From assembly GCF_020035535.1 (NCBI RefSeq), contig NZ_CP083349.1, forward strand, positions 2,666,001-2,730,000: a stretch of 64,000 nucleotides of DNA, in the 5' to 3' direction. Position 1 is the stretch's first letter, and the number at the start of each line of letters is the position of its first letter. Shown here piece after piece: positions 1 to 64,000 of this stretch. Source of the DNA: Ensifer adhaerens. GTDB taxonomy: Bacteria > Pseudomonadota > Alphaproteobacteria > Rhizobiales > Rhizobiaceae. The position numbers and the translations under genes are program-made. The notes under the pieces are model-generated. The model did not search any database, was not told where the DNA came from, and saw only the letters and a list, made by a program, of their open reading frames with translations.

Positions 1-210
1 CGCGCCTGCCGCCATCAGCGAACTGCCGAAGGTGAGCATAAATGCGTTGGTGACCCAATTGAGTGCGACGGGATCAGCACCAAGGCTGCGGCTGATCGAC
101 GGCAGCGCCACCGCCGGTCCGGTGAAGGTGAGCGGCATTGCCGCCGCTGCACAGCAAACAGCCAGAAGCACGAACCGGCGCCCGCGCTTATCTCGAATTT
201 CTTCTCTCAT
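1..210 (-). CDS. MFS transporter, N-terminal part (runs off the window)
   Basis: Reading leftwards from an ATG at 208-210, an open frame of 70 codons runs without a stop to base 1, so only the N-terminus is present. It begins MREEIRDKRGRRFVLLAV and continues with a hydrophobic stretch rich in Ala and Leu, then a second segment with the pattern LPSISRSLGADPVALNWV followed by TNAFMLTFGSSLMAAGA. That is the usual start of a DHA2/EmrB-type or related drug:proton antiporter of the major facilitator superfamily: a cytoplasmic basic N-terminus, helix 1, a periplasmic loop with a conserved W, then helix 2. It is divergent from the LysR gene that starts at 389, a common regulator-exporter arrangement. 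The substrate cannot be told from this fragment. Confidence 0.8.
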   Translation of the reverse strand, partial: MREEIRDKRGRRFVLLAVCCAAAAMPLTFTGPAVALPSISRSLGADPVALNWVTNAFMLTFGSSLMAAGA

Positions 211-346
211 GCCCCGTTCCATCCGTTCGAGCAAAGGAGATACCCGCGCAGGCCTCACGGAACCTCCGTCCTGACGTCAGCACTTGCGGGGTATCGATTG
301 ACGGATGCAGGATAGTTTCGACATAATCTGATAAAAATCACGCCAA

Positions 347-367
347 TGTTCCGATCATACCGGAACA
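347..367. promoter_or_regulatory. Candidate LysR operator (7-bp inverted repeat)
   Basis: TGTTCCG at 347-353 and CGGAACA at 361-367 form a perfect inverted repeat with a 7-base spacer, in the divergent gap between the MFS gene and the LysR gene and 21 bases before the LysR start codon. LysR regulators commonly autoregulate from such divergent gaps. Binding is inferred. Confidence 0.45.
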
Positions 368-388
368 AAACGCTCGAATGGAGAAGCA

Positions 389-1315
389 ATGGATCGCCTG
401 AGCGGCTTGACCGCGTTCGTCCGCACGGCCGATCTCGGCAGCTTCGTCGCCGCCGGGCGCGTGCTTGGCCTGTCCGCTTCAGCGGTTGGCAAGGCCGTCA
501 CCAATCTCGAACGAGAACTCGGCGTCCGCCTGCTGCAGCGCTCGACCCGCAGCATAAGGTTGACCGAGGAAGGCCGGCTCTTTCACGAGCGCTGCCGCCG
601 CATCCTCGACGATCTCGACGACGCCGAGGCATCGTTGGCCGAAGCGGTGGCCGTGCCGCGCGGACGGCTGCGGGTCAGCGTGCCGATCGTCAGCTACCAT
701 CTGCTGTTGCCGGTGCTGCCGGAATTCGTGCGGCGCTATCCCGAAGTCGAACTCGATCTCGACTTCAACGACCGCATCGTCGATCTGATCGACGAGGAAG
801 TGGATGTCGCCATCCGCAGCGGCGTCCTGCCGGACTCGCGGTTGATGACCCGGGCACTGCGCCCCTTCCAGCTTCTGCTCTGTGCTGCCCCGGCCTATCT
901 CGACCGACACGGCACGCCCGAATGCCCGCGCGATCTCGATGGCCACCACGCGATCCGCTTCCGTTTTCCCAACAGCCGCAAACTGCAGGAATGGCCGATC
1001 GCCATGCCGTCGGGCGGACCCGAGCCGCAGATGAAGACCGTGCTCAACTGCAACAACATGGAAGCGCTGAGCGGTGCCGTCCTCAACGGACTCGGTATCG
1101 GCTGCCTGCCGGATTTCCTCGCGCGCCAACCGCTCAGCGATGGCCGGCTCCGCACCGTGCTCGACGCCTATCTCGACGCCCCCGGGCAGTTCCATCTTCT
1201 CTGGCCGTCAAACCGGCACCTCTCCCCGAAGGTCCGCGTCTTTGTCGATTTCCTGAGCGAGCGACTGTTCGCCGATCGTTGCGAGCGCGCGCCGGCCAGC
1301 GAGGCGACACGGTAG
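389..1315 (+). CDS. LysR-family transcriptional regulator
   Basis: This 308-residue protein has the standard LysR layout. An N-terminal winged helix-turn-helix (MDRLSGLTAFVRTADLGSFV, then SASAVGKAVTNLERELG and LLQRSTRSIRLTEEG) is followed by a PBP2-type effector domain from about residue 90 (GRLRVSVP, then VDVAIRSGVLPDSRLM). The SRLMTRAL and LCAAPAYL segments are typical of the CrgA/PP0159-like branch. It is transcribed away from the MFS transporter at 1-210 and probably controls it. The ATG at 389 follows GGAGAAGCA, a good ribosome binding site. The effector is unknown. Confidence 0.9.
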   Translation: MDRLSGLTAFVRTADLGSFVAAGRVLGLSASAVGKAVTNLERELGVRLLQRSTRSIRLTEEGRLFHERCRRILDDLDDAEASLAEAVAVPRGRLRVSVPIVSYHLLLPVLPEFVRRYPEVELDLDFNDRIVDLIDEEVDVAIRSGVLPDSRLMTRALRPFQLLLCAAPAYLDRHGTPECPRDLDGHHAIRFRFPNSRKLQEWPIAMPSGGPEPQMKTVLNCNNMEALSGAVLNGLGIGCLPDFLARQPLSDGRLRTVLDAYLDAPGQFHLLWPSNRHLSPKVRVFVDFLSERLFADRCERAPASEATR

Positions 1316-1320
1316 ATACG

Positions 1321-1355
1321 AAAAAGGTGCCACCCCATCGCGGAAGCGGCACCTT
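1321..1355 (-). terminator. Rho-independent terminator downstream of trpE(G)
   Basis: AAGGTGCC (1324-1331) pairs perfectly with GGCACCTT (1348-1355). Read on the minus strand the stem is followed by five T residues (1321-1325), so it fits the end of trpE(G). It lies between two convergent genes and could also slow transcription from the LysR gene. Confidence 0.75.
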
Positions 1356-1419
1356 GGTTTGGTCAAATCGTCACCAATGTCCCCGCGCCGGCATCGCCGG
1401 AGTGGGAGCGTTCAAGCGA

Positions 1420-3609
1420 TCAGGCCGCCTTGATCTTGGCGCGCTTGGCGAGATGCGCCACCACGTTCTCGATCATCCGCATGCCGGCGTCGCCGCCAAG
1501 CGTCATGATCGATTCCGGATGGAACTGCACGGCTGCCACCGGCTCCTTGGTGTGCTCGATGCCCATGATCGTGCCATCTTCGCTTTCGGCGGTGATCATG
1601 AAGTCCGCGGGCAGGCTCGCTGGATCGGCAAAGATCGAGTGGTAGCGACCGACAGTCACTTCCTTGCCGAGACCGGAAAAGACGATGCCCGGTTCCAGCA
1701 CGCGGATGCGTGACGGCTTGCCGTGCATCGGGACCGCCAGTTGGCGCAGATCCCCACCATAGGCTTCAGCGAGTGCCTGCAGGCCGAGGCAGACGCCGAA
1801 GATCGGCAGGTCACGCGCGCGCGCCTTCTTGATCGTCGCCTTGCAGTCGAAATCCCTGGGGTTGCCCGGTCCGGGAGAAAGCACGACGAGATCCGGTTTG
1901 ACGCGATCGAAGATCTCTTCCGCCACCGGCGTGCGCACCGTTGTCACGGTCGCCCCCGTCTGGCGGAAATAGTTGGCCAGCGTATGAACGAAGCTGTCTT
2001 CATGATCGACGAGCAGGATGTTGACGCCAGCACCGACCGCCGCGACATCGCGACCGGCCTTGCCGGCGTTGGCGGATTTCGCGTCGCGAATGGCTGCGAT
2101 CATGGCGGAGGCCTTCAGTTCGGTTTCGGCTTCTTCTTCTTCCGGGTTTGAATCATAGAGCAGCGTCGCCCCTGCCCTCACCTCGGCGATGCCATCCTTG
2201 ATGCGGATCGTGCGCAGCGTCAGGCCCGTGTTCATGTCGCCGTTAAAGCCGACCATGCCGATGGCGCCACCATACCATGCGCGCGGGCTCTTCTCATGGC
2301 TTTCGATGAAACGCATGGCCCAGAGCTTCGGCGCGCCGGTGACCGTGACGGCCCAGGCGTGGCTGAGGAAGCCGTCGAAGGCATCCATGTCGTCGCGAAG
2401 GCGCCCTTCGATGTGGTCAACCGTGTGGATCAGGCGCGAATACATCTCGATCTGGCGGCGGCCGATGACCTTGACGGAACCCGGCACGCAGACGCGGCTC
2501 TTGTCATTGCGGTCGACATCCGAGCACATCGTGAGTTCGGATTCGTCCTTCTTCGAATTGAGCAACTTCAGGATCTGTTCGCTGTCGGCGATCGGATCGT
2601 CACCGCGCTTGATCGTGCCGGAAATCGGGCAGGTCTCGATGCGGCGGCCGGAAACGCGCACGAACATTTCCGGCGATGCGCCGACCAGATACTCCTGGTT
2701 TCCGAGATTGATGAAGAAGGAATAGGGCGACGGATTGATCGCCTTCAGCCGGTTGGAGATCTCCGAAGGCTTGCTTTCGCAGCGCTCGAAGAACTTTTGG
2801 CCCGGCACCACCTCGAACAGATCGCCGCGACGGAAGCTCTCCTTCGCCTTGACGACGAGCTCGGCATATTCGCCCGGGCGATGGTCGCCATGCGGCGGAA
2901 TGCTGTCGACCGTCTGGAACGGCTCTGGCGCGATGTCGTCCGCCTTGCCTTCGGTGGTCTTTCCCTCCTTGGCAAAGTCGTAGCGGTCGATCCACGCCTT
3001 GGCGGCGTAGTGGTCGACGACGAGGATCTCGTCCGGCAGGAACAGCACCATGTCGCGCTGGTCGTCCGGACGCTTGAGCTTGAGCTCGATCGCATCGAAC
3101 TGGAAGGCAAGGTCGTAGCCAAACGCGCCGTAGAGACCGAGGCTCGCATCCTCGGCCGAATGGAAGAGATTGGTGACGGCCCGCAGCACGCTGAACACCG
3201 TCGGCATCTTCGAGCGCTCTTCTTCTGTGAACACGCGGTCCGGCGCGTTGATCGTGAGATCCAGGCGACGGCTGGTCGAAGCGCCAAGCGTGATGTCGGA
3301 GACGGTCTTCAAGTGTTCCGCGATGATCGACAGCAGCACTTCGCCGCGACCGTTATAGGCTTCGATCCAGAGCGAGCGGCCGAAGGAGGAAATGCCGAGC
3401 GGCGGATCGACGACGGCCGTGTCCCAACGGGTGTAGCGGCCGGGATATTCGTAGTTGGAGGAAAACACCGCGCCGCGGCGTTCGTCGAGCTTGTCCACAT
3501 AGCTCGCGATCGCCTGGCCATAGGAGGCCTCGCGCCGCCTGCGCGTCACCGTAATGCCGCCTTTGGTGGTGTAGCTCTCCGCGCCGTCCTCGAGAATTAC
3601 CGTTGCCAT
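1420..3609 (-). CDS. trpE(G): Fused anthranilate synthase TrpE(G)
   Basis: This 729-residue enzyme converts chorismate and glutamine to anthranilate, the first committed step of tryptophan synthesis. It fuses the synthase (component I) and the glutamine amidotransferase (component II), as is usual in rhizobia. The synthase part carries [12 protein letters not shown] and [12 protein letters not shown]. The amidotransferase begins near residue 529 ([16 protein letters not shown]), with the nucleophilic Cys at about 607 ([10 protein letters not shown]) and the His/Glu pair at about 697/699 (VQFHPESI). The start chosen is MATVILEDG at 3609, which gives the family length. A longer frame to 3696 would run back through the attenuator terminator and is rejected. 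Expression is governed by the trpL attenuator just upstream. Confidence 0.96.
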
Positions 3610-3654
3610 TCGCCTCGCTCCGTAAAAGCCCGGTCCTTGAGCGGCCCAAACATG

Positions 3655-3686
3655 AAAAAAGCCGCCTCGACATCTCCGGGCGGCTT
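3655..3686 (-). terminator. trp attenuator terminator
   Basis: On the minus strand GCCGCC (3684-3679) pairs with GGCGGC (3666-3661), with flanking A-T pairs, and runs into six T residues (3660-3655). It lies between the trpL stop and the trpE(G) start. A competing antiterminator is visible: GCGGC at 3720-3716, just after the trpL stop, can pair with GCCGC at 3684-3680, the 5' arm of the terminator. This is the classical ribosome-controlled attenuation arrangement. Confidence 0.9.
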
Positions 3687-3721
3687 CATCTCTCAATCAC
3701 GCATGACTGGTCAAGGCCGCT

Positions 3722-3766
3722 TCAGCGAGCCCACCACCAGATCGAAATGTTGCGTGCGTTTTCCAT
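3722..3766 (-). CDS. trpL: trp leader peptide
   Basis: This is a 14-codon frame reading MENARNISIWWWAR followed by TGA. Three consecutive Trp codons near the end are the hallmark of a trp leader peptide: ribosome stalling there under tryptophan shortage would favour the antiterminator. The S. meliloti leader peptide (peTrpL) has the same length and the same ISIWWWAR ending. In that species the attenuated transcript, rnTrpL, acts in trans as an sRNA, and the peptide has its own role in antibiotic-related regulation. The start codon lies 8 bases after a -10 hexamer, so the message is probably leaderless. Only the N-terminal residues differ from the S. meliloti peptide as I recall it. Confidence 0.93.
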   Translation of the reverse strand: MENARNISIWWWAR

Positions 3767-3774
3767 GGGCGAAA

Positions 3775-3803
3775 GTGTTAGCGTGGGTTCCGGCGGTGCG
3801 CAA
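3775..3803 (-). promoter_or_regulatory. trpL-trpE(G) sigma-70 promoter
   Basis: On the minus strand TTGCGC (3803-3798) and TAACAC (3780-3775) are separated by exactly 17 bases. The trpL ATG lies 8 bases further on, at the expected transcription start, which fits a leaderless message. Confidence 0.7.
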
Positions 3804-3837
3804 GCGGGAAAACGACGGCGAATACGGCGGTTGCGGC

Positions 3838-3867
3838 AAAAAAAAGAGGCGGTTCTCTCGAACCGCC
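3838..3867 (-). terminator. Rho-independent terminator of shmR
   Basis: GGCGGTTC (3848-3855) and GAACCGCC (3860-3867) form a perfect 8-bp stem around TCTC. On the minus strand the stem is followed by TC and then a long T run (3845-3838). It lies 25 bases past the shmR stop and isolates the receptor gene from the trp promoter. Confidence 0.9.
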
Positions 3868-3891
3868 CCGACTGGAGTTGGACTGATACTA

Positions 3892-5997
3892 TCAGAACTT
3901 TGCCTTCGCCGTAACCAGGAACGTGCGGCCACGGCCCGTATCGATCGTGCTGCCGGCAATCGTGCTCGACGACGGCGTGTAGGTCTTGTCGAAAAGGTTC
4001 GTCACCGTTGCTGTCACCTCCAGGCCGCTCTCGAACTTGTAGTTCGCGAAGAGGTCGACGAGGCCGTAGCCCGGAACGTTCGGCGGCGTCCGGTTGATCT
4101 CGCCGACAAAGGCGTTCGATACGGCATAGAGACGCGTGCCGACCGTCAGGCGCTGGTCTTCGAGGAAGCGGGCGCCGAGCGTTGCGCTGAGGATATTGTC
4201 AGGCAGGTAGCTCTGGACGCCAAACCCGTTGACCTGCGACGGCAGGTTGCTGTCGGTGTAGGTGTAGGCGAGATCACCGAAGACATAACCGGCATCGTAA
4301 GCCGCCTGGAGTTCGAAGCCCTGCACCGTCGACGTGCCGGGATTGTTGACGAAGAAGATCTGGCGGCCGCCGCCGAGCAGGGCTGCGGTGATGTAGTTGT
4401 CGATGCGGTTGTGGAAGTAGTTCGCCTTCAGGCGCAAGCTGTCGCTCGGATCCAGCAGCCCGTCGAAGGAGAAGTTGGCACCGATTTCCCAACCCTTCGA
4501 GATTTCAGGCTCGAGGAACGGGTTGGGGAAGAACGACTGGCCGCTCGGCCCCGGGTGCGTGCCGCCGGCGAAGGTCTCGTTGACGGTCGGCGAGCGCGAG
4601 GTCTCCGCATAGGTCACATAGGGCTGGAACCAATCCGTCGGGTTGAGCGCGACGGTGATGCTCGGGTTGAGGCGACCCTCGGACTTGTCGACGGTGTAGG
4701 GGCCAGCCAGCAGGCCGATCGGGTTGCCGGCGACGACGGCACCCGAGCCATCGAGGCTGAAGTGATCCCACCGCAGGCCAGCCGTCAGGTCCAGCATGCC
4801 GTAGGTGAAGGTCGTGTTGCTGAAGACGCCGGTCGTGGCGTTGGTGCCGCTGCCGTTGACGCCAGCGCCCGGCCGTGCCGTGCTGTTGATGACGTTGTAG
4901 TCGTCACGGAAGTATTCGACGCCGTAGTTCGCCTTGACGGCAACGTCGCCGAGATCGAACAGCGAGGTGTTCGAGATATCGAAGCCCTTGCCCGTGTCGG
5001 TGATCCGACGACCGGCAGCGGTACCGCCTCCGCGAACATCGGTGTCGTAATTCATCTCCAGCCGGTTCCAATAGGCATTGGCGCGGAAGTCGATGAGCTC
5101 GTTGTCCGGCGTGTAGGAGTAGCTCGCCGAAACGGTCTGGTTCTTCACGTTCTGGAAGTAGGAGTTCGCGAAGAAGTCGTTGTCGTAGGTAATCCCGGTG
5201 AGCTTGAAGGTGTGGTCCTTGTCGGGCGTCACCTCAAGCTTCAACAGGCCCGAAAGCAGGTCCTCCTCGGTATAGGGCACCTGCACGCCATTGCCGTTGT
5301 CGTAGTTGCCGGGATCGGCCTTGCTGATGCCGCCGAGCACCGAGAACACGTCGTTGAAGCGGTAGGCGCCGATCAGCGATTCCGACCAGCCGGCACCGTT
5401 GGTGCCATAAGTGGCCGAAGCGATGCCGCCGTAGTTCTTGCCGTCCTGGATCAGGTCTTCGACGTCATAGGTCTTGAAATTGACCGTACCGGCCAGCGCA
5501 CCGCCGCCGACACCAGTCACGGCGCCGCGGGTGACGTCAATCTCGGACAGGAATGCCGGATCGAAATAGGCAAAGCCCTGGGCTTCATGGCCGGTGAAGC
5601 GGAAGTTCTGTCGCACGCCGTCGATCATCATGTTGACGCGGCCGGAACCCTCGAAGCCGCGGATGTTGACCGCGACGCCGGGGTTCTGCGGGTTGTTCGC
5701 GGTCGAAGTGCCGGGAACGCCACGCAGCAGGTCGTCGGTTTCCTGCCCCGATTGCAGATCGATCTGGTCTGTCGTGACGACGCTGACCGGGCCTGCCTTG
5801 GCATAGGGGTCAGCGGTGCGCGAGCCCTTGGCGACGATCGGCGACAGGTAGGTCTCGCCTTTCTTGGTCTCCTCGGCCTTCTTCTCTTCCGGCTTTGCCT
5901 TGGTTGTCGCGCTCTGGGCGAATGCGACGGTAGCGAATGAAATTGCAAGAGTTGTCGTGCAAGCCAACAGGGCCTGGCGACGATGCCGGGTGAGCAT
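3892..5997 (-). CDS. shmR: TonB-dependent haem/haemoglobin receptor
   Basis: This 701-residue outer-membrane receptor imports haem using TonB energy. It shows a signal peptide (MLTRHRRQALLACTTTLAISFATVAFAQ), a plug domain from about residue 65 (GPVSVVTTDQIDLQSGQETDDLLRGVPG and VNIRGFEGSGRVNMMIDGVRQ), and a beta-barrel ending in an aromatic residue (AKAKF). Barrel motifs include SRSPTVNETFAGGTHPGP and the terminal NLFDKTYTPSSST box. The position next to trpE(G) and the plug sequence match rhizobial ShmR/HmuR. AAAGGA lies about 9 bases before the ATG. The promoter carries an iron-responsive operator, so induction under iron limitation through RirA and/or Irr, possibly with HmuP, is expected. 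Confidence 0.93.
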   Translation of the reverse strand: MLTRHRRQALLACTTTLAISFATVAFAQSATTKAKPEEKKAEETKKGETYLSPIVAKGSRTADPYAKAGPVSVVTTDQIDLQSGQETDDLLRGVPGTSTANNPQNPGVAVNIRGFEGSGRVNMMIDGVRQNFRFTGHEAQGFAYFDPAFLSEIDVTRGAVTGVGGGALAGTVNFKTYDVEDLIQDGKNYGGIASATYGTNGAGWSESLIGAYRFNDVFSVLGGISKADPGNYDNGNGVQVPYTEEDLLSGLLKLEVTPDKDHTFKLTGITYDNDFFANSYFQNVKNQTVSASYSYTPDNELIDFRANAYWNRLEMNYDTDVRGGGTAAGRRITDTGKGFDISNTSLFDLGDVAVKANYGVEYFRDDYNVINSTARPGAGVNGSGTNATTGVFSNTTFTYGMLDLTAGLRWDHFSLDGSGAVVAGNPIGLLAGPYTVDKSEGRLNPSITVALNPTDWFQPYVTYAETSRSPTVNETFAGGTHPGPSGQSFFPNPFLEPEISKGWEIGANFSFDGLLDPSDSLRLKANYFHNRIDNYITAALLGGGRQIFFVNNPGTSTVQGFELQAAYDAGYVFGDLAYTYTDSNLPSQVNGFGVQSYLPDNILSATLGARFLEDQRLTVGTRLYAVSNAFVGEINRTPPNVPGYGLVDLFANYKFESGLEVTATVTNLFDKTYTPSSSTIAGSTIDTGRGRTFLVTAKAKF

Positions 5998-6104
5998 GGA
6001 CCAATCCTTTGAGGTTCGAGGCCGGGCTTGCTGTTGAGCGGCAAACTCAAGGGGCTGGCTGGGCGCGTTCTGGGCGTTGCGACATGGCGTCGCCTCATTT
6101 ATGC

Positions 6105-6133
6105 CGCATAAAAAACATGAGTGTATTTGTCAA
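6105..6133 (-). promoter_or_regulatory. shmR promoter with overlapping iron-responsive operator
   Basis: On the minus strand TTGACA (6133-6128) and TATGCG (6110-6105) are 17 bases apart. The 15-base sequence TGA-N9-TCA at 6118-6132 is an exact match to the rhizobial iron-responsive operator (IRO) pattern used by RirA. It overlaps the -35 hexamer and the spacer, so bound repressor would block RNA polymerase. The 5' UTR would be about 100 bases. Confidence 0.75.
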
Positions 6134-6179
6134 CATACAAAGATCCTCCCCACAATTTATGGGGTCGTGCCAAACTGAG

Positions 6180-6203
6180 GCGTTGCCAAACTGCAACGCT
6201 TTT
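6180..6203 (+). terminator. Short terminator-like hairpin upstream of shmR
   Basis: GCGTTGC (6180-6186) pairs with GCAACGC (6193-6199) around CAAACT and is followed by TTTT. No gene ends here on the plus strand. It could end a short plus-strand transcript antisense to the shmR upstream region, or be chance. Confidence 0.35.
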
Positions 6204-6397
6204 GCCGGAGGGCTGGTACGGGAAGGGCATGGTGTCTGTGGGTTTCCACCCACCTCCCGCGCTAACCTATGAGAATCGATCACGATTATGATTTGGGTCA
6301 GGGCGCTCCAATTCACCGTGATCGCATGCAACCAGATCCGCTTCCGTGCGTTCCCTCCGCTCAGAGCCCGTCTTGCGGGCAGCGAGAAAGGAACCGG

Positions 6398-7270
6398 ATG
6401 CGTCGCTCTTTCCCCTTGATCCTGCTGTCACTCCTGATCCTGACGGGCGCAAGCCTGCCGAAGTCCGGCCCTATCCCGACAGAAAAGCCGCCGATGGATG
6501 CGGGAACGGAAGAGGCTGTCCCAACGCCCGACAGGAAGCCGGTGGCGCCGCCTGACGACAGCAAGGGCGAGGCAGCGAAAAAGCCGGCGGCAGCAGACGA
6601 GCAACCGGCAACGGACAAGAAGCCCGCGGCGGACGAAAAGGAACAGCGCGCAGACGAGAAGAAAGATGCCAAGCCAGCGCCAGTCGTCTATCCGCCGGTC
6701 GAGACCGAGGATCCCGCCGACTATGCCAAGTGTCTCACCGACCTGAAGTCACTTGGCACGACGTTCGTCGAAGCCAAACACATCGATGACGGCAAGGGCT
6801 GCGGCATCGACAAGCCCCTGGAGGTCACCAGCATCCTGCCCGGCGTCACGCTTGCGCCCAAGGGGCTGATGCGATGTGAAACGGCGCTGGCACTGGCGCG
6901 TTGGACGAAGGAAACCGCCCAACCGGCGGCCGAAGTTGCCTTCAACGCCAACATCAAGATCAAGGCGCTCAACCAGGCATCGACCTATATCTGCCGCCTG
7001 CGCAACAACGCGACGTCTGGCAAGATTTCCGAACATGCGCACGGCAATGCCGTCGACATCGCGTCCTTCAGCCTGAGCGATGGGACGACGATCGCCATCC
7101 AGCCGCGCGACGAGGATGGCACGATGGACGGCGCCTTCCAGCGCGCGGTCACCGCGTCTGCCTGCCTCTACTTCAAGACGGTGCTTGATCCCGGCAGCGA
7201 CGCGGCCCACGAAACCCACCTGCATCTCGACGTCATCGAGCGCCGCAACGACTATCGCTACTGCCGCTAG
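6398..7270 (+). CDS. Extensin-like family protein
   Basis: This 290-residue exported protein starts MRRSFPLILLSLLILTGASLP, a signal peptide or lipoprotein-like leader without an obvious lipobox Cys. A low-complexity linker rich in Lys, Pro, Ala and Glu follows (about residues 25-100). The C-terminal domain is of the bacterial extensin-like type (CGIDKPLEV, ISEHAHGNAVDIASFSL, HETHLHLDV). The His- and Asp-containing AHGNAVDI and HLHLD patterns resemble the D-Ala-D-Ala peptidase/VanY-like zinc fold, so a role in the cell envelope is plausible but unproven. The ATG at 6398 has AGAAAGGAAC before it. The stop overlaps the stop of the convergent gene at 7267. Confidence 0.85.
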   Translation: MRRSFPLILLSLLILTGASLPKSGPIPTEKPPMDAGTEEAVPTPDRKPVAPPDDSKGEAAKKPAAADEQPATDKKPAADEKEQRADEKKDAKPAPVVYPPVETEDPADYAKCLTDLKSLGTTFVEAKHIDDGKGCGIDKPLEVTSILPGVTLAPKGLMRCETALALARWTKETAQPAAEVAFNANIKIKALNQASTYICRLRNNATSGKISEHAHGNAVDIASFSLSDGTTIAIQPRDEDGTMDGAFQRAVTASACLYFKTVLDPGSDAAHETHLHLDVIERRNDYRYCR

Positions 7271-7761
7271 GCAGGATCTCCCCGGCCGCGCCCAAGATCA
7301 GCGTTGTCGTAACCAAGCGCGACAAACTCGCCCTCGAAGCGGCCGGCCAACACGGCGCCGTCAAGCAGGTCGGCAACGACGACGGCCCGTGCCCTACCCC
7401 GCCTTTTCAGCATCCGCAGGAAAGTTGGCCATTGGCCAGCATCGGCGAGCGACGAGCGCGCGGAGAAAGCACCGGCGACCGGTTTCAGGTAATCCATGCG
7501 ATTGCTCTGGATCACCAGACGCGCCGCCACGCCGCCGTTGCGCAGCCGCACATGCAGGAGCGACCAGGCCGACAGGATCGTGAGTGCCGAAGCGCTGCCA
7601 CCGAACACCGTCTCGCGGTGGTTGATGTTCGGCGCCAAGGGAGCCGAAAGCAGGATGCGGTCGTCCGCCACCTCCTCCACCTGGACCTGCATCGCGGCCG
7701 ATAGCGGAATGTGGGCGTGAAGATAGGCCTGCAAATCCTGGGGCGTCATCTCGGTTTCCAT
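7267..7761 (-). CDS. YiiD C-terminal-like (hotdog) putative thioesterase
   Basis: This 164-residue protein begins METEMTPQDLQAYLHAHIPLS. The segment APNINHRETVFGGSASALTILSAWSLL has the helix of a hotdog-fold thioesterase (an N-H-x-T/E-V-F-G-G-S motif), and the family is usually annotated as YiiD_C or putative thioesterase. The start at 7761 is preceded by GAAGGGACC, and the much longer open frame upstream has atypical composition. Its stop codon shares the CTAG at 7267-7270 with the extensin-like gene, so the two genes converge with a 4-base overlap. The substrate is unknown. Confidence 0.8.
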   Translation of the reverse strand: METEMTPQDLQAYLHAHIPLSAAMQVQVEEVADDRILLSAPLAPNINHRETVFGGSASALTILSAWSLLHVRLRNGGVAARLVIQSNRMDYLKPVAGAFSARSSLADAGQWPTFLRMLKRRGRARAVVVADLLDGAVLAGRFEGEFVALGYDNADLGRGRGDPA

Positions 7762-7994
7762 GGTCCCTTCTGCTGCGCGTAGGGTCTTGCACGACGCGCG
7801 ACATTCGCGTCCGATCAATGCACGAGACCTTATGTCCTGGCCAGAGCAGCAGGCCGCGTCCGATCGCCTCTTGCCAACGCTCCACGACCGGCGAAGATAC
7901 CGGTTCGCCCGTCTTGCAGGACCGCACACCGGCTCCCAAATACAGGCGCGAGGAAAATGCACCCGTTTTGCGCCCAGTCTCAAGGAAATTTGTC

Positions 7995-8504
7995 ATGGCA
8001 TTGACGATGTACCAACTCTCCATTCCCGCCCTCGTTCGCGGCCTTGGTGTCCTCACCAGGCTGCTCGACAAGGCCGAGGCTCACGCGCGCGACAACGGCA
8101 TCTCCCCCGACGATCTCGTCAATGCCCGGCTGGCGCCGGACATGCTGACGCTTGCCGGCCAGGTGCAGCGCGTCAGCGATACGAGCAAGGGCCTGGTCGG
8201 TCGGCTGACCTCGATCGAAGTGCCCCGTTTCCCGGATGAGGAAAAGACCTTGGATGAATTGCGCCAGCGCGTCGCCAACACCGTCGCTTTTCTTGAAACG
8301 GTGGCCCCCGCCGATATGGAGGACAGCGCCGCTCGCGAAGTGATCCTCAATTTCCCGACCCTGAAAGTGACGCTGACGGGTGAGGAGTATCTCCTGAAGT
8401 TCGTTCTTCCGAATTTCTATTTCCACCTCACCACCGCCTACGACATCCTGCGCCACAAGGGCGTCTCGATAGGCAAGGGTGATTTCCTCGGCCTCACGGC
8501 CTAG
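7995..8504 (+). CDS. DUF1993 family protein
   Basis: This is a 169-residue soluble protein. It opens MALTMYQLSIPALVRGLGVLTRLLDKAEAHA and ends with FYFHLTTAYDILRHKGVSIGKGDFLG, the pattern of the DUF1993 family, which is distantly related to the DinB four-helix bundle. The conserved His (FHLTTAYDILRHKG) would be a metal-ligand candidate in a DinB-like fold. The ATG at 7995 follows CAAGGAAATTTGTC. It is divergent from the thioesterase-like gene and followed by a strong hairpin. No function is known to me. Confidence 0.85.
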   Translation: MALTMYQLSIPALVRGLGVLTRLLDKAEAHARDNGISPDDLVNARLAPDMLTLAGQVQRVSDTSKGLVGRLTSIEVPRFPDEEKTLDELRQRVANTVAFLETVAPADMEDSAAREVILNFPTLKVTLTGEEYLLKFVLPNFYFHLTTAYDILRHKGVSIGKGDFLGLTA

Positions 8505-8524
8505 TTTCCGCTCCCAAGGCAAAA

Positions 8525-8564
8525 AAGTGACAACGCCGCGCATCCCACAGGACGCGCGGCGTTG
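8525..8564. terminator. Bidirectional terminator between DUF1993 gene and fhs
   Basis: CAACGCCGCGC (8531-8541) and GCGCGGCGTTG (8554-8564) form a perfect 11-bp stem between two convergent genes. Read on the minus strand a run of six T follows after four bases, so it fits the fhs side best. Confidence 0.7.
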
Positions 8565-8653
8565 TTACAATCAGGCCGGTCGAAGAGCCAAGGCGCGTGT
8601 CGCCACGCAAACGCTCAGGATCTCGTGCGTTGCGATGAACGCGCATGCGCGCC

Positions 8654-10333
8654 CTAGAACAGCCCCTCGATGTAGCCTTGTTCGTTCAGGAAAATCTTCT
8701 CCGACGACGGCACTTTGGGCAGGCCGGGCATGGTCATGATCTCGCCGGTGATGACCACGATGAAGCCGGCGCCGGCAGCAAGACGCACCTCCCGGATCGG
8801 TACCGCATGGCCGCTTGGCGCGCCGCGCAGGTTCGGATCGGTCGAGAAGGAATATTGCGTCTTCGCCATGCAGATCGGCAGTCGGCCGTAGCCCTGCTCC
8901 TCCCAGGTGCGCAACTGGTCGCGCACCGTCTTGTCGGCAATCACCTCGCTCGCATGGTAGATGTCCTTGGCGATCGTCTCGATCTTGTGGAAGAGCGACA
9001 TGTCGTCAGGATAAAGCGGCGAGAACTGCGAATGGCCGGCTTCCGCGAGTTCCGCAACCTTGCGCGCCAGTTCCTCGATACCAGCTGACCCTTGCGCCCA
9101 ATGCCGGCAGAGCACTGCTTCGGCGCCAAGCGTTGCGACATAGTCCTTGATCGCCTGAATCTCGACATCGGTGTCGGAGGTGAAGTGGTTGATGGCGACG
9201 ACGACCGGCACGCCGAACTTTTTGACGTTCTGCACGTGGCGCCCGAGATTGGCGCAGCCCTTGCGCAGAGCCTCCAGGTTCTCGCGGCCGAGATCGTCCT
9301 TCTTGACGCCGCCGTTCATCTTGATCGCCCGGACGGTCGCCACGATCACCGCGGCATCCGGCTTCAGCCCGGCCTTGCGGCACTTGATGTCGAAGAACTT
9401 TTCCGCGCCGAGATCGGCACCAAAGCCGGCTTCGGTCACCACATAGTCGGCAAGCTTCAGCGCCGTCGTCGTTGCGACCACCGAATTGCAGCCGTGGGCG
9501 ATGTTGGCAAAGGGGCCGCCATGGACGAAGGCCGGATTGTTTTCGAGCGTCTGGACGAGGTTCGGCTGCATCGCATCCTTCAAGAGCACCGTCATCGCGC
9601 CATCGGCCTTGATGTCGCGGGCAAAGACCGGGCTCTTGTCGCGACGATAGCCGATGATGATATTGCCGAGCCGTTGCTCGAGATCCTTCAGGTCCATCGA
9701 AAGGCAGAGGATCGCCATGACCTCGGAGGCAACTGTGATGTCGAAACCGGTCTCGCGCGGATAGCCGTTGGCGACGCCGCCGAGCGAACCGACGATGCTG
9801 CGCAGCGCGCGGTCGTTCATGTCCATCACCCGTCGCCAGGCGATGCGGCGGATGTCGATATTCTGCTCGTTGCCCCAGTAGATGTGATTGTCGATCAGCG
9901 CCGCGAGCAGATTGTGCGCCGAGGTGATCGCATGGAAATCGCCGGTGAAGTGGAGGTTCATGTCCTCCATCGGCACGACCTGCGCATAGCCGCCACCGGC
10001 GGCACCGCCCTTGACGCCGAAGCAGGGGCCGAGCGATGCCTCGCGGATGCAGACGATCGCCTTCTTGCCGATGCGGTTGAGCCCGTCGCCGAGACCGACG
10101 GTCGTTGTCGTCTTGCCTTCGCCGGCCGGCGTCGGGTTGATCGCCGTCACCAGAATCAGCCGACCGTTCTTCTTCTCGCGCTGGCGCGCGATGAAGTCGG
10201 CACCGATCTTTGCCTTGTCGTGGCCGTAAGGCAGCAGATCCTCGGGCGGTATTCCGAGCGCCGCCCCGATCTCAAGGATCGGTTTCTTCCTGGCCGCGCG
10301 TGCTATTTCGATATCTGACTTCACCTCCGTCAT
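8654..10333 (-). CDS. fhs: Formate-tetrahydrofolate ligase
   Basis: This 559-residue cytoplasmic enzyme makes 10-formyltetrahydrofolate from formate, tetrahydrofolate and ATP. The P-loop is [18 protein letters not shown] near residue 68. The family signatures [27 protein letters not shown] and [16 protein letters not shown] are intact, and the C-terminus has [13 protein letters not shown]. The start at 10333 is preceded by GGGGAGGGGAG; an extension to 10396 lacks family similarity. It is transcribed in the same direction as the five-gene operon upstream, after a 111-base gap with a 9-bp hairpin. One-carbon enzymes in rhizobia supply purine and formate metabolism, which matches the purine genes elsewhere in the window. 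Confidence 0.96.
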
Positions 10334-10400
10334 GGCATCTCCCCTCCCCGGGATCGCTTCTTGTTCGCGCCATTGGAGGCGCGTTTTGGTAATCATGCAA

Positions 10401-10432
10401 GGACGGCCGTCGAGACCTTGCCGCGGCCGTCC
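10401..10432. repeat. 9-bp inverted repeat between DUF2333 gene and fhs
   Basis: GGACGGCCG (10401-10409) pairs with CGGCCGTCC (10424-10432). There is no convincing T run after it on the minus strand, so it may be a weak terminator or pause site that partly separates the five-gene operon from fhs. Confidence 0.4.
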
Positions 10433-10444
10433 GCCTGGTCCCGT

Positions 10445-11668
10445 TTATCGGGCGAGAATGTCACGCATTTCGACGATGTTGGAGCGGACCCTCAGCGTAT
10501 AGAAGCCCATCGTCGCCAGATGCGTCGGCATGATCCAGCCGGCTTCCTCACCGTTGGAGATGATCCATGGCTGGATGCGGAGTGCTGCGCGCAGCTGCTT
10601 GATCGTTTCCGTCCAGATCGGCAACAGACCACGCTGGGCGACGACATTGTCGAAGTCCGCACCGGCCGCCGAAAGGATGCCGTAGTAGCCGTAGAGCTGG
10701 CCATAGGCGAACCAGAAGCGATCGTCGGCGCGCGTGTCGAACCAGCCGCCATTGTGGTTTTCCGAGCGCTCGCGCAGGATCGCCGAGGTGTTGCCGAGGT
10801 CGTTTGCAACCCGGTCGAGGAACTCGACGAGGTTGTCGGAACGGCCGTCGAAGATAGCCTCACACTTGCTGAGCGAGGTGTTGAAGGAACGCAGGTCCTT
10901 CATCGCCGCGCGATAGAAGCTCGGCGTCGGGGTCTTCGGGCCGAACGGGTTGAGCCCGAAGTACCAGGTTTCCTCGTCGAACTGCATGTTGCCGCGCGCC
11001 CGCTGCAGGTCGTTGTTGATGCCTGAGGTGCCGCGCACGCGACCGAGCGAATCCACGAGTTCCACCGAGGTGCGGCGGATCGCCTGGTTGATGCCGCGCT
11101 GGAACGACGCCTTGTTGTCGAGCCAGGGCGTGTCGTCCCAGTCGAGCCCGAAGAAGCCGAGCTTGTAGAGCAGCATCGACGAGATCCAGGCGTTCTCGTT
11201 GACGTTGAAGTCGATGAGGTCGGCCGTGACATCGACGATTGCCGAGGTCTGGCAGACCGTGCCGGCCGGCAGTTGCACGACGGCCAGCGCTTCCGGCGTC
11301 GATTCCAGCGGCTGGGCGCCCGTGGAGGCAAGGTTGTTGGCCGTGCCGCCGGTCGTCGATTGTCCCGTAGTTGCGCCCGGCCCGCTCATCGGCGAACCGG
11401 CAGGCACCTTGCGCTCGGACAGCTTGTAGCGATCGACATAGTCTTCGCTGAAGTTTGTCCAGGCCTGGGTCTGCCAGATGAAATAGCCATAGAACAGGAT
11501 CAGGCCGAGTAGGATGATGCCGATCGGTCCTTTGATGATCCAGCTGCGCTGCCGATACCAGTTGCCGATCGCGACGAAGGGCCACAGCAGCCAGGCAACG
11601 GCGAGCCCGATGCCGCGGCCGATCGCGGTAAAGACACGCTGGAAAAACGCAACGATCGGATCGAACAT
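10445..11668 (-). CDS. DUF2333 membrane-anchored protein (operon gene 5)
   Basis: This 407-residue protein has a hydrophobic helix near residues 46-64 (IKGPIGIILLGLILFYGYFIW) and a second amphipathic stretch before it (IGLAVAWLLWPFVAIG). A Thr/Gly-rich linker (about 92-115) leads to a large C-terminal domain that matches the DUF2333 family (LLYKLGFFGLDWDDTPWLDNKASFQRG, WYFGLNPFGPKTPTPSFYRAA). The C-terminal domain is probably periplasmic. It is the last gene of a tight operon, 3 bases after the preceding stop. DUF2333 has no established function. It could anchor the complex formed by the other operon products to the membrane; that is inference. Confidence 0.85.
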   Translation of the reverse strand: MFDPIVAFFQRVFTAIGRGIGLAVAWLLWPFVAIGNWYRQRSWIIKGPIGIILLGLILFYGYFIWQTQAWTNFSEDYVDRYKLSERKVPAGSPMSGPGATTGQSTTGGTANNLASTGAQPLESTPEALAVVQLPAGTVCQTSAIVDVTADLIDFNVNENAWISSMLLYKLGFFGLDWDDTPWLDNKASFQRGINQAIRRTSVELVDSLGRVRGTSGINNDLQRARGNMQFDEETWYFGLNPFGPKTPTPSFYRAAMKDLRSFNTSLSKCEAIFDGRSDNLVEFLDRVANDLGNTSAILRERSENHNGGWFDTRADDRFWFAYGQLYGYYGILSAAGADFDNVVAQRGLLPIWTETIKQLRAALRIQPWIISNGEEAGWIMPTHLATMGFYTLRVRSNIVEMRDILAR

Positions 11669-11671
11669 GTC

Positions 11672-12961
11672 CTATTCCTCTCTGAGGCCGTAAAGCTTGT
11701 GGCGGAAAGCCGCCTTGTCTTTGAGATATGAACCCGTCAGCGTCGCCACAACATAGGCCTTGAAGCTTTCGCTATAACGCTCGTAAGCATCATAGAAGCC
11801 CTGCTTGTCGAAGACGAAGCGGGAGACGAAATCGCGCGGGACGAGCTGGGATATCAGCCGGTTGACGAGCCATTGATCGGGATGGGCGGGGGCTGCGCGA
11901 ACCAGCAGGAAGCGGTTCGCCGGCGCCACGTCCTGCATCTTGATCGTGCCGGTCGCAGAGACGGTGCGGATCATTTCCTGCAGAAACGGATAGGTTCCGT
12001 CCCCGGCGACGATGGCCGCGTTGCGGTGCATCCAGGTCTGCAGCCAGATACGGTCGGCGTTGGCAAGGTCGGCCGTCGGGTCGCTCTCGTTGATCAGCCC
12101 GCGCACGACCATGTCGGCGCGATGCTGGTAGAGCCCGGAGTCCTCGACCCAGGAGGCCTGCGGCAGCTGCAACCGCTTGGTCGAGGCGAGGAAATCGTAG
12201 ATGCGGGCGTAATCGTTGATGGCGATGTAGCTTACCTGCCAGGGCCGCGACCGGCGGAAGCCGGGGACCGAAGGATCGCAGATGACGGTCGTCGTCTTGC
12301 CGTCGAGAAAGATGTAGACCCCACCGAAATGGTTGGCCCAGAAGGCTTCATGGCGGAAAACGAGCTGATCCGGCACCAGCGCGTTCTGCCGGATGTCGCC
12401 GGTGAGCTTGGCAAGCTCGACCATGCGGTTCAGCATCTCGTCGTCGGCCCAGGCGGTCGGCACCTTCTTCAGCCGGTCGACCAGGCCGCGCAGCTCCGCC
12501 GCCTTGCCAAGCATGTCCTCGGCCGAAAGCACCCGGAAGCGCACCTCGTTGATCGACAGCAGATCGTCGATATCGTCGACGATCGAAACCGAATCCTCGA
12601 TCTCGCCGTAGAGCGCATCCTTGATCGTGACGGCATTGATCGCGCGGCTGTTGGCGTTGAAGAACTCGTGCATCAGCGCGGCGGTGTTGGAAAAGCTCGT
12701 ATGCACGACCGGCAGCTCCGCCTGCTCCGGCGTCATGATGATGAAGCGGCGGTTCACCCGGTTCGGATCGAGATAGTCGCGGTCGCCAAGTTCCTCGGCG
12801 ATCTCGGGCGAAAACCCGGTCATGTCGATGCTGAACTGTGTCAGCGCGGTCGGTCGCAGGCCGAAACCTTCGAGCGCCTTGTTGTAGCGCGCGATCAGAT
12901 GCGGCTCCGAAATATCGAGCAGCCGTCCATAGATCAATTCGGCTTCAAGCAGGCGTTTCAT
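11672..12961 (-). CDS. Conserved protein of unknown function (operon gene 4)
   Basis: I do not recognise a characterised family in this 429-residue protein. It begins MKRLLEAELIYGRLLDISEPHLIARYNKALEGFG and has no signal peptide or membrane helix. Notable segments are FIIMTPEQAELPVVHTSFSNTAALMHEFFNANSRAI, FWANHFGGVYIFLDGKTTTVICDP and FVSRFVFDKQGFYDAYERYSESFKAYVVATLTGSYL. It starts 19 bases after the AAA+ gene stop and ends 3 bases before the DUF2333 start, so it is certainly part of the operon. The composition and codon use match its neighbours, with no sign of transfer. An adaptor or substrate-recognition partner for the ATPase is a reasonable guess only. Confidence 0.85.
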   Translation of the reverse strand: MKRLLEAELIYGRLLDISEPHLIARYNKALEGFGLRPTALTQFSIDMTGFSPEIAEELGDRDYLDPNRVNRRFIIMTPEQAELPVVHTSFSNTAALMHEFFNANSRAINAVTIKDALYGEIEDSVSIVDDIDDLLSINEVRFRVLSAEDMLGKAAELRGLVDRLKKVPTAWADDEMLNRMVELAKLTGDIRQNALVPDQLVFRHEAFWANHFGGVYIFLDGKTTTVICDPSVPGFRRSRPWQVSYIAINDYARIYDFLASTKRLQLPQASWVEDSGLYQHRADMVVRGLINESDPTADLANADRIWLQTWMHRNAAIVAGDGTYPFLQEMIRTVSATGTIKMQDVAPANRFLLVRAAPAHPDQWLVNRLISQLVPRDFVSRFVFDKQGFYDAYERYSESFKAYVVATLTGSYLKDKAAFRHKLYGLREE

Positions 12962-12980
12962 CGATCAGTTCTTCCCACCA

Positions 12981-14897
12981 TCACCCCTGCCACCGGCCGT
13001 CGCGTTTCATGGCCTCGATCTCGCGGATCGCCTTTTCGCGCTGGCGCTCGCGGCGGATGATGTCGGTGACGGCGGCATCGTCCGACTTGTCGGTGTAGCG
13101 GAACTCGCTGTCGGCGTACCGGTTGATCTCCTGCAACACCATCTCGATGGTGATCGGGCCGCGCAGCGCCTCGATCATCGCTTTCTTCTCGTCGTAGCCC
13201 TTGTGCATGAAGGAGCCGGCATCCTTGAACCAGTCATCCGGCAGCTCGACGTCCATTGCTCTCAGTTTGATCGCATCGGTGATGTTCTTGATTGCCCGGC
13301 CGGTAAAGCGGGGCTCCGCCTCCTTGATCATGTGCAGATAGGCACCGACATCGGCGAGCGAGGCAATCGCCCCCTTCTCCTTCTCGTAGCGCTCCCAGAC
13401 GGCAACGAGGCCATCCTCTTTCGGCCGCGCATGCTCGGCGTAGGACTGAGCAACCGCGCGCTTGATCTCCTGCCCCTCGAAAAGCTGGTGCTCGCCGAGC
13501 GGGATCTTGTGGTTCTTGCCGACGAGCAGCGCAAAGATGTCGATATAGTCGTCCTCGGTCTGCGGCCCGTCGACCAGCCAGCGTGCACCGGCGCGTTGGC
13601 GCAGCGCATCGTCGACATTTTCCGGATAGTTCGAGAACATGCCGAAGGTGCAGTTGCCGCGCACCACAGTGGACGCACCGGCAAAGCTCTCCATCAGCAC
13701 CGCCGTCACCTCGTGCTGGCCGGCAGACGCGCGATCGTCGGAACGTTTCGCCGCCACCTGGTCGACATCGTCGATCGTGCCGAAGCCGATCGCCCGCGGA
13801 TTGATGACGTTGTTGACGAACTCCTTGCAGTTCTGGCCGGACTTGCCCTGATAGGAGGAGATCTGGTCGACGCCGAAGTTTTCGTAGTGGAAGGCGTAGC
13901 CGGCGATCTCGCAATAGTCGTTGAGCATGCCGGCGAGCATCTGGATCAGGATCGTCTTGCCGGTGCCCGGCATGCCGTCGCCAATAAAGGTGAAGAGGAA
14001 GCCGCCAAGCTCGACGAACGGGTTCATCTGCCGGTCGAAGTCGTAGGCCATCAGCATCTTGGCAAGCTTCAGCGCCTGGTACTTGGCGATGTGGTTGCCG
14101 ATGATCTCCTCGGGCTTCTTGAAAGTCATGACCAGCGGCTTGCGCTTCTGGCCGGGTGCCACGTCGAAACCGTTCAGTGTGAAATCATCCTGGTCGAGCC
14201 GGATATGCACGTTCTCGAAGCTCTGCAGGCCGGTGAAGCGTGCCTTGCGCGCGATCAGCCCCTCGATCGCCACACGCGAGAAGGCGCGTGCCCGGGCGGT
14301 CAGCGCCAGATCATCGGGTGCACCCGCGATGCCGCTGTCGAGCGCCGCCACGAGGCTCTTCAGCGCATCCTGTGGCGTATCGAATAGAAAGTCGGGCTCG
14401 ACCGCATCGTCGACCGGCTCGCCCTCGCCGGCAAGCGTCGCGCCGAGATAGGCGGCAAGCGTGAAAGCGGCGACGTAAGCGGACGCCGAAAGCAGCGCCT
14501 TGAACTGGGTCGCCTCGTCTCCGCCAAGCGGCGACGTCGCGTTCCTCGCCTGCAATTGCTCGAGGCTCGTCTGTCGGGCGAGGACGTCGGCAACGGCCAG
14601 CGCCACCTGGATGCCGCGGCGCGTGCGGTAAAGCACCGCATGCTGGGCCGGCGACAACATCGGGTCACCGTGGCGCACCGCCTGGATCGTCTTGGTCAGT
14701 TCCACCTCGCGCGTGCGGCGCTGGCCGCCGGTCGAAACCGTGGACACGAATCGGCGACCGGTACCTGCAAGCGAGGTGCCGGCCGAGCCCTCGTCCCGCT
14801 CCAGGATGATGAGCTTCGTCACCAGCCCCTGCGCCACCGACTGATGCCTGGCGATGTCGTCCTCGTGCAGCGTCGTCAGCCCCGTACTGAGTGTCAT
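12981..14897 (-). CDS. AAA+ ATPase (operon gene 3)
   Basis: This 638-residue protein has an N-terminal part of about 300 residues without a recognisable domain, then one AAA+ module. Walker A is GDGMPGTGKT near 306-315. The Walker B position is GFGTIDDVD near 371-379, with the acidic pair DD. A sensor-1 type Asn follows (FGMFSNYPENVDD), then a probable arginine finger (LRQRAGARW). The hydrophobic Ala-rich stretch at about 132-158 could be a membrane-associating helix. The ATG at 14897 has GAGG seven bases upstream and lies 2 bases after the upstream stop; a TTG two codons earlier overlaps that stop and is an alternative. The fold suggests remodelling of a partner, probably another operon product. 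Confidence 0.88.
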   Translation of the reverse strand: MTLSTGLTTLHEDDIARHQSVAQGLVTKLIILERDEGSAGTSLAGTGRRFVSTVSTGGQRRTREVELTKTIQAVRHGDPMLSPAQHAVLYRTRRGIQVALAVADVLARQTSLEQLQARNATSPLGGDEATQFKALLSASAYVAAFTLAAYLGATLAGEGEPVDDAVEPDFLFDTPQDALKSLVAALDSGIAGAPDDLALTARARAFSRVAIEGLIARKARFTGLQSFENVHIRLDQDDFTLNGFDVAPGQKRKPLVMTFKKPEEIIGNHIAKYQALKLAKMLMAYDFDRQMNPFVELGGFLFTFIGDGMPGTGKTILIQMLAGMLNDYCEIAGYAFHYENFGVDQISSYQGKSGQNCKEFVNNVINPRAIGFGTIDDVDQVAAKRSDDRASAGQHEVTAVLMESFAGASTVVRGNCTFGMFSNYPENVDDALRQRAGARWLVDGPQTEDDYIDIFALLVGKNHKIPLGEHQLFEGQEIKRAVAQSYAEHARPKEDGLVAVWERYEKEKGAIASLADVGAYLHMIKEAEPRFTGRAIKNITDAIKLRAMDVELPDDWFKDAGSFMHKGYDEKKAMIEALRGPITIEMVLQEINRYADSEFRYTDKSDDAAVTDIIRRERQREKAIREIEAMKRDGRWQG

Positions 14898-14899
14898 CG

Positions 14900-16048
14900 T
14901 CAAACCTCGCTCACGACCTGGTTGCCGGAAATGACGTGGACCTTGTAGTCGCCGAACACCTGTTCCACCTCACCCGCCGCATAGAGCGCCTGATAGGCGT
15001 CGTGCGGCACCAGCGCATGCTTCTCATAGGAGGACACACCCATGCGCGTCGCTTCCAGATTGGCGGTATCGATGTGGAACTCCTCCTGCGCCGGCGTCGT
15101 CGACCAGAAGCCGCGTTTGGCCGGACGTTCCGATTTCGAGAAGACCTCCTGCACCGTCCAGGTCAAAAGCCAGGCGTTCTCGGTCTTGCGTACCTTCGAG
15201 AGGATATCGTTGATGCGCGCATTGTTCTCGGTTATCCCGGCCGAGTAGAACGGCCCGAGCACGATGCGCCGCAGCTGCTTCGGGTGCAACTCGTCGAAAT
15301 CCTTGTCGAGATTGGTGGCGATCGTCACCGGCGTCAGCGAATAGCTGCTGTTCTTGGAGGCAAAGTCGTCGAAGCGGCTGGCAAGCTCGGGATTGAGCAG
15401 GCCGCCGACCGGCAGGGGGATCTCCACCTGCGGATTGAGCTTGCCGTCGTCGGTCACCAGCATCTCGACGATCTTTTCCGACGAATCCTCGATCGTTGCC
15501 ATGTAGACCATCGGCAACGTGCTGGCGCCATCAAAGGCGCCCCAGTTGACCACGTAATAGGGCCGCATCGTCTTCGAATTGACCGCAACGCGGATGGTCT
15601 CCGGCAGGATGAAGGGCGAAAAGATGTCACCCTTGCCGATCTGCTCCAGATAGAGCCGCTCGGCCATGCGCGCCTGCAAAGCCTCGGGAAAAGCCTTCTG
15701 CCTCAGGATGAAATCGACCATTTCATCGCGCAGCGCATCGGCCGAGGGAATGTCGGCGAGGCGCTTGGCTGCGGTCTGGCGATCGTTTTCCAGCTCCAGC
15801 ACGTTCTGGAACACCGGAAAGCCGCTTTCGGCGCGCGAAATCCGGAACTGGTCGACAAAGCCGATCCTGTTTTCCCAGCAGTCGATCGATGCCTTCAGCC
15901 GCCCGAGATAGGGTACGATCACCTCACCGACGACGGTGTTGCGATAGAGCGGCGAGTTGCGATCGCCGAGAAAGAGTTCGAGCCCGGCGAGCGCCGCGTG
16001 GATAGACGCGAAATATTGTGCGACAGCGGATGAAGCCGCGACTTTCAT
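14900..16048 (-). CDS. Conserved protein of unknown function (operon gene 2)
   Basis: I do not recognise a family for this 382-residue soluble protein. It opens MKVAASSAVAQYFASIHAALAGLELFLGDRNSPLYRNTV, mostly helical by composition, with DRQTAAKRLADIPSADALRDEMVDFILRQ later on. A more beta-rich C-terminal half contains YYVVNWGAFDGASTLPMVYMATIEDSSE and RRIVLGPFYSAGITENN. There is no signal peptide, membrane segment or nucleotide-binding motif. Its stop is 2 bases from the AAA+ start, so translation is coupled. Coupled neighbours of AAA+ proteins are often substrates or adaptors, and nothing more specific can be supported. Confidence 0.85.
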   Translation of the reverse strand: MKVAASSAVAQYFASIHAALAGLELFLGDRNSPLYRNTVVGEVIVPYLGRLKASIDCWENRIGFVDQFRISRAESGFPVFQNVLELENDRQTAAKRLADIPSADALRDEMVDFILRQKAFPEALQARMAERLYLEQIGKGDIFSPFILPETIRVAVNSKTMRPYYVVNWGAFDGASTLPMVYMATIEDSSEKIVEMLVTDDGKLNPQVEIPLPVGGLLNPELASRFDDFASKNSSYSLTPVTIATNLDKDFDELHPKQLRRIVLGPFYSAGITENNARINDILSKVRKTENAWLLTWTVQEVFSKSERPAKRGFWSTTPAQEEFHIDTANLEATRMGVSSYEKHALVPHDAYQALYAAGEVEQVFGDYKVHVISGNQVVSEV

Positions 16049-16106
16049 GCAAATCCCCGTGGCGCGTGCCAGACGGCAAACTCGGTTCGGATCATGCGCC
16101 TGCCGA

Positions 16107-17195
16107 TCACTGCTTCACGTAGTTGGCAGTGTTGTGCTTGTCCATGACAGCCTGGAAGCGGCGGGCAAAAGCGTCGTCCGCCAGCTTCTTGCGGCGCTGG
16201 ATATCCTGTGTCGAAAGCATGTTCTTTTCATGCATTTCGAGGAGATCGCCGATGTGGCGCTGCGCTGCGGCGCCGATGCCGGCCATCGTCTCTTCGGCCG
16301 CGGTGTCGACCTGGCTGCCGAGCGTGTTGATCTTGTGGGCGACATCCTGCTGGGCGGCGGTCTTCAGCGAATCTTCCAGCGCCTTGTAGAGCACGATGCG
16401 CTGCTCGGTATCGATCGTCAGCTTGTTGATCAGCGTGTTCTGCGCCGCGATCTGGTTGTTGAGCGAATCGACGAAGGTCTGGAACATCGAGGTGTAGCGC
16501 TCGAGCGTCTGGCTCTCGGCAAGCAGCTCCTGCTCCTTGGCCTGCTTCTCATTGTATTCGGTCGCAAGCGCCGAGCGCTCGCCTTCGAGCTCGGTGCGGA
16601 CCTTCTGCTCGGTCGAGGCGGCGATGCGGTTTTCGATGTCGAGCAGCAGCGGGTTCAGCTCCTCGATCCGCTTCTGCACCTCTTCAAGGTTCGCCATCGT
16701 GCCCTTGCGGCGCTCGATTACCTGGATCAGGCTCTGCTCGGAGGTCTTGTAGCGCTGGTCGAGGATCGACTTCTGTTCCTTGAGGATGCCGACGATCATG
16801 TCGGACTTCGACAAGAGCTCCTGCAGATTGCCGGCAAGCGACATGTTGCGCACGCGGTCGGTGCGCATGCGCTGCATCTTCTGCTTGGAGAAGATGCCGA
16901 TGAACTTCTCGTAGCCGGTATAGTTCTTCATGCTCTCGAATTCCGAGCCGAAGACGTTGGTCGCATCCTCAAGCCCGATGATCAGGTCGGCGATGTTGGC
17001 TTCCATCACCTTCTGCTGGTTGATTACGTCCTGGATGCGGGCGTTCTCGATGTCGAAGTTGACGTCGCCAAGCTTGGTCTCGGCCTTGGCGAACTGCTCC
17101 AGCACGACGCTCGATTGTTCGAGCTTGCCGCGCATCTGGTCGACGACGCCCTTCGTCTTCTCGATCTCCGCGTCAAAGTTCTGAAGAGTCGCCAT
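16107..17195 (-). CDS. Long coiled-coil protein, distantly TelA-like (operon gene 1)
   Basis: This 362-residue protein has almost no Pro or Cys and a strong heptad-like pattern through most of its length. Examples are VVDQMRGKLEQSSVVLEQFAKAETKLG, ILKEQKSILDQRYKTSEQSLIQVIERRKG and KQAKEQELLAESQTLERY. The C-terminal half (TIDTEQRIVLYKALEDSLKTAAQQ, then AAEETMAGIGAAAQRHIGDLL) recalls the architecture of TelA/KlaA-type toxic-anion-resistance proteins: a long helical protein with a basic patch (FSKQKMQRMRTDRVR). Sequence identity to that family is not obvious, so I treat the link as weak. AGGGGCAGGAC precedes the ATG. It is the first gene of the operon and probably its structural, filament- or scaffold-like member. 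Confidence 0.82.
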   Translation of the reverse strand: MATLQNFDAEIEKTKGVVDQMRGKLEQSSVVLEQFAKAETKLGDVNFDIENARIQDVINQQKVMEANIADLIIGLEDATNVFGSEFESMKNYTGYEKFIGIFSKQKMQRMRTDRVRNMSLAGNLQELLSKSDMIVGILKEQKSILDQRYKTSEQSLIQVIERRKGTMANLEEVQKRIEELNPLLLDIENRIAASTEQKVRTELEGERSALATEYNEKQAKEQELLAESQTLERYTSMFQTFVDSLNNQIAAQNTLINKLTIDTEQRIVLYKALEDSLKTAAQQDVAHKINTLGSQVDTAAEETMAGIGAAAQRHIGDLLEMHEKNMLSTQDIQRRKKLADDAFARRFQAVMDKHNTANYVKQ

Positions 17196-17361
17196 GTCCT
17201 GCCCCTCGATCCACCGTGGCGCGATCCGCCAGCTCAGCCAAATTATTCAGCCTTCGATTGCAGTTATATAAAGGGTGTTTATGGACAGAGAACAAGTCTG
17301 CAGCCGCGGCTTTTTTCGATCAAGCGTTGCAGCGAAGTGCTTGAGATATTGAAGGCATTGC

Positions 17362-17748
17362 CTATTTGGCGGCCGGTGGCGCCTTGAGATAGGCGATCAC
17401 GTCGGCAATGTCCTGAGGCTTCTTGAGACCGGGAAAAGTCATCTTGGTGGCGCCGACCATCGCCTTGGGGCTGAGCAGATATTCGCTCAGCGTCGCCTCG
17501 TCCCAAACATGGCCCTCGGCGCCGAAAGCTTTCATCGCCGCCGAATAGCTGTAGTCAGGGATCGATGCCACCGGCCGGCCGACAACCCCCATGAGGCTCG
17601 GCCCGACGCGATTGACCGGTTCGCTCGCCGTATGACAGGCCGCACATTTGCGGAACACCGCCGCCCCTGCGGTCGCATCGCCACCTGCGTGCGCCGCTGG
17701 AGCGCCGAGACAGAGGCAGAGAACAAGACGGGAAAACAGGCGCGACAT
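17362..17748 (-). CDS. Class I c-type cytochrome
   Basis: This 128-residue exported protein has a signal peptide (MSRLFSRLVLCLCLGAPAAHAGG), a haem motif CAACH near residues 35-39 and a distal Met in TKMTFPGLKK near 103, as in the mitochondrial cytochrome c/c2 and cyc family. The end, IADVIAYLKAPP, is typical. The mature length of about 107 residues suits a soluble periplasmic electron carrier. The start at 17748 has GAGG seven bases upstream; the open frame beyond it is antisense to tdk. The partner oxidase or dehydrogenase is not evident here. Confidence 0.93.
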   Translation of the reverse strand: MSRLFSRLVLCLCLGAPAAHAGGDATAGAAVFRKCAACHTASEPVNRVGPSLMGVVGRPVASIPDYSYSAAMKAFGAEGHVWDEATLSEYLLSPKAMVGATKMTFPGLKKPQDIADVIAYLKAPPAAK

Positions 17749-17824
17749 CGGAAGACCTCTCGAAGGGAAGATCAGGCCAGAATGGCATCGCGAATGCGGC
17801 AGTTTCAAGCGCCAGGACGCCGCA

Positions 17825-18412
17825 CTATTCGCAGCGCATCGTGTCTTCCCAGTGGCGTCGGCAATAGGAGACATATTTCTCGTTGCCGCCGACTTCGACC
17901 TGGGCACCCTCGCGTACAACCTTGCCTTGGCCATCGAGGCGCACCACCATTGTCGCCTTGCGGCCGCAATGGCAGATGGTTCGCACCTCGCGCAATTCGT
18001 CGGCGAGCGCGAGCAGCGCCATCGAGCCCGGAAACAGCTTGCCCTGGAAATCTGTGCGTAGACCATAGGCCATGACGGGAATGCCGATCCGGTCGGCGAC
18101 GCGGGCGAGCTGCCAGACCTGCGTCTCGTTGAGGAACTGCGCCTCGTCGACGAAGACGCAGGCGATCTCGCCCTTACCATCGCCGTGGAGCGTCTCGATC
18201 AGCGTGAAGAGATCGTCGTCGCCGTGAAAGGGGATGGCATCAGCGCCAAGACCGATGCGCGAGGAGATGCGTCCAACCCCTCCCCGATCGTCATGCGCGG
18301 CGATCAGCATCACCACACGCATGCCGCGCTCCTGATAGTTGTAGGAGGCCTGCAACAGCATCGTGCTCTTGCCCGCATTCATCGTCGCATAGCTGAAATA
18401 GAGTTTGGCCAT
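17825..18412 (-). CDS. tdk: Thymidine kinase
   Basis: This 195-residue type II thymidine kinase phosphorylates thymidine with ATP in the salvage pathway. The start MAKLYFSYATMNAGKSTMLLQASYNYQERG contains the P-loop (MNAGKST). The Walker B-like VFVDEAQFL is near residue 90, and the lasso/zinc region has C-x-C (ICHCGRKATM) and the late Cys/His pair (YCRRHW). The start at 18412 places the P-loop correctly; a longer reading to 18487 adds a non-homologous leader. It is followed by the cytochrome c gene after 76 bases. Confidence 0.95.
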   Translation of the reverse strand: MAKLYFSYATMNAGKSTMLLQASYNYQERGMRVVMLIAAHDDRGGVGRISSRIGLGADAIPFHGDDDLFTLIETLHGDGKGEIACVFVDEAQFLNETQVWQLARVADRIGIPVMAYGLRTDFQGKLFPGSMALLALADELREVRTICHCGRKATMVVRLDGQGKVVREGAQVEVGGNEKYVSYCRRHWEDTMRCE

Positions 18413-18659
18413 CTTCACCGCGTCCGGTTTCCGTCTTCCGGGTAATGACGAGGCTTGTCCCGGAAGGCCAGAGCGTGTTTGCAGCACCCACAGTTTTTCG
18501 CCGGACTAGACCATTTCGTGGACATTGCGACATTCAGCGTCGCATCGTGCACCCCGTTAGCATATTGACGCAATACACTTCCTTCGACATCAAAGCGCTT
18601 GAATTCGCTATCCAATGGTGTTTGGCTAAAACAATAATAGAGGTAGGGGAACGACAACG

Positions 18660-19616
18660 ATGAAAAAACGACTCTCTCTCAAACTGATGCTGGCAGGCGC
18701 CGTTTCGGTCGTCGCCCTCACCGCTCAGCAGGCTGCAGCTGCCGAGCCGGAAAGCTGTGGTACGGTGCGTTTCTCCGACGTCGGATGGACGGATATCACT
18801 GCAACCACCGCGACCGTCTCCACTGTTCTCAAGGGCCTCGGCTACGAGACGGACATCAAGGTTCTCTCGGTTCCGGTCACCTACACGTCGCTCAAGAACA
18901 AGGACATCGACGTCTTCCTCGGCAACTGGATGCCGACCCAGGAGAACGACGTGCGCCCCTATCTCGACGACAAGTCGGTCGAATCCTTCGGCCCGAACCT
19001 GGTCGGTGCCAAGTACACGCTGGCGACCAATGCCAAGGGCGCCGAGCTTGGCATCAAGGACTTCAAGGATATCGCCGCCAAGAAGACCGAACTCGACAGC
19101 AAGATCTACGGCATCGAGCCGGGCAATGACGGCAACCGTCTGATCATCGACATGGTCGACAAGGACACGTTCAGCCTCAAGGGCTTCGAGGTGGTCGAAT
19201 CGTCCGAGCAGGGCATGCTGGCGCAGGTCGCCCGCGCCGAGAAGGATGGTTCGCCGATCGTCTTCCTCGGATGGGAACCGCATCCGATGAACGCCAACTT
19301 CAAGCTGACCTATCTTTCGGGCGGCGACGACATCTTCGGCGCCAACTTCGGCGGCGCGGAAGTCTTCACCAACGTGCGCGCCGGCTACACGACCGAGTGC
19401 CCGAACGTCGGCAAGCTGCTCACCAATCTGAAGTTCTCGCTCCAGATGGAAAACGAAATCATGGGCAAGATCCTGAACGATGGCAAGGAGCCGGACAAGG
19501 CTGCGGAAGAATGGCTGAAGGCCAATCCGACCGTCGTCGACCCGTGGCTTGCCGGTGTAACCGCCAAGGATGGCGGCGATGGCCTAGCCGCGGTCAAGGC
19601 CGCCCTCGGCCTCTGA
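18660..19616 (+). CDS. choX: Choline ABC transporter substrate-binding protein
   Basis: This 318-residue periplasmic protein delivers choline to ChoW. The signal peptide is MKKRLSLKLMLAGAVSVVALTAQQAAA. The aromatic box that cages the quaternary ammonium in S. meliloti ChoX is intact: Trp in DVGWTDI, Trp in LGNWMPT, Tyr in AKYTLA and Trp in FLGWEPH, with the Asp of GWTDI and the Asn of EPGNDGNR. It is the first gene of choXWV. A terminator follows it, so the binding protein should be made in excess over the membrane parts. AGGGGAACGACAACG precedes the ATG. Confidence 0.97.
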   Translation: MKKRLSLKLMLAGAVSVVALTAQQAAAAEPESCGTVRFSDVGWTDITATTATVSTVLKGLGYETDIKVLSVPVTYTSLKNKDIDVFLGNWMPTQENDVRPYLDDKSVESFGPNLVGAKYTLATNAKGAELGIKDFKDIAAKKTELDSKIYGIEPGNDGNRLIIDMVDKDTFSLKGFEVVESSEQGMLAQVARAEKDGSPIVFLGWEPHPMNANFKLTYLSGGDDIFGANFGGAEVFTNVRAGYTTECPNVGKLLTNLKFSLQMENEIMGKILNDGKEPDKAAEEWLKANPTVVDPWLAGVTAKDGGDGLAAVKAALGL

Positions 19617-19624
19617 TCGGCATC

Positions 19625-19651
19625 AAGGCGGGGAAAAACCCCGCCTTTTTT
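19625..19651 (+). terminator. Intra-operon terminator between choX and choW
   Basis: GGCGGGG (19627-19633) pairs with CCCCGCC (19639-19645) around five A residues and is followed by six T. It is a strong intrinsic terminator 9 bases after the choX stop and inside the operon, so partial read-through probably sets the ratio of binding protein to permease. Confidence 0.9.
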
Positions 19652-19699
19652 CACCGCGTCATGCGCTCCTTTTTGACCTGACGAGACGGATTTACCTTC

Positions 19700-20545
19700 G
19701 TGGAATATCTGACCGATAACCGCATCCCCATCGGCGGCTGGGCCAAGGCGTTCGTCGACTGGCTGACGACGAACTTCGAGCTGTTCTTCGACCAGCTCGC
19801 TCGCTTCCTCTCCGGCGTTGTCGCCGTGCTGCTCTGGATCCTCCAGACCCCGCACCCGCTGATCGTCGTCGCCGTCATCACGGCGGCTGCCTGGTGGTTC
19901 CGCCGTTCGATCGGCGTAACGCTGTTTACCGGCCTCGGCCTGCTGCTGATCATCAACCAGGGCTACTGGAAGGAAACGACGGAAACGCTGGCTCTGGTGC
20001 TCGCCGCCAGCTTCGTCAGCATGGCCGTCGGCGTTCCGCTCGGCATCGCCGCCGCCCGTCGCGCCTGGGTCTATGCCATCATGCGGCCGATCCTCGACCT
20101 GATGCAGACGATCCCGACCTTCGTCTATCTCATCCCGGCGCTGATCCTGTTCGGCCTCGGCATGGTTCCGGGTCTGATCGCCACGGTTATCTTCGCAATC
20201 CCGGCGCCGATCCGGCTCACCCGCCTCGGCATCATCTCGACGCCGCCGTCGCTGGTGGAAGCTGCCCAGGCCTTCGGCGCGACGCCCGGCCAGGTGCTGC
20301 GCAAGGTAGAGCTGCCCTTCGCCATGCCGCAGATCATGGCTGGCCTCACCCAGACGATCATGCTGTCGCTGTCGATGGTGGTCATCGCCGCGCTCGTCGG
20401 CGCCAACGGCCTCGGCGTCCCGGTTTTGAGAGCCCTGAACTCGGTGAACGTCGCCAAGGGCTTTGAAGCCGGCCTCTGCATCGTCATCCTGGCGATCATT
20501 CTCGACCGCCTTTTCCGCTCGTCCGACGAAGGAGAAGGCGCATGA
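19700..20545 (+). CDS. choW: Choline ABC transporter permease
   Basis: This 281-residue inner-membrane permease has about six helices and the EAA-type coupling loop (LVEAAQAFGATPGQVLRKVELPFAMPQIMAG). It starts with GTG at 19700 (MEYLTDNRIPIGGWAKAFVDWLTTNF), with only a weak upstream ribosome site. It resembles ProW/OpuBB permeases. The last four bases overlap choV (ATGA), so the two are translationally coupled. The choXWV set gives high-affinity choline uptake for glycine betaine synthesis. Confidence 0.96.
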   Translation: MEYLTDNRIPIGGWAKAFVDWLTTNFELFFDQLARFLSGVVAVLLWILQTPHPLIVVAVITAAAWWFRRSIGVTLFTGLGLLLIINQGYWKETTETLALVLAASFVSMAVGVPLGIAAARRAWVYAIMRPILDLMQTIPTFVYLIPALILFGLGMVPGLIATVIFAIPAPIRLTRLGIISTPPSLVEAAQAFGATPGQVLRKVELPFAMPQIMAGLTQTIMLSLSMVVIAALVGANGLGVPVLRALNSVNVAKGFEAGLCIVILAIILDRLFRSSDEGEGA

Positions 20546-21591
20546 CCACCGCCGTCGTTTTCAAGAATGTCGACATCATCTTCGGCAACAATCCGCAGGT
20601 CGCCCTGCAGATGGTCGACCAGGGCAAGACCCGCGACGAGATCGGCGCCGCAACCGGCCTTGTGCTCGGCGTTGCCGGTGCGTCGCTCGAAATCACCGAA
20701 GGCGAGATCCTCGTGCTGATGGGGCTTTCGGGCTCCGGCAAGTCGACCCTGCTTCGCGCCGTCAACGGCCTCGCTCCCGTGGTACGCGGCGACGTCGAGG
20801 TAAAGACGTCGAACGGACCGCTCAACCCCTATCGGACCAATGCGAAATCGCTGCGCGACTTCCGCATGCATACGGTCTCGATGGTGTTCCAGCAGTTCGC
20901 GCTGCTTCCCTGGCGCACCGTGGCCGACAATGTCGGTTTCGGCCTCGAGCTTGCCGGCATGCCGGAAGCCGAGCGCAAGGCGCGCGTCGGCGAACAGCTC
21001 GACCTCGTCAACCTGACGAAATGGGCGGGCCGAAAGGTCAACGAGCTTTCGGGCGGCATGCAGCAACGCGTCGGCCTCGCCCGCGCCTTTGCCACCGGCG
21101 CACCGATCCTTCTGATGGACGAGCCGTTCTCGGCACTCGACCCCTTGATCCGCACCCGATTGCAGGACGAACTGCTCGAGTTCCAGCGGCGGCTGAAAAA
21201 GACGATCATCTTCGTCAGCCACGATCTCGACGAGGCATTCCGGATCGGCAACCGCATCGCCATCATGGAAGGCGGACGCATCATCCAGTGCGGCACGCCG
21301 CAGGATATCGTCAAGAATCCAGCCAACCAGTATGTCGCGGATTTCGTTCAGCACATGAACCCGATCACCATGCTGACCGCCAAGGACGTGATGCAGACCG
21401 GTGTCCAGCGCGGCGCGACGGTCGCCGGCGTCACGGCCACCGCCAAGCCGACGACACCGCTCGTCGACATTCTCGACGCCATGTCCCGCCAGCCGGGCAG
21501 CATCGGCGTCGTCGATAACGGTTCGGTCGTCGGCACCATCGATGCCCAGGATATCGTTCAGGGATTGACGCGGCACCGCAACAAAAGTTGA
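20542..21591 (+). CDS. choV: Choline ABC transporter ATP-binding protein
   Basis: This 349-residue ATPase energises choline import. Walker A is GLSGSGKSTLL, the signature is LSGGMQQRVGLARA, and Walker B is ILLMDEPFSALDP, followed by the H-loop FVSHDLDEA. A short C-terminal region with one CBS-like repeat (VDILDAMSRQPGSIGVVDNGSVVGTIDAQDIVQGL) is typical of the ProV/OpuAA group. The N-terminal extension before the ABC core (DIIFGNNPQVALQMVDQGKTRDEI) is also group-specific. Its start overlaps the choW stop. Confidence 0.97.
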   Translation: MTTAVVFKNVDIIFGNNPQVALQMVDQGKTRDEIGAATGLVLGVAGASLEITEGEILVLMGLSGSGKSTLLRAVNGLAPVVRGDVEVKTSNGPLNPYRTNAKSLRDFRMHTVSMVFQQFALLPWRTVADNVGFGLELAGMPEAERKARVGEQLDLVNLTKWAGRKVNELSGGMQQRVGLARAFATGAPILLMDEPFSALDPLIRTRLQDELLEFQRRLKKTIIFVSHDLDEAFRIGNRIAIMEGGRIIQCGTPQDIVKNPANQYVADFVQHMNPITMLTAKDVMQTGVQRGATVAGVTATAKPTTPLVDILDAMSRQPGSIGVVDNGSVVGTIDAQDIVQGLTRHRNKS

Positions 21592-21614
21592 CGAAATCGC
21601 TCAGCAAGCCAATA

Positions 21615-21642
21615 AAAGCCCGGAGGATCGCTCCGGGCTTTT
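21615..21642 (+). terminator. Terminator of the choXWV operon
   Basis: AAAGCCCGGAG (21615-21625) pairs perfectly with CTCCGGGCTTT (21631-21641) and runs into T residues. It lies 23 bases after the choV stop. Confidence 0.92.
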
Positions 21643-21749
21643 CGTTACTGCATGGTTCCCTTGAATCCTCACCGAGTTGAGGAACAAGGCATGCAGTCGT
21701 TCAAAGGTCGTTGTCGGTCGTGATGGCATGGCAAGAAAGGTTCAAAGAC

Positions 21750-22493
21750 ATGAGCGACAAGCCGAACGTATTGCGCGACACCGACGACGAGGCTCGCACT
21801 CTGGCCCGCACGCTTCTGAGGGGCGCACGCAGCGCTTCGCTCGCCGCCATCGAGCCGGAGAGCGGCGGCTTTCCCTTCGTCAGCCGAGTTCTCGTCGGCA
21901 TGGATGTCGACGGCGTTCCCGTCATCCTGATTTCCAGGCTCTCGACTCACACCCAGGCACTGCTTGCCGACAAGCGCGCTTCGCTGCTCACGGGCGAGCC
22001 CGGCAAAGGCGATCCGCTCGCCCATCCCCGTCTCACGGTGCAGTGCATGGCCGAACAGATTGCCCGCGACAGCGAAGCCCATGCGCGCATCCGCGAACGG
22101 TTCGTCCGTCGTCACCCAAAGTCGAAGCTCTATGTGGATTTTCCCGATTTCGGTTTCTTCCGGCTGAAGCCGTTGCGCGCCAGCCTCAATGGCGGCTTCG
22201 GCCGCGCCTATGTGCTGACGGCTGAAGATCTGATGATCGACTCGCCCGCTATCGAATCGCTGGCAGCCATGGAGGCGAGCGCGATCGAACATATGAATTC
22301 CGATCACTCCGACGCCGTGCAGAACTATGCCGTAAAGCTCTGCAACACACCGGAAGGCAACTGGAAGATCGTCGGCATCGATGCAGCCGGTCTCGATCTT
22401 GCCGATGGAGATCGACTGAAACGCCTTGAATTTCCTGCGCGGATCGAAGACAGTTCCAATTTACGGGCAATTTTGCGTGAACTTAACGGTTAA
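21750..22493 (+). CDS. HugZ-like pyridoxamine 5'-phosphate oxidase-fold protein
   Basis: This 247-residue protein has a split-barrel flavin/haem-binding fold at the N-terminus (ARTLLRGARSASLAAIEPESGGFPFVSRVLVGMDVDGVPVILIS) and a C-terminal DUF2470-type domain (MEASAIEHMNSDHSDAVQNYAVKLC). The combination is found in HugZ-family haem utilisation/oxygenase-like proteins, where the HMN-DH motif binds haem. The ATG at 21750 (MSDKPNVLRD) has AGAAAGG nearby; a TTG at 21711 would add a poorly conserved leader. A haem role is inferred from the family and would complement shmR. Confidence 0.85.
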   Translation: MSDKPNVLRDTDDEARTLARTLLRGARSASLAAIEPESGGFPFVSRVLVGMDVDGVPVILISRLSTHTQALLADKRASLLTGEPGKGDPLAHPRLTVQCMAEQIARDSEAHARIRERFVRRHPKSKLYVDFPDFGFFRLKPLRASLNGGFGRAYVLTAEDLMIDSPAIESLAAMEASAIEHMNSDHSDAVQNYAVKLCNTPEGNWKIVGIDAAGLDLADGDRLKRLEFPARIEDSSNLRAILRELNG

Positions 22494-22540
22494 TCGCGGG
22501 AGAACTACCCCCATTTCTTGCAGTGGGTGGTTGCCCTTTT

Positions 22541-22565
22541 ATGCATCACGACTAATTATCGTGCT
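22541..22565. promoter_or_regulatory. NolR-type operator upstream of nolR
   Basis: Read on the minus strand, ATTAG (22556-22552), nine bases, then AT (22542-22541) fits the published NolR consensus (A/T)TTAG-N9-A(T/A). The site also sits in an inverted repeat, CACGA (22547-22551) and TCGTG (22559-22563). It lies 45 bases before the nolR start, as expected for autorepression. Confidence 0.7.
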
Positions 22566-22600
22566 TCGTCAACCATAACTACGTGTGATGTAATTTTCGC

Positions 22601-22957
22601 ATGGAGCACGCAATGCAGCCACTTTCGCCTGAAAAACACGATGAAGCCGAGGTAGCAGCCGGTTTCCTCTCGGCCATGGCAAACCCTAAGCGCCTTCTCA
22701 TCCTCGATTCCCTCGTCAAGGAAGAGATGGCAGTCGGCGCATTGGCCAACAAGGTTGGGCTGAGCCAGTCGGCTCTCTCCCAGCATCTTTCGAAGCTCCG
22801 TGCCCAGAATCTCGTCAGCACCCGCCGCGATGCGCAGACGATCTACTATTCGAGCTCATCCGACGCAGTCATGCGGATTCTAGGCACGCTCAACGAAATC
22901 TACGGCGACGAACAGAACGTCACCGCAGAAAAGACTCTGGTCCGCAAATCGGCCTGA
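22601..22957 (+). CDS. nolR: NolR, ArsR-family nodulation and global regulator
   Basis: This 118-residue winged-helix protein opens MEHAMQPLSPEKHDEAEVAAGFLSAMANPKRLLILDSL. The recognition helix segment is VGLSQSALSQHLSKLRAQNLVSTRRDAQTIYYSSSSD. It matches NolR of S. meliloti and S. fredii, a homodimeric regulator that represses nod genes and affects exopolysaccharide, growth and conjugation genes. It lacks the ArsR metal-binding ELCVCDL box, as NolR does. The S. meliloti protein, as I recall it, begins MNFRMEH; here the equivalent first codon is TGT, so the start must be at 22601, or at 22613 where GGAG sits 6 bases before MQPL. Confidence 0.95.
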   Translation: MEHAMQPLSPEKHDEAEVAAGFLSAMANPKRLLILDSLVKEEMAVGALANKVGLSQSALSQHLSKLRAQNLVSTRRDAQTIYYSSSSDAVMRILGTLNEIYGDEQNVTAEKTLVRKSA

Positions 22958-22988
22958 TATCCGGTCCGTTCTGCGGACCCGTTCGAAC

Positions 22989-23026
22989 AGCCCCACACGA
23001 GAAATCGCGCGGGGCTTATTCTTTTC
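22989..23026 (+). terminator. Probable terminator of nolR
   Basis: AGCCCC (22989-22994) pairs with GGGGCT (23011-23016), extended by further pairs with mismatches, and a T-rich stretch follows (TATTCTTTT). Confidence 0.65.
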
Positions 23027-23142
23027 CAGGATATCGCGACAAGCCCGCGAGGCCGCCAGCCTCCCCTGCCGTTTACCGGGCCTTGAGACTTCCGCGGCAC
23101 GATGCGCCGCGACAGATCAGCCTGAGCAGCGGACACTAGGGA

Positions 23143-24177
23143 ATGCGCGACAGGGTCCGTTGGGGCATCGCCGGAACCGGCACAATCGCAAACAGCTTCG
23201 CATCGGATTTCCGGTTCGCCGGAAATGCGATGCTTGCCGCCGTTTCCTCCCGCAGTGCCGAGAACGCCCAGGCTTTCGCCGCGCGCTACGGCGGCATCCG
23301 CAGCTATCACGATATCCGGGCCCTGGCGGCCGATCCTGATATCGATGCCATCTACGTCGCCTCACCCAATGCGATGCATCGCGACCATGCCGCCCTGGCA
23401 CTTGCCGCCGGCAAGGCGGCGCTGGTCGAAAAGCCACTGACCGCATCCGTCGCTGACGCGCGCGCCCTCGCAGGAGCAGCTGCCGCCAGCGGCACCTTCG
23501 CGATGGAAGCGCTTTGGACCTGTTTCCTCCCGGCGATAGCAGAGACGCGCGCGCTTCTCGGTGAAGGCAGACTCGGGACCATCAGACATGTCCGGGCGGA
23601 ACTTGCCTATGCGAAGCCGTTCGACGCAAACAGCCGCTTCTTCGATCCAGCACTGGGCGGCGGTTCGCTGCTCGATCTCGGCATCTATCCGATCGCGCTG
23701 TGCCTGAGCCTGTTCGGCCAACCGAAGTCCTTTGGCGGCAGCTGGAAAAACGCGCCGACCGGCGTCGATGTCTCGGCAGACGCCCGCCTGGTCTATGACG
23801 GCTTTGATGCTCATCTCGGGTGCGGGTTCGATCGCAACGGCCACAATCACTTCGTCATCGAGGGCGAGCGCGGCACGCTCGTCATCGACGCGCCATTCCT
23901 GAAGGCAAGCCGCCTGTTTGTCGCCACCGGCGCGCCGGCGCGCAAGCTGATGACATCGGCGGGGCAAACGCTCTTCAAGGTGGCGCGGCGGATCCCCCTG
24001 CCCGGTCTCAAGCGCTTCGACCATGCGTTTCCCGGCAACGGGCTGCAATTCGAAATCGAGGCCGCCAGTGCAGCCATTCTCGAAGGTCGACGCGAGCATG
24101 CGCTGATGCCGCTATCGCGCAGTATCGAAGCGCTGGAGATCATCGAGGCGATCCGGGCCAAGGCGCCGGTTGCCTGA
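23143..24177 (+). CDS. Gfo/Idh/MocA family oxidoreductase
   Basis: This 344-residue NAD(P)-dependent oxidoreductase has the Rossmann start VRWGIAGTGTIANSFASDF, the EKP motif (ALVEKPLTASVADA) near residue 100, and the second-domain signature GGGSLLDLGIYPIALCLSLFG with the catalytic-type D/Y residues. The substrate is probably a sugar or cyclitol, but it cannot be specified from the sequence. It is convergent with a second, only distantly similar member of the same superfamily, with 32 bases between their ends. Confidence 0.92.
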   Translation: MRDRVRWGIAGTGTIANSFASDFRFAGNAMLAAVSSRSAENAQAFAARYGGIRSYHDIRALAADPDIDAIYVASPNAMHRDHAALALAAGKAALVEKPLTASVADARALAGAAAASGTFAMEALWTCFLPAIAETRALLGEGRLGTIRHVRAELAYAKPFDANSRFFDPALGGGSLLDLGIYPIALCLSLFGQPKSFGGSWKNAPTGVDVSADARLVYDGFDAHLGCGFDRNGHNHFVIEGERGTLVIDAPFLKASRLFVATGAPARKLMTSAGQTLFKVARRIPLPGLKRFDHAFPGNGLQFEIEAASAAILEGRREHALMPLSRSIEALEIIEAIRAKAPVA

Positions 24178-24209
24178 ACCACTTGCCCCGATACGTGCGG
24201 GACGTGCCT

Positions 24210-25346
24210 CTAGAGATCGAGCGGACGATAGTCCCGCCAACCGCTGTTCAGCGCAAGCACGACCTCGGTCAGATGCCGCGCCGTCGCGCCGGAGAAGAAT
24301 GGTGTTTCGCCGCGCTCGATCGCATCGGCCTGGACTGCGATCCCCCGCACGAAATCGATCTGCGACGGAAAGGCCGGAAGGGCTGGCCCGGAGGATGCCT
24401 TGGGGTAGCGCGCCTTCGTTCCGGGATAGACCCGGACGGGCAGCTTTCGCCCCAACTTCCACTCCAGCCAGTCAAGACCGCGATGCATCAGCGAGCGCTT
24501 CGCGCCGAACGCCTCGACGTGAACGGGCGAGCGATTGTCCCAGAGATCGCGAACGACGATCGTTCCGCGGTCGCCGATGATCGTCAGCGAACGGTCGCGC
24601 GGCGCCGCCAGGCCACAGGTGACACGCGCCGTCACGCCCGAGCGGAACGTAAGGCAGCCCACCGAGAAATCAGGACCGAGCGCCAGCGTCTCCGTCCCCG
24701 GCCCCTTGTCCGGGAAGGTCAGGGCCGAGACGGCACTGACCTCGGCGACCGGCCCGAAGAGCGAGACGAGCCAGCTTGCGGCATAGCCCGCATGTTCGAG
24801 CGTGCAGCCAACCTCGAATTCGTGCACGCCCGGCCAGCGTGCGCCTGAGCGACTGCGCCAGGTGTGCCAGTTCGCCTTGAAGACAGGGCCATCCTCCATC
24901 TCGGCATAGACGAGCCGCGGCGTGCCGATCGTCCCTGCTGCAAGCAGGCTCACGCAAAGCGCCTGTGCGTCGCTGAGGCCGTTGGCCGGCGCGCCGGCAA
25001 GGACCAGCGCGTGTTCGCGGGCAAGCGCGACCAGTTCGCTCGCCTCCGCCACCGTCATCGCCAGCGGTTTCTCGCAGTAGACGTGCTTGCCGGAAGTGAG
25101 AGCGGCGAGGTTGACCGTGTAGTGGCTTTCCGGCGTTGTCAGGTTGACGACGATCGACACAGCCGGATCGGCAAGCACTGCTTCCAGCGAGGCATAGGAC
25201 GAAACCTTCCAGTAACGCCCAAAGGCGTCGAGACGCTCCGCATCGCGATCCCAGACGCCGACGAGCCGAAGCTGCGGATGGTTGGCAAGCGTGGTCATGT
25301 AGTAGTCGGCGACGAAGCCGGTTCCGACGAAAGCTATTCCAGTCAC
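24210..25346 (-). CDS. Gfo/Idh/MocA family oxidoreductase (GH9-linked)
   Basis: This 378-residue enzyme has the Rossmann motif IAFVGTGFVADYYMTTLANH, EKP in VYCEKPLAMTVAEA near residue 92, and a second domain with WPGVHEFEVGCTLEHAGYAASWLVSLFG. It starts 12 bases after the GH9 gene stop, so the two are almost certainly co-transcribed. That context suggests it acts on a sugar derived from beta-glucan or another plant or bacterial polysaccharide. It differs strongly from the oxidoreductase at 23143, so the pair is not a recent duplication. Confidence 0.9.
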   Translation of the reverse strand: MTGIAFVGTGFVADYYMTTLANHPQLRLVGVWDRDAERLDAFGRYWKVSSYASLEAVLADPAVSIVVNLTTPESHYTVNLAALTSGKHVYCEKPLAMTVAEASELVALAREHALVLAGAPANGLSDAQALCVSLLAAGTIGTPRLVYAEMEDGPVFKANWHTWRSRSGARWPGVHEFEVGCTLEHAGYAASWLVSLFGPVAEVSAVSALTFPDKGPGTETLALGPDFSVGCLTFRSGVTARVTCGLAAPRDRSLTIIGDRGTIVVRDLWDNRSPVHVEAFGAKRSLMHRGLDWLEWKLGRKLPVRVYPGTKARYPKASSGPALPAFPSQIDFVRGIAVQADAIERGETPFFSGATARHLTEVVLALNSGWRDYRPLDL

Positions 25347-25358
25347 GCTCTCACTCTC

Positions 25359-27611
25359 CTATCGGGCGTCGGCAAGGAACGAGGCGACGTAGACGAGCGG
25401 CGCATTCCAGTTGATGGCAATTTCATTGGATCCATAGGCTTCGATGTCGTCGGCATAACAGGTCTGCGGCGCACATCCCTTCAGGTGTTGCCGCGCCACA
25501 TCATCGACGAAGGTGGAGTTGGGACCACCGGCAAGAGAGCCCGCTGGCGGACCAGGCAGCTGCGGATCGCGCTGGTGCGCGTACCAGCGACTGTGCTGGT
25601 TCCTGGGCGCGCGCGCGCCATAGCCGGTGACATAGGATAGCGCCATGGCATTGCGGCCGAGAATATAATCCATGCCCTCGCGCACACCATCGAGAAACCC
25701 CTTCTCGCCGGAGAGGTCGAAAGCGGCCGACATAACGATGATGTTCTGCAGCATCAGCTGGTTCGATCCCCAGTCGTAGCGTCGGCCCGCAGGCCGGTAG
25801 ACGACACCGAAGGGCTCTGCCTGCTGCAGCGACAGGAAGTGCCGCGCGGTCGAAACCACCGCGTCTCGCATCAGTTCACGGTCATCGTCCGGCAAGCCCG
25901 TGCCAAAAAGCGCCAATTGCAGCCGTGCGAAGCCGGCGACGTTGCGCCAATCAAAGGCGCCGCCAGAAGACAGCGTATCCGCTGTCCAAAGCGGCGAAGC
26001 CCGCAGCACCTTGAGATAGGCTTCGTCACCGGTCGTCAGATAGAGCTCGGTCGCCGCCCAGAAGAGTTCGTCCGAAGTGCTGTCGTCGTCATAGTCACCA
26101 CCACCGGCCAGCCCGTCCGACTTTGGCGCCAGCAGCGCTGGATTGGCATTGGCCGCCACCCAGGCCTTGCGCGCGGCGGCGAGCAATCGTGCCGAGAACG
26201 TCGGATTCTGATCGGCAAAAAGCCGGGCGCCCTGGGCCGTGACGGCGGCGACGTCGAGCGTTGCCGCCGTCGACGGACGGTGGAGCGCCCGCGGTTGCGG
26301 ATCATCGCTTGGCAGCATAGGCGCTTCGGTCCAGGCGGTGTCGTGAACCTTGTGGTGCACCATGCCGGCAAGCGGCTCGCCATCCGGAACCATCATGCGC
26401 AGCAGGAACTCGAGCTCCCACCGGGCCTCGTCGAGAATGTCCGGCATGCCGTTGCCGCTTTCAGGAATGCGCGAAAGACCGTCGCGCGTCACTGGCGAAC
26501 CCGCCGCATAGACATGCCCACGCTCGTAGGCAGCAAGCAGTTGAGCCGCGGACAGCGCGCCGGTCACAGCATATTTGCCGTGGTCGCCTGCATCGTACCA
26601 ACCGCCCGAAACGTCCAGCCGATAGGAACAGGACCAGCCGCTGTAAAGCGTTGCGGCCTGTTTGCTGTCGAGGCACGGTACCGCCTTGTCGCCCTGGTTC
26701 GGCGCAACGCCGACATGGCCCGCCGACCGGGCGTAGGCCTTACCGGCGATCGACGCCTTGATCTCGATGCCGCTTCGCTGTGGATAGAACCAGGAGAGCG
26801 CATCGACGCGCAGCCGATCGTAGAGGTCGTCGCCGATCGAGAATCGATCACTCGCCCAATCGCCGGACACGAGGCGATAGCCGTCACCGGCCGTTGCGAA
26901 GGATGAAAAATCCGCGACCTGCGTTTCGACGCCCGCCGTCGGATCGAAACCGCTGGGTTGCGTCTTGCCCTTGCCGACGACCTTGTCCCTGGCGTCGAGC
27001 AATTGGAAATCGATGGGGTGCTTCGTATCGGCAATGAAGGTCGCGCGCTTCGGACCGGCGGTGAAGTAGCCAAGCTGATTGACGCGAATGGCAGGCCCTT
27101 CGCTCGCGCGCCTCGCCGCCTGCGAAACAGCACCGGTCGCGACCAGCGATACGTCGTCAAGACAGACGCGGCCGGCTTCCTCGCCCCCGAGCGGCAGCAC
27201 GAATTGGACTTCATCCGGTTCTATCGCCTCGAACTCGACGGAGAACGGGCTGCCGCCCGGCGACCCCACCGTCGTGAACTCGGCAACGGAAGTCCAGGGA
27301 TCAGCAGCCCGCTGCACCCTTGCCGCGATCGCGCGTGCCGGCTTGGCAGCGACCCTCAGCGACAGGCGATAGATGCGCCCGGGCACCAGCCTCAAACCAT
27401 TGACCCCGATGATCTGCCGCCAGACTTCTCCCCCGCTTTGGGTCTCTACGCAGAGCCGCCCACCCTCCCGCTCGAGGGTCAGCCCGTCGCTCGCCCAGAA
27501 CGTGTCTTGCCCCTTTTCGAAGTGGCCGTCGGCAATCAGCTCGGCTGCGACTGCCGGGCCTGGCAGGAAGAGCGCAGCAATTGCCGCGTGTACTATCCCG
27601 AACCTCGACAC
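25359..27611 (-). CDS. Glycoside hydrolase family 9 endoglucanase (cellulase)
   Basis: This is a 750-residue secreted protein. It has a signal peptide (MSRFGIVHAAIAALFLPGPAVAA), a CBM4/9-like N-terminal module (LIADGHFEKGQDTFWASDGLTLE through LDDVSLVAT, about 24-158), a CelD-type immunoglobulin-like domain (IRVNQLGYFTAGPKRATFIADT, about 175-260), then the GH9 (alpha/alpha)6 barrel. The catalytic base region GGWYDAGDHGKY is at about 336-347, with both Asp present. The general acid is Glu near 730 in GSNEIAINWNAPLVY. The expected calcium-site and substrate motifs (RIPESGNGMPDILDEARWELEFLL) are present. It heads a two-gene unit with the oxidoreductase at 24210. In rhizobia such enzymes could act in root entry or in processing the cell's own cellulose. 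Confidence 0.94.
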   Translation of the reverse strand: MSRFGIVHAAIAALFLPGPAVAAELIADGHFEKGQDTFWASDGLTLEREGGRLCVETQSGGEVWRQIIGVNGLRLVPGRIYRLSLRVAAKPARAIAARVQRAADPWTSVAEFTTVGSPGGSPFSVEFEAIEPDEVQFVLPLGGEEAGRVCLDDVSLVATGAVSQAARRASEGPAIRVNQLGYFTAGPKRATFIADTKHPIDFQLLDARDKVVGKGKTQPSGFDPTAGVETQVADFSSFATAGDGYRLVSGDWASDRFSIGDDLYDRLRVDALSWFYPQRSGIEIKASIAGKAYARSAGHVGVAPNQGDKAVPCLDSKQAATLYSGWSCSYRLDVSGGWYDAGDHGKYAVTGALSAAQLLAAYERGHVYAAGSPVTRDGLSRIPESGNGMPDILDEARWELEFLLRMMVPDGEPLAGMVHHKVHDTAWTEAPMLPSDDPQPRALHRPSTAATLDVAAVTAQGARLFADQNPTFSARLLAAARKAWVAANANPALLAPKSDGLAGGGDYDDDSTSDELFWAATELYLTTGDEAYLKVLRASPLWTADTLSSGGAFDWRNVAGFARLQLALFGTGLPDDDRELMRDAVVSTARHFLSLQQAEPFGVVYRPAGRRYDWGSNQLMLQNIIVMSAAFDLSGEKGFLDGVREGMDYILGRNAMALSYVTGYGARAPRNQHSRWYAHQRDPQLPGPPAGSLAGGPNSTFVDDVARQHLKGCAPQTCYADDIEAYGSNEIAINWNAPLVYVASFLADAR

Positions 27612-27885
27612 GTCCCAGCTCCCAATTGGTCAGGCCGGGCCGCAGGCGCATAAGCCCATTCACAGGCGGCCATGGACCCGGCAAGGCATGGCAACGCAGC
27701 GTTGCCGCAAACAAGTTAAGCTAGAGAAAATTTCCGGCGCGGCGACAAAAATTCGCCACCCCGAAGGCCCTCTGTGCGAGCCTGCCGAGGCTTGACGCGT
27801 CCCGGGGCGCTGATAGTTTGACCAAAGGGTAAAAAATGCGGGCGGCGAACGCCGCCTGACGAAGAACAGACCGAGGAGAACTGGA

Positions 27886-29211
27886 ATGTCGAACCGCCTC
27901 AACACCCCGAACGATCTGCGCGCCTTCTGGATGCCGTTCACCGCGAACCGGCAGTTCAAGAAGGAGCCGCGGATGTTCGTCGGCGCCAAGGACATGCACT
28001 ACACGACCCATGACGGCCGGACGGTACTGGACGGCACGGCGGGTCTGTGGTGCGTGAACGCCGGCCATTGTCGCCCGAAGATCACCGAGGCGATCCGTGC
28101 ACAGGCGGGCGAGCTCGACTATGCGCCGGCCTTCCAGCTCGGCCACCCCAAGGCCTTCGAACTGGCGAACCGCCTGGTCGACATCGCGCCCGAGGGCATG
28201 AACCATGTTCTCTACACCAACTCCGGCTCGGAATCGGTGGATACGGCGCTGAAGGTGGCACTCGCCTATCACCGCGCCAAGGGTGACGGCTCGCGCTTCC
28301 GCCTGATCGGTCGCGAGCGCGGCTATCACGGCGTCAATTTCGGCGGTATCTCGGTCGGCGGCATTGTTTCGAACCGCAAGATGTTCGGCACGCTTCTGAC
28401 CGGTGTCGACCACATGCCGCACACGCACCTGCCGGCCCAGAATGGCTTCACCCGCGGCGAGCCGGAACATGGCGGCGATATCGCAACCGAACTCGAGCGC
28501 ATCGTCACGCTGCATGACGCGTCCACCATCGCCGCCGTGATCGTCGAGCCTGTGGCCGGCTCGACCGGCGTGCTGATCCCGCCGAAGGGCTACCTGCAGA
28601 AACTGCGCGAGATTTGCACCAAGCACGGCATCCTGTTGATCTTCGACGAAGTCATCACCGGTTTCGGCCGCCTCGGCACGCCGTTTGCCGCGCAGTATTT
28701 CGACGTCAAGCCCGACATCATCACCACCGCCAAGGGCCTGACCAACGGCGTCATCCCGATGGGCGCGGTCTTCGTCACCTCCGAGATCCATGATGCCTTC
28801 ATGAATGGCCCGGAGCACATGATCGAGTTCTTCCACGGCTACACCTATTCGGGCAACCCGATCGCCTCGGCCGCCGCCCTTGGCACGCTCGACACCTACA
28901 AGGAAGAAGGCCTGCTGACGCGTGCAGCCGAGCTTGCTCCCTATTGGGAAGAAGGTCTGCACTCGCTGAGAGACTGCCCGCATGTCATCGACATCCGCAA
29001 TCTCGGCCTGATCGGTGCGATCGAACTGCAGCCGATCGCCGGCGAGCCGACCAAGCGCGCCTTCTCTGCGTTCCTGAAGGCCTACGAGAGTGGGTTGTTG
29101 ATCCGCACGACAGGCGACATCATCGCGCTGTCGCCGCCGCTGATCATCAGCAAGGCAGAAATCGACGAGCTCTTCGGCAAGCTGCGCGCCGTTCTCAAAA
29201 GCAACATCTGA
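27886..29211 (+). CDS. Omega-amino acid (beta-alanine):pyruvate aminotransferase
   Basis: This 441-residue PLP enzyme is of the class III aminotransferase fold. The N-terminal DLRAFWMPFTANRQFKKEPRM is characteristic of beta-alanine:pyruvate transaminases. The phosphate-binding segment is TNSGSESVDTALKVAL, the aromatic Tyr-His stacking element is RGYHGVNFGG, the Asp that pairs with the pyridine nitrogen is in LIFDEVITGFGR, and the Schiff-base Lys is in TTAKGLTNGVIP. GAGGAGAACTGGA precedes the ATG at 27886. Beta-alanine is a product of pyrimidine degradation, which fits the nucleobase-catabolism setting (adenine deaminase follows). Confidence 0.92.
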   Translation: MSNRLNTPNDLRAFWMPFTANRQFKKEPRMFVGAKDMHYTTHDGRTVLDGTAGLWCVNAGHCRPKITEAIRAQAGELDYAPAFQLGHPKAFELANRLVDIAPEGMNHVLYTNSGSESVDTALKVALAYHRAKGDGSRFRLIGRERGYHGVNFGGISVGGIVSNRKMFGTLLTGVDHMPHTHLPAQNGFTRGEPEHGGDIATELERIVTLHDASTIAAVIVEPVAGSTGVLIPPKGYLQKLREICTKHGILLIFDEVITGFGRLGTPFAAQYFDVKPDIITTAKGLTNGVIPMGAVFVTSEIHDAFMNGPEHMIEFFHGYTYSGNPIASAAALGTLDTYKEEGLLTRAAELAPYWEEGLHSLRDCPHVIDIRNLGLIGAIELQPIAGEPTKRAFSAFLKAYESGLLIRTTGDIIALSPPLIISKAEIDELFGKLRAVLKSNI

Positions 29212-29237
29212 TCCAGTCGCACGCCGACCGCCAAGGG

Positions 29238-29268
29238 CCCTTTCCCCGGCAACGGGGGAAGGGTTACT
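29238..29268 (+). terminator. Possible terminator after the aminotransferase gene
   Basis: CCCTTTCCCC (29238-29247) pairs with GGGGGAAGGG (29254-29263) with one G-U pair. The following TTACTCTT is only moderately T-rich. Confidence 0.5.
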
Positions 29269-29340
29269 CTTATCTGCAACACTGAAACTGCGTCCCGCCG
29301 AATTCGCATCCGGGCACGCGCATGGACCGGAGTAGCCCAC

Positions 29341-31038
29341 ATGTCCGAAGCACTGGAACGCCATATCGATCAGGGCGTCGGACGCGAGCCCGCGGATATC
29401 GTCCTGAAGGGCGGACGCTTCTTCGACCTCGTCACCGGCGAACTCGTCGCCTCCGACATCGCAATCTCCGGTGACCGCATCGTCGGCACCTTCGGCAGCT
29501 ATGAGGGCCGTGAAGAGATAGACATCACCGGCCGCATCGTCGTGCCGGGCTTCATCGACACGCACCTGCACATCGAGTCCTCGCTCGTCACGCCGCACGA
29601 ATTTGACCGCTGCGTCCTGCCGCTCGGGATCACCACCGTCGTTTGCGATCCGCACGAGATCGCCAACGTGCTCGGCACCGAGGGCATCCAGTTCTTTCTG
29701 GATTCGGCAGAGCAGACGATCATGGATATCCGCGTCCAGCTCTCCTCCTGCGTGCCGGCAACGCATCTGGAAACCTCGGGCGCTGACCTGCCTATCGAGC
29801 GACTTCTGCCCTTCCGCGACCATCCCAAGGTCATCGGCCTTGCCGAGTTCATGAATTTCCCCGGCGTCGTGCACAAGGATCCGGTCTGCCTTGCCAAGCT
29901 CGAGGCCTTCCAGGGCGCGCATATCGACGGCCACGCGCCGCTGCTGTCGGGCAAGGACCTGAACGGCTATCTCGCCGCCGGCATCCGCACCGACCATGAA
30001 TGCACCTCGGCTGAAGAAGCCATGGAGAAGATCCGCAAGGGCATGCACATCCTCGTGCGCGAGGGTTCCGTCTCCAAGGATCTGCATGCGCTGATGCCGA
30101 TCATCACCGAACGCCTGTCACCCCATCTGGCGCTCTGTACCGACGATCGCAATCCGCTCGACATCGCCGAGCAGGGTCATCTCGATCACATGATCCGCAC
30201 GGCGATATCAGCCGGCGTCGAGCCGCTGGCAATCTACCGCGCCGCCTCGATTTCGGCCGCCCGCGCCTTCGGCTTGCGCGACCGCGGCCTGGTCGCGCCC
30301 GGCTGGCGCGCCGATCTCGTGGTCATCGACAGCCTGGAGAATTGCAAGGCCGAGACGGTGTTTTCAGGTGGTCGCCGCGTCACGGACGAGCTCTTTGCCA
30401 CCCGCAACCCGGTGGCACCCGTTGGGCTCGACAGCGTCAAAGCCGGCCAGGTCCATGCCAGCGCCTTTGGCATCCCTGTCACCGATGGCGACACCTCCGT
30501 CATCGGCGTGCTGCCCGGCAAGATCATCACCGAGCACCGCCGCTACCGCCTGCCGGCTGTCGGCAACCAGACCGGCGTCGACCTCGCCCGCGATATCATC
30601 AAGGTCGCGGTGATCGAGCGCCACGGCGTCAACGGCAATCACGCCAACGGCTTCGTGCAAGGCTTCGGGCTGAAGAAGGGCGCGATCGCCTCGACCGTCG
30701 GTCACGACAGCCACAACATCTGCGTCGTCGGGGTCAACGACGAGGACATGGCGATCGCCGCCAATCGGCTGGGCGAGATCAAGGGGGGCTTCGTCGTCGT
30801 CGAGGACGGCCAGGTGACTGGCGAAATCGCCCTTCCGGTGGCGGGCCTGATGAGCCTCGAACCCTACGAGTCCGTGCGTGACACGCTGCACCATCTGCGC
30901 CACGCCGCCTTCGCGCTCGGCGCGACGCTGGAAGAGCCCTTCCTGCAGCTCGCCTTCCTGCCACTGCCGGTCATCCCGCATCTGAAGATTTCCGATCGCG
31001 GACTGGTCGATGTCGACAAGTTCATGTTGATCGGGTGA
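29341..31038 (+). CDS. ade: Adenine deaminase
   Basis: This 565-residue enzyme of the amidohydrolase superfamily converts adenine to hypoxanthine and ammonia. The metal site begins with [17 protein letters not shown] (H-x-H-x-E), followed by [23 protein letters not shown], the Asp in LCTDDRNP, and the C-terminal domain typical of the Ade type ([21 protein letters not shown]-like MSLEPYE). This is the bacterial ade/yicP type, not the adenosine-deaminase-like type. It feeds hypoxanthine to the xanthine dehydrogenase encoded at 46.3-50.1 kb. Confidence 0.96.
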
Positions 31039-31051
31039 CTTCAGGCAGCAC

Positions 31052-31516
31052 TCAGTTGTCGGCCGCAGCCGGCGCCAGCTCCTTGCGGAAATAGACGACG
31101 CGCTCCGTTTCCTCGAAGCCAAGCGCCATATGCAGGCCCTGGCTCCTGAGATTGTCGGTCGCCGTGTCGGAGGCAAGTTCCTGGCATCCTTGCGATGTGG
31201 CCCAGCGCTCGACCGCGGTGATCAAGGCGCGCGCCACACCGCGACGGCGAAAGCCGGGCAACACATAGATCCCCTCAAGGAAACCGACAGGGGAGGTTTC
31301 GCAGCCATTGACATAGTCCCGGCGGATCGAAGCTTCGGCAAAACCGGCGGCGACGCCGGCCTGGTCTTCGCAAAGGAAGGACGCGTAGCGCTCGCTCTCG
31401 GCAAGGCAGGATTCCACCTCGGCGCGATGCTCGGCTTCCGGCGTATCCGGCCACAGCGCCAGACGCATCTCGACCCAGCGGCCGATGGTTTCACCATCCA
31501 TCAACAAAACGCGCAT
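31052..31516 (-). CDS. GNAT acetyltransferase, aminoglycoside 6'-N-acetyltransferase-like
   Basis: This 154-residue protein is of the GCN5-related fold. The acetyl-CoA motif is VLPGFRRRGVARALITAVERWA. The surrounding sequence (MRLALWPDTPEAEHRAEVE, GFAEASIRRDYVNGCETSPVGFLEGIYV, LGFEETERVVYFRK) follows the pattern of chromosomal AAC(6')-I enzymes closely. Many proteins with this pattern are annotated as aminoglycoside acetyltransferases without tested resistance, so the natural substrate is uncertain. The start ATG shares one base with the stop of the upstream GH13 gene (TGATG), so translation is coupled to a glucosidase, an odd pairing. Confidence 0.85.
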   Translation of the reverse strand: MRVLLMDGETIGRWVEMRLALWPDTPEAEHRAEVESCLAESERYASFLCEDQAGVAAGFAEASIRRDYVNGCETSPVGFLEGIYVLPGFRRRGVARALITAVERWATSQGCQELASDTATDNLRSQGLHMALGFEETERVVYFRKELAPAAADN

Positions 31517-33150
31517 CAGAGTTTTCCCGAGAAGGCCGACAGTCCGGCGAGCTGGATGCTACCGGCTTCGAGGCGCGCCGGATATCCGGGCAATTCCAGG
31601 GGTTGCACCGCAGCCGGCGGCAGAAACGCTTGCGGCTCGCGGGTGAGGTTGAAGACGAAGAGCAGGCGTTCGCCATCCTTTTCGCGAACGAAGGCCAGGA
31701 GGTCGCTGTTGCTGTCGAGGAAACGCATCGCGCCATCGCGCATCACCGACTGCGAATTGCGGAAAGCGAGCGTTGCCCGGTAGTGGTTAAGGGTCGTATC
31801 CGCGCCCGTGGCCATGGTGTCCACCGCCAGGCGGCGATGTTCTGCCGGCACTGGCAGCCACGGCTTGCCGCCAGAGAAGCCGGCATTGGTTGCCCCTTCT
31901 TCCCAGACCATCGGCGTGCGGCAGCCGTCGCGGCCCTTATACGAGGGCCAGAAGCGGATGCCATAGGGATCGCGAAGATCCTCGAAAGAGAGCTCGGCCT
32001 CCGGCAGCCCCAGTTCTTCGCCCTGATAGAGGCAGATCGACCCCCGCAGGCTGGAAAGCAGCGTGATCGCCAGACGCGCCACCCTCTCCCGCTCCGCTTC
32101 GGTTTGGGCAAAACGGCTGACATGGCGCGTCACGTCGTGGTTGGAGAAGGCCCAGCAGACCCAGCCGTCGGTAACGGCCTTCTGGAAATTCTCGACGCAG
32201 CGGCGGATATGGGCCGCGGTGAAGTCCGGGCCCAAGAGGTCGAAGGTGTAGCACATGTTGAGCTTGTCGCCGCCGCTGGTATAGGCGGCCACCGTCTTCA
32301 GCGAGCGGGCGCCGTCGCCCACCTCGCCGACGGTCATGCGGCCTTCGTAGCGGTCGAGCAGCGCCCGGAAGCGCTGGAGAAAGGCGATGTTTTCCGGCTG
32401 GCTCTTGTCATGCAGATGGTCCTGCATGCCGTAGGGATTGACGTCGGGCGCATCGTTGCTGGTGGCGTCGGGATCGGGAACAAGCGGCGGGTTGTCGCGC
32501 AGATGCTTGTCGTGGAAATAGAAGTTCACGGTGTCGAGCCGGAAGCCATCGACCCCACGGTCGAGCCAGAAGCGCGCGGCATCGAGCACCGCGTCCTGAA
32601 CATCAGGATTGTGGAAGTTGAGATCCGGCTGCGAGCCGAGGAAGTTGTGCATGTAGTACTGCTTGCGCACCCCATCCCACTCCCAGGCGGGGCCGCCGAA
32701 GATCGATAGCCAGTTGTTGGACGCCGTGCCATCCGGCTTCGGATCCGCCCAGACATACCAGTCGGCCTTGCCATTCGTGCGGCTGGAGCGGCTCTCGACG
32801 AACCAGGGATGGCGATCGGACGTGTGTGAGATCACCTGGTCGATGATCACCTTGAGGCAGAGACGGTGGGCTTCGCCAAGCATTTCGTCGAAATCGGCGA
32901 GCGTTCCGAACATTGGATCGACGTCGCAATAGTCGGAGACGTCGTAGCCCATGTCGGCCTGCGGCGAGGTGAAGAACGGCGACAGCCAGATCGCATCGAC
33001 GCCGAGAGAGGCGATATGCGGCAGCCTGCGGGTGACGCCCTTGAGATCGCCGATGCCGTCGTCGTCGGTATCCTGGAACGAGCGTGGATAGACCTGATAG
33101 ATCACCGCACCGCGCCACCAATCGTCACCCGATACCTGCCGAGACGCCAT
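31516..33150 (-). CDS. Alpha-glucosidase (GH13)
   Basis: This is a 544-residue cytoplasmic enzyme of the oligo-1,6-glucosidase/alpha-glucosidase group (GH13). The conserved regions are all present: DQVISHTSDRHPWF (region I), GVDGFRLDTVNFYFHD with the nucleophile Asp (region II), TVGEVGDG with the acid Glu (region III) and FSNHDVTRH (region IV). The start MASRQVSGDDWWRGAVIYQVYPRSFQDTD is chosen at 33150; upstream residues to 33231 are not family-like. It resembles the AglA enzymes that hydrolyse imported sucrose, maltose and trehalose. The gene is divergent from the KDG kinase gene and coupled to the GNAT gene. Confidence 0.93.
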   Translation of the reverse strand: MASRQVSGDDWWRGAVIYQVYPRSFQDTDDDGIGDLKGVTRRLPHIASLGVDAIWLSPFFTSPQADMGYDVSDYCDVDPMFGTLADFDEMLGEAHRLCLKVIIDQVISHTSDRHPWFVESRSSRTNGKADWYVWADPKPDGTASNNWLSIFGGPAWEWDGVRKQYYMHNFLGSQPDLNFHNPDVQDAVLDAARFWLDRGVDGFRLDTVNFYFHDKHLRDNPPLVPDPDATSNDAPDVNPYGMQDHLHDKSQPENIAFLQRFRALLDRYEGRMTVGEVGDGARSLKTVAAYTSGGDKLNMCYTFDLLGPDFTAAHIRRCVENFQKAVTDGWVCWAFSNHDVTRHVSRFAQTEAERERVARLAITLLSSLRGSICLYQGEELGLPEAELSFEDLRDPYGIRFWPSYKGRDGCRTPMVWEEGATNAGFSGGKPWLPVPAEHRRLAVDTMATGADTTLNHYRATLAFRNSQSVMRDGAMRFLDSNSDLLAFVREKDGERLLFVFNLTREPQAFLPPAAVQPLELPGYPARLEAGSIQLAGLSAFSGKL

Positions 33151-33324
33151 GTAAGCCCCCTGAAGACGGTCTGTCGCGCAAAGGTGTAGCGTTGCCCGGC
33201 GCCGGAGTAAACGCCATTCACCGCCACGCACGGATCGCCACCAAACAGCCGGAAACTATCTCTTGCCGTAAGCGGCCGCGCCCCTTATCCCGTCTCAGGC
33301 GAAATCTTGTGAGGAGGAAAGTCG

Positions 33325-34242
33325 TTGGCCAGAAAGATGCTTGCGATCGGGGAGTGCATGGTCGAGCTCATGCAGGCGGAAGGCGGGCTCTTGCGCAAAG
33401 GCTATGCCGGCGACACCTTCAACGCCGCCTACTATGCGCGGCTGTTCATGCCTGCCGACTGGACCGTCGCCTATTGCTCCGCCGTCGGCACCGATACGGT
33501 CTCCGACGAGATGCTCGCCTTCATGGGGGAAAAACAGATCGACACGTCGAACGTCCGCCGCATCGAAAACCGCTCCGCCGGCCTCTACATGATCCACCTG
33601 AAGGACGGCGAGCGCAGCTTCTCCTACTGGCGCTCGCACTCGGCCGCCAAGCTGCTCGCCGACGATGCGGACCATCTGCGACGCGCGATCGAAAGCTCCG
33701 ACCTCATCCTCTTCTCGGGCATCACACTGGCGATCCTTGCCCCCGATGCGGTGGAAACGCTGCTTTCGGAACTGCGCCGTGCCAAGGCGGCCGGCAAGCA
33801 AGTGGTCTTCGATCCGAACATTCGCCCGCGGCTCTGGGACGATGCCGCGCGCATGCGCAGCGCGCTGACGGACGGTGCCCGCGCCGCAAGCCTGGTGATG
33901 CCGAGTTTCGACGATGAGATCACCCATTTCGGCGACGCCTCGATCGAGGTGACGATCGCGCGCTACAAGGGCCTCGGCGCCACCAATGTGGTCGTCAAGG
34001 ATGGGGAAAAGGGTGTGACGCTCGCCTTTGGCGATGCCCCGGTTCAACACGTGCCGGCGACGCCGGTCGAGCGTGTGGTTGACACCACAAGCGCCGGCGA
34101 CAGCTTCAACGGTGCCTTCGTCGCACGGCTGGTCACAGGCGATCAGCCGCCGGAGGCAGCCGCCTTTGCGGCGAGCGTCGCCGCCGGTGTCATTGGCCAT
34201 CACGGAGCGCTGGTCGCCCGGGAAAAGCTACCTGCCGCCTGA
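33325..34242 (+). CDS. kdgK: 2-keto-3-deoxygluconate kinase (PfkB family)
   Basis: This 305-residue sugar kinase has the N-terminal MLAIGECMVELMQAEGGLLRKGYAGDTFNAAYYAR, with the GD-TFN-A pattern typical of KDG kinases. The C-terminal PfkB signature is DTTSAGDSFNGAFVARL, whose Asp is the catalytic base. It would phosphorylate 2-keto-3-deoxygluconate on the way to the Entner-Doudoroff split. The start is a TTG at 33325 because GAGGAGG lies 7 bases before it; the next ATG, four codons later, is too far from a ribosome site. A hairpin has its loop on the stop codon (34231-34250). Confidence 0.88.
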   Translation: MARKMLAIGECMVELMQAEGGLLRKGYAGDTFNAAYYARLFMPADWTVAYCSAVGTDTVSDEMLAFMGEKQIDTSNVRRIENRSAGLYMIHLKDGERSFSYWRSHSAAKLLADDADHLRRAIESSDLILFSGITLAILAPDAVETLLSELRRAKAAGKQVVFDPNIRPRLWDDAARMRSALTDGARAASLVMPSFDDEITHFGDASIEVTIARYKGLGATNVVVKDGEKGVTLAFGDAPVQHVPATPVERVVDTTSAGDSFNGAFVARLVTGDQPPEAAAFAASVAAGVIGHHGALVAREKLPAA

Positions 34243-34250
34243 GCGGCAGG
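34231..34250 (+). repeat. Hairpin centred on the kdgK stop codon
   Basis: CCTGCCGC (34231-34238) and GCGGCAGG (34243-34250) form a perfect 8-bp stem with the loop CTGA, which contains the TGA stop. No T run follows, so it looks more like an mRNA 3'-end stabilising element than a terminator. Confidence 0.55.
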
Positions 34251-34311
34251 ATCGCGTTGCTGGATATAGGATGCGGGCGGAAAACCGCACACGCTTTTCC
34301 TCATCCCGCGC

Positions 34312-35745
34312 TCAGCGCCGCTTCTTCGCCTTGGACTCGAAGGGATTGTCGCCCGAACGGAAATGCATGCGGATCGGCACGCCCGGCAGGTCGAAATCGT
34401 TGCGCAGTCCATTGATCAGATAGCGCACGTAGGATTCCGGCAGAGCGTCGGGGCGCGTGCAGGAGATCATGAAGCCCGGCGGGCGGGCCTTCACCTGCGT
34501 CATATACTTCAGCTTGAGGCGGCGGCCGGAAACGGCCGGTGGCGGGTGCTGAACCTGCTGCGATTCCAGCCAGCGATTGAGCCGCGCGGTGGAGATGCGG
34601 CGGTTCCAGGTCTTGTCCGTCTCGATGATCGCCTGCATCAGCCGGTCGAGGCCGTAGCCGGTATGGCCGGAAATCGGCACGGCGCGAATGCCGCGCGCCT
34701 GCGGCAGCAGCCGCTCGGTCTTTTCGCGAAGATCGGCCAGAACCGCCTGCCAGTCCTCGACCAGGTCCCACTTGTTGAAGGCGAGCACCGCAGCCCGGCC
34801 TTCGCGCAAGACGAGGTCGACGATCTGCAGGTCCTGCTTCTCGAAGGGAATGGTCGCGTCGAAGACGATGACGACCGTTTCGGCAAATCGGATGGCGCGC
34901 AGCGCATCGGCGACCGAGAGCTTTTCCAGCTTCTCCTGCACCTTGGCCTTGCGACGCATGCCGGCCGTATCGAACATCTTGATGGTGCGGCCGCGCCAGT
35001 CCCACTCGACCGAGATGGAATCGCGGGTGATGCCGGCTTCCGGTCCCGTCAGCAGGCGGTCTTCGCCCAGGAAGCGGTTGATCAGCGTAGACTTGCCGGC
35101 ATTCGGACGGCCGACGATCGCCACGCGCAGCGGCTTGGTCTCGTCATAGGCAGTCTCGGCCTCTTCCTCTTCGCCATCTTCGTCCTTGAACGTCGGGCGC
35201 AGGTCGATATCGGTCTCGGCAACGTCGTCTTCCGGCGGGAAGGCGCGGTCTTCGCCGATCGCGGCGACGATCGCATCGCGCAGATCGAGCATGCCCTGGC
35301 CGTGTTCGGCCGAGATCGGGCACGGCTCGCCGAGGCCGAGCGTGAAGGCATCGTAGAAGCCGCCGTCGGAGCCGCGCGCCTCGGACTTGTTGGCGACCAG
35401 CACCACCGGCTTGCCGCGGCGGCGCAGCATTTCGGCGAGCGTCTCGTCGGCCGGCGTCAGGCCGCCCTTGGCATCGACCAGAAACAGCGACAGATCCGCT
35501 TCGTCGATCGCGGCCTCGGTCTGCGCCCACATGCGGCCCTGCAGCGTGTCGGGTGCCGACTGCTCGAGGCCGGCCGTGTCGATGATGCGGAAGCGCAGAT
35601 CGATCAGCTTGGCGTCGCCGGGCCGCCGGTCGCGGGTAACACCCGGCGTGTCGTCGACGAGCGCCAGCTTCTTGCCGACCAGACGGTTGAACAAGGTGGA
35701 CTTGCCGACATTGGGACGCCCGACGATGGCGACGGTGAAGCTCAT
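34312..35745 (-). CDS. der: Ribosome-associated double-GTPase Der (EngA)
   Basis: This 477-residue GTPase is needed for assembly of the 50S ribosomal subunit. It has two G domains in tandem. The first has [20 protein letters not shown] and NKSE near the N-terminus. The second starts at about residue 210 with [22 protein letters not shown] and NKWD. An acidic linker ([17 protein letters not shown]) separates them, and a C-terminal KH-like domain follows ([20 protein letters not shown]). The start at [12 protein letters not shown] (35745) is the conserved one. The YfgM-like gene lies upstream in the same direction, matching the yfgM-der neighbourhood known in other proteobacteria. Confidence 0.97.
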
Positions 35746-36143
35746 GGATCTATCCGTTTCCGCTTGGAGCGCCGCAGCCGAATGGGCGGGCGGCACTCAT
35801 AATTTCGTTCTTGGCCGCAGCGAGGCGGCAAGGGAGCGTTTCGCCGTGGAAACGACTCCGTCTGATGTTTCAAGCATTCCCGAATACAAAACCGCTACGC
35901 ACTTTTGCCGGAACTGCTTGCCTTCTCTTACGCCATTCCAGACACAAAGCCGCTGCACGCTTTCGCTGGAGCTGCTTGTCTATCTTGCGCAGTTCCGGAC
36001 GCAAAACCGCTACGCACTTTTGCTGGAACTGCTTTAAACGCTTTAGCGCACAACCCCAAGATCGAGATCGATTTCGGGATCATGCGCTGATTCGAAAGGG
36101 TCGTGCACCCTGTGCCCATCCACGTGGAGGATGGCCGGAAACC
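35746..36143. other. Gene-free spacer of about 400 bases upstream of der
   Basis: No convincing gene is seen on either strand in this spacer. It contains three tandem copies of an extragenic repeat (35876-36034, listed separately) and the der promoter region. Short open frames across the repeats are not conserved between copies and are rejected. Confidence 0.7.
35876..36034 (+). repeat. Three tandem copies of a ~58-bp extragenic repeat
   Basis: Three degenerate copies start at about 35876, 35935 and 35992, with spacings of 59 and 57 bases. Each follows the pattern ATTCC-GA--CAAA-CCGCT then (A/G)C(G/A)C(A/G)CTTT followed by G(C/T)(C/T)GGA-CTGCTT. The same core occurs once more, more diverged, at about 41558-41590. 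The type resembles short extragenic elements that recur through rhizobial genomes, usually as single copies. Confidence 0.75.
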
Positions 36144-36812
36144 TTAGGCCTTGCCGCTGGCCGCAATCACGTCGAGCAGCATCTGGGCGCGACCGGTGAG
36201 GTTGCGCGGGCTCTGCGTGTCGTCGACGATCTGCTGGAACCAGGTCTTGGCCTTGGCGTAGTCGCCGGCCTTGTAGGCTGCAAGACCAAGCGCTTCACGG
36301 GCCGAGTGGCGCATGTTGTTCTGCGGCGTTGCAAGCTGCTCGACTTCGGCCGAGACCTGATCGTAGCTGCCGGCATCGACGAGCAGGTAAGCGGCACGCA
36401 GCCGCGCGGCTTCCTGAATGGCCGCCGGGACACTGCCGTCCTTGCCAATCGCCGAGAATGCCTTCACCGCCGCATCGGTTTCGCCCTTCTGGGCCTGGAG
36501 CGTTGCGGCGCGCAGACGAGCCAGAACCGGATAGGCGCCGTAGCCGTCCTTTTCCAGCGCGTTCAAGGCAGCGAGCGCCTCGTCCGTTTTGTTTTCCTTT
36601 GCAAGGTTGAGCGCCTGCAGGAACGCATCGCCCGACTTCGAGGACGCACCGTCCTGCCAATAGTCGAAGCCGACCTTGCCGATGGTGCCGAGAACGATAA
36701 GCACGGCGATCGCCACGATGACACTGCCGAAACGTGCCCAGATGCTCTTCATCTGGTCGGAACGCAGTTCCTCATTGACCTCGCGGATAAAGCTGTCGTC
36801 TTGGTTCGCCAT
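36144..36812 (-). CDS. YfgM-like single-helix TPR protein
   Basis: This 222-residue protein has a cytoplasmic N-terminus (MANQDDSFIREVNEELRSDQMKSIWARFG), one membrane helix (SVIVAIAVLIVLGTIGKVGF, about 30-50), then tetratricopeptide-like repeats in the periplasm (LAALNALEKDGYGAYPVLARLRAAT, REALGLAAYKAGDYAKAKTWFQQIV). This matches the YfgM/TPR_21 family, which in E. coli associates with the SecYEG translocon and periplasmic chaperones. The neighbouring der gene in the same direction supports the identification. Confidence 0.88.
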   Translation of the reverse strand: MANQDDSFIREVNEELRSDQMKSIWARFGSVIVAIAVLIVLGTIGKVGFDYWQDGASSKSGDAFLQALNLAKENKTDEALAALNALEKDGYGAYPVLARLRAATLQAQKGETDAAVKAFSAIGKDGSVPAAIQEAARLRAAYLLVDAGSYDQVSAEVEQLATPQNNMRHSAREALGLAAYKAGDYAKAKTWFQQIVDDTQSPRNLTGRAQMLLDVIAASGKA

Positions 36813-36989
36813 CTATTGCCCCGGCCTTGCCTGCCCACTGGTGCGCCATTCCGACCGTCTTCAACGGGAACAGCGCACGATCTCAAACTGTTCGAGCATG
36901 CGCGACACGTTATTGCTCACGCATCGCGCTCTCATGGATTTTGCGCCTTCTACCCGATTTTGCGGCGCTTGTAAGGGGGCCGACGTTAT

Positions 36990-37577
36990 TTAGCCCATCG
37001 CCACGGGCTGAACCCCGATCAACCACTCGTGAAGCTTCCAGACGAAGAGAACGTAGACGACGAGACCGATGACGATCGCCAGCACGTCGTTCGTCGATGA
37101 CTTGAACACCGGTAGCACGCGCTCCCCTGCCCGCTCGCGGCGTTTGAGCGAGATGCGCAGGATCACCGCCCAGGCCAGAAACGAACCGAAAAGCAGGACG
37201 GAGGAGGTCTCGCCGTTTGCCAGCAGATGCGCCAGCGCCCAGATCTTGATCGACAGAACCTGCGGATGCTTGACCGCAACCGCGATGCGCCCCGCCGGAA
37301 GGAAGCCCGCTGCCGCGATGACGAAGGCAAAGAGCATCAGCAGAAGCGCGATATGGCGCAGGAACACCGGCGGATTGTAGAGCATGCCCGTTTCACTGCG
37401 AGCCTGGCCGAAGCCGTAAATGATCAGACAGAGGCCGATGAGGCTGAGGATTGCATAGATCCCCATCCAGGTGCCTTTGCCGCGGCTCTCGATGACGCCG
37501 GCGCGAAAGCCGGGCGCGACCACGCGGATCAGGTGCAATCCAAGAAAGATGATGATGCCGAGAACGAGTATCGCCAT
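36990..37577 (-). CDS. NnrU family membrane protein
   Basis: This 195-residue protein has about five or six hydrophobic helices (MAILVLGIIIFLGLHLIRVVAP, GIYAILSLIGLCLIIYGFG, LLLMLFAFVIAAAGFLPAG, LFGSFLAWAVILRI, LAIVIGLVVYVLFVWKLHEWLIG). The conserved HPQVLSIKIWALAHLLANGE marks the NnrU/MAPEG-like isoprenylcysteine methyltransferase superfamily. NnrU was first linked to denitrification, but many homologues stand alone, as here with no nir/nor genes near, so the function is open. The ATG at 37577 gives the family start; a TTG at 37610 is an alternative. Confidence 0.88.
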   Translation of the reverse strand: MAILVLGIIIFLGLHLIRVVAPGFRAGVIESRGKGTWMGIYAILSLIGLCLIIYGFGQARSETGMLYNPPVFLRHIALLLMLFAFVIAAAGFLPAGRIAVAVKHPQVLSIKIWALAHLLANGETSSVLLFGSFLAWAVILRISLKRRERAGERVLPVFKSSTNDVLAIVIGLVVYVLFVWKLHEWLIGVQPVAMG

Positions 37578-37611
37578 GGGGCCACCGCTTTGTTCGAGAT
37601 ACCGGACCAAA

Positions 37612-37674
37612 TCAGCGTCGCGTGCCGGACATGGCGCGCCTGAGTCGCTGTAGCTCTTTGATTTTCTTTGCCAT
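37612..37674 (-). CDS. Possible 20-residue basic small protein
   Basis: This short frame reads MAKKIKELQRLRRAMSGTRR and ends 34 bases before the nnrU-like start. Nine of its twenty residues are Lys or Arg. GGAGG lies upstream, but only one base separates it from the ATG, which is too close for efficient initiation. It may be a leader peptide or chance. Confidence 0.25.
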   Translation of the reverse strand: MAKKIKELQRLRRAMSGTRR

Positions 37675-37801
37675 TCCTCCTGAACCGAATCCAGCCCAGG
37701 TTGCTATGCAGTAGCCTTGATGGTGTCTTTTTTCCAGTCCGATCAAAGGATTGCCGCAATTTCGAACCATCTGCGACCAAAATCCAACATTGCAGTTGAC
37801 C

Positions 37802-38809
37802 ATGATCCGTATTTCCGCCGCTTTATCCCTCGCCCTTTTTCCCGCTCTCGCCCAGGCCGAGCCGGCAACGCCTGCCACCGTTCCGAGCGGCGACAAGCAG
37901 CTGGTGATCGTCTCCTTCGACGGCGCGCATGACAATGCGCTCTGGGACAAGAGCCTGGCGATGGCAAAGCGCACCGGCGCACATTTCACCTACTTCCTCT
38001 CCTGCACCTTCCTGATGACCCGAGCGGACGGCAAGGAGGTCTACAGGCCGCCGGGCCAGAAGCCCGGACGATCCAATGTCGGCTTCGCCCAGAGCCGCGA
38101 AGAAATTGCGACCCGCGCCGGCCACATCTGGCAGGCCCACCTCGACGGCCACGACATCGCCAGCCATGCCTGTGGCCATTTCGACGGCAAGGGCTGGAGC
38201 AAGGCCGACTGGCAGAGCGAATTCTCGACCTTCAACACCGCGCTGCGCGACGCCTGGAAGAAGGCGGACAAGCCGGACGCGGAGCCCGAGGGTTGGGCCG
38301 AATTCGCGAAGTCGAGCGTCAAGGGCTTCCGCGCGCCCTATCTCTCTCTCAGCGATGGCCTGCTGCCGGCACTGAAGGATTCGGGCTTCACCTATGATGC
38401 GAGCCTGGTGACCAAGGGCCCGGGCTGGCCGTCGGCGAAGGATGGCCTGCCGCGTTTCGGCCTGCCGCTGATCCCCGAGGGACCGTCGCAGCGCCCGGTG
38501 ATCGGCATGGACTACAACCTCTTCGTCCGCCACTCCATGGGTGTCGAGAACAAGAAGGACAGCGCCCGCTTCGAGGAGCGCACCTACGAAGCCTACAGGA
38601 AGGCTTTCGAGCGCGAGTATAGCGGCGACCGTATTCCCCTCCAGCTCGGCTTCCACTTCGTCGAGATGAACGGCGGCGCCTACTGGCGCGCGCTCGATCG
38701 GTTGCTGACCGAAGTTTGCGGCAAGCCGGACGTCGCCTGTGTCAGCTACGCCCAGGCGCTGCCAATGATCGAGCAGGCAAAAAAGAAGGCGGATCGCTCC
38801 GCCTTCTGA
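37802..38809 (+). CDS. Exported polysaccharide deacetylase-fold protein
   Basis: This 335-residue protein has a signal peptide (MIRISAALSLALFPALAQAEPA). A NodB-homology-like domain follows, with the first Asp motif in LVIVSFDGAHDNALWDKSL and the metal-binding His pair in GHDIASHACGHFDGKGWS. The later motif GFRAPYLSLSDGLLPALKDSGFTYDAS carries the Arg of motif 3, and QLGFHFVEMNGGAYWRALDRLL is near the end. It is larger than NodB itself and is not a nod gene. It probably removes acetyl or similar groups from a periplasmic or surface glycan; the substrate is unknown. Confidence 0.85.
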   Translation: MIRISAALSLALFPALAQAEPATPATVPSGDKQLVIVSFDGAHDNALWDKSLAMAKRTGAHFTYFLSCTFLMTRADGKEVYRPPGQKPGRSNVGFAQSREEIATRAGHIWQAHLDGHDIASHACGHFDGKGWSKADWQSEFSTFNTALRDAWKKADKPDAEPEGWAEFAKSSVKGFRAPYLSLSDGLLPALKDSGFTYDASLVTKGPGWPSAKDGLPRFGLPLIPEGPSQRPVIGMDYNLFVRHSMGVENKKDSARFEERTYEAYRKAFEREYSGDRIPLQLGFHFVEMNGGAYWRALDRLLTEVCGKPDVACVSYAQALPMIEQAKKKADRSAF

Positions 38810-38829
38810 TTGCTGTAAAGGTTCCGGTC

Positions 38830-40098
38830 TTAGGCCGGCTGCGCATCTTCCGCGGCGCCACGCTCCAGGTAGCGCTGGTCGATTTCCGGCAGCGGCTCGT
38901 CGGAGATCGCCGCCTCGAAGGCGGTCAGGCGCTTATGGATCGACAGCAGCTCGATGATCGTCGACCAATAGTTGACCAGGTACTGGAAGGAATTGCTGAC
39001 TTCACCGAAGGCGGTCGAGATCTGCTGCCAGATACCCATGGTGATCTTGCCGACCACGAAGGTCGGAATCAGGATGAAGTTGAGGAAGATCGCGTCGAGC
39101 TGCCCATAGGAATAGCGCGCGATGTTGAAATACAGATAGTGCCAGTACATGCGGAAGTAGTTCCGGCGCACATTGCCGAAAAGCTCCCTGACCGTCACCG
39201 GCTGAGCACGATCCCCGTGATCCTCGCCGTAGACCAATTCCTTGCGATAGGCTGCTTCGACGCGTTGGTTCTTGAAGTTCAGCCCAGGCAGCTTGATGCC
39301 GGCGAGCGCCAGAAGTGCCGTGCCGAACAGCGACCAAACGATCGCCAGCCAGAAAAGGGCATGAGGGACCGCGCCGATGATCGGAAGGTCTTCGACGTGT
39401 TGTGACATGCTGAACAGCAGGGGCAGAAACACCACCAGCGTCATCACCGAGTTGATCAGCGTAACGCCGAGCCCTTCGAGGATGTTGGCAAAACGCATCG
39501 TGTCTTCCTGAACACGTTGCGACGCCCCTTCAATATGCCGTAGCTTTTCCCACTTCGACATGTAGAAATCGTTCATGGCCGTGCGCCAGCGGAACACGTA
39601 ATGGTTCGTGAAAAACGCGGTAATGACGTTGAGGGTCACGCCGACGAAGCCGATTTCGAGGAAGCGTAGCTGCAGTGTGTAGAACTGGCCAGCCGTGATG
39701 CCCGGCTTCCTCGCCAAGGCATCTTGCAGCAGATCGAAGAACGGACCGCGCCAGTTGTTGAGCGCAACCGACGTCTGCACTGCGAAATAGGCGATGAAGA
39801 TGATGAAGGCCGAGCCCCAGATCGACCAATTGACCCAGGGGTGATCCTTGGCAATGAGCTTCCAGGTACCGCCGAAGATCACCACGAAGATGGTGAAGTA
39901 GAGATAGAACCAGAGATTGTCCGGGGTGAAGAAATAGGCAAGGCCGATCGGCGGCTTTTCGCCCGGGGCCAGTGGCGGCAGGCCGACAGCGGCCCCCATC
40001 TGCGGTCCGGCCGTATACCAGACCAGAATGCAGACAAGCGACCAGAGGGCACCGGAGGTGAAGAACAGCTTCGGCTTCGGAAAGAAGGAATGGAACAA
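38830..40098 (-). CDS. bacA: BacA/SbmA-family peptide transporter
   Basis: This 422-residue inner-membrane protein begins MFHSFFPKPKLFFTSGALWSL, the hallmark of rhizobial BacA. Conserved segments include LNNWRGPFFDLLQDALA, NHYVFRWRTAMNDFYMSKWEKLRHIEGASQRVQEDTMRFA and YYFRMYWHYLYFNIARYSY-like NYFRMYWHYLYFN. It has about seven or eight transmembrane segments and no ATPase domain; SbmA/BacA proteins work as proton-driven importers of proline-rich and NCR-type peptides. In S. meliloti BacA is essential for bacteroid survival against plant NCR peptides. The gene stands alone, with the deacetylase gene convergent 20 bases away. Confidence 0.93.
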   Translation of the reverse strand: MFHSFFPKPKLFFTSGALWSLVCILVWYTAGPQMGAAVGLPPLAPGEKPPIGLAYFFTPDNLWFYLYFTIFVVIFGGTWKLIAKDHPWVNWSIWGSAFIIFIAYFAVQTSVALNNWRGPFFDLLQDALARKPGITAGQFYTLQLRFLEIGFVGVTLNVITAFFTNHYVFRWRTAMNDFYMSKWEKLRHIEGASQRVQEDTMRFANILEGLGVTLINSVMTLVVFLPLLFSMSQHVEDLPIIGAVPHALFWLAIVWSLFGTALLALAGIKLPGLNFKNQRVEAAYRKELVYGEDHGDRAQPVTVRELFGNVRRNYFRMYWHYLYFNIARYSYGQLDAIFLNFILIPTFVVGKITMGIWQQISTAFGEVSNSFQYLVNYWSTIIELLSIHKRLTAFEAAISDEPLPEIDQRYLERGAAEDAQPA

Positions 40099-40261
40099 AG
40101 GGGTCTACTCACGTTTCGGTCAGGCGATGTGTTACCGCTCGAAGCGCCGAAACTAGGGCAAAGCGCCGTCGTCAACAATCGGATAATATAAACGTTACTG
40201 TTATTTCATCCGGAAAGGCTGCGGCGAACAGGGCGGATTTCGATGCCGCCGGTGGCACCCG

Positions 40262-41461
40262 TCAGGCCCTTAGCGCCGTGGAAATCCGCTTCAGTTCGGC
40301 AAGGATAACGCCACCGCAAAGGAAGAGCACGGCCGCCGCAATCAGGGTCGGTGCTGCGAAGCTGCCGGTGCGTTCTGCAAGCCAGCCGGCGACCAGCGGA
40401 CCGATGATCTGGCCGATGCCGAAGGCAGCCGTCATCAGGGCCAGCGCACGGCGCGGGCTTTCCGGCGCAAGCTGCCGGCCGATCTGCAGGCCATAGGCCG
40501 TGATCATCATGAACGTCGCGCCCAGCATCAGGCCGCCGGCAAGCGGGGCATAGGGCAAGGGCAGACTGACCGTCAGCACCAGGCCGACGGCTTCGACCAA
40601 AAGGCCGATCGCATAGACCCCGGCGAGGCCGAGGCGCGGGACGGCAAAGCGCCAGAGATAGACGGAAAGCGCTGCGGCAAGGCCCGTCAGCAGCCAGGCG
40701 AGAAATTCGATGCTGTGGCCGCCGCTCGGGTCGCGCGCCATGGCAACGAGGAAGGTGGCGGTGATCACGTAACCGAAGCCGAAGAGCGCGTAGGTGAAGG
40801 TCACCACCGTCAGCGGCCGCGTCCAGCGAAGCGGCTTTTCGCGCACCGGGCCGGCACCGGATGACGGAACACCAGGCAGGAGTGCTGCGACGACAATGGT
40901 CCCGATCAGCCCGACCAGCGCCCCGGTGAACCAGTCGCCCATGGAGGTCGTCAGGCCGGCGTGACCCGCAAGCGGATTTGCCCAGACGCAGAGCGATGAG
41001 AATGCGATGCCGAGACCGACGCCGCCAAAGTGCACGGCTGGCACATGCTCCGACCGGGCAAGCAGGCCATGGCCGAGCACGATGCCGGAGATGAAGATCA
41101 TCGCAAAGGCGCTGGCAAGGCCGGCGAGGAACCGGATGAGCGCCAGCACGGCGACCGACGACGAAAGCCCCATGGCCGCCAGCAGGGCCGTCGTGGCGAC
41201 GAGCGACAGAAGCCCGATCCGGCGCTCGTGCCCATGCGCCCAGCCATAAGCCCCGAGAATGGCGCCGGCAAGATAGCCGACAAAGTTGGCCGATGCGATC
41301 AGGCCGGCATCGCCGGGCGACAAGCCCAGATCCGCCATCATCGCCGGCAGGATCGGCGTGTAGGAGAACCGGCCGAAGCCCATGGCGACTGCCATGGCAA
41401 TGGCGCCGGCGGTTGCCGTGGCGGAGATGTTGGACTGGAGCGGTCTGTCGAGCGTGGTCAT
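40262..41461 (-). CDS. YbfB/YjiJ-type MFS transporter
   Basis: This 399-residue protein has twelve hydrophobic segments. The start (GAIAMAVAMGFGRFSYTPILPAMMADLGLSPGDAGLIASANFVGYLAGA) is the signature of the YbfB/YjiJ major facilitator family, with G-F-G-R-F-x-Y-T-P-I-L-P. The cytoplasmic loop GAYGWAHGHERRIGLLS replaces the classical G-x-x-x-D-R-x-G-R-K motif. The substrate is not known. It lies upstream of nothing obviously related, so no functional context is available. Confidence 0.88.
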   Translation of the reverse strand: MTTLDRPLQSNISATATAGAIAMAVAMGFGRFSYTPILPAMMADLGLSPGDAGLIASANFVGYLAGAILGAYGWAHGHERRIGLLSLVATTALLAAMGLSSSVAVLALIRFLAGLASAFAMIFISGIVLGHGLLARSEHVPAVHFGGVGLGIAFSSLCVWANPLAGHAGLTTSMGDWFTGALVGLIGTIVVAALLPGVPSSGAGPVREKPLRWTRPLTVVTFTYALFGFGYVITATFLVAMARDPSGGHSIEFLAWLLTGLAAALSVYLWRFAVPRLGLAGVYAIGLLVEAVGLVLTVSLPLPYAPLAGGLMLGATFMMITAYGLQIGRQLAPESPRRALALMTAAFGIGQIIGPLVAGWLAERTGSFAAPTLIAAAVLFLCGGVILAELKRISTALRA

Positions 41462-41557
41462 ATCGATTTATTGCGCCGCAACACGGGGCACCACAAACGA
41501 CAATAATTGAAGGACCTATTGAAGAAATCGAACGATCGCCGATTTCAATGGGTTACA

Positions 41558-41590
41558 GGGCGATGCACACTTTTCCTGGGATTACTTTAG
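41558..41590 (+). repeat. Single diverged copy of the extragenic repeat
   Basis: The bases GCGATGCACACTTTTCCTGG and the following ATTACTTTAG resemble the core of the tandem repeats at 35876-36034. The copy reaches the stop codon of the methionine aminopeptidase gene, so an insertion near the gene end may have set its last codons. Confidence 0.55.
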
Positions 41591-42336
41591 CCCGGCAGCG
41601 TCACCACCAGCGGGCCGCCGCGCGTGACCACGACGGTATGCTCATACTGCACCGTCGGCGCGCGCGGATCGCTGTAGAGCGTCCAGTCGTCATTGCCGCC
41701 TTCGGCCCATTGCGCGCCGATGGAGAGGAAAGGCTCGACGGTGAAGACCATGCCGTCGGTCATCCGGCGGCGTTCACGCGGGTCGGGCCAGGTAGCAATC
41801 TCGGTCGGCTCCTCGTGCAGCGAGCGGCCGATGCCGTGGCTGGCGAGATTGGTAACGAGCGAATAGCGGTTCTTGCGGGCGAAATCGCCGATCGCGTTTC
41901 CGATCGCCGCCAGCGGCTGATCAGGACGCACCTGCTTGAGGCCCACCCACATCGCCCGCTTGCCATCGCGGCAAAGCCGGTCGATCGCGACTGTCACCGG
42001 CGGCACCGGGAACGAGGCGCCAGTGTCGGCGAAGATGCCGTCTTTTTCAGCGGAGACGTCGATGTTGACGAGATCGCCCGCCTTGATCACCCGGGTGCCG
42101 GGAATGCCGTGGGCGATTTCCTCGTTGACGCTGATGCAGGTGGCGCCGGGGAAATTGTAGCAAAGCTCCGGCGCAGAGCGGGCGCCGGCGTCTTCCAGCA
42201 CCTTGCGGCCGATCGCGTCCAGTTCCGCCGTGGTGATGCCGGGCTCCAGCGCCTCGCCCATCGTCTGCAAGGCATTGGCGCAGATGCGGCCGATTTCCTT
42301 CAGCCGCAGCAGATCTTCTTCGTTGTTGAGGGTCAT
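41587..42336 (-). CDS. map: Methionine aminopeptidase, type I
   Basis: This 249-residue metalloenzyme removes the initiator Met from new proteins. All ligands are visible: the first Asp in LVNIDVSAEKDG, the second Asp in GIFADTGASF, His in LASHGIGRSLHEEP, Glu in MVFTVEPFLS and Glu in VQYEHTVVV. The Cys-containing CISVNEEIAHGIPG is the usual pocket segment. It is a somewhat diverged type I enzyme and may be a second copy beside the housekeeping one, which would lie elsewhere; this cannot be judged from the window. Confidence 0.9.
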   Translation of the reverse strand: MTLNNEEDLLRLKEIGRICANALQTMGEALEPGITTAELDAIGRKVLEDAGARSAPELCYNFPGATCISVNEEIAHGIPGTRVIKAGDLVNIDVSAEKDGIFADTGASFPVPPVTVAIDRLCRDGKRAMWVGLKQVRPDQPLAAIGNAIGDFARKNRYSLVTNLASHGIGRSLHEEPTEIATWPDPRERRRMTDGMVFTVEPFLSIGAQWAEGGNDDWTLYSDPRAPTVQYEHTVVVTRGGPLVVTLPG

Positions 42337-42436
42337 CCGTGTCTCGCTTTCGCGCTCACATGTAGCGTGTCACCAGGCGTTATGCCAGCGCCGAACGGGA
42401 CGACCGTCAATCCGGCGCTGAACCCGGCGTTGCAGG

Positions 42437-43495
42437 TCAGACGGCAGCCGGTGCCGCCGTCTTTTCTTCCGCCACTGCCTTGCGCACCAGCGGCGCGACC
42501 CTGGTGCCGTAGAGCTCGATTCCGCGCATGATCTGGTCGTGCGGCATCGGCCCGATTGCCATCTGCAGCAGGAAGCGATCGTTTCGGAACACCTTCCAGT
42601 TCTCGACGATCTTCTCCGCCACCGTTTCCGGATCGCCGAGGAAGAGGTTGCCGCTCGGGCTGCGGGCCTGGTCGAAGTGCGCCCGGTTGGTCGGCCCCCA
42701 GCCGCGCTCGCGGCCGATGCGGTTCATCACTTCCGCCTGCGGCCCATAGAACTGGTCGGCGGCAAGATCGGTCGTGTCGGCGATGAAGCCGTGCACGTTG
42801 ATGCTGGTCTTCAACCTGGCCGCATCCTGGCCGGCGCGGCGCGCCGCCTCGCGGTAGAGATCGAAGAGCGGCGCAAACCGGCGTGGCTCGCCCCCGATGA
42901 TGGCCAGCGCTACCGGCAGGCCGAGCGCGCCGGCACGCGCCACCGATTGCGGCGTGCCGCCGACGGCGATCCAGAGCGGCAGCACCTCCTGCAGCGGCCG
43001 GGGATAGACGCCGCGATCGTGGATCGCCGGCCGCATCTCGCCCGCCCAGCTGACTTTCTCGCTCTCGCGCAGCGCCATCAGAAGATCGAGCTTCTCGGCA
43101 AAGAGCTGGTCGTAGTCGTCGAGCGACTGGCCGAAGAGCGGGAAGGATTCGATGAAGGATCCGCGACCGGCCATGATCTCGGCGCGACCGTTGGAGATCA
43201 GATCCAGCGTCGAAAACTGCTGGAAGACGCGCACGGGATCGTCGGAGCTTAAGACCGTGACGGCGCTGGTCAGCCGGATGTTCTTCGTCCTGGCGGCAGC
43301 AGCGGCCAGGATGACCGCCGGCGCGGAAGCCGCGTAGTCCGGGCGGTGATGCTCGCCGAGGCCGAAAACATCAAGGCCGACCTGATCGGCAAGTTCGATC
43401 TCTTCGAGAAGATTCTTGAGGCGGCGTTGCCCCTCTTTGCCCTTGTCGTTTGCAGTCGGATCGACATCCGCAAATGTGTAAAGCCCGAGTTCCAT
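42437..43495 (-). CDS. Luciferase-like (LLM) flavin monooxygenase
   Basis: This 352-residue protein is of the bacterial luciferase-like monooxygenase fold. It starts [101 protein letters not shown], a pattern shared by the group annotated as alkanal monooxygenase-like or Atu2307/SP_0267 family. FMN-dependent use of a small substrate is likely but unspecified. The start at 43495 fits the family; the frame further up crosses the palindrome at 43553-43591 and is not coding. Confidence 0.88.
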
Positions 43496-43511
43496 GATGC
43501 CCGTCCTGTTT

Positions 43512-43526
43512 CTGTTGACACAACAG
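43512..43526. promoter_or_regulatory. Candidate operator of the LLM monooxygenase gene
   Basis: CTGTTG (43512-43517) and CAACAG (43521-43526) are perfect inverted repeats around ACA, 16 bases before the LLM gene start. Spacing and symmetry suit a dimeric repressor (MarR, TetR or similar). No regulator gene is adjacent. Confidence 0.4.
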
Positions 43527-43552
43527 ATAGTTGGCGCGCGCGTGAGCAGCAA

Positions 43553-43591
43553 ATGCTCATCCGGGAAACGCTGTGTTTCCCGGATGAGCAT
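43553..43591. repeat. Perfect 17-bp palindrome between glpK and the LLM gene
   Basis: ATGCTCATCCGGGAAAC (43553-43569) and GTTTCCCGGATGAGCAT (43575-43591) are perfect inverted repeats with the loop GCTGT. It lies 57 bases after the glpK stop in the glpK reading direction. There is no long T run, so it may be a strong mRNA 3'-end hairpin, a rho-type stop, or an inserted palindromic element. Confidence 0.75.
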
Positions 43592-43648
43592 GAATGGAGC
43601 CTGTGTCGGATAATGGGCGGAAGGCGAAATCCACGCCCCTCTGCGCGC

Positions 43649-45136
43649 TTAGCTCAGCGTGCGTTTGACGGCATTGCGCCATCCCTTGAGCTTCGCCTTG
43701 CGCGTCTTGTCGTCCATGGCGGGCTCGAAACGATAGTCACGCGCCCAGGACTTGGCGAACTCCTCCTGCTTCGGCCAGACGCCGGCGCGGCTGCCGGCAA
43801 GCCAGGCTACGCCGAGCGCGGTGGTTTCGAGGATGACGGGCCGGTCGACCGGCGCGTCGAGCAGGTCGGAGAGCCGCTGCATCGTCCAGTCGGAGGCAAC
43901 CATGCCGCCATCGACGCGCAGCACCGTTTCCTTGCCGTCGTTGCGCCAGTCCTTGTGCATCGCCTCCAAGAGGTCGCGCGTCTGGTAGCAGACGGCTTCG
44001 AGTGCGGCACGGGCGAATTCCGCCGGGCCGGTATTGCGCGTCATGCCGAAGATCGCACCGCGCGCATCCGGGTCCCAATGCGGCGCACCGAGGCCAGTGA
44101 AAGCCGGCACCAGATAGACCTCCTGCGTCGGATCGGCGCTCGCAGCGAGCGTGCCGGTATCGGGGGCTGCCTTGATCACCTTGAGCCCGTCGCGCAGCCA
44201 TTGCACGGCAGCACCGGCAACGAAGATCGAGCCTTCGAGCGCGTACGTCGTTTCACCGTCAAGCTTGTAGGCAATGGTGGTGAGCAACCGGTTCTTCGAG
44301 CGCACCATGTCCTTGCCGGTATTGAGCAGCGCAAAGCAGCCGGTGCCATAGGTGGATTTCAGCATGCCCGGCTTGAAGCAGGCCTGGCCGATCGTCGCCG
44401 CCTGCTGGTCGCCGGCAACGCCGAGGATCGGGATGGCGGCGCCAAAGATTGCCGGATCGGTGACGCCGAAATCGGCAGCGCAGTCCTTGACCTCGGGCAG
44501 CATGGCGCGCGGCACCTTGAGGATCTTCAGGAGTTCGTCGTCCCAGACATTTTCCGAAATGTTGTAGAGCAGCGTGCGTGAAGCATTGGTCGCGTCCGTC
44601 ACGAATGACTTGCCGCCGGTCAGCCGCCAGATGAGGAAGGTATCGATCGTGCCGAAGCAGAGCTCCCCCTTGGCGGCGCGCGCCTGGGCTTTGTCGACAT
44701 TGGTCAACAGCCAGTTGAGCTTGGTGCCGGAGAAATAGGGATCGAGCAGCAGGCCGGTCTTGCGGGTGAAGGTCTTTTCCAGCCCCTGCTTCTTCAGTCT
44801 TTCGCAATAGGACGCGGTGCGGCGGTCCTGCCAGACGATCGCGTTGTGGATGGGGTAACCGGTCTGCCGGTCCCAAACGACGACGGTCTCGCGTTGGTTG
44901 GTGATGCCGATGGCCGAAAGGTCGGCAGCGGTGATGCCAGCCTTGGCGATCGCCTCCTCGACGGTCGAAAGCACGGTCTGCCAGATTTCCTCCGGATCGT
45001 GTTCGACCCAGCCGGATTTCGGAAAATGCTGCTTGAATTCCTTCTGGCCGGCACCGGCGATCTGTTGCTGACCGTCGAAGATGATCGCTCGGCTCGAGGT
45101 CGTTCCCTGATCGATCGCGAGAATGTATCCGCCCAT
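43649..45136 (-). CDS. glpK: Glycerol kinase
   Basis: This 495-residue FGGY-family kinase makes glycerol 3-phosphate from glycerol and ATP. The family motifs are [21 protein letters not shown] at the start, [19 protein letters not shown] with the catalytic-type residues, [13 protein letters not shown] and the ATP-site STYGTGCF and [10 protein letters not shown]. The start MGGYIL (45136) follows GGGGAGGGGCAT. It is divergent from bdhA, with 255 bases between. Glycerol and hydroxybutyrate use meet here next to each other, as in other Sinorhizobium clusters. Confidence 0.96.
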
Positions 45137-45391
45137 ATGCCCCTCCCCGGCCACACGCAAGTTTCTTCACCCGACCTTGAAGGCGGGCATTGCATTTCGA
45201 AAACTTCAATACGATGGCAAAACGAATGTCAAACGAAAACAAAACGCAACTTCTCGGCTTCGCTATTCCCCGCCTCAACTCTGTCGTCGCAACCTTAAAA
45301 ACACAATTGTCAGCGCCGCGGTTTTACGCGTAGGCTGGCGCTGCTGCGCCGCAACAAAGTAGTCCGCGACGCCACAAGGGAGAGAGCAGCA

Positions 45392-46168
45392 ATGACGAAA
45401 ACAGCCGTCATCACCGGTTCGACGAGCGGCATCGGGCTTGCGATCGCCAAGGCCTTCGCCAAGGGCGGCGCCAACATCGTTCTGAACGGCTTCGGCAGTG
45501 CGGACGAGATCAGACAAGCGACGGATGATGTCAGCGCGCTGACGAGCGGCACGGTCATCTATCACGGCGCCGACATGACGAAGCCGGCCGAGATCGCCGA
45601 TCTGATCGCCACGGCAACGACCCGCTTCGGCGGCGTCGACATCCTCGTCAACAATGCCGGCATCCAATATGTCGAAAAGGTCGAGGATTTTCCGATCGAG
45701 CAATGGGATCGCATCATCGCGATCAACCTCTCTTCCTCGTTCCACACCATCCGCGCCGCCATTCCCGGCATGAAGGCCAAGGGGTGGGGCCGCATCGTCA
45801 ACATCGCATCGGCCCATGGCCTCGTCGCCTCGCCCTTCAAGGCGGCCTATGTCGCGGCCAAGCATGGCGTGCTCGGACTGACGAAGACGGTGGCGCTTGA
45901 AGTTGCGGAGAACGGCATCACTGCAAACTCGATCTGCCCCGGCTACGTGCTGACGCCGCTTGTCGAAAAGCAGATCCCCGACCAGGCGCGCACCCGCGGT
46001 ATCACCGAACAGCAGGTGATCAACGACGTGATGCTGAAAGGTCAGCCGACCAAGAAGTTCATCACGGTGGAACAGGTGGCAGCACTTGCGGTCTATCTTG
46101 CCGGCGACGATGCGGCGCAGATCACCGGCACCCATGTTTCCATGGATGGCGGCTGGACGGCGCAATAG
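45392..46168 (+). CDS. bdhA: D-3-hydroxybutyrate dehydrogenase
   Basis: This 258-residue short-chain dehydrogenase interconverts D-3-hydroxybutyrate and acetoacetate with NAD, the entry step for using stored poly-3-hydroxybutyrate. The cofactor motif is TGSTSGIGLAIA, followed by NNAGIQYVEKVEDFP and the active-site Ser/Tyr/Lys (IASAHGL, AAYVAAKHGVLG). The C-terminal TGTHVSMDGGWTAQ is diagnostic for this group. AAGGGAGAGAGC precedes the ATG at 45392. In Sinorhizobium the bdhA-xdhA-xdhB order is known as an operon, and the gap here to xdhA is 102 bases. Confidence 0.95.
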   Translation: MTKTAVITGSTSGIGLAIAKAFAKGGANIVLNGFGSADEIRQATDDVSALTSGTVIYHGADMTKPAEIADLIATATTRFGGVDILVNNAGIQYVEKVEDFPIEQWDRIIAINLSSSFHTIRAAIPGMKAKGWGRIVNIASAHGLVASPFKAAYVAAKHGVLGLTKTVALEVAENGITANSICPGYVLTPLVEKQIPDQARTRGITEQQVINDVMLKGQPTKKFITVEQVAALAVYLAGDDAAQITGTHVSMDGGWTAQ

Positions 46169-46270
46169 GCGCACGTTGACGGCGCGTGCAAAAATCTCCG
46201 CGGCTCTTTGCTTTTCTGCATAACCACCTAAGATCAAAGTGATTTCAGGTATACGCAGCAGCCGCAGGGA

Positions 46271-47755
46271 ATGAATGGCATGCCCCAGCCGAACGGAAGC
46301 ATCAGCTTCATCCTCAATGACCGCGAGGTCACACTTTCCGACATCGCACCGACCGCGACGCTGCTTGATTATCTGCGGCTGGAACGCCGGTTGACTGGCA
46401 CCAAGGAAGGCTGTGCTGAGGGCGACTGCGGCGCCTGCACCGTGCTCGTCGGGCGGCTTGCCGGCGATGCGCTCGTCTATGAAAGCGTCAACGCCTGCAT
46501 CCGTTTCTTGGGCTCACTGCAGGCAACCCATGTCGTCACTGTCGAGCATCTTGCCGGACAGGATGGCGCCCTGCATCCGGTGCAACAGGCGATGGTCGAT
46601 TTTCACGGCTCGCAATGCGGCTTCTGCACGCCCGGCTTCGTCATGTCGCTCTATGGCCTGTGGCTAGGCACCGACGATCCAAATCGAGCCGACATCGAAA
46701 AGGCGCTGCAAGGCAACCTCTGTCGCTGCACCGGCTACGAGCCGATTGTGCGCGCCGCCGAGGCAGCGGCGCAAGCGCGGCCATCGAAAGTGTTCGACCC
46801 GATCATCCGCGAACGTGAGACGATCACCGCCCGGTTGAAGACTCTTGCACCTGCCGAAACCATCACCGTTCGCCAGGGCGAACAGTGTCTCATCGTTCCG
46901 GCCGACGGAAACGGCCTGGCGGAGGCGCTTGCCGACAATCCCGGTGCGACGGTCGTTGCCGGTTCCACTGATGTCGGCCTCTGGGTGACCAAGCAGATGC
47001 GGGCGATCAACCCGGTGATCTTCATCAATGGCATCGCCGAATTGCAGGGCATCGAAGAGACCGAGGCGGGCCTGACGATCGGCGCCGGCGTCAGCTACAC
47101 CATGGCCTTTGACGCCCTCAACTCGACCTTTCCTGGCCTTGGACCCCTGATCAACCGCATCGGCGGCGAGCAGGTGCGCAACATGGGCACGATCGGCGGC
47201 AATATCGCCAACGGCTCACCGATCGGCGACAGCCCGCCGCCCCTGATCGTGCTTGGCGCGACGGTGGCGTTGCGCTCCACCGCGGGCCGCCGGACACTAC
47301 CGCTCGAAGACTTCTTCATCGCCTACGGCAAACAGGATCGGAAGCCCGGAGAATTCGTCGAGAGCATCTTCGTGCCGAGACTACCGGAAGGTGATCTCTT
47401 TGCCACCTACAAGATTTCCAAGCGCCGCGACGAGGACATTTCCGCCCTTCTCGGCGCCTTCCGGCTGTCAGTGGAAGACGGCGTCGTCCGCTCTGCCCGC
47501 ATCGCCTTCGGCGGCATGGCCGCCACGCCAAAGCGCGCCGCGAACGTCGAGGCCGCGCTCATCGGCAAGCCCTGGACCGAGGAGACTGTTCGCGCAGTAC
47601 AAGCTGCCTTCGAGACCGACTACCAGCCGCTCACCGACTGGCGCGCCACCAGCGATTACCGCATGTTGGCGGCGAAAAACCTCCTGATGCGTTTCTTCCT
47701 GGAAAGCGGCGGCGAGCCTGCGCAACTGATTCGCTTTGCTGCGGGAGACAGATGA
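46271..47755 (+). CDS. xdhA: Xanthine dehydrogenase small subunit (Fe-S and FAD)
   Basis: This 494-residue subunit has the plant-type 2Fe-2S cluster at about residues 48-75 (GCAEGDCGACTVLV and the later Cys in NACIRF), the second 2Fe-2S cluster near 117-155 (SQCGFCTPGFVMS, NLCRCTGY), and an FAD domain from about 210 (ATVVAGSTDVGLW, MGTIGGNIANGSPIGDSPP). It passes electrons from the molybdenum subunit to NAD during oxidation of hypoxanthine to xanthine and urate. Two ATGs, at 46271 and 46280, are both possible; the second has the better spacing to AGGGA. The stop overlaps the xdhB start. Confidence 0.95.
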   Translation: MNGMPQPNGSISFILNDREVTLSDIAPTATLLDYLRLERRLTGTKEGCAEGDCGACTVLVGRLAGDALVYESVNACIRFLGSLQATHVVTVEHLAGQDGALHPVQQAMVDFHGSQCGFCTPGFVMSLYGLWLGTDDPNRADIEKALQGNLCRCTGYEPIVRAAEAAAQARPSKVFDPIIRERETITARLKTLAPAETITVRQGEQCLIVPADGNGLAEALADNPGATVVAGSTDVGLWVTKQMRAINPVIFINGIAELQGIEETEAGLTIGAGVSYTMAFDALNSTFPGLGPLINRIGGEQVRNMGTIGGNIANGSPIGDSPPPLIVLGATVALRSTAGRRTLPLEDFFIAYGKQDRKPGEFVESIFVPRLPEGDLFATYKISKRRDEDISALLGAFRLSVEDGVVRSARIAFGGMAATPKRAANVEAALIGKPWTEETVRAVQAAFETDYQPLTDWRATSDYRMLAAKNLLMRFFLESGGEPAQLIRFAAGDR

Positions 47756-50094
47756 CCATGGACAAATCCACCTTCGAGGAACGCAAGGCGATACGCGGCG
47801 AGATGCATGTCTCGCAGCGTCATGACAGCGCCCACAAGCATGTCTCCGGCACCGCCGATTACATCGACGACATGCCCGAACCCGCAGGCACCCTGCATGG
47901 CGCCCTCGGCATGACCGACCGGGCGCATGCGGAAATCACGGCCATGGACCTTTCGGCCGTCGCCGCCGTGCCCGGTGTCATCCTGGTGCTGACCGCCAAG
48001 GACATGCCGCATTCCAACGACATCAGCCCGAGCCACCTGCATGACGAGCCGGTGCTCGCGGATGGCCTCGTGCAGTTTCATGGCCAGCCGGCCTTCGCCG
48101 TCATTGCCGAAACTCGCGACATCGCGCGCCGGGCGGCAAGGCTGGCGAAGATCGCCTACCGCGACCTGCCGCATTTCACCGACATTCTCGATGCGGTCGC
48201 CCGTGGCGGCGAACTGGTGACGCAGCCCTTGACCCTGCAGCGCGGCGACGCGGAAGCCGAGCTCGAAAAGGCGCCCCGCCGCTTGAAGGGCAGCATGCGC
48301 ATCGGCGGCCAGGAGCATTTCTACCTCGAAGGCCATATTGCACTTGCTATTCCCGGCGAGGATGACGAGGTTACCGTCTGGTCCTCGACCCAGCACCCAA
48401 GCGAGGTCCAGCACATGGTCTCGCATGTGCTCGGCGTGCCCTCCAATGCGGTGACCGTAAATGTCCGCCGCATGGGCGGCGGCTTCGGCGGCAAGGAAAC
48501 GCAAGGAAACCAGTTCGCAGCGCTTGCCGCCGTGGCGGCGAAGAAGCTCAACCGCGCAGTTAAGTTCCGCCCTGATCGGGACGAGGACATGACGGCGACC
48601 GGCAAGCGCCACGACTTCCTCGTCGACTACGATGTCGGCTTCGACGACGACGGGCGCATCCATGCGGTGCATGCGAACTACGCGGCGCGCTGCGGCTACT
48701 CGTCAGACCTCTCCGGCCCCGTCACCGACCGGGCGCTGTTTCATGCCGACAGCTCCTATTTCTTCCCGCATGTGAAGCTCACCTCACAGCCGCTGAAGAC
48801 CAACACCGTCTCCAACACCGCCTATCGCGGTTTCGGCGGCCCGCAAGGCATGGTCGGCGGCGAACGCATTATCGAGGAGATCGCCTACCAGCTCGGCAAG
48901 GACCCGCTCGAAATCCGCAAGCTGAACTTCTACGGTGAAAAGGGTTCCGGCCGAGATATCACGCCCTACCACCAGCAGGTCGAAGACAACATCATCGCGC
49001 GCATCGTCGCCGAACTCGAAGAAAGCGCAGACTATCAGGCGCGACGCCAGGCGGTCCTTGAGTTCAACCGGAATAGCCGCATCATCCGCAAGGGCATCGC
49101 GCTGACGCCGGTGAAATTTGGCATCTCCTTCACGCTCACCGCCTTCAACCAGGCGGGCGCTCTCGTGCACATCTACCAGGATGGCTCGATCCATCTGAAC
49201 CATGGCGGCACCGAGATGGGCCAGGGCCTCTACATCAAGGTTGCCCAGGTGATCGCCGACAGTTTCCAGGTCGATCTCGATCGGGTCCGCATCACCGCGA
49301 CGACGACCGGCAAGGTGCCGAATACATCTGCGACCGCCGCCTCCTCGGGCTCCGATCTCAACGGCATGGCGGCGCATGACGCAGCGCGCCAGATCAAGGA
49401 GCGTCTCGTCGGCTTTGCCTGCGAGCGCTGGCAGACGACGCCCGAGAATGTCAGCTTCGTCGCCAATCATGTGAAGATCGGTGAAGAACTCATCCCCTTC
49501 CCCGAGTTCATCAAGCAGGCCTATATGGGCCGCATCCAGCTTTCGGCGGCCGGCTATTACAAGACGCCGAAGATCCATTGGGATCGCGCCAGCGGCCGCG
49601 GCACGCCCTTCTATTACTTCGCCTATGGCGCTTCAGTTTCAGAGGTGTCGATCGACACGTTGACCGGCGAATACATGGTCGACCGCGTCGACGTGCTGCA
49701 CGATGTCGGGCGTTCGCTCAATCCGGCGATCGACATCGGCCAGATCGAAGGTGGCTTCGTGCAAGGCATGGGCTGGCTCACGACGGAGGAGCTCTGGTGG
49801 GACGACAAGGGACGGCTTCGCACCCATGCTCCCTCCACCTACAAGATCCCGCTCGCCTCCGACCGGCCGAAGACCTTCAACGTCAAGCTTGCGGAATGGT
49901 CGAGCAACGCCGAAAAGACCATCGGCCGCTCCAAGGCGGTGGGAGAGCCGCCTTTCATGCTGCCGATCTCGGTGCTCGAAGCGCTGTCGATGGCGGTGGC
50001 AAGCGTTGCGGATTATCGCGAATGCCCGCGCCTCGACGCCCCGGCAACACCGGAGCGTGTGCTGATGGCCGTCGAGCGCCTGAGAAGCGCCTGA
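47752..50094 (+). CDS. xdhB: Xanthine dehydrogenase large subunit (molybdopterin)
   Basis: This 780-residue subunit carries the molybdopterin cofactor. The motifs are SQRHDSAHKHVSGTADYIDDMPEP at the start, the substrate-site Glu in GGQEHFYLEGHIAL, RMGGGFGGKETQ, the Arg of FRPDRDEDM, NTAYRGFGGPQGMVGGE, GGTEMGQGLYIKVAQV, and the catalytic-type Glu near the end in SKAVGEPPFMLPISV. It is coupled to xdhA by a 4-base overlap. No xdhC, the usual maturation factor that inserts the sulphurated cofactor, follows; the next gene is a short one on the other strand. Confidence 0.95.
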   Translation: MTMDKSTFEERKAIRGEMHVSQRHDSAHKHVSGTADYIDDMPEPAGTLHGALGMTDRAHAEITAMDLSAVAAVPGVILVLTAKDMPHSNDISPSHLHDEPVLADGLVQFHGQPAFAVIAETRDIARRAARLAKIAYRDLPHFTDILDAVARGGELVTQPLTLQRGDAEAELEKAPRRLKGSMRIGGQEHFYLEGHIALAIPGEDDEVTVWSSTQHPSEVQHMVSHVLGVPSNAVTVNVRRMGGGFGGKETQGNQFAALAAVAAKKLNRAVKFRPDRDEDMTATGKRHDFLVDYDVGFDDDGRIHAVHANYAARCGYSSDLSGPVTDRALFHADSSYFFPHVKLTSQPLKTNTVSNTAYRGFGGPQGMVGGERIIEEIAYQLGKDPLEIRKLNFYGEKGSGRDITPYHQQVEDNIIARIVAELEESADYQARRQAVLEFNRNSRIIRKGIALTPVKFGISFTLTAFNQAGALVHIYQDGSIHLNHGGTEMGQGLYIKVAQVIADSFQVDLDRVRITATTTGKVPNTSATAASSGSDLNGMAAHDAARQIKERLVGFACERWQTTPENVSFVANHVKIGEELIPFPEFIKQAYMGRIQLSAAGYYKTPKIHWDRASGRGTPFYYFAYGASVSEVSIDTLTGEYMVDRVDVLHDVGRSLNPAIDIGQIEGGFVQGMGWLTTEELWWDDKGRLRTHAPSTYKIPLASDRPKTFNVKLAEWSSNAEKTIGRSKAVGEPPFMLPISVLEALSMAVASVADYRECPRLDAPATPERVLMAVERLRSA

Positions 50095-50112
50095 CGGCCA
50101 TCGTCGTCAATG

Positions 50113-50361
50113 TTAGAACCGGGGCAATTCATCGACGCTGAAAAGGCGGCGAGAGTTGGCCATTGCCTCTTCGTCATCGCCATAGGGGCCACGGCCATCC
50201 ATGAAACCCATGTCTCTCTTGATATGATCCGGGAGCGCGCCGACGTCCAATGTCGGCTTGGCGGCAACGAGGCCGCCGAACAGGGCAGCCGCGAGCCGGA
50301 CGACCGGTTCGAATAAAAGAAACGGTTTTCTTTCAGTATGTTCGAATGTATCGCAAGTCAC
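50113..50361 (-). CDS. Small DUF1127-like protein
   Basis: This is a short protein of about 82 residues if it starts at the GTG at 50361 (reading VTCDTFEHTERKPFLLFEPVVRLAAALFGGL); a longer reading to 50451 is possible but compositionally poor. The C-terminal half, LDVGALPDHIKRDMGFMDGRGPYGDDEE, has the L-x-D-x-G-L/D-H-x-x-x-D-M/I-G pattern of the DUF1127 family, small Arg/Asp-rich proteins known in alphaproteobacteria as stress- or phosphate-linked regulators of RNA metabolism. It ends 18 bases after xdhB on the opposite strand and is divergent from the LysR gene. The start is uncertain. Confidence 0.6.
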   Translation of the reverse strand: MTCDTFEHTERKPFLLFEPVVRLAAALFGGLVAAKPTLDVGALPDHIKRDMGFMDGRGPYGDDEEAMANSRRLFSVDELPRF

Positions 50362-50463
50362 GTCAGCACCTGTTTCGTCTTGGGAAGTTGACTTGAAGGA
50401 TGCCGTGGAGGAGGATCGAAATCCAATCGAACATCCGTCTGCATGCATCAAGAGAACTTATCC

Positions 50464-51378
50464 ATGAAGATGTCGAAGCAGTTTCCGCTGAATGCGCTCC
50501 GGGTCTTCGAAGCGGTTGCAAGGCTCGGCAGCTTCACCAAGGCCGGCGAAGAGCTGGGCATGACCCAGACGGCCGTAAGCTACCAGGTCAAGTTGATCGA
50601 GGAGAATGTCGGCGAGCCGCTTTTCCTGCGCCGCCCGCGCCAGATCTCGCTGACGGATGTGGGCCAGCGCATGGCACCGCGCGTGACAGAAGCCTTCGAG
50701 ATGCTGCAGGAAGCCGTTTCCAATGCCCGCGGCGATATCGACAGCGCGCTTTTGATCAGTTCGACGCCGACCTTCGCCTCGCAATGGCTTGCCCGCAATA
50801 TCGGCAGCTTCCAGCTCGCCCATCCGAACATCGCCGTCCGGCTGACGACCAGCGACTCGCTCACCGATTTCACCCGCGAGCCCGCCGATCTCGCCATCCG
50901 CTCGGGCGGTGGCGTCTGGCCCGGCCTCGACACACATCCGCTGATGCGTGTCGAGTTCAGCCCCATGCTGAGTCCGGCGCTTGCCGAAACCATCGGCGGC
51001 GTGCACGAGCCGCGCGACCTCCTGAAGCTCCGGATCATCGATGCAGGCGATCCCTGGTGGCCGATGTGGTTCAAGGCCGCCGGCGTCGAGGACCCCGATC
51101 TCGAGGGCCGGCCGCACAGCCGGCTCGGCGCCCAGACGTTCGAGGCACGCGCCGCAATTGCCGGCCAGGGTGTGGCGATCCTGACGCCGGAGTTCTATCC
51201 CGATGACGTCGCGCTCGGCCGCCTCTACCAGCCCTTCGATCTTCGCTGCAGCGACGGCTGCGACTATTGGCTCGCCTATCCGCACGCCCGACGCAACACG
51301 CCGAAGATCCGGATTTTCCGCGACTGGATTCTCGGCGAACTTTGCCCGCCAAGCTTCCTGCAAGCAAATAGCGCTTGA
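50464..51378 (+). CDS. LysR regulator, GcvA-type
   Basis: This 304-residue LysR protein starts MKMSKQFPLNALRVFEAVARLGSFTKAGEELGMTQTAVSYQVKLIEENVGEPLFLRRPRQISLTD, close to the GcvA-like group. The effector domain follows from about residue 90 (IDSALLISSTPTFASQWLARNIGSFQLAHPNI, REPADLAIRSGGGVWPGLDTHPLM). The ATG at 50464 follows AAGAGAACTTATCC; a further ATG at 50443 is the alternative. It lies directly upstream of puuD and guaD on the same strand and beside xdhB, so control of purine degradation is the natural suggestion; the effector may be a purine or urate, but that is untested. Confidence 0.9.
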   Translation: MKMSKQFPLNALRVFEAVARLGSFTKAGEELGMTQTAVSYQVKLIEENVGEPLFLRRPRQISLTDVGQRMAPRVTEAFEMLQEAVSNARGDIDSALLISSTPTFASQWLARNIGSFQLAHPNIAVRLTTSDSLTDFTREPADLAIRSGGGVWPGLDTHPLMRVEFSPMLSPALAETIGGVHEPRDLLKLRIIDAGDPWWPMWFKAAGVEDPDLEGRPHSRLGAQTFEARAAIAGQGVAILTPEFYPDDVALGRLYQPFDLRCSDGCDYWLAYPHARRNTPKIRIFRDWILGELCPPSFLQANSA

Positions 51379-51450
51379 GGAGCGCCGAAGCCCCTTTTCC
51401 CCTCCGCGGTTTATGCGCAAAGTGAAGTAACGGAGACAAAGGGGATCTGA

Positions 51451-52689
51451 ATGTACGAATTCGCCATTGCCTGGGAATGGCTGGCCTTTGCCGTGCGCTG
51501 GCTGCATGTGATCACGGCCATCGCCTGGATCGGCTCATCCTTCTATTTCATCGCGCTCGATCTTGGCCTGGTGAAGCGCGACCACCTGCCCGTCGGCGCC
51601 TATGGCGAGGAATGGCAGGTCCATGGCGGCGGCTTCTACCACATCCAGAAGTATCTGGTGGCACCGGCCTCGATGCCTGAGCACCTCACCTGGTTCAAAT
51701 GGGAATCCTACGTGACGTGGCTCTCGGGCTTCGCCATGCTCTGTGTCGTCTACTACGGCGGCGCCGATCTCTTCCTGGTCGACCGCCACGTCCTCGACAT
51801 CTCGGCAACGACGGCGATCCTGATCTCGCTCGCCTCGCTCGGCATCGGCTGGCTGTTTTACGACCTGCTCTGCAAGTCGCCCATCGGCAGGAACACCTGG
51901 GGACTGATGGCGCTGCTCTATGCGGCGCTCGTCGCCATGGCCTGGGGCTATACCCAGGTCTTCACCGGCCGCGCCGCCTTCCTGCATCTCGGCGCCTTCA
52001 CCGCGACGATCATGTCGGCCAATGTGTTCTTCATCATCATCCCCAACCAGAAGATCGTCGTCGCGGATCTGATCGCCGGCCGCACGCCGGACCCGAAGCT
52101 CGGCGCCCAGGCCAAGCAGCGCTCACTGCATAACAACTACCTGACGCTGCCGGTCATCTTCTTCATGCTGTCGAACCACTACCCGCTGGCATTCGCGACG
52201 GCATTCAACTGGATCATCGCGGCACTGGTCTTCCTGATGGGCGTCACCATCCGCCACTGGTTCAACACCACCCATGCCCGCAAGGGCAGGCCGACCTGGA
52301 CCTGGCTGGTCACAGCCCTCCTCTTCATCTTGATCATGTGGCTCTCGACCGTGCCGAAAGTGCTGACCGGCGGCGAAAAGGCCGAGGTTGCGCCGGCATT
52401 TACCCGCTTCGCCGCCAATGCCCACTTCCCCGCCGTCAAGGACACGGTCTCGACCCGCTGTTCCATGTGCCATGCGGCGGAGCCCGTTTATGAGGGTATC
52501 ACCCAGGCGCCGAAGGGCGTGATGCTGGAAAGCGACGCGGAGATTGCCGCCCATGCCCGCGAAATCTATATCCAGGCTGGGCGTAGCCACGCGATGCCGC
52601 CCGGCAACGTGACAGACATGACGACGGACGAGCGCCAGCTGCTGGCAGCCTGGTTCGAAAGCGCCGTCGAGGAAGGCAAGACACAATGA
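51451..52689 (+). CDS. puuD: Membrane urate hydroxylase PuuD with cytochrome c tail
   Basis: This 412-residue inner-membrane protein oxidises urate to 5-hydroxyisourate. It has about eight membrane helices from the start (MYEFAIAWEWLAFAVRWLHVITAIAWIGSSFYFIALDL). A C-terminal c-type haem domain has CSMCH near residues 337-341 and the Met ligand region SHAMPPGNVTDMT. The haem tail suggests electrons go to the respiratory chain rather than directly to oxygen, unlike soluble uricase. The stop overlaps guaD (ATGA). It is the urate-consuming step after XdhAB and precedes UraH. Confidence 0.94.
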   Translation: MYEFAIAWEWLAFAVRWLHVITAIAWIGSSFYFIALDLGLVKRDHLPVGAYGEEWQVHGGGFYHIQKYLVAPASMPEHLTWFKWESYVTWLSGFAMLCVVYYGGADLFLVDRHVLDISATTAILISLASLGIGWLFYDLLCKSPIGRNTWGLMALLYAALVAMAWGYTQVFTGRAAFLHLGAFTATIMSANVFFIIIPNQKIVVADLIAGRTPDPKLGAQAKQRSLHNNYLTLPVIFFMLSNHYPLAFATAFNWIIAALVFLMGVTIRHWFNTTHARKGRPTWTWLVTALLFILIMWLSTVPKVLTGGEKAEVAPAFTRFAANAHFPAVKDTVSTRCSMCHAAEPVYEGITQAPKGVMLESDAEIAAHAREIYIQAGRSHAMPPGNVTDMTTDERQLLAAWFESAVEEGKTQ

Positions 52690-54002
52690 CGACCACCCTC
52701 ATCCGCGGCCGGTTGCTGAGCTTTCACCGCGCGCCGACGTCGATCGACGATAGCGGCGCCTATAGCTACGAAAGCGACGGTGCCTTGCTGGTTGCGGGTG
52801 GAGAGATCATCGCCAGCGGCGGCTATGCCACGGTGAAGGCAGGTGCGCTTGAAGGCGTCACGGAAATCGATCACCGCCCGCACCTGATCGTGCCCGGCTT
52901 CATCGACACACACCTGCATTTCCCGCAGATGCAGGTGATGGCCTCCTATGCCGCCAACCTTTTGGAGTGGCTGAACACCTACACCTTTCCGGAGGAATGC
53001 CGCTTCGTCGAGAGCGCCCATGCGACCCGCATCGCGACGCGCTTCTTCGACGAGATGGTGCGCCACGGCACGACGACGGCAACCGCCTATTGCTCGGTGC
53101 ACAAGGCGTCCGCCGATGCCTTCTTCGCCGAGGCGCTCAGGCGCGACATGCGCATGGTCGCCGGCAAGGTGATGATGGACCGCAATGCACCGCAAGGGCT
53201 CCTTGACACGCCGCAAATGGGCTACGACGAGACCCGCGCCGTCATCCGCGACTGGCATGGCAAGGGCCGCAACCACGTCGCCATCACCCCGCGCTTCGCC
53301 ATCACCTCGACGCCGGAGCAGATGGCCGTCGCCAAGTCGCTGGTGCACGAATTCCCGGACCTGCACGTGCAGACCCACCTTTCGGAAAACCGCGACGAGA
53401 TCGCCTTTACCTGCGAACTTTATCCGGAGGCCAAGGACTATACCGACGTCTACGCCCGCTACGGCCTGCTCGGGCGCAAGAGCCTCTTCGGCCACTGCAT
53501 CCATCTCTCCGAGCGCGAGGCGGATGTCATGAGCGAGACCGGCTCGGTCGCTGTCTTTTGCCCGACGTCCAATCTCTTCCTCGGCTCCGGCCTCTTTCCG
53601 CTACGTGCGCTCAACCGCCGCGACAAGCCGGTGCGCACCTCGGTCGCCTCCGACATCGGCGGCGGCACCAGCTACTCCATGCTGAAGACGCTCGACGAGG
53701 CCTACAAGATCCTGCAACTGCAGGGCGAGCGACTGAACCCCTTCGACAGCTTCTTCATGATGACCCGCGGCAATGCCGAGGCGCTGTCGCTGGTCGACCG
53801 GATCGGAACACTGGAAGCCGGCACCGACGCCGATTTCATCGTGCTCGACATGGCGGCAACGCCGGCCATGGCACTCAGGGCCGAAGTGGTCAATTCTCTG
53901 GCCGACGAGCTCTTCCTGCTGCAGACGATGGGCGACGATCGCGCGATCGGCGAGACCTATGTCGCCGGCAAGCCTGCGAAATCGGCATTGGCTGCGGCAT
54001 GA
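52686..54002 (+). CDS. guaD: Guanine deaminase
   Basis: This 438-residue amidohydrolase converts guanine to xanthine. The zinc site is [16 protein letters not shown] at the start, the specificity segment is EWLNTYTFPEECRFVE, and HTHLSEN and GHCIHLSERE carry the later His ligands. The Asp is in SDIGGGTSYSML. The composition and coupling to puuD (4-base overlap) make an operon with it. It supplies xanthine, which XdhAB oxidises to urate. A perfect 15-bp hairpin follows 8 bases after its stop. Confidence 0.95.
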   Translation: MTTTLIRGRLLSFHRAPTSIDDSGAYSYESDGALLVAGGEIIASGGYATVKAGALEGVTEIDHRPHLIVPGFIDTHLHFPQMQVMASYAANLLEWLNTYTFPEECRFVESAHATRIATRFFDEMVRHGTTTATAYCSVHKASADAFFAEALRRDMRMVAGKVMMDRNAPQGLLDTPQMGYDETRAVIRDWHGKGRNHVAITPRFAITSTPEQMAVAKSLVHEFPDLHVQTHLSENRDEIAFTCELYPEAKDYTDVYARYGLLGRKSLFGHCIHLSEREADVMSETGSVAVFCPTSNLFLGSGLFPLRALNRRDKPVRTSVASDIGGGTSYSMLKTLDEAYKILQLQGERLNPFDSFFMMTRGNAEALSLVDRIGTLEAGTDADFIVLDMAATPAMALRAEVVNSLADELFLLQTMGDDRAIGETYVAGKPAKSALAAA

Positions 54003-54010
54003 CGTGCCAA

Positions 54011-54045
54011 ACGCAAAGAGGTCAAGAAAATTGACCTCTTTGCGT
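54011..54045 (+). repeat. Perfect 15-bp hairpin after guaD
   Basis: ACGCAAAGAGGTCAA (54011-54025) pairs perfectly with TTGACCTCTTTGCGT (54031-54045) around GAAAA. The following bases (CGAGG) lack a T run. It is the likely 3' end structure of the puuD-guaD message. Confidence 0.7.
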
Positions 54046-54163
54046 CGAGGCTATTAACAAGCCTCCGGCAAACATGGTAATGGCTCGGCATCTCTGCTGA
54101 GAATGGCATGTGCGGCTTGCCCGCATCCCGCTTCAACTCGTGATCCAGACGAAGGCCGTTTCC

Positions 54164-55300
54164 ATGACGCAAATCCTCGAAATCAGCGACCTCAAGGCTC
54201 TCGCCAAGCGCCGCGTGCCAAAGCTCTTCTTCGACTATGCCGACAGCGGCGCCTGGACCGAAGGCACCTACCGCGCCAACGAGGAGGATTTTGCCAAGGT
54301 GAAGCTGCGCCAGCGCGTGTTGGTGGATATGACGGACCGCTCGCTGGAAACGACGATGATCGGCCAGAAGGTGTCGATGCCGGTGGCGCTCGCCCCGACT
54401 GGCCTTACCGGCATGCAGCATGCCGACGGCGAAATGCTGGCAGCCCAGGCCGCCGAAGCCTTCGGCGTGCCCTTCACGCTCTCGACCATGAGCATCTGCT
54501 CGATCGAGGACGTCGCCTCGGTCACGACCAAGCCGTTCTGGTTCCAGCTCTACGTCATGCGCGAACGCGAATTCGTGCTGAACCTGATCGACCGCGCCAA
54601 GGCGGCCAAGTGCTCGGCGCTGGTGCTGACACTCGATCTGCAGATCCTCGGCCAGCGCCACAAGGACCTGAGGAACGGCCTCTCCGCGCCGCCGAAAATG
54701 ACGCCCAAGCATCTCTGGCAGATGGCGACGCGTCCCGGCTGGTGCGTGAAGATGCTCGGCACCAAGCGCCGCACCTTCCGCAACATCGTCGGCCATGCCA
54801 AGAGCGTCACCGACCTCTCCTCCCTCGGCGCCTGGACGGCGGAGCAGTTCGACCCGCAGCTTTCCTGGAAGGATGTCGCGTGGATCAAGGAACGCTGGGG
54901 CGGACCGTTGATCCTCAAGGGCATTCTCGATCCGGAAGACGCCAAGATGGCAGCCGCCACCGGCGCCGACGCGATCATCGTTTCCAACCATGGCGGCCGG
55001 CAGCTTGACGGCGCCCATTCCTCGATCAGCATGCTGCCGCGCATCGTCGATGCCGTCGGTCATCAGATCGAGGTGCATATCGACGGCGGCATCCGCTCCG
55101 GCCAGGACGTGCTGAAAGCCGTCGCCATGGGCGCCAAGGGCACCTATATAGGCCGGCCGTTCCTCTATGGCCTCGGTGCCATGGGCAAGGACGGCGTGAC
55201 GAAGGCGCTGGAGATCATCCGCAAGGAGATGGACATCACCATGGCCCTCTGCGGCAAGCGCAACATCAACGATGTGGACCGTAGCATATTAGCGGAATAG
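54164..55300 (+). CDS. lldD: FMN-dependent L-lactate dehydrogenase / alpha-hydroxy acid oxidase
   Basis: This 378-residue FMN TIM-barrel protein is of the LldD/glycolate oxidase family. The motifs are FFDYADSGAWTEGTYRANEEDF near the start, ALAPTGLTGMQHADGE, and the catalytic-type His with Arg in SNHGGRQLDGAHSS near residue 275. The late FMN-site segments are VHIDGGIRSGQDVLKAVAMGAKGTYIGRPFLYG. The likely substrate is L-lactate or a related 2-hydroxy acid. The start at MTQILEISDLKAL (54164) is the family start. The neighbours are purine genes; it could use glycolate made downstream of glyoxylate, which is inference. Confidence 0.92.
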   Translation: MTQILEISDLKALAKRRVPKLFFDYADSGAWTEGTYRANEEDFAKVKLRQRVLVDMTDRSLETTMIGQKVSMPVALAPTGLTGMQHADGEMLAAQAAEAFGVPFTLSTMSICSIEDVASVTTKPFWFQLYVMREREFVLNLIDRAKAAKCSALVLTLDLQILGQRHKDLRNGLSAPPKMTPKHLWQMATRPGWCVKMLGTKRRTFRNIVGHAKSVTDLSSLGAWTAEQFDPQLSWKDVAWIKERWGGPLILKGILDPEDAKMAAATGADAIIVSNHGGRQLDGAHSSISMLPRIVDAVGHQIEVHIDGGIRSGQDVLKAVAMGAKGTYIGRPFLYGLGAMGKDGVTKALEIIRKEMDITMALCGKRNINDVDRSILAE

Positions 55301-55322
55301 GCCGCGGCATCAGCCAGTCCCG

Positions 55323-55438
55323 CCGTCATTCCTGTGCTTGCCACAGGAAGCCAGCAGCCCAAGTCCTTGGGCTGAAAGGTCTTTTGACCTGACAGACGTC
55401 GGGTCGCCGGATCCCCGCCACAAGGGCGAGGATGACGG
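55323..55438. repeat. Extragenic palindromic element, ~116 bp
   Basis: The ends are imperfect inverted repeats: CCGTCATTCCTGTGCTTGCC starts at 55323, and its partner at the other end reads CCGTCATCCTCGCCCTTGTG on the minus strand from 55438. Inside are smaller hairpins, CAGCCCAAG (55354-55362) with CTTGGGCTG (55365-55373) and AGGTC/GACCT around TTTT. The end sequences are of a kind common between genes in rhizobia. Confidence 0.7.
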
Positions 55439-55492
55439 AGCTTGGAGTGGCGCTTCCGGCAGAACGCGAAGCGAGCGCACGCCCCCTAAGCT

Positions 55493-55855
55493 TCAGCTCC
55501 CCCGATAGGTCGAATATCCGTAGGGCGAAAGCAGCAGCGGCACGTGATAGTGGCTTGCCGGATCGGCGATGCCGAAGCGCAAGGGGATGCGGTCGAGGAA
55601 GGCCGGCTCCGGCAGCGTTGTGCCCGAGCGGCGCAGGTAGTCGCCGGCGTGGAAGACCAGCTCGTAGTTGCCGGCCATGAAGCCGATGCCTTCGACCATC
55701 GGCCCATCGACGCGACCGTCGCCGTTGGTGTGTACGGTGCGGATCAACTGCCGCTCCTCACCCTCCAGCCAGTAGAGATCGATGCGCAGCCCTTCGGCCG
55801 GCTTGCCGAGTGCGGTATCAAGAACATGGGTCGTCAGGCGGCCGGTGCTGCTCAT
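55493..55855 (-). CDS. uraH: 5-Hydroxyisourate hydrolase (transthyretin-like)
   Basis: This 120-residue protein hydrolyses 5-hydroxyisourate to OHCU in urate degradation. It has the transthyretin-like start [32 protein letters not shown] (His of THVLD), [14 protein letters not shown], and ends with the diagnostic YRGS (YSTYRGS). [16 protein letters not shown] is the usual C-terminal strand. The start at 55855 follows AGAGGATGAG. It lies downstream of allA in the puuE-uraD-allA-uraH direction with 63 bases between. Confidence 0.95.
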
Positions 55856-55918
55856 CTCATCCTCTTTCATTAACTGGTCCAGGATGCAGACGAAGAACGT
55901 CCGCATTTTCATCAGTCG

Positions 55919-56419
55919 CTAGATCGCGCTCTCGATGACGAAGGGCTCGTCATAAAAGTACTCTTCAAGATTGTTGCCCGGCCCTTCGCGGTCGACGATC
56001 AGGAAATCGCTGACCGCACCGACCGACATCAACGGGTGGTGCCAGACATTGCGGCCGTAATTGACGCCCTGCCGGCCGCTTGCCTGAAACACCCGCGGCT
56101 CGCCGGGGCGGCCGTCCCGGTCTTCGGCAACGACGACGAGCCAAGGGCGGTCGTCGAGCGGCGAAAAGCTCTGGCTGCCGAGCGGGTGGCGCTCCATCAT
56201 CGACACAGGATAGGGAAATGCGCGCGGCTGGCCGCGGAAGATGTTGATGATGACGTTGGCACCGTCGCCCACGACATCGGCGCGCGCCAACCCATGGAAA
56301 CGTTCCGTGTTGCCGCCGTTGATGTAGCGCATTGTCGCCGGGTCGGCCTCGATGACGGTTCCGAAAGGTGCAAAGGTGTCGCGCGTCAGCGGTTCGATCT
56401 TAAGCAGGCGCGACATCAT
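55919..56419 (-). CDS. allA: Ureidoglycolate lyase
   Basis: This 166-residue cupin-fold enzyme cleaves ureidoglycolate to glyoxylate and urea. The motifs are RLLKIEPLTRDTFAPFGTVIEAD, INIFRGQPRAFPYPVSMMERHPLGSQSFSPL with the conserved His, and VNYGRNVWHHPLM. The start ATG at 56419 has GAGG eight bases upstream and overlaps the stop of a 31-codon frame that fills the gap to uraD. The enzyme that produces its substrate, allantoicase or an allantoate amidohydrolase system, is not encoded beside it. Confidence 0.93.
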   Translation of the reverse strand: MMSRLLKIEPLTRDTFAPFGTVIEADPATMRYINGGNTERFHGLARADVVGDGANVIINIFRGQPRAFPYPVSMMERHPLGSQSFSPLDDRPWLVVVAEDRDGRPGEPRVFQASGRQGVNYGRNVWHHPLMSVGAVSDFLIVDREGPGNNLEEYFYDEPFVIESAI

Positions 56420-56511
56420 GCATGAACCTCATGCATCGGTGCGCTTGCGAGGTCCAGTTCGATGGTCCCCCTGGTGAGTGAGGACGCGTATCGAACGGTT
56501 TTGTCAGGCAT
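56416..56511 (-). CDS. 31-residue coupled small ORF between uraD and allA
   Basis: This frame begins at an ATG inside the last codons of uraD and ends at a TGA that overlaps the allA start codon. It reads MPDKTVRYASSLTRGTIELD and ends LASAPMHEVHA. GGAG lies 6 bases before the ATG. The coupling at both ends, with 84 bases otherwise unoccupied, is more than chance would usually give. I recognise no family in it; it may be a small protein, a translational coupler or the remnant of a lost gene. Confidence 0.4.
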   Translation of the reverse strand: MPDKTVRYASSLTRGTIELDLASAPMHEVHA

Positions 56512-57007
56512 TTTCGTCTCCAGGAAGCATCGACTGCAGCCGCAGGCGGGCGATTTTCTCCACCTGCGCGCAAGCGGTTTCAAATTCCTCTTCGGGCGAA
56601 TTGTCAATGCGGCTTTCGAAGGAGGCGAGAATCTGGCCCTTGGTCAGCCCCTTCACCGCGATGATGAAGGGAAAGCCGAATTTCTTCGTGTAGGCATCGT
56701 TCAGCGCCGTGAAGCGCTGATGCTCCTCGGGCGTCAGCCGGTCGAGACCGGCAGACGCTTGCTCCGCCGTCGAGTCCGCCGTCAGCTTGCCCGCGATCGC
56801 CAGCTTGCCGGCAAGATCGGGATGGGCGCGCAAGACCTGTAGCTTCTCGCGCGGCAATGCCGCACGAAAAGCCTGGCAGAGTGCCGAATGCACGTTGCCC
56901 GCCATCAGGCCCGCCGTCGTGGCGCGATCGAAGGCGCGTTCGGCCACCCAGGGTGAATGCTCGAACACGTCGCCGAAACGGGCGACGAAGGCGTCGCGGT
57001 CGGACAT
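56504..57007 (-). CDS. uraD: OHCU decarboxylase
   Basis: This 167-residue helical enzyme decarboxylates OHCU (2-oxo-4-hydroxy-4-carboxy-5-ureidoimidazoline) to S-allantoin. The catalytic His is in LRAHPDLAGKLA near residue 62. The other conserved segments are SPWVAERAF at the start, ASAGLDRLTPEEHQRFTALNDAYTKKFGFPFIIAVKG, and the Arg in SFESRIDNSPEEEF. The start overlaps the puuE stop by one base (TGATG). It is central in the puuE-uraD-allA-uraH set. Confidence 0.95.
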   Translation of the reverse strand: MSDRDAFVARFGDVFEHSPWVAERAFDRATTAGLMAGNVHSALCQAFRAALPREKLQVLRAHPDLAGKLAIAGKLTADSTAEQASAGLDRLTPEEHQRFTALNDAYTKKFGFPFIIAVKGLTKGQILASFESRIDNSPEEEFETACAQVEKIARLRLQSMLPGDENA

Positions 57008-57936
57008 CAGAGCGCCCCTTCCGGCTTGTGGTGCTGGTACCAGTGGTTGGCGATATCGATGCGCCGGGGCACCCAGACCTTGTCATGCGACATGACGTAA
57101 TCGATGAAGCGGGCGAGCGCGGCCGCACGACCCGGGCGCCCGACGAGCCTGCAGTGCAGGCCGATGTTCATCATCTTGGCGTCGCCCTGGCGGCCTTCCT
57201 CGTAGAGCACGTCGAATGTGTCCTTCAGGTAGCTGAAGAACTGGTCGCCGCTGTTGAAGCCCTGCGGCGTTGCGAAGCGCATGTCGTTGGCGTCAAGCGT
57301 GTAGGGGATGATCAGGTGCGGCTTGTCGGCCGGCAGGCCGGGCACCCAATAGGGCAGTTCGTCGGCATAGCTGTCGCAGGAATAGAGGAAACCGCCCTCT
57401 TCCAGCACCAGCTTCAGCGTATTGGACGAAGGCTTGCCCTGGTAGATGCCGAGCGGCCGCTCGCCGGTGAGCTCCGTGTGCAGGCGGACGACCTCGCGGA
57501 TATGCTCGCGTTCGACCTCTTCGGGGAAATCCTTGTATTCGAGCCAGCGCAGGCCGTGGCTGGCAATCTCCCAGCCGGCTTCCTTCATGGCCGCAACCGC
57601 TTCCGGATTGCGCGCCATCGCCTGCGTCACGCCGTAGACAGTCAGGGGCACGTTGCGGCTCGTGAACATGCGCCACAGCCGCCAGAAACCGGAGCGCGCG
57701 CCGTACTCGTAGATCGATTCCATGTTGAGGTTACGCTGGCCATGCCAGGGCTGCGCGCCGACGATCTCGGATAGCAGGCATTCGGAAGCCGGATCGCCAT
57801 CGAGAATGCAGCTTTCGCCACCCTCCTCGTAATTCAGCACGAACTGCACGGCAATGCGCGCGTCGCCCGGCCAGTTTGCCTTCGGCGGATTGCGGCCATA
57901 GCCAACGAGATCGCGCGGATACTTAGTCTCAGACAT
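57007..57936 (-). CDS. puuE: Allantoinase PuuE (polysaccharide deacetylase-like)
   Basis: This 309-residue enzyme hydrolyses allantoin to allantoate. It belongs to the PuuE group of the polysaccharide deacetylase fold, not to the metal-dependent amidohydrolase allantoinases. Typical segments are YPRDLVGYGRNPPKANWPGDARIAVQFVLNYEEGGE, ASECLLSEIVGAQPWHGQRNLNMESIYEYGARSGFWRLWRMF, GWEIASHGLRWLEY (metal His) and IPYTLDANDMRF. The ATG at 57936 follows AAGGGTGATTTG; a TTG one codon earlier is unnecessary. It is the first gene of the minus-strand urate cluster. Confidence 0.95.
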   Translation of the reverse strand: MSETKYPRDLVGYGRNPPKANWPGDARIAVQFVLNYEEGGESCILDGDPASECLLSEIVGAQPWHGQRNLNMESIYEYGARSGFWRLWRMFTSRNVPLTVYGVTQAMARNPEAVAAMKEAGWEIASHGLRWLEYKDFPEEVEREHIREVVRLHTELTGERPLGIYQGKPSSNTLKLVLEEGGFLYSCDSYADELPYWVPGLPADKPHLIIPYTLDANDMRFATPQGFNSGDQFFSYLKDTFDVLYEEGRQGDAKMMNIGLHCRLVGRPGRAAALARFIDYVMSHDKVWVPRRIDIANHWYQHHKPEGAL

Positions 57937-58063
57937 CAAATCACCCTTCGATTTTTCCCGAACGGTATCACCGCCGACCGGATTGTCGATACCGAAATCT
58001 GCCAGCGGAGGGTCGCTGAACGGTGATCTCGGAGAGAGACGAAGGCTGAATTCTGTGCTGTTG

Positions 58064-58864
58064 CTAACGCTGCGCCATCAATGCCGCGACGATGAGCGGT
58101 AAGGGTCGCATCGATCCCGAACCGAGCGAGGGATCGGCGACCATGCGTTTGGCGCGCTCGGCGCGGGCGTTCGTGGAGATCTTGCCGAGCGGATGCTGCG
58201 AGTGCACACGCAACGGCGCACCGCTCTCCTGCTCTACGAAGAGGGCAAGGCTGCCGATGGAAAGCGGCGTCGCAAGGCACGGCTCCAATAGCTCGCGCAG
58301 GGGTGGCTCGACCTGGCGCATCGCGTCGGACGCCAACGGGCCGGTCAGCATCATGTGGAAGCGATATTCGTCCATCACATGAGGATCGCCCCAGCGATGG
58401 AGATTGGAAAACTGCGGTGCGGTCAGCCGATCCGGGTCGGAACGCTCGATCTCGTCCTCGCTGAGCGGCGCGCGAAAGGCATCGAATTCCTGAACGACGT
58501 TGGCCGCCAAAAGATGCATCGCGGTGCTCGGTACCTGCGGCATCAGGCCGAAGCACCGGCCGATGCGCGCGACCTCCAGACGATCGATTTCAAACGGCGT
58601 CTGTGCGCCGGCAAAATGCATCAGCGCCTTCAGCAGCTGTGATTCCGTCATGTCCGGATGCAGACGAAAGGGCGACATCATCACCGCATGGAACCCGAAG
58701 CGGCGCGGCACGGCCGTGTGGTAGGCGATGTCGGCGGAGCTCAGGCCCGCGACCGAAGGCAGTTCGGTCGGTTCGCCGGAATAGACGTTGCGCCCAAGCC
58801 AGCTTGCGGCGACCACGGAAAGCGGGTCGGCCATCGGCGGTGTAAAACAAATGGCGTAGCGCAT
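58064..58864 (-). CDS. DUF1045 protein (2H phosphoesterase-like)
   Basis: This 266-residue protein follows the DUF1045 family, often annotated as a phosphonate-metabolism protein and related to 2H phosphoesterases. The family segments are AICFTPPMADPLSVVAASWLGRNVYSG, RRFGFHAVMMSPFRLHP near residue 57, the middle LTAPQFSNLHRWGDPHVMDEYRFHMMLTGPL, and a C-terminal basic tail. In typical members the two motifs read H-x-T. Here they are HAV and HMM, so both Thr are replaced while both His remain. The gene is downstream of no phn cluster. Substrate and activity are unknown. Confidence 0.82.
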   Translation of the reverse strand: MRYAICFTPPMADPLSVVAASWLGRNVYSGEPTELPSVAGLSSADIAYHTAVPRRFGFHAVMMSPFRLHPDMTESQLLKALMHFAGAQTPFEIDRLEVARIGRCFGLMPQVPSTAMHLLAANVVQEFDAFRAPLSEDEIERSDPDRLTAPQFSNLHRWGDPHVMDEYRFHMMLTGPLASDAMRQVEPPLRELLEPCLATPLSIGSLALFVEQESGAPLRVHSQHPLGKISTNARAERAKRMVADPSLGSGSMRPLPLIVAALMAQR

Positions 58865-59072
58865 GGCTGGCTCCGGTTATCCCTTACGGCATGAGGAAAA
58901 GTACCTGCGGATTCCTCATCCCGCCCAATGAGTTCGATCACCCTCATGATCTTCGATGCCCCGACGCGGGATCATCGTGATCTGTTGGCCGCGTCTTAGG
59001 TGATTTGCGTGACAGATTGACGAAGTGGACAGGGAAAAACCGCGCGAGTGCGCCGGTCTTCGCCAGATTTTC

Positions 59073-59097
59073 GGAACCATCCATCCAGCCAGCCGTT
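59073..59097 (+). promoter_or_regulatory. EcfG/RpoE2 general-stress promoter of the PRC-barrel gene
   Basis: GGAAC at 59073-59077 and CGTT at 59094-59097 are separated by exactly 16 bases, the consensus for the alphaproteobacterial general-stress sigma factor (EcfG, called RpoE2 in S. meliloti). The PRC-barrel gene starts at 59132, so the transcript would have a short leader. Confidence 0.8.
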
Positions 59098-59131
59098 CCC
59101 TTTTGGTAACAATCAAGGATGGAGAAGAAGC

Positions 59132-59521
59132 GTGAGCTATCACAACGCAAACCTGCAGGACGCCCGTATCAAGGAAACTCATGACCTGATTGCGAGCGAC
59201 AAGGTTGAAGGCACGAAGGTTTATGGCTCCGACAACAAGCACATCGGCTCGATCGAGCGCGTGATCATCGAAAAGCGCAGCGGTCGCGTGGCCTATGCCG
59301 TGCTCGGTTTCGGCGGCTTTCTCGGCCTTGGCGAAGACCACTATCCGCTGCCCTGGGCGAAGCTGACCTATGACCAGAACCTTGGCGGCTACCGCACCGA
59401 CGTGACGCGCGATCAGGTCGACCGTGCACCGAAGTATCGCGGCAACGAGGAATACGACTGGAACGAAGAAAACGGCCGCCGCGTCTACGACTATTACGGC
59501 GTGCCGCCCTACTGGATGTAA
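59132..59521 (+). CDS. PRC-barrel domain protein
   Basis: This 129-residue protein has a PRC-barrel domain: DLIASDKVEGTKVYGSDNKHIGSIERVIIEKRSGRVAYAVLGFGGFLGLGEDHYPLPWAKLTYD. It belongs to the stress-associated group common in rhizobia, with a Tyr/Asp/Arg-rich C-terminus (KYRGNEEYDWNEENGRRVYDYYGVPPYWM). The start is GTG at 59132, preceded by GGAGAAGAAGC, and the frame before it has no domain match. The stress promoter immediately upstream makes general-stress induction likely. Binding partner and role are unknown. Confidence 0.9.
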   Translation: MSYHNANLQDARIKETHDLIASDKVEGTKVYGSDNKHIGSIERVIIEKRSGRVAYAVLGFGGFLGLGEDHYPLPWAKLTYDQNLGGYRTDVTRDQVDRAPKYRGNEEYDWNEENGRRVYDYYGVPPYWM

Positions 59522-59588
59522 GGTCGGACTAGCGATTGTACGAATATTCAAGGCTCCGCCGGCGGCGGGGCCTTCACTGTGTCCAGTC

Positions 59589-60731
59589 CTAGAGGTGCTT
59601 CTCCCGAAGCGCTGCGATGTGATTCCGGCAAAGGAAGGATTCGGGGATATCGATCGTCGGAACGCCGGCGATCTCGTCGATGACGAAACGCCCCAAACGA
59701 TGCGCAATGCCGAAGCTCACCTTGAAGCCGCCGGTCAGCACGGAGATGTTCGGATGATCAGGATGCCGCCCGACCGTGGGCTCGCGCCCGGCCGATTTCG
59801 GCCTGAGTCCGGCCCAACGCTCTACCATCCGGGCGTCAGCCAGACGCGGCGCCAGGAGGGTTGCGCGCCGCAGCAGGTCGTCGAGCAGTTCGTCCGTGGA
59901 TAGCGGATCGGCAAAGCTGTTCTCACTGGTGCTGCCGATCGCCACATGGCCGTCGTCATGAGCGACGACATAGACGCCGTCGGTGAAGATGATCGGCAGG
60001 TCCGGATCGACGTCCGCCTTCAGCAGCGCTGCCTGGCCCTTGACCGCCGTACCGCTCGTCGCTTTTAGCGGGCCCGACACGGCATCGATCAGCGGGAAGC
60101 TGCCGACGCCGGCAGAGATGATGCAATGGTCGAAGCTGAGCCGGCTGCCATCGTCGCGCTCGACCTGTCCATGCGCCGGCAGGATGCTGTGAACGCCAGA
60201 GCCTTCATCGATCAGAACATTGTGCCACTGCGACAGCGCGGCGCGCAGGGCCGATAAAGTGCGGCGCGGCGACACTCGTGCGGCGAGCGTATCGAAAACG
60301 ACGCCATGCGCCGTTGCCTCTTCGGCGGGCCAGCCCTCCGGTCCGTTCTCCTGGACATGCCAGAAGAATTGCCGCGCGCCCGAGCGCCATTGCTGTTGCG
60401 CATCCTGCTCATGCCGCAGAGCGATGTCACGCAGATGTGCCTTGGCAAGCGGCATCAGCCGCCCGGTGCGCCGATAGCCGGTCGACAATCCCGTCTGGGC
60501 TTCGAGCTGTGCGACCTCTTCTTCGAGCGACACCAGCGCATCGAACTGGAATTGTTTCTTTTCATTCCAGCGATCGGGCATATGCGGCATGAGCGCGCCC
60601 AGCAGGCCGCCGCTGGCTCCGGCGCCGATTGCCCGCTGCTCGACGAGCCGCACCTTCATGCCCTTGCGCGCGGCGCAAAGGGCGGCCCACAGCCCCATGA
60701 CGCCGCCGCCGATGACCAAAAGTTCGCTCAT
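59589..60731 (-). CDS. FAD-dependent oxidoreductase, MnmC oxidase-domain homologue
   Basis: This 380-residue protein is of the D-amino-acid-oxidase (DAO) fold. The FAD motif is LLVIGGGVMGLWAALCAARKG at the start, followed by GASGGLLGALMPHMPDRWN, the C-terminal VERWAGLRPKSAGREPTVG and VLTGGFKVSFGIAHRLG. It corresponds to the C-terminal oxidase half of E. coli MnmC, which removes the carboxymethyl group from cmnm5-modified wobble uridine in tRNA. It is divergent from the mnmD-like gene, with 39 bases between. The assignment rests on the domain and the neighbour. Confidence 0.82.
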   Translation of the reverse strand: MSELLVIGGGVMGLWAALCAARKGMKVRLVEQRAIGAGASGGLLGALMPHMPDRWNEKKQFQFDALVSLEEEVAQLEAQTGLSTGYRRTGRLMPLAKAHLRDIALRHEQDAQQQWRSGARQFFWHVQENGPEGWPAEEATAHGVVFDTLAARVSPRRTLSALRAALSQWHNVLIDEGSGVHSILPAHGQVERDDGSRLSFDHCIISAGVGSFPLIDAVSGPLKATSGTAVKGQAALLKADVDPDLPIIFTDGVYVVAHDDGHVAIGSTSENSFADPLSTDELLDDLLRRATLLAPRLADARMVERWAGLRPKSAGREPTVGRHPDHPNISVLTGGFKVSFGIAHRLGRFVIDEIAGVPTIDIPESFLCRNHIAALREKHL

Positions 60732-60770
60732 CGATTGACCTTCTCCGGCCGGCGGATTATCGCCTTTGCC

Positions 60771-61484
60771 ATGACAGGACCAGCAGACCCGATCGACCCG
60801 CCAGCGCACCAAAACCTTGATTGGCACGAGGGCGATATGCCCTATTCCCGGGAATTTGGCGATCACTTTTATTGCCGCACCGACGGGCGGCTGGAATGCG
60901 GCCACGTGTTCCTTTCAGGCAATGGCCTGCCGGAACGCTGGGTCGGCGCCGGCACCTTCCGCATCGGCGAACTGGGCTTCGGCACCGGCCTAAATTTCTG
61001 CGAAACCTGGCGCCAGTGGAAGATCACCGCAGGTGCCGGCGACCGTCTGCACTTCGTCTCGTTCGAGCGTTTCCCGATGGCCGCTGACGAGATTTCGCGC
61101 GCGCTCAGCCACTGGCCGGAGATTGACACCGAACGCCAGGCCCTGGTCTCGCGCTGGCCGGCAGTGCCCAACGGTGACGTCGGTATCGATTTCGGCGACG
61201 ACGTCAGCCTCACTGTCGTCTGCAGCCCCGCCCTGGAAGGGGTTGCCCGCGCTCGGTCGTTCGATGCCTGGTATCTCGACGGTTTCGCACCCTCGCGCAA
61301 TCCCGATATGTGGTCGGAAGAGCTGATGCGGCTCGTGTTCGAAAGGACCGTCGCCGGCGGCAGCTTTGCGACCTACGCCGCTGCCGGTTTCGTCCGGCGC
61401 AATCTCCAGGCCGCCGGCTTCGTCGTCGAGAAACGCAAGGGTTTTGCAGGCAAGCGCGAGATGCTGCGGGGTGAGCGCTCCTAG
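60771..61484 (+). CDS. mnmD: MnmD-like tRNA methyltransferase (MnmC methylase domain)
   Basis: This 237-residue protein has the DUF752/MnmD fold. The SAM-binding segment is RIGELGFGTGLNFCETW near residue 64, and a later Asp motif is DAWYLDGFAPSRNPDMWSEEL. The start MTGPADPIDPPAHQNLDWHEGDMPYSREFGDHFYC has the usual W-x-x-x-x-x-P-x-S-x-x-F-x-D-x-Y pattern. It should methylate nm5U to mnm5U at the wobble base. In E. coli this domain is fused to the oxidase in MnmC; here the two are separate, divergent genes. Confidence 0.88.
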   Translation: MTGPADPIDPPAHQNLDWHEGDMPYSREFGDHFYCRTDGRLECGHVFLSGNGLPERWVGAGTFRIGELGFGTGLNFCETWRQWKITAGAGDRLHFVSFERFPMAADEISRALSHWPEIDTERQALVSRWPAVPNGDVGIDFGDDVSLTVVCSPALEGVARARSFDAWYLDGFAPSRNPDMWSEELMRLVFERTVAGGSFATYAAAGFVRRNLQAAGFVVEKRKGFAGKREMLRGERS

Positions 61485-61651
61485 GGACGCCTCCTCGATG
61501 GCGGCGTGTCTTGAACGGTTGCGCCATCGGTCCGCAAAATTGCGTCAGCGGAAGCGATTTACTCCACCAGAGAACTGAACTGTCGCAAATGGCGGGCCAT
61601 AGCAACCGGGAATCTGCGACACACAGCCATCGGCAACGCGGTGGGTCCTTC

Positions 61652-63238
61652 ATGAACGACGATCAGTTTCCCGATGCAGCAACCGGCGATGCAGCTTCGT
61701 CGCCGCTGGAGCGGCGCCGCAGGCCAGGCGGCCGCGGAGCCGAACGGGCGCGCAAATCCCCCAGCGGCAAATACCTCAATCTTGTCAATACGCTGGCAAA
61801 GTCCACCGTTCTGTCCGAGGATGCGCTCGAAGCGATCCACGACGCATCGTTGACGATCCTCGAAGAGATCGGCATGGACATCATACTGCCGGAGGCTCGC
61901 GACCGGATGAAGGCCGCCGGCGCCGACGTGGTGGCCGGTACCGACCGCGTGCGCTTCGACCGCGGGCTGATCATGGAGATGATCGCCTCCGCCCCTTCCT
62001 CCTTCACCATGCATGCCCGCAACCCGGCGCGCAACGTCGCGATCGGTGGCAACAATCTCGTCTTCGCCCAGATCGCCAGCGCCCCCTTCGTCGCCGATCG
62101 TGACGGCGGCCGCCGGACGGGCAACCACGAAGACTTCCGCAAGCTGGTGAAGCTCGCCCAATCCTACGACATCGTGCACACGACCGGGGGCTATCCGGTC
62201 GAGCCGGTCGACCTGCATGCTTCGGTGCGTCACCTCGATTGCCTCTCGGACATGGTGAAGCTCACCGACAAGGTGTTCCACGCCTATTCCCTGGGCAAGC
62301 AGCGCAACACCGACGGCATCGAGATCGCCCGGATCGGCCGCGGCATTTCGATGGAACAGATGGAGCGCGAGCCTTCGCTCTTCACCATTATCAACACCTC
62401 CTCGCCGCTCCGCCTCGACGGGCCGATGCTCCAGGGCATCATCGAGATGTCCTCGCGCAACCAGGTCGTGGTGGTCACGCCCTTCACCCTCGCCGGGGCC
62501 ATGGCCCCGGTGACGATTGCCGGCGCTCTGGTCCAGCAGAATGCCGAGGCGCTCTGCGGCATCGCCTTCACCCAGATGATCAGGCGCGGCGCGCCGGTGA
62601 TGTATGGCGGCTTTACCTCCAACGTCGACATGAAGACCGGTGCCCCAGCCTTCGGTACGCCTGAATACATGAAGGCGGTGGTTGCCGGCGGCCAGCTCGC
62701 CCGCAAATATGGCATCCCCTACCGGACTTCGAACACCAATGCCGCCAATACGCTCGACGCCCAGGCCGCCTACGAGTCAGCCATGTCGCTCTGGGCGCTG
62801 ACCCAGGGTGGCGGCAACTTCGTGATGCATGCAGCCGGATGGACCGAGGGTGGCCTGACGGCCTCATTCGAGAAGTTCATCCTCGATGTCGACATGCTGC
62901 AGATGGTGGCAGAATATCTGACGCCGCTCGATGTCAGCGAGGACGCACTGGGCCTCGATGCGGTGCGCGACGTCGGCCCCGGCGGCCATTATTTTGGCAC
63001 GTTGCACACGCTGCAGCGCTACGAGACCGCCTTCTATTCGCCGATCCTTTCCGACTGGCGCAACTTCGAGACCTGGACCGAAGCCGGACGGCCGACGACC
63101 TACGACCATGCCAACCGGGTCTTCAAGCAGAAACTGAACGAATACGAGCGTCCGCACCTCGATCCCGCAATCGAAGAAGAGCTAGATGCCTTTGTGGCCA
63201 AACGCAAAGAGGAAGGTGGCGTCCCGACGGACTTCTGA
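61652..63238 (+). CDS. MttB-superfamily methyltransferase without pyrrolysine
   Basis: This 528-residue protein is of the trimethylamine methyltransferase (MttB) superfamily. The barrel is full length (LSEDALEAIHDASLTILEEIGMDIILPEARDRM, FTMHARNPARNVAIGG, LVFAQIASAPFVAD, SSPLRLDGPMLQGIIEM, GGHYFGTLHTLQRYETAFY at the end). There is no in-frame TAG, so it is a non-pyrrolysine member; characterised ones demethylate glycine betaine, proline betaine or carnitine. No corrinoid protein or activase is adjacent. A basic low-complexity leader (about residues 20-36) precedes the barrel. The start at 61652 is supported by frame and by the composition upstream, but its ribosome site is weak. Confidence 0.88.
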   Translation: MNDDQFPDAATGDAASSPLERRRRPGGRGAERARKSPSGKYLNLVNTLAKSTVLSEDALEAIHDASLTILEEIGMDIILPEARDRMKAAGADVVAGTDRVRFDRGLIMEMIASAPSSFTMHARNPARNVAIGGNNLVFAQIASAPFVADRDGGRRTGNHEDFRKLVKLAQSYDIVHTTGGYPVEPVDLHASVRHLDCLSDMVKLTDKVFHAYSLGKQRNTDGIEIARIGRGISMEQMEREPSLFTIINTSSPLRLDGPMLQGIIEMSSRNQVVVVTPFTLAGAMAPVTIAGALVQQNAEALCGIAFTQMIRRGAPVMYGGFTSNVDMKTGAPAFGTPEYMKAVVAGGQLARKYGIPYRTSNTNAANTLDAQAAYESAMSLWALTQGGGNFVMHAAGWTEGGLTASFEKFILDVDMLQMVAEYLTPLDVSEDALGLDAVRDVGPGGHYFGTLHTLQRYETAFYSPILSDWRNFETWTEAGRPTTYDHANRVFKQKLNEYERPHLDPAIEEELDAFVAKRKEEGGVPTDF

Positions 63239-63274
63239 CGGGACGCGCGGCGAAGCGGAACTGAAGCCGTTGGC

Positions 63275-63724
63275 TTAGGGGAACACCGCGGCCCGCGCCG
63301 TTGCGATCAATTGCTCCGTGGAGGCGGCAACGCAGTTGCGGTCGATCTCGGCGACGGTCCGCTCCCGAACATGCGCGGAGAGCTGCTTCCTGAGATCTCC
63401 GAGGGTCCTCGGCGCAGCGCAGATCACCAGGCTGTCGAACGCCTGGTCGGCCGCGTAGCCTTCCAGCTTTTCGGCCACGTCGGCGACGAAGCGCTGCTGT
63501 TCCTCGCGAACAGGATTGCTCTTGTATTCCATGGCCGAGCGGCCGTGCCCGACGGACGAATGTGACCGACCCGGCTTGTCGGCCATGATGTCCTGAACAC
63601 GCTTCGGTTCGGTGTGAAAGGTCTCCTCCTCCGGCCGCTGGCGGTCCTCCTTCAACAGGTTCACGCCCTTGACGATGCGCGCGGTGTTACCATCCGCGGC
63701 CAGTATCCAAGTCCGGTTTTGCAC
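63275..63724 (-). CDS. Host attachment protein (AtsE-like family)
   Basis: This 149-residue protein begins MQNRTWILAADGNTARIVKGVNLL and has the conserved end LVICAAPRTLGDLRKQLSAHVRERTVAEIDRNCVAASTEQLIATARAAVF. This is the family named for a protein required for attachment to host cells in Agrobacterium; the fold resembles eRF1-like/baeRF ribosome-associated domains. The middle is rich in charged residues (RHSSVGHGRSAM-like). It lies behind a consensus general-stress promoter 58 bases upstream, so stress induction is expected. The direct role in attachment is known only for the Agrobacterium homologue. Confidence 0.87.
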   Translation of the reverse strand: MQNRTWILAADGNTARIVKGVNLLKEDRQRPEEETFHTEPKRVQDIMADKPGRSHSSVGHGRSAMEYKSNPVREEQQRFVADVAEKLEGYAADQAFDSLVICAAPRTLGDLRKQLSAHVRERTVAEIDRNCVAASTEQLIATARAAVFP

Positions 63725-63781
63725 GATTGTCTCCCAGTGAAAGGTGTGGATCGCGAGGGGTCATAGAGACCCTGTAAAGGA

Positions 63782-63806
63782 AACGAACGAACCGCGATCC
63801 GGTTCC
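63782..63806 (-). promoter_or_regulatory. EcfG/RpoE2 general-stress promoter of the attachment gene
   Basis: On the minus strand GGAAC (63806-63802) and CGTT (63785-63782) are 16 bases apart, an exact match to the EcfG consensus. It lies 58 bases before the gene start at 63724. Confidence 0.8.
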
Positions 63807-63852
63807 ATAGAAAGCAGGCTGTGACGATGATTGTTTGGCCGTGACGCCCCGA

Positions 63853-64000
63853 TCACATCCGAGCGATATAGGCCTCGAAGCTACGCTCCGGAGTCACCTC
63901 GTAGCGTTCGCGCTCGACGTGAAGCGCGCTGATCCTGTCAACCCGGAAATCCCGGAAGTCCGACCTCAGCTCGCACCAGCCCGTCAGCAACCAGAAGTGT
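63853..64000 (-). CDS. WYL-domain transcriptional regulator, C-terminal end
   Basis: Only the last 48 codons lie in the window. They read HFWLLTGWCELRSDFRDFRV, then DRISALHVERERYEVTPERS and FEAYIARM before TGA at 63853. The W-x-L-x-G-W-C-E-L-R-x-D-F-R-x-F-R-x-D-R-I pattern is the end of a WYL domain in YafY/DeoR-type helix-turn-helix regulators. The N-terminal part, and so the start and DNA-binding domain, are beyond the window. Confidence 0.85.
   Translation of the reverse strand, partial: HFWLLTGWCELRSDFRDFRVDRISALHVERERYEVTPERSFEAYIARM

Follow-up and report, generated by a model that had tools for sequence, protein, structure and literature searches.

Gene content of the locus

The analyzed stretch of the Ensifer adhaerens genome (64,000 nt, referred to as the window) carries five ORFs on the minus strand between positions 10445 and 17195, which we designate A to E. 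They are separated by gaps of 58 nt (A-B), 2 nt (B-C), 19 nt (C-D) and 3 nt (D-E), and these coordinates bear out the gene arrangement given in a preliminary description of the window.

16107..17195, minus strand: gene A, first gene, 362 aa; soluble coiled-coil protein; no Pfam family above cut-off
14900..16048, minus strand: gene B, 382 aa; soluble, with a helical N-domain and a beta domain; no Pfam family
12981..14897, minus strand: gene C, 638 aa from ATG; AAA+ ATPase (AAA, PF00004, 42.3 bits, cut-off 21.2)
11672..12961, minus strand: gene D, 429 aa; DUF6638 (PF20343, 255.5 bits, cut-off 27)
10445..11668, minus strand: gene E, 407 aa; DUF2333 (PF10095, 68.5 bits in two stretches, cut-off 22); two hydrophobic segments followed by a large domain
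11474..11623, minus strand: hydrophobic segments of E, residues 16-34 and 47-65 (Kyte-Doolittle maxima 1.71 and 1.93)

The length of C is counted from an ATG codon, and the mechanical ORF, which starts at an upstream TTG, is 640 aa long. Pfam confirmed the proposed assignment of E to DUF2333, and B proved as unrecognized as had been reported, with no family above cut-off; D had also been listed as unrecognized but is a DUF6638 protein, and the Vibrio D scores 199.1 bits. Using a 19-residue Kyte-Doolittle window, hydrophobic segments were detected only in E, with none in A to D at the threshold used.

The AAA+ ATPase C

The Pfam AAA match of C covers residues 310-440 of the 640 aa ORF, and no Pfam model matches the first 300 or so residues, in keeping with the uncharacterized N-domain noted earlier. 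Only one match to C is present in its own genome. The following motifs were located, and their conservation was assessed in 106 sequence sets (105 homologous loci and the window):

13953..13982, minus strand: Walker A, GDGMPGTGKT, residues 306-315; GDGxPGTGKT in 106/106 C proteins
13839..13859, minus strand: candidate pore-loop-1, SSYQGKS, residues 347-353; [SD][SE]YQGKS in 106/106
13758..13787, minus strand: Walker B, GFGTIDDVDQ, residues 371-380, aligned to solved AAA proteins
13581..13646, minus strand: sensor-1 Asn423 and arginines 433/435/439 (second region of homology); pattern in 103/106

Membership of the AAA family is indicated by the Pfam score together with the Walker A motif, an acidic pair, the sensor-1 asparagine and arginine fingers, and the sensor-1 and arginine residues are invariant in a 10-sequence alignment. 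The role of SSYQGKS as a pore loop is deduced from its position, and its aromatic residue (Y349) is invariant. The acidic pair of Walker B is Asp-Asp in 105 of 106 proteins (the pattern fails in locus L045), and because the second position is usually a catalytic Glu, ATP hydrolysis by C may be weak. The closest solved sequences are proteasome-activating, FtsH/i-AAA and AFG2/VCP ATPases (best E-values 4.7e-5 and 5.1e-5), whose AAA core, like that of C, contains Walker A, a pore-loop-like motif, the sensor-1 residue and the arginines; however, the likeness is mostly limited to this core, and C has neither a protease nor a known substrate-binding domain.

Conservation of the A-B-C-D core

Genes A, B, C and D, judged present by homology searches, are collinear in all 105 loci fetched, which come from Rhizobiaceae and their kin, Rhodobacterales, Halomonas-like bacteria and Vibrio; because C served as the query for these loci, instances of A, B or D in its absence would not appear among them, and near-identical strains are included. 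Four short loci (L004-L007) end prematurely at the fetched edges. For all five genes, dN/dS values against four relatives were 0.02-0.18, and this, together with the constant collinearity, indicates that the set is more than a chance arrangement. The conserved unit is a four-gene core, A-B-C-D, accompanied by an exchangeable membrane gene. Thus, the gene-neighborhood comparison proposed in the preliminary description supports its view of a unit for the first four genes, which are kept in order, but not for the fifth, which belongs to an independent family and is replaced in some lineages. The order of the core is constant across scattered alpha- and gammaproteobacteria, nitrogen-fixing symbionts among them. 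In the open-licence PMC literature, no paper was found to name DUF6638 or to describe the A-B-C-D(-E) set. The original reading of the locus, an uncharacterized AAA+ operon equipped like a remodelling machine, is supported, now for a conserved set.

Upstream of gene A, the strict EcfG stress-sigma motif was found in 0 of the 106 sequence sets. Less strict stress-sigma patterns occurred more often in sense than in antisense orientation (11 versus 3, and 49 versus 16, of 106).

The spacing between C and D varies, exceeding 300 nt in 49 of the 105 loci, and the inserts include genes for a DUF559 endonuclease-like protein and an AbiJ_NTD4 protein. Such cargo would suit an anti-phage or stress-defence system in which C is a TRIP13/Pch2-like sensor or remodeller and the genes between C and D are variable effectors, and PADLOC does report a weak match of C to TRIP13 (E = 2.8e-6). 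We nevertheless regard this explanation as quite unlikely. The C-D gap is below 200 nt in 44 loci and in the window, and the inserts differ among related species, some being annotated IS transposases and others resembling toxin-antitoxin genes or repeats. The PADLOC matches of C, to AAA-containing TRIP13 and IetA models, fall in the generic AAA core, while A, B, D and E have none, and the set was not placed in any known defence system. A phage-borne system was not supported either, as no relative of C was detected in phage and viral-contig collections at the sensitivity used.

The membrane partner: DUF2333 or DUF1523

Directly after D, the 105 loci carry a gene for a DUF2333 protein (86 loci), a DUF1523 protein (16 loci) or neither (3 loci: one R. 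leguminosarum plasmid and two Vibrio plasmids, considering the locus only). Among 398 genomes of the same phylum as the window, DUF2333 occurs in 98, C in 26 and both in 11; the 26 C-bearing genomes divide into 11 with DUF2333 only and 15 with DUF1523 only. Most genomes with either membrane family lack C (87/98 for DUF2333 and 21/36 for DUF1523), and DUF2333 is a family independent of the C operon. Proteins of both families have two hydrophobic segments each, and homology between them was not supported (hhalign, 0.8%). The exchange places two uncharacterized membrane families in a common setting. Outside the operon, 19 of 20 other DUF2333 regions read have none of A, B, C or D nearby, and the remaining one carries A', a homologue of A without the motor gene. 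Among the neighbors of DUF2333 in such regions are PspA, in two gammaproteobacteria, and genes that we take, from their sequences, to be Nfu- or copper-chaperone-like.

Protein A and a 22-residue stretch lost with the motor

Protein A shares 37-57% identity with seven diverse homologues, including that of Vibrio. Towards its C-terminus lies a conserved region:

16314..16379, minus strand: A residues 273-294 (SLKTAxQQxxAHxIN region), proposed docking or remodelling site for C

Among 341 windows of 22 residues along A, this one ranks 11th in conservation. All 102 motor-linked A proteins compared (from the window and the C-bearing loci, after a length filter removed 4 of the 106 sequences) contain the SLKTAxQQxxAHxIN motif, versus 0 of 33 motor-less A' proteins. 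The latter come mainly from one Rhizobiaceae genus, in which A' was found in 65 of 65 genomes and C in 0 of 65; the C search had no internal positive in the genus, yet its query did detect C in 11 genomes elsewhere in the family. Each A' match listed for the 65 genomes ends at position 269-279 of 361. The 33 A' proteins that were read represent the genomes for which loci were returned, three further genomes, and one of another genus (32 within the genus, one outside). In 32 of the 33, the alignment gap covers exactly residues 273-294, and in the protein from the other genus it is also 22 residues long but lies at 284-305. Since the 65 genomes belong to one genus and both forms of the gap are 22 residues long, the loss may have been a single event. 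In all 33 loci, DUF2333 is the next gene on the same strand, 60-238 nt downstream of A', and the fetched region lacks genes B, C and D, so that B, C, D and the stretch of A are absent together.

A and A' are homologous (hhalign 100%, 330 columns). Identity to the window protein over residues 273-294 falls from 0.68 in non-rhizobial A to 0.00 in A', whereas over residues 317-348 it is similar in the two groups (0.44 and 0.43). A' has also diverged at residues 1-50 (0.16) and in the last 14 residues (0.05), but there non-rhizobial A is likewise weakly conserved (0.24 and 0.27). The natural co-loss of the motor and the 22-residue stretch makes A and C a directly testable motor-substrate pair, although the stretch may equally be a contact site for B or D, or be needed for A to self-assemble.

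The same co-loss would be expected if the stretch were a tether and A a passive scaffold that places C at the membrane, where C would act as a general unfoldase or chaperone for other envelope proteins. The persistence of A' with DUF2333 after loss of C is what a membrane scaffold could display, but a non-systematic reading of the neighborhoods listed brought to notice no further gene, shared by Rhizobiaceae, Rhodobacterales and Vibrio, that would suggest another substrate, and we give this explanation perhaps one chance in four.

The combination of a coiled-coil protein, an AAA+ ATPase and a membrane protein also recalls known stress modules, and A could be taken for a divergent TelA toxic-anion or PspA/ESCRT-III protein whose operon had gained extra genes. 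According to Ravi et al. (2024, PMC11237479), classical AAA+ genes adjoin some bacterial PspA/Snf7 genes. Sequence comparison has already weakened this interpretation, which we consider very improbable. A resembles TelA (PF05816) in being long, soluble and rich in coiled coil, but no TelA, PspA (PspA_IM30) or Snf7 match to A was found in Pfam at E<=1, and hhalign gave A and A' only 0.5-3.6% with TelA and 1.9-5.3% with the PspA profile, compared to 100% among relatives of A. The loose resemblance to tellurite modules suggested earlier could therefore not be demonstrated for A at the sequence level. None of 26 close relatives has a TelA gene, and a separate TelA gene is present in some C-bearing genomes (G022, G329, G330, G334 and G348).

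Proteins B and D

Homology between B and D was not supported (hhalign, 0.1-0.2%), and PDB sequence searches with alignments of A, B and D returned nothing convincing. The AlphaFold2 model of D is confident (pLDDT 87.5), and no match was obtained when it was compared with solved folds. For B, 33 of the 50 VIA-align rows listed were urate oxidase, FolB, GTP cyclohydrolase, 6-pyruvoyl-tetrahydropterin synthase or QueF-like proteins, a weak hint. These enzymes share the tunnelling fold, and in the model of B residues 162-308 form two strands, then helices, then two more strands, plus short additional helices at 191-197 and 277-283. B might be a pterin- or purine-binding-like protein of this fold, through which a nucleotide or pterin metabolite would gate the machine, a doubtful proposal for which we would claim little probability.

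A possible remodelling machine

From these features we infer the physical contacts, ring, filament formation, membrane site, topology and process served in the following model, including the labels 'filament' and 'adaptor' that the preliminary description gave to the parts. The A-B-C-D proteins would constitute a cytosolic, ATP-driven remodelling machine, in which C forms an AAA+ ring that recognizes A through the SLKTAxQQxxAHxIN region and either pulls on this coiled-coil protein or changes its shape, with B and D as obligatory adaptors linking motor to substrate. A would act beside an inner-membrane protein, DUF2333 in the window and DUF1523 in Rhodobacterales and Halomonas-like bacteria, whose large domain is probably periplasmic. 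The machine therefore probably works at the inner membrane, where it would build or take apart a structure based on A in response to an envelope condition. We put the core of this model, that C is a pore-loop remodeller of A acting at residues 273-294, with B and D as adaptors and DUF2333 or DUF1523 as the link to the inner membrane and periplasm, at slightly below even odds.

In ESCRT-III proteins, MIM motifs provide a comparison for a motor-binding stretch in a coiled-coil protein. As in the ESCRT-III/Vps4 and PspA/Snf7 systems, the gene for a coiled-coil protein, here A, adjoins that of a classical-type AAA+ ATPase with an aromatic pore-loop-like motif. The short stretch towards the C-terminus of A is lost with the motor, as expected of a motor-binding motif. 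The differences are that A is not detectably PspA and has no Snf7 match in Pfam, that C has its own N-terminal region of about 300 residues and an Asp in place of the Walker B Glu, and that we know of no counterparts of B and D in those systems. More speculatively, and with a probability we judge to be low, the set may be an independently evolved bacterial counterpart of ESCRT-III/Vps4, in which a motor and two adaptors of unrecognized fold assemble and disassemble, at the inner membrane, a coiled-coil polymer of unrelated kind via the 22-residue motor-binding stretch, and an exchangeable transmembrane receptor (DUF2333 or DUF1523) senses the periplasm.

Gene content of the operon

The preliminary description listed a coiled-coil protein (A), two unrecognised proteins (B and D), an AAA+ motor (C) and a membrane-anchored DUF2333 end protein (E), and the five genes were found in the order A-B-C-D-E and at the spacing described, with A-B, B-C, C-D and D-E gaps of 58, 2, 19 and 3 nt:

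A, within 10445-17195, minus strand: 362-aa coiled-coil protein; no Pfam family above cut-off
B, within 10445-17195, minus strand: 382-aa protein; no Pfam family above cut-off
C, ATG at 14897, minus strand: 638-aa AAA+ protein; Pfam AAA, 42.3 bits
D, within 10445-17195, minus strand: 429-aa protein; Pfam DUF6638, 255.5 bits
E, within 10445-17195, minus strand: 407-aa protein; Pfam DUF2333, 68.5 bits

E has two hydrophobic segments near its N-terminus; none was detected in A, B, C or D at the threshold used. B is indeed unrecognised by Pfam, but D is a DUF6638 protein. Against NCBIfam, C gave AAA matches only, all far below cut-off. All five genes are under purifying selection (dN/dS 0.02-0.18 against four relatives), and the window's genome holds one match to A, one to C and one DUF2333 gene.

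A conserved core with an exchangeable membrane gene

A scan of genome contigs for C relatives returned at least 519 stretches, of which the best 80, mostly from Rhizobiaceae and related families, were combined with 5 plasmid regions and 20 regions from further genomes to give 105 loci with wide flanks. The order A-B-C-D on one strand is present in all 105. Next after D on the same strand comes DUF2333 in 86 loci, at a median distance of 4 nt (range -2 to 200), and DUF1523 in 16 (gap -4 to 353 nt; identity checked by Pfam in three example loci), so the proposed five-gene unit is conserved in its first four members but not in its fifth. Neither family occurs in three loci, on a Rhizobium leguminosarum plasmid and two Vibrio plasmids. 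A survey of the window's phylum (398 genomes) found C in 26, DUF2333 in 98 and DUF1523 in 36; 11 of the C genomes, all of the window's family, carry DUF2333 and lack DUF1523, and in the other 15 the reverse holds. Given this split, and a profile comparison of 0.8% that marks the families as unrelated, the membrane slot can be taken by one or other of two unrelated families. The four-gene AAA+ machine A-B-C-D is real and conserved; it is uncharacterised, and its membrane partner can be exchanged.

Both membrane families also, and mostly, occur apart from the core. C was present in 5/289 genomes sampled evenly across the window's class and in 1/203 from the class to which one gammaproteobacterial carrier belongs; the host names of D homologues included Rhodobacterales genera and Halomonas/Vreelandella. 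In two gammaproteobacteria of one family (L184, L185), a same-strand PspA gene is found near DUF2333, at distances of about 0.7 and 1.5 kb.

A protein of about 88 aa accompanies DUF1523 in 14 of the 16 loci, sitting just 5' of it in Rhodobacterales-type loci (e.g. L122:6257-6523, L212:8280-8543), and also occurs in 7/13 DUF1523 loci taken from outside the operon. One example had two hydrophobic segments, and a further one had no Pfam match above cut-off. The R. leguminosarum locus (L010, strain TP16 plasmid pRlX5) carries A-B-C-D, with the A motif described below and neither membrane gene, and is possibly a mobile copy of the core.

The motor and residues 273-294 of A

GDGxPGTGKT is present in all 106 C proteins (105 loci plus the window), as is YQGKS at the pore loop 1 position of classical AAA+ proteins, a placement that suggests a functional pore loop. 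Walker B reads Asp-Asp in place of Asp-Glu in 105/106, and the sensor-1/arginine block is found in 103/106. Among solved sequences, the nearest are those of AFG2/VCP, i-AAA and proteasomal ATPases, with similarity mostly over the AAA core.

A search for A covered the window's genome and 29 others that had given no C match, 30 in total. Besides the window's genome, four of them carry A; these four are all Rhizobiaceae and have DUF2333. The genus of one of the four has the motor-less homologue (A') in 65/65 genomes and C in 0/65, and every A' match listed there breaks off between positions 269 and 279 of a model 361 positions long. The 36 A' loci inspected (33 distinct genomes, 32 of that genus and one of another) all have a same-strand DUF2333 gene 60-238 nt downstream, and B, C and D are absent from each locus. 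The homology of A and A' is clear (hhalign 100%). The alignment gap in A' is exactly residues 273-294 of the window's A in 32/33; in the single A' from the other genus it is likewise 22 residues, but at 284-305. The motif SL[KR]TA.QQ..AH.[IL]N..G is found in 102/102 A proteins (C-bearing loci and the window) and 0/33 A'. Across nine diverse A sequences, 273-294 is among the most conserved parts, ranking 11th of 341 such 22-residue segments.

Identity to the window's A (non-rhizobial A; A')
Residues 1-273: 0.40; 0.31
First 50 residues, also poorly kept: 0.24; 0.16
Residues 273-294: 0.68; 0.00
Residues 295-316: 0.39; 0.28
Residues 317-348: 0.44; 0.43
Last 14 residues, also poorly kept: 0.27; 0.05

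The simplest reading is that this stretch would serve the motor or adaptors and become dispensable once those are lost, which is suggestive but short of proof because one genus, perhaps one event, underlies it. Of the proposals, the best supported is that residues 273-294 would be where motor C acts on A; it is put forward tentatively, at a little under an even chance.

With a putative coiled-coil target, an AAA+ motor and a probable membrane site, the core may work like ESCRT-III/Vps4 in outline. Membership of the ESCRT-III type is unsupported, because neither Pfam nor profile comparison identifies A as PspA; A as TelA is likewise unsupported by sequence. Some bacterial PspA and Snf7 genes are adjoined by classical AAA+ genes, and the account of those neighbours in Ravi et al. 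2024 (PMC11237479) does not mention the A-B-C-D set. PADLOC gave no specific defence match.

Insertions between C and D

The C-D junction accepts insertions: gaps above 300 nt occur there in 49/105 loci, versus 10/105 for A-B and 3/105 for B-C. Inserts (e.g. L013:12018-12422, L119:6959-7978, L121:10103-10813) vary in content between loci. Pfam identifies DUF559, in the one example tested, and AbiJ_NTD4, with a DUF4145/HEPN-like protein falling below cut-off; an IS transposase and small membrane proteins also occur, and some inserts are presumably RelE/HigA-like toxin-antitoxin genes. The window's own junction (12962-12980) has no insert.

Upstream element and small RNA

Two further features lie outside the five genes:

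17256-17302, minus strand: conserved element CTTG...CCTTTATATAACTGCAATC, upstream of A
3655-3750, minus strand: RcsR1 small RNA; Rfam RF02552, 96.9 bits

The element recurs, with up to 4 substitutions, in 19/106 A upstream regions, mostly of Ensifer/Sinorhizobium, and in 0/106 on the opposite strand; it is likely a promoter and possibly also an operator. From gene order and the published assignment of shmR to SMc02726 (PMC8343143), gene B is probably SMc02733 of S. meliloti 1021, a 166-bp intragenic fragment of which is among those reported as recovered in a ChvI DNA-binding screen (PMC3687685). RcsR1 is the sole Rfam match above gathering score within the window.
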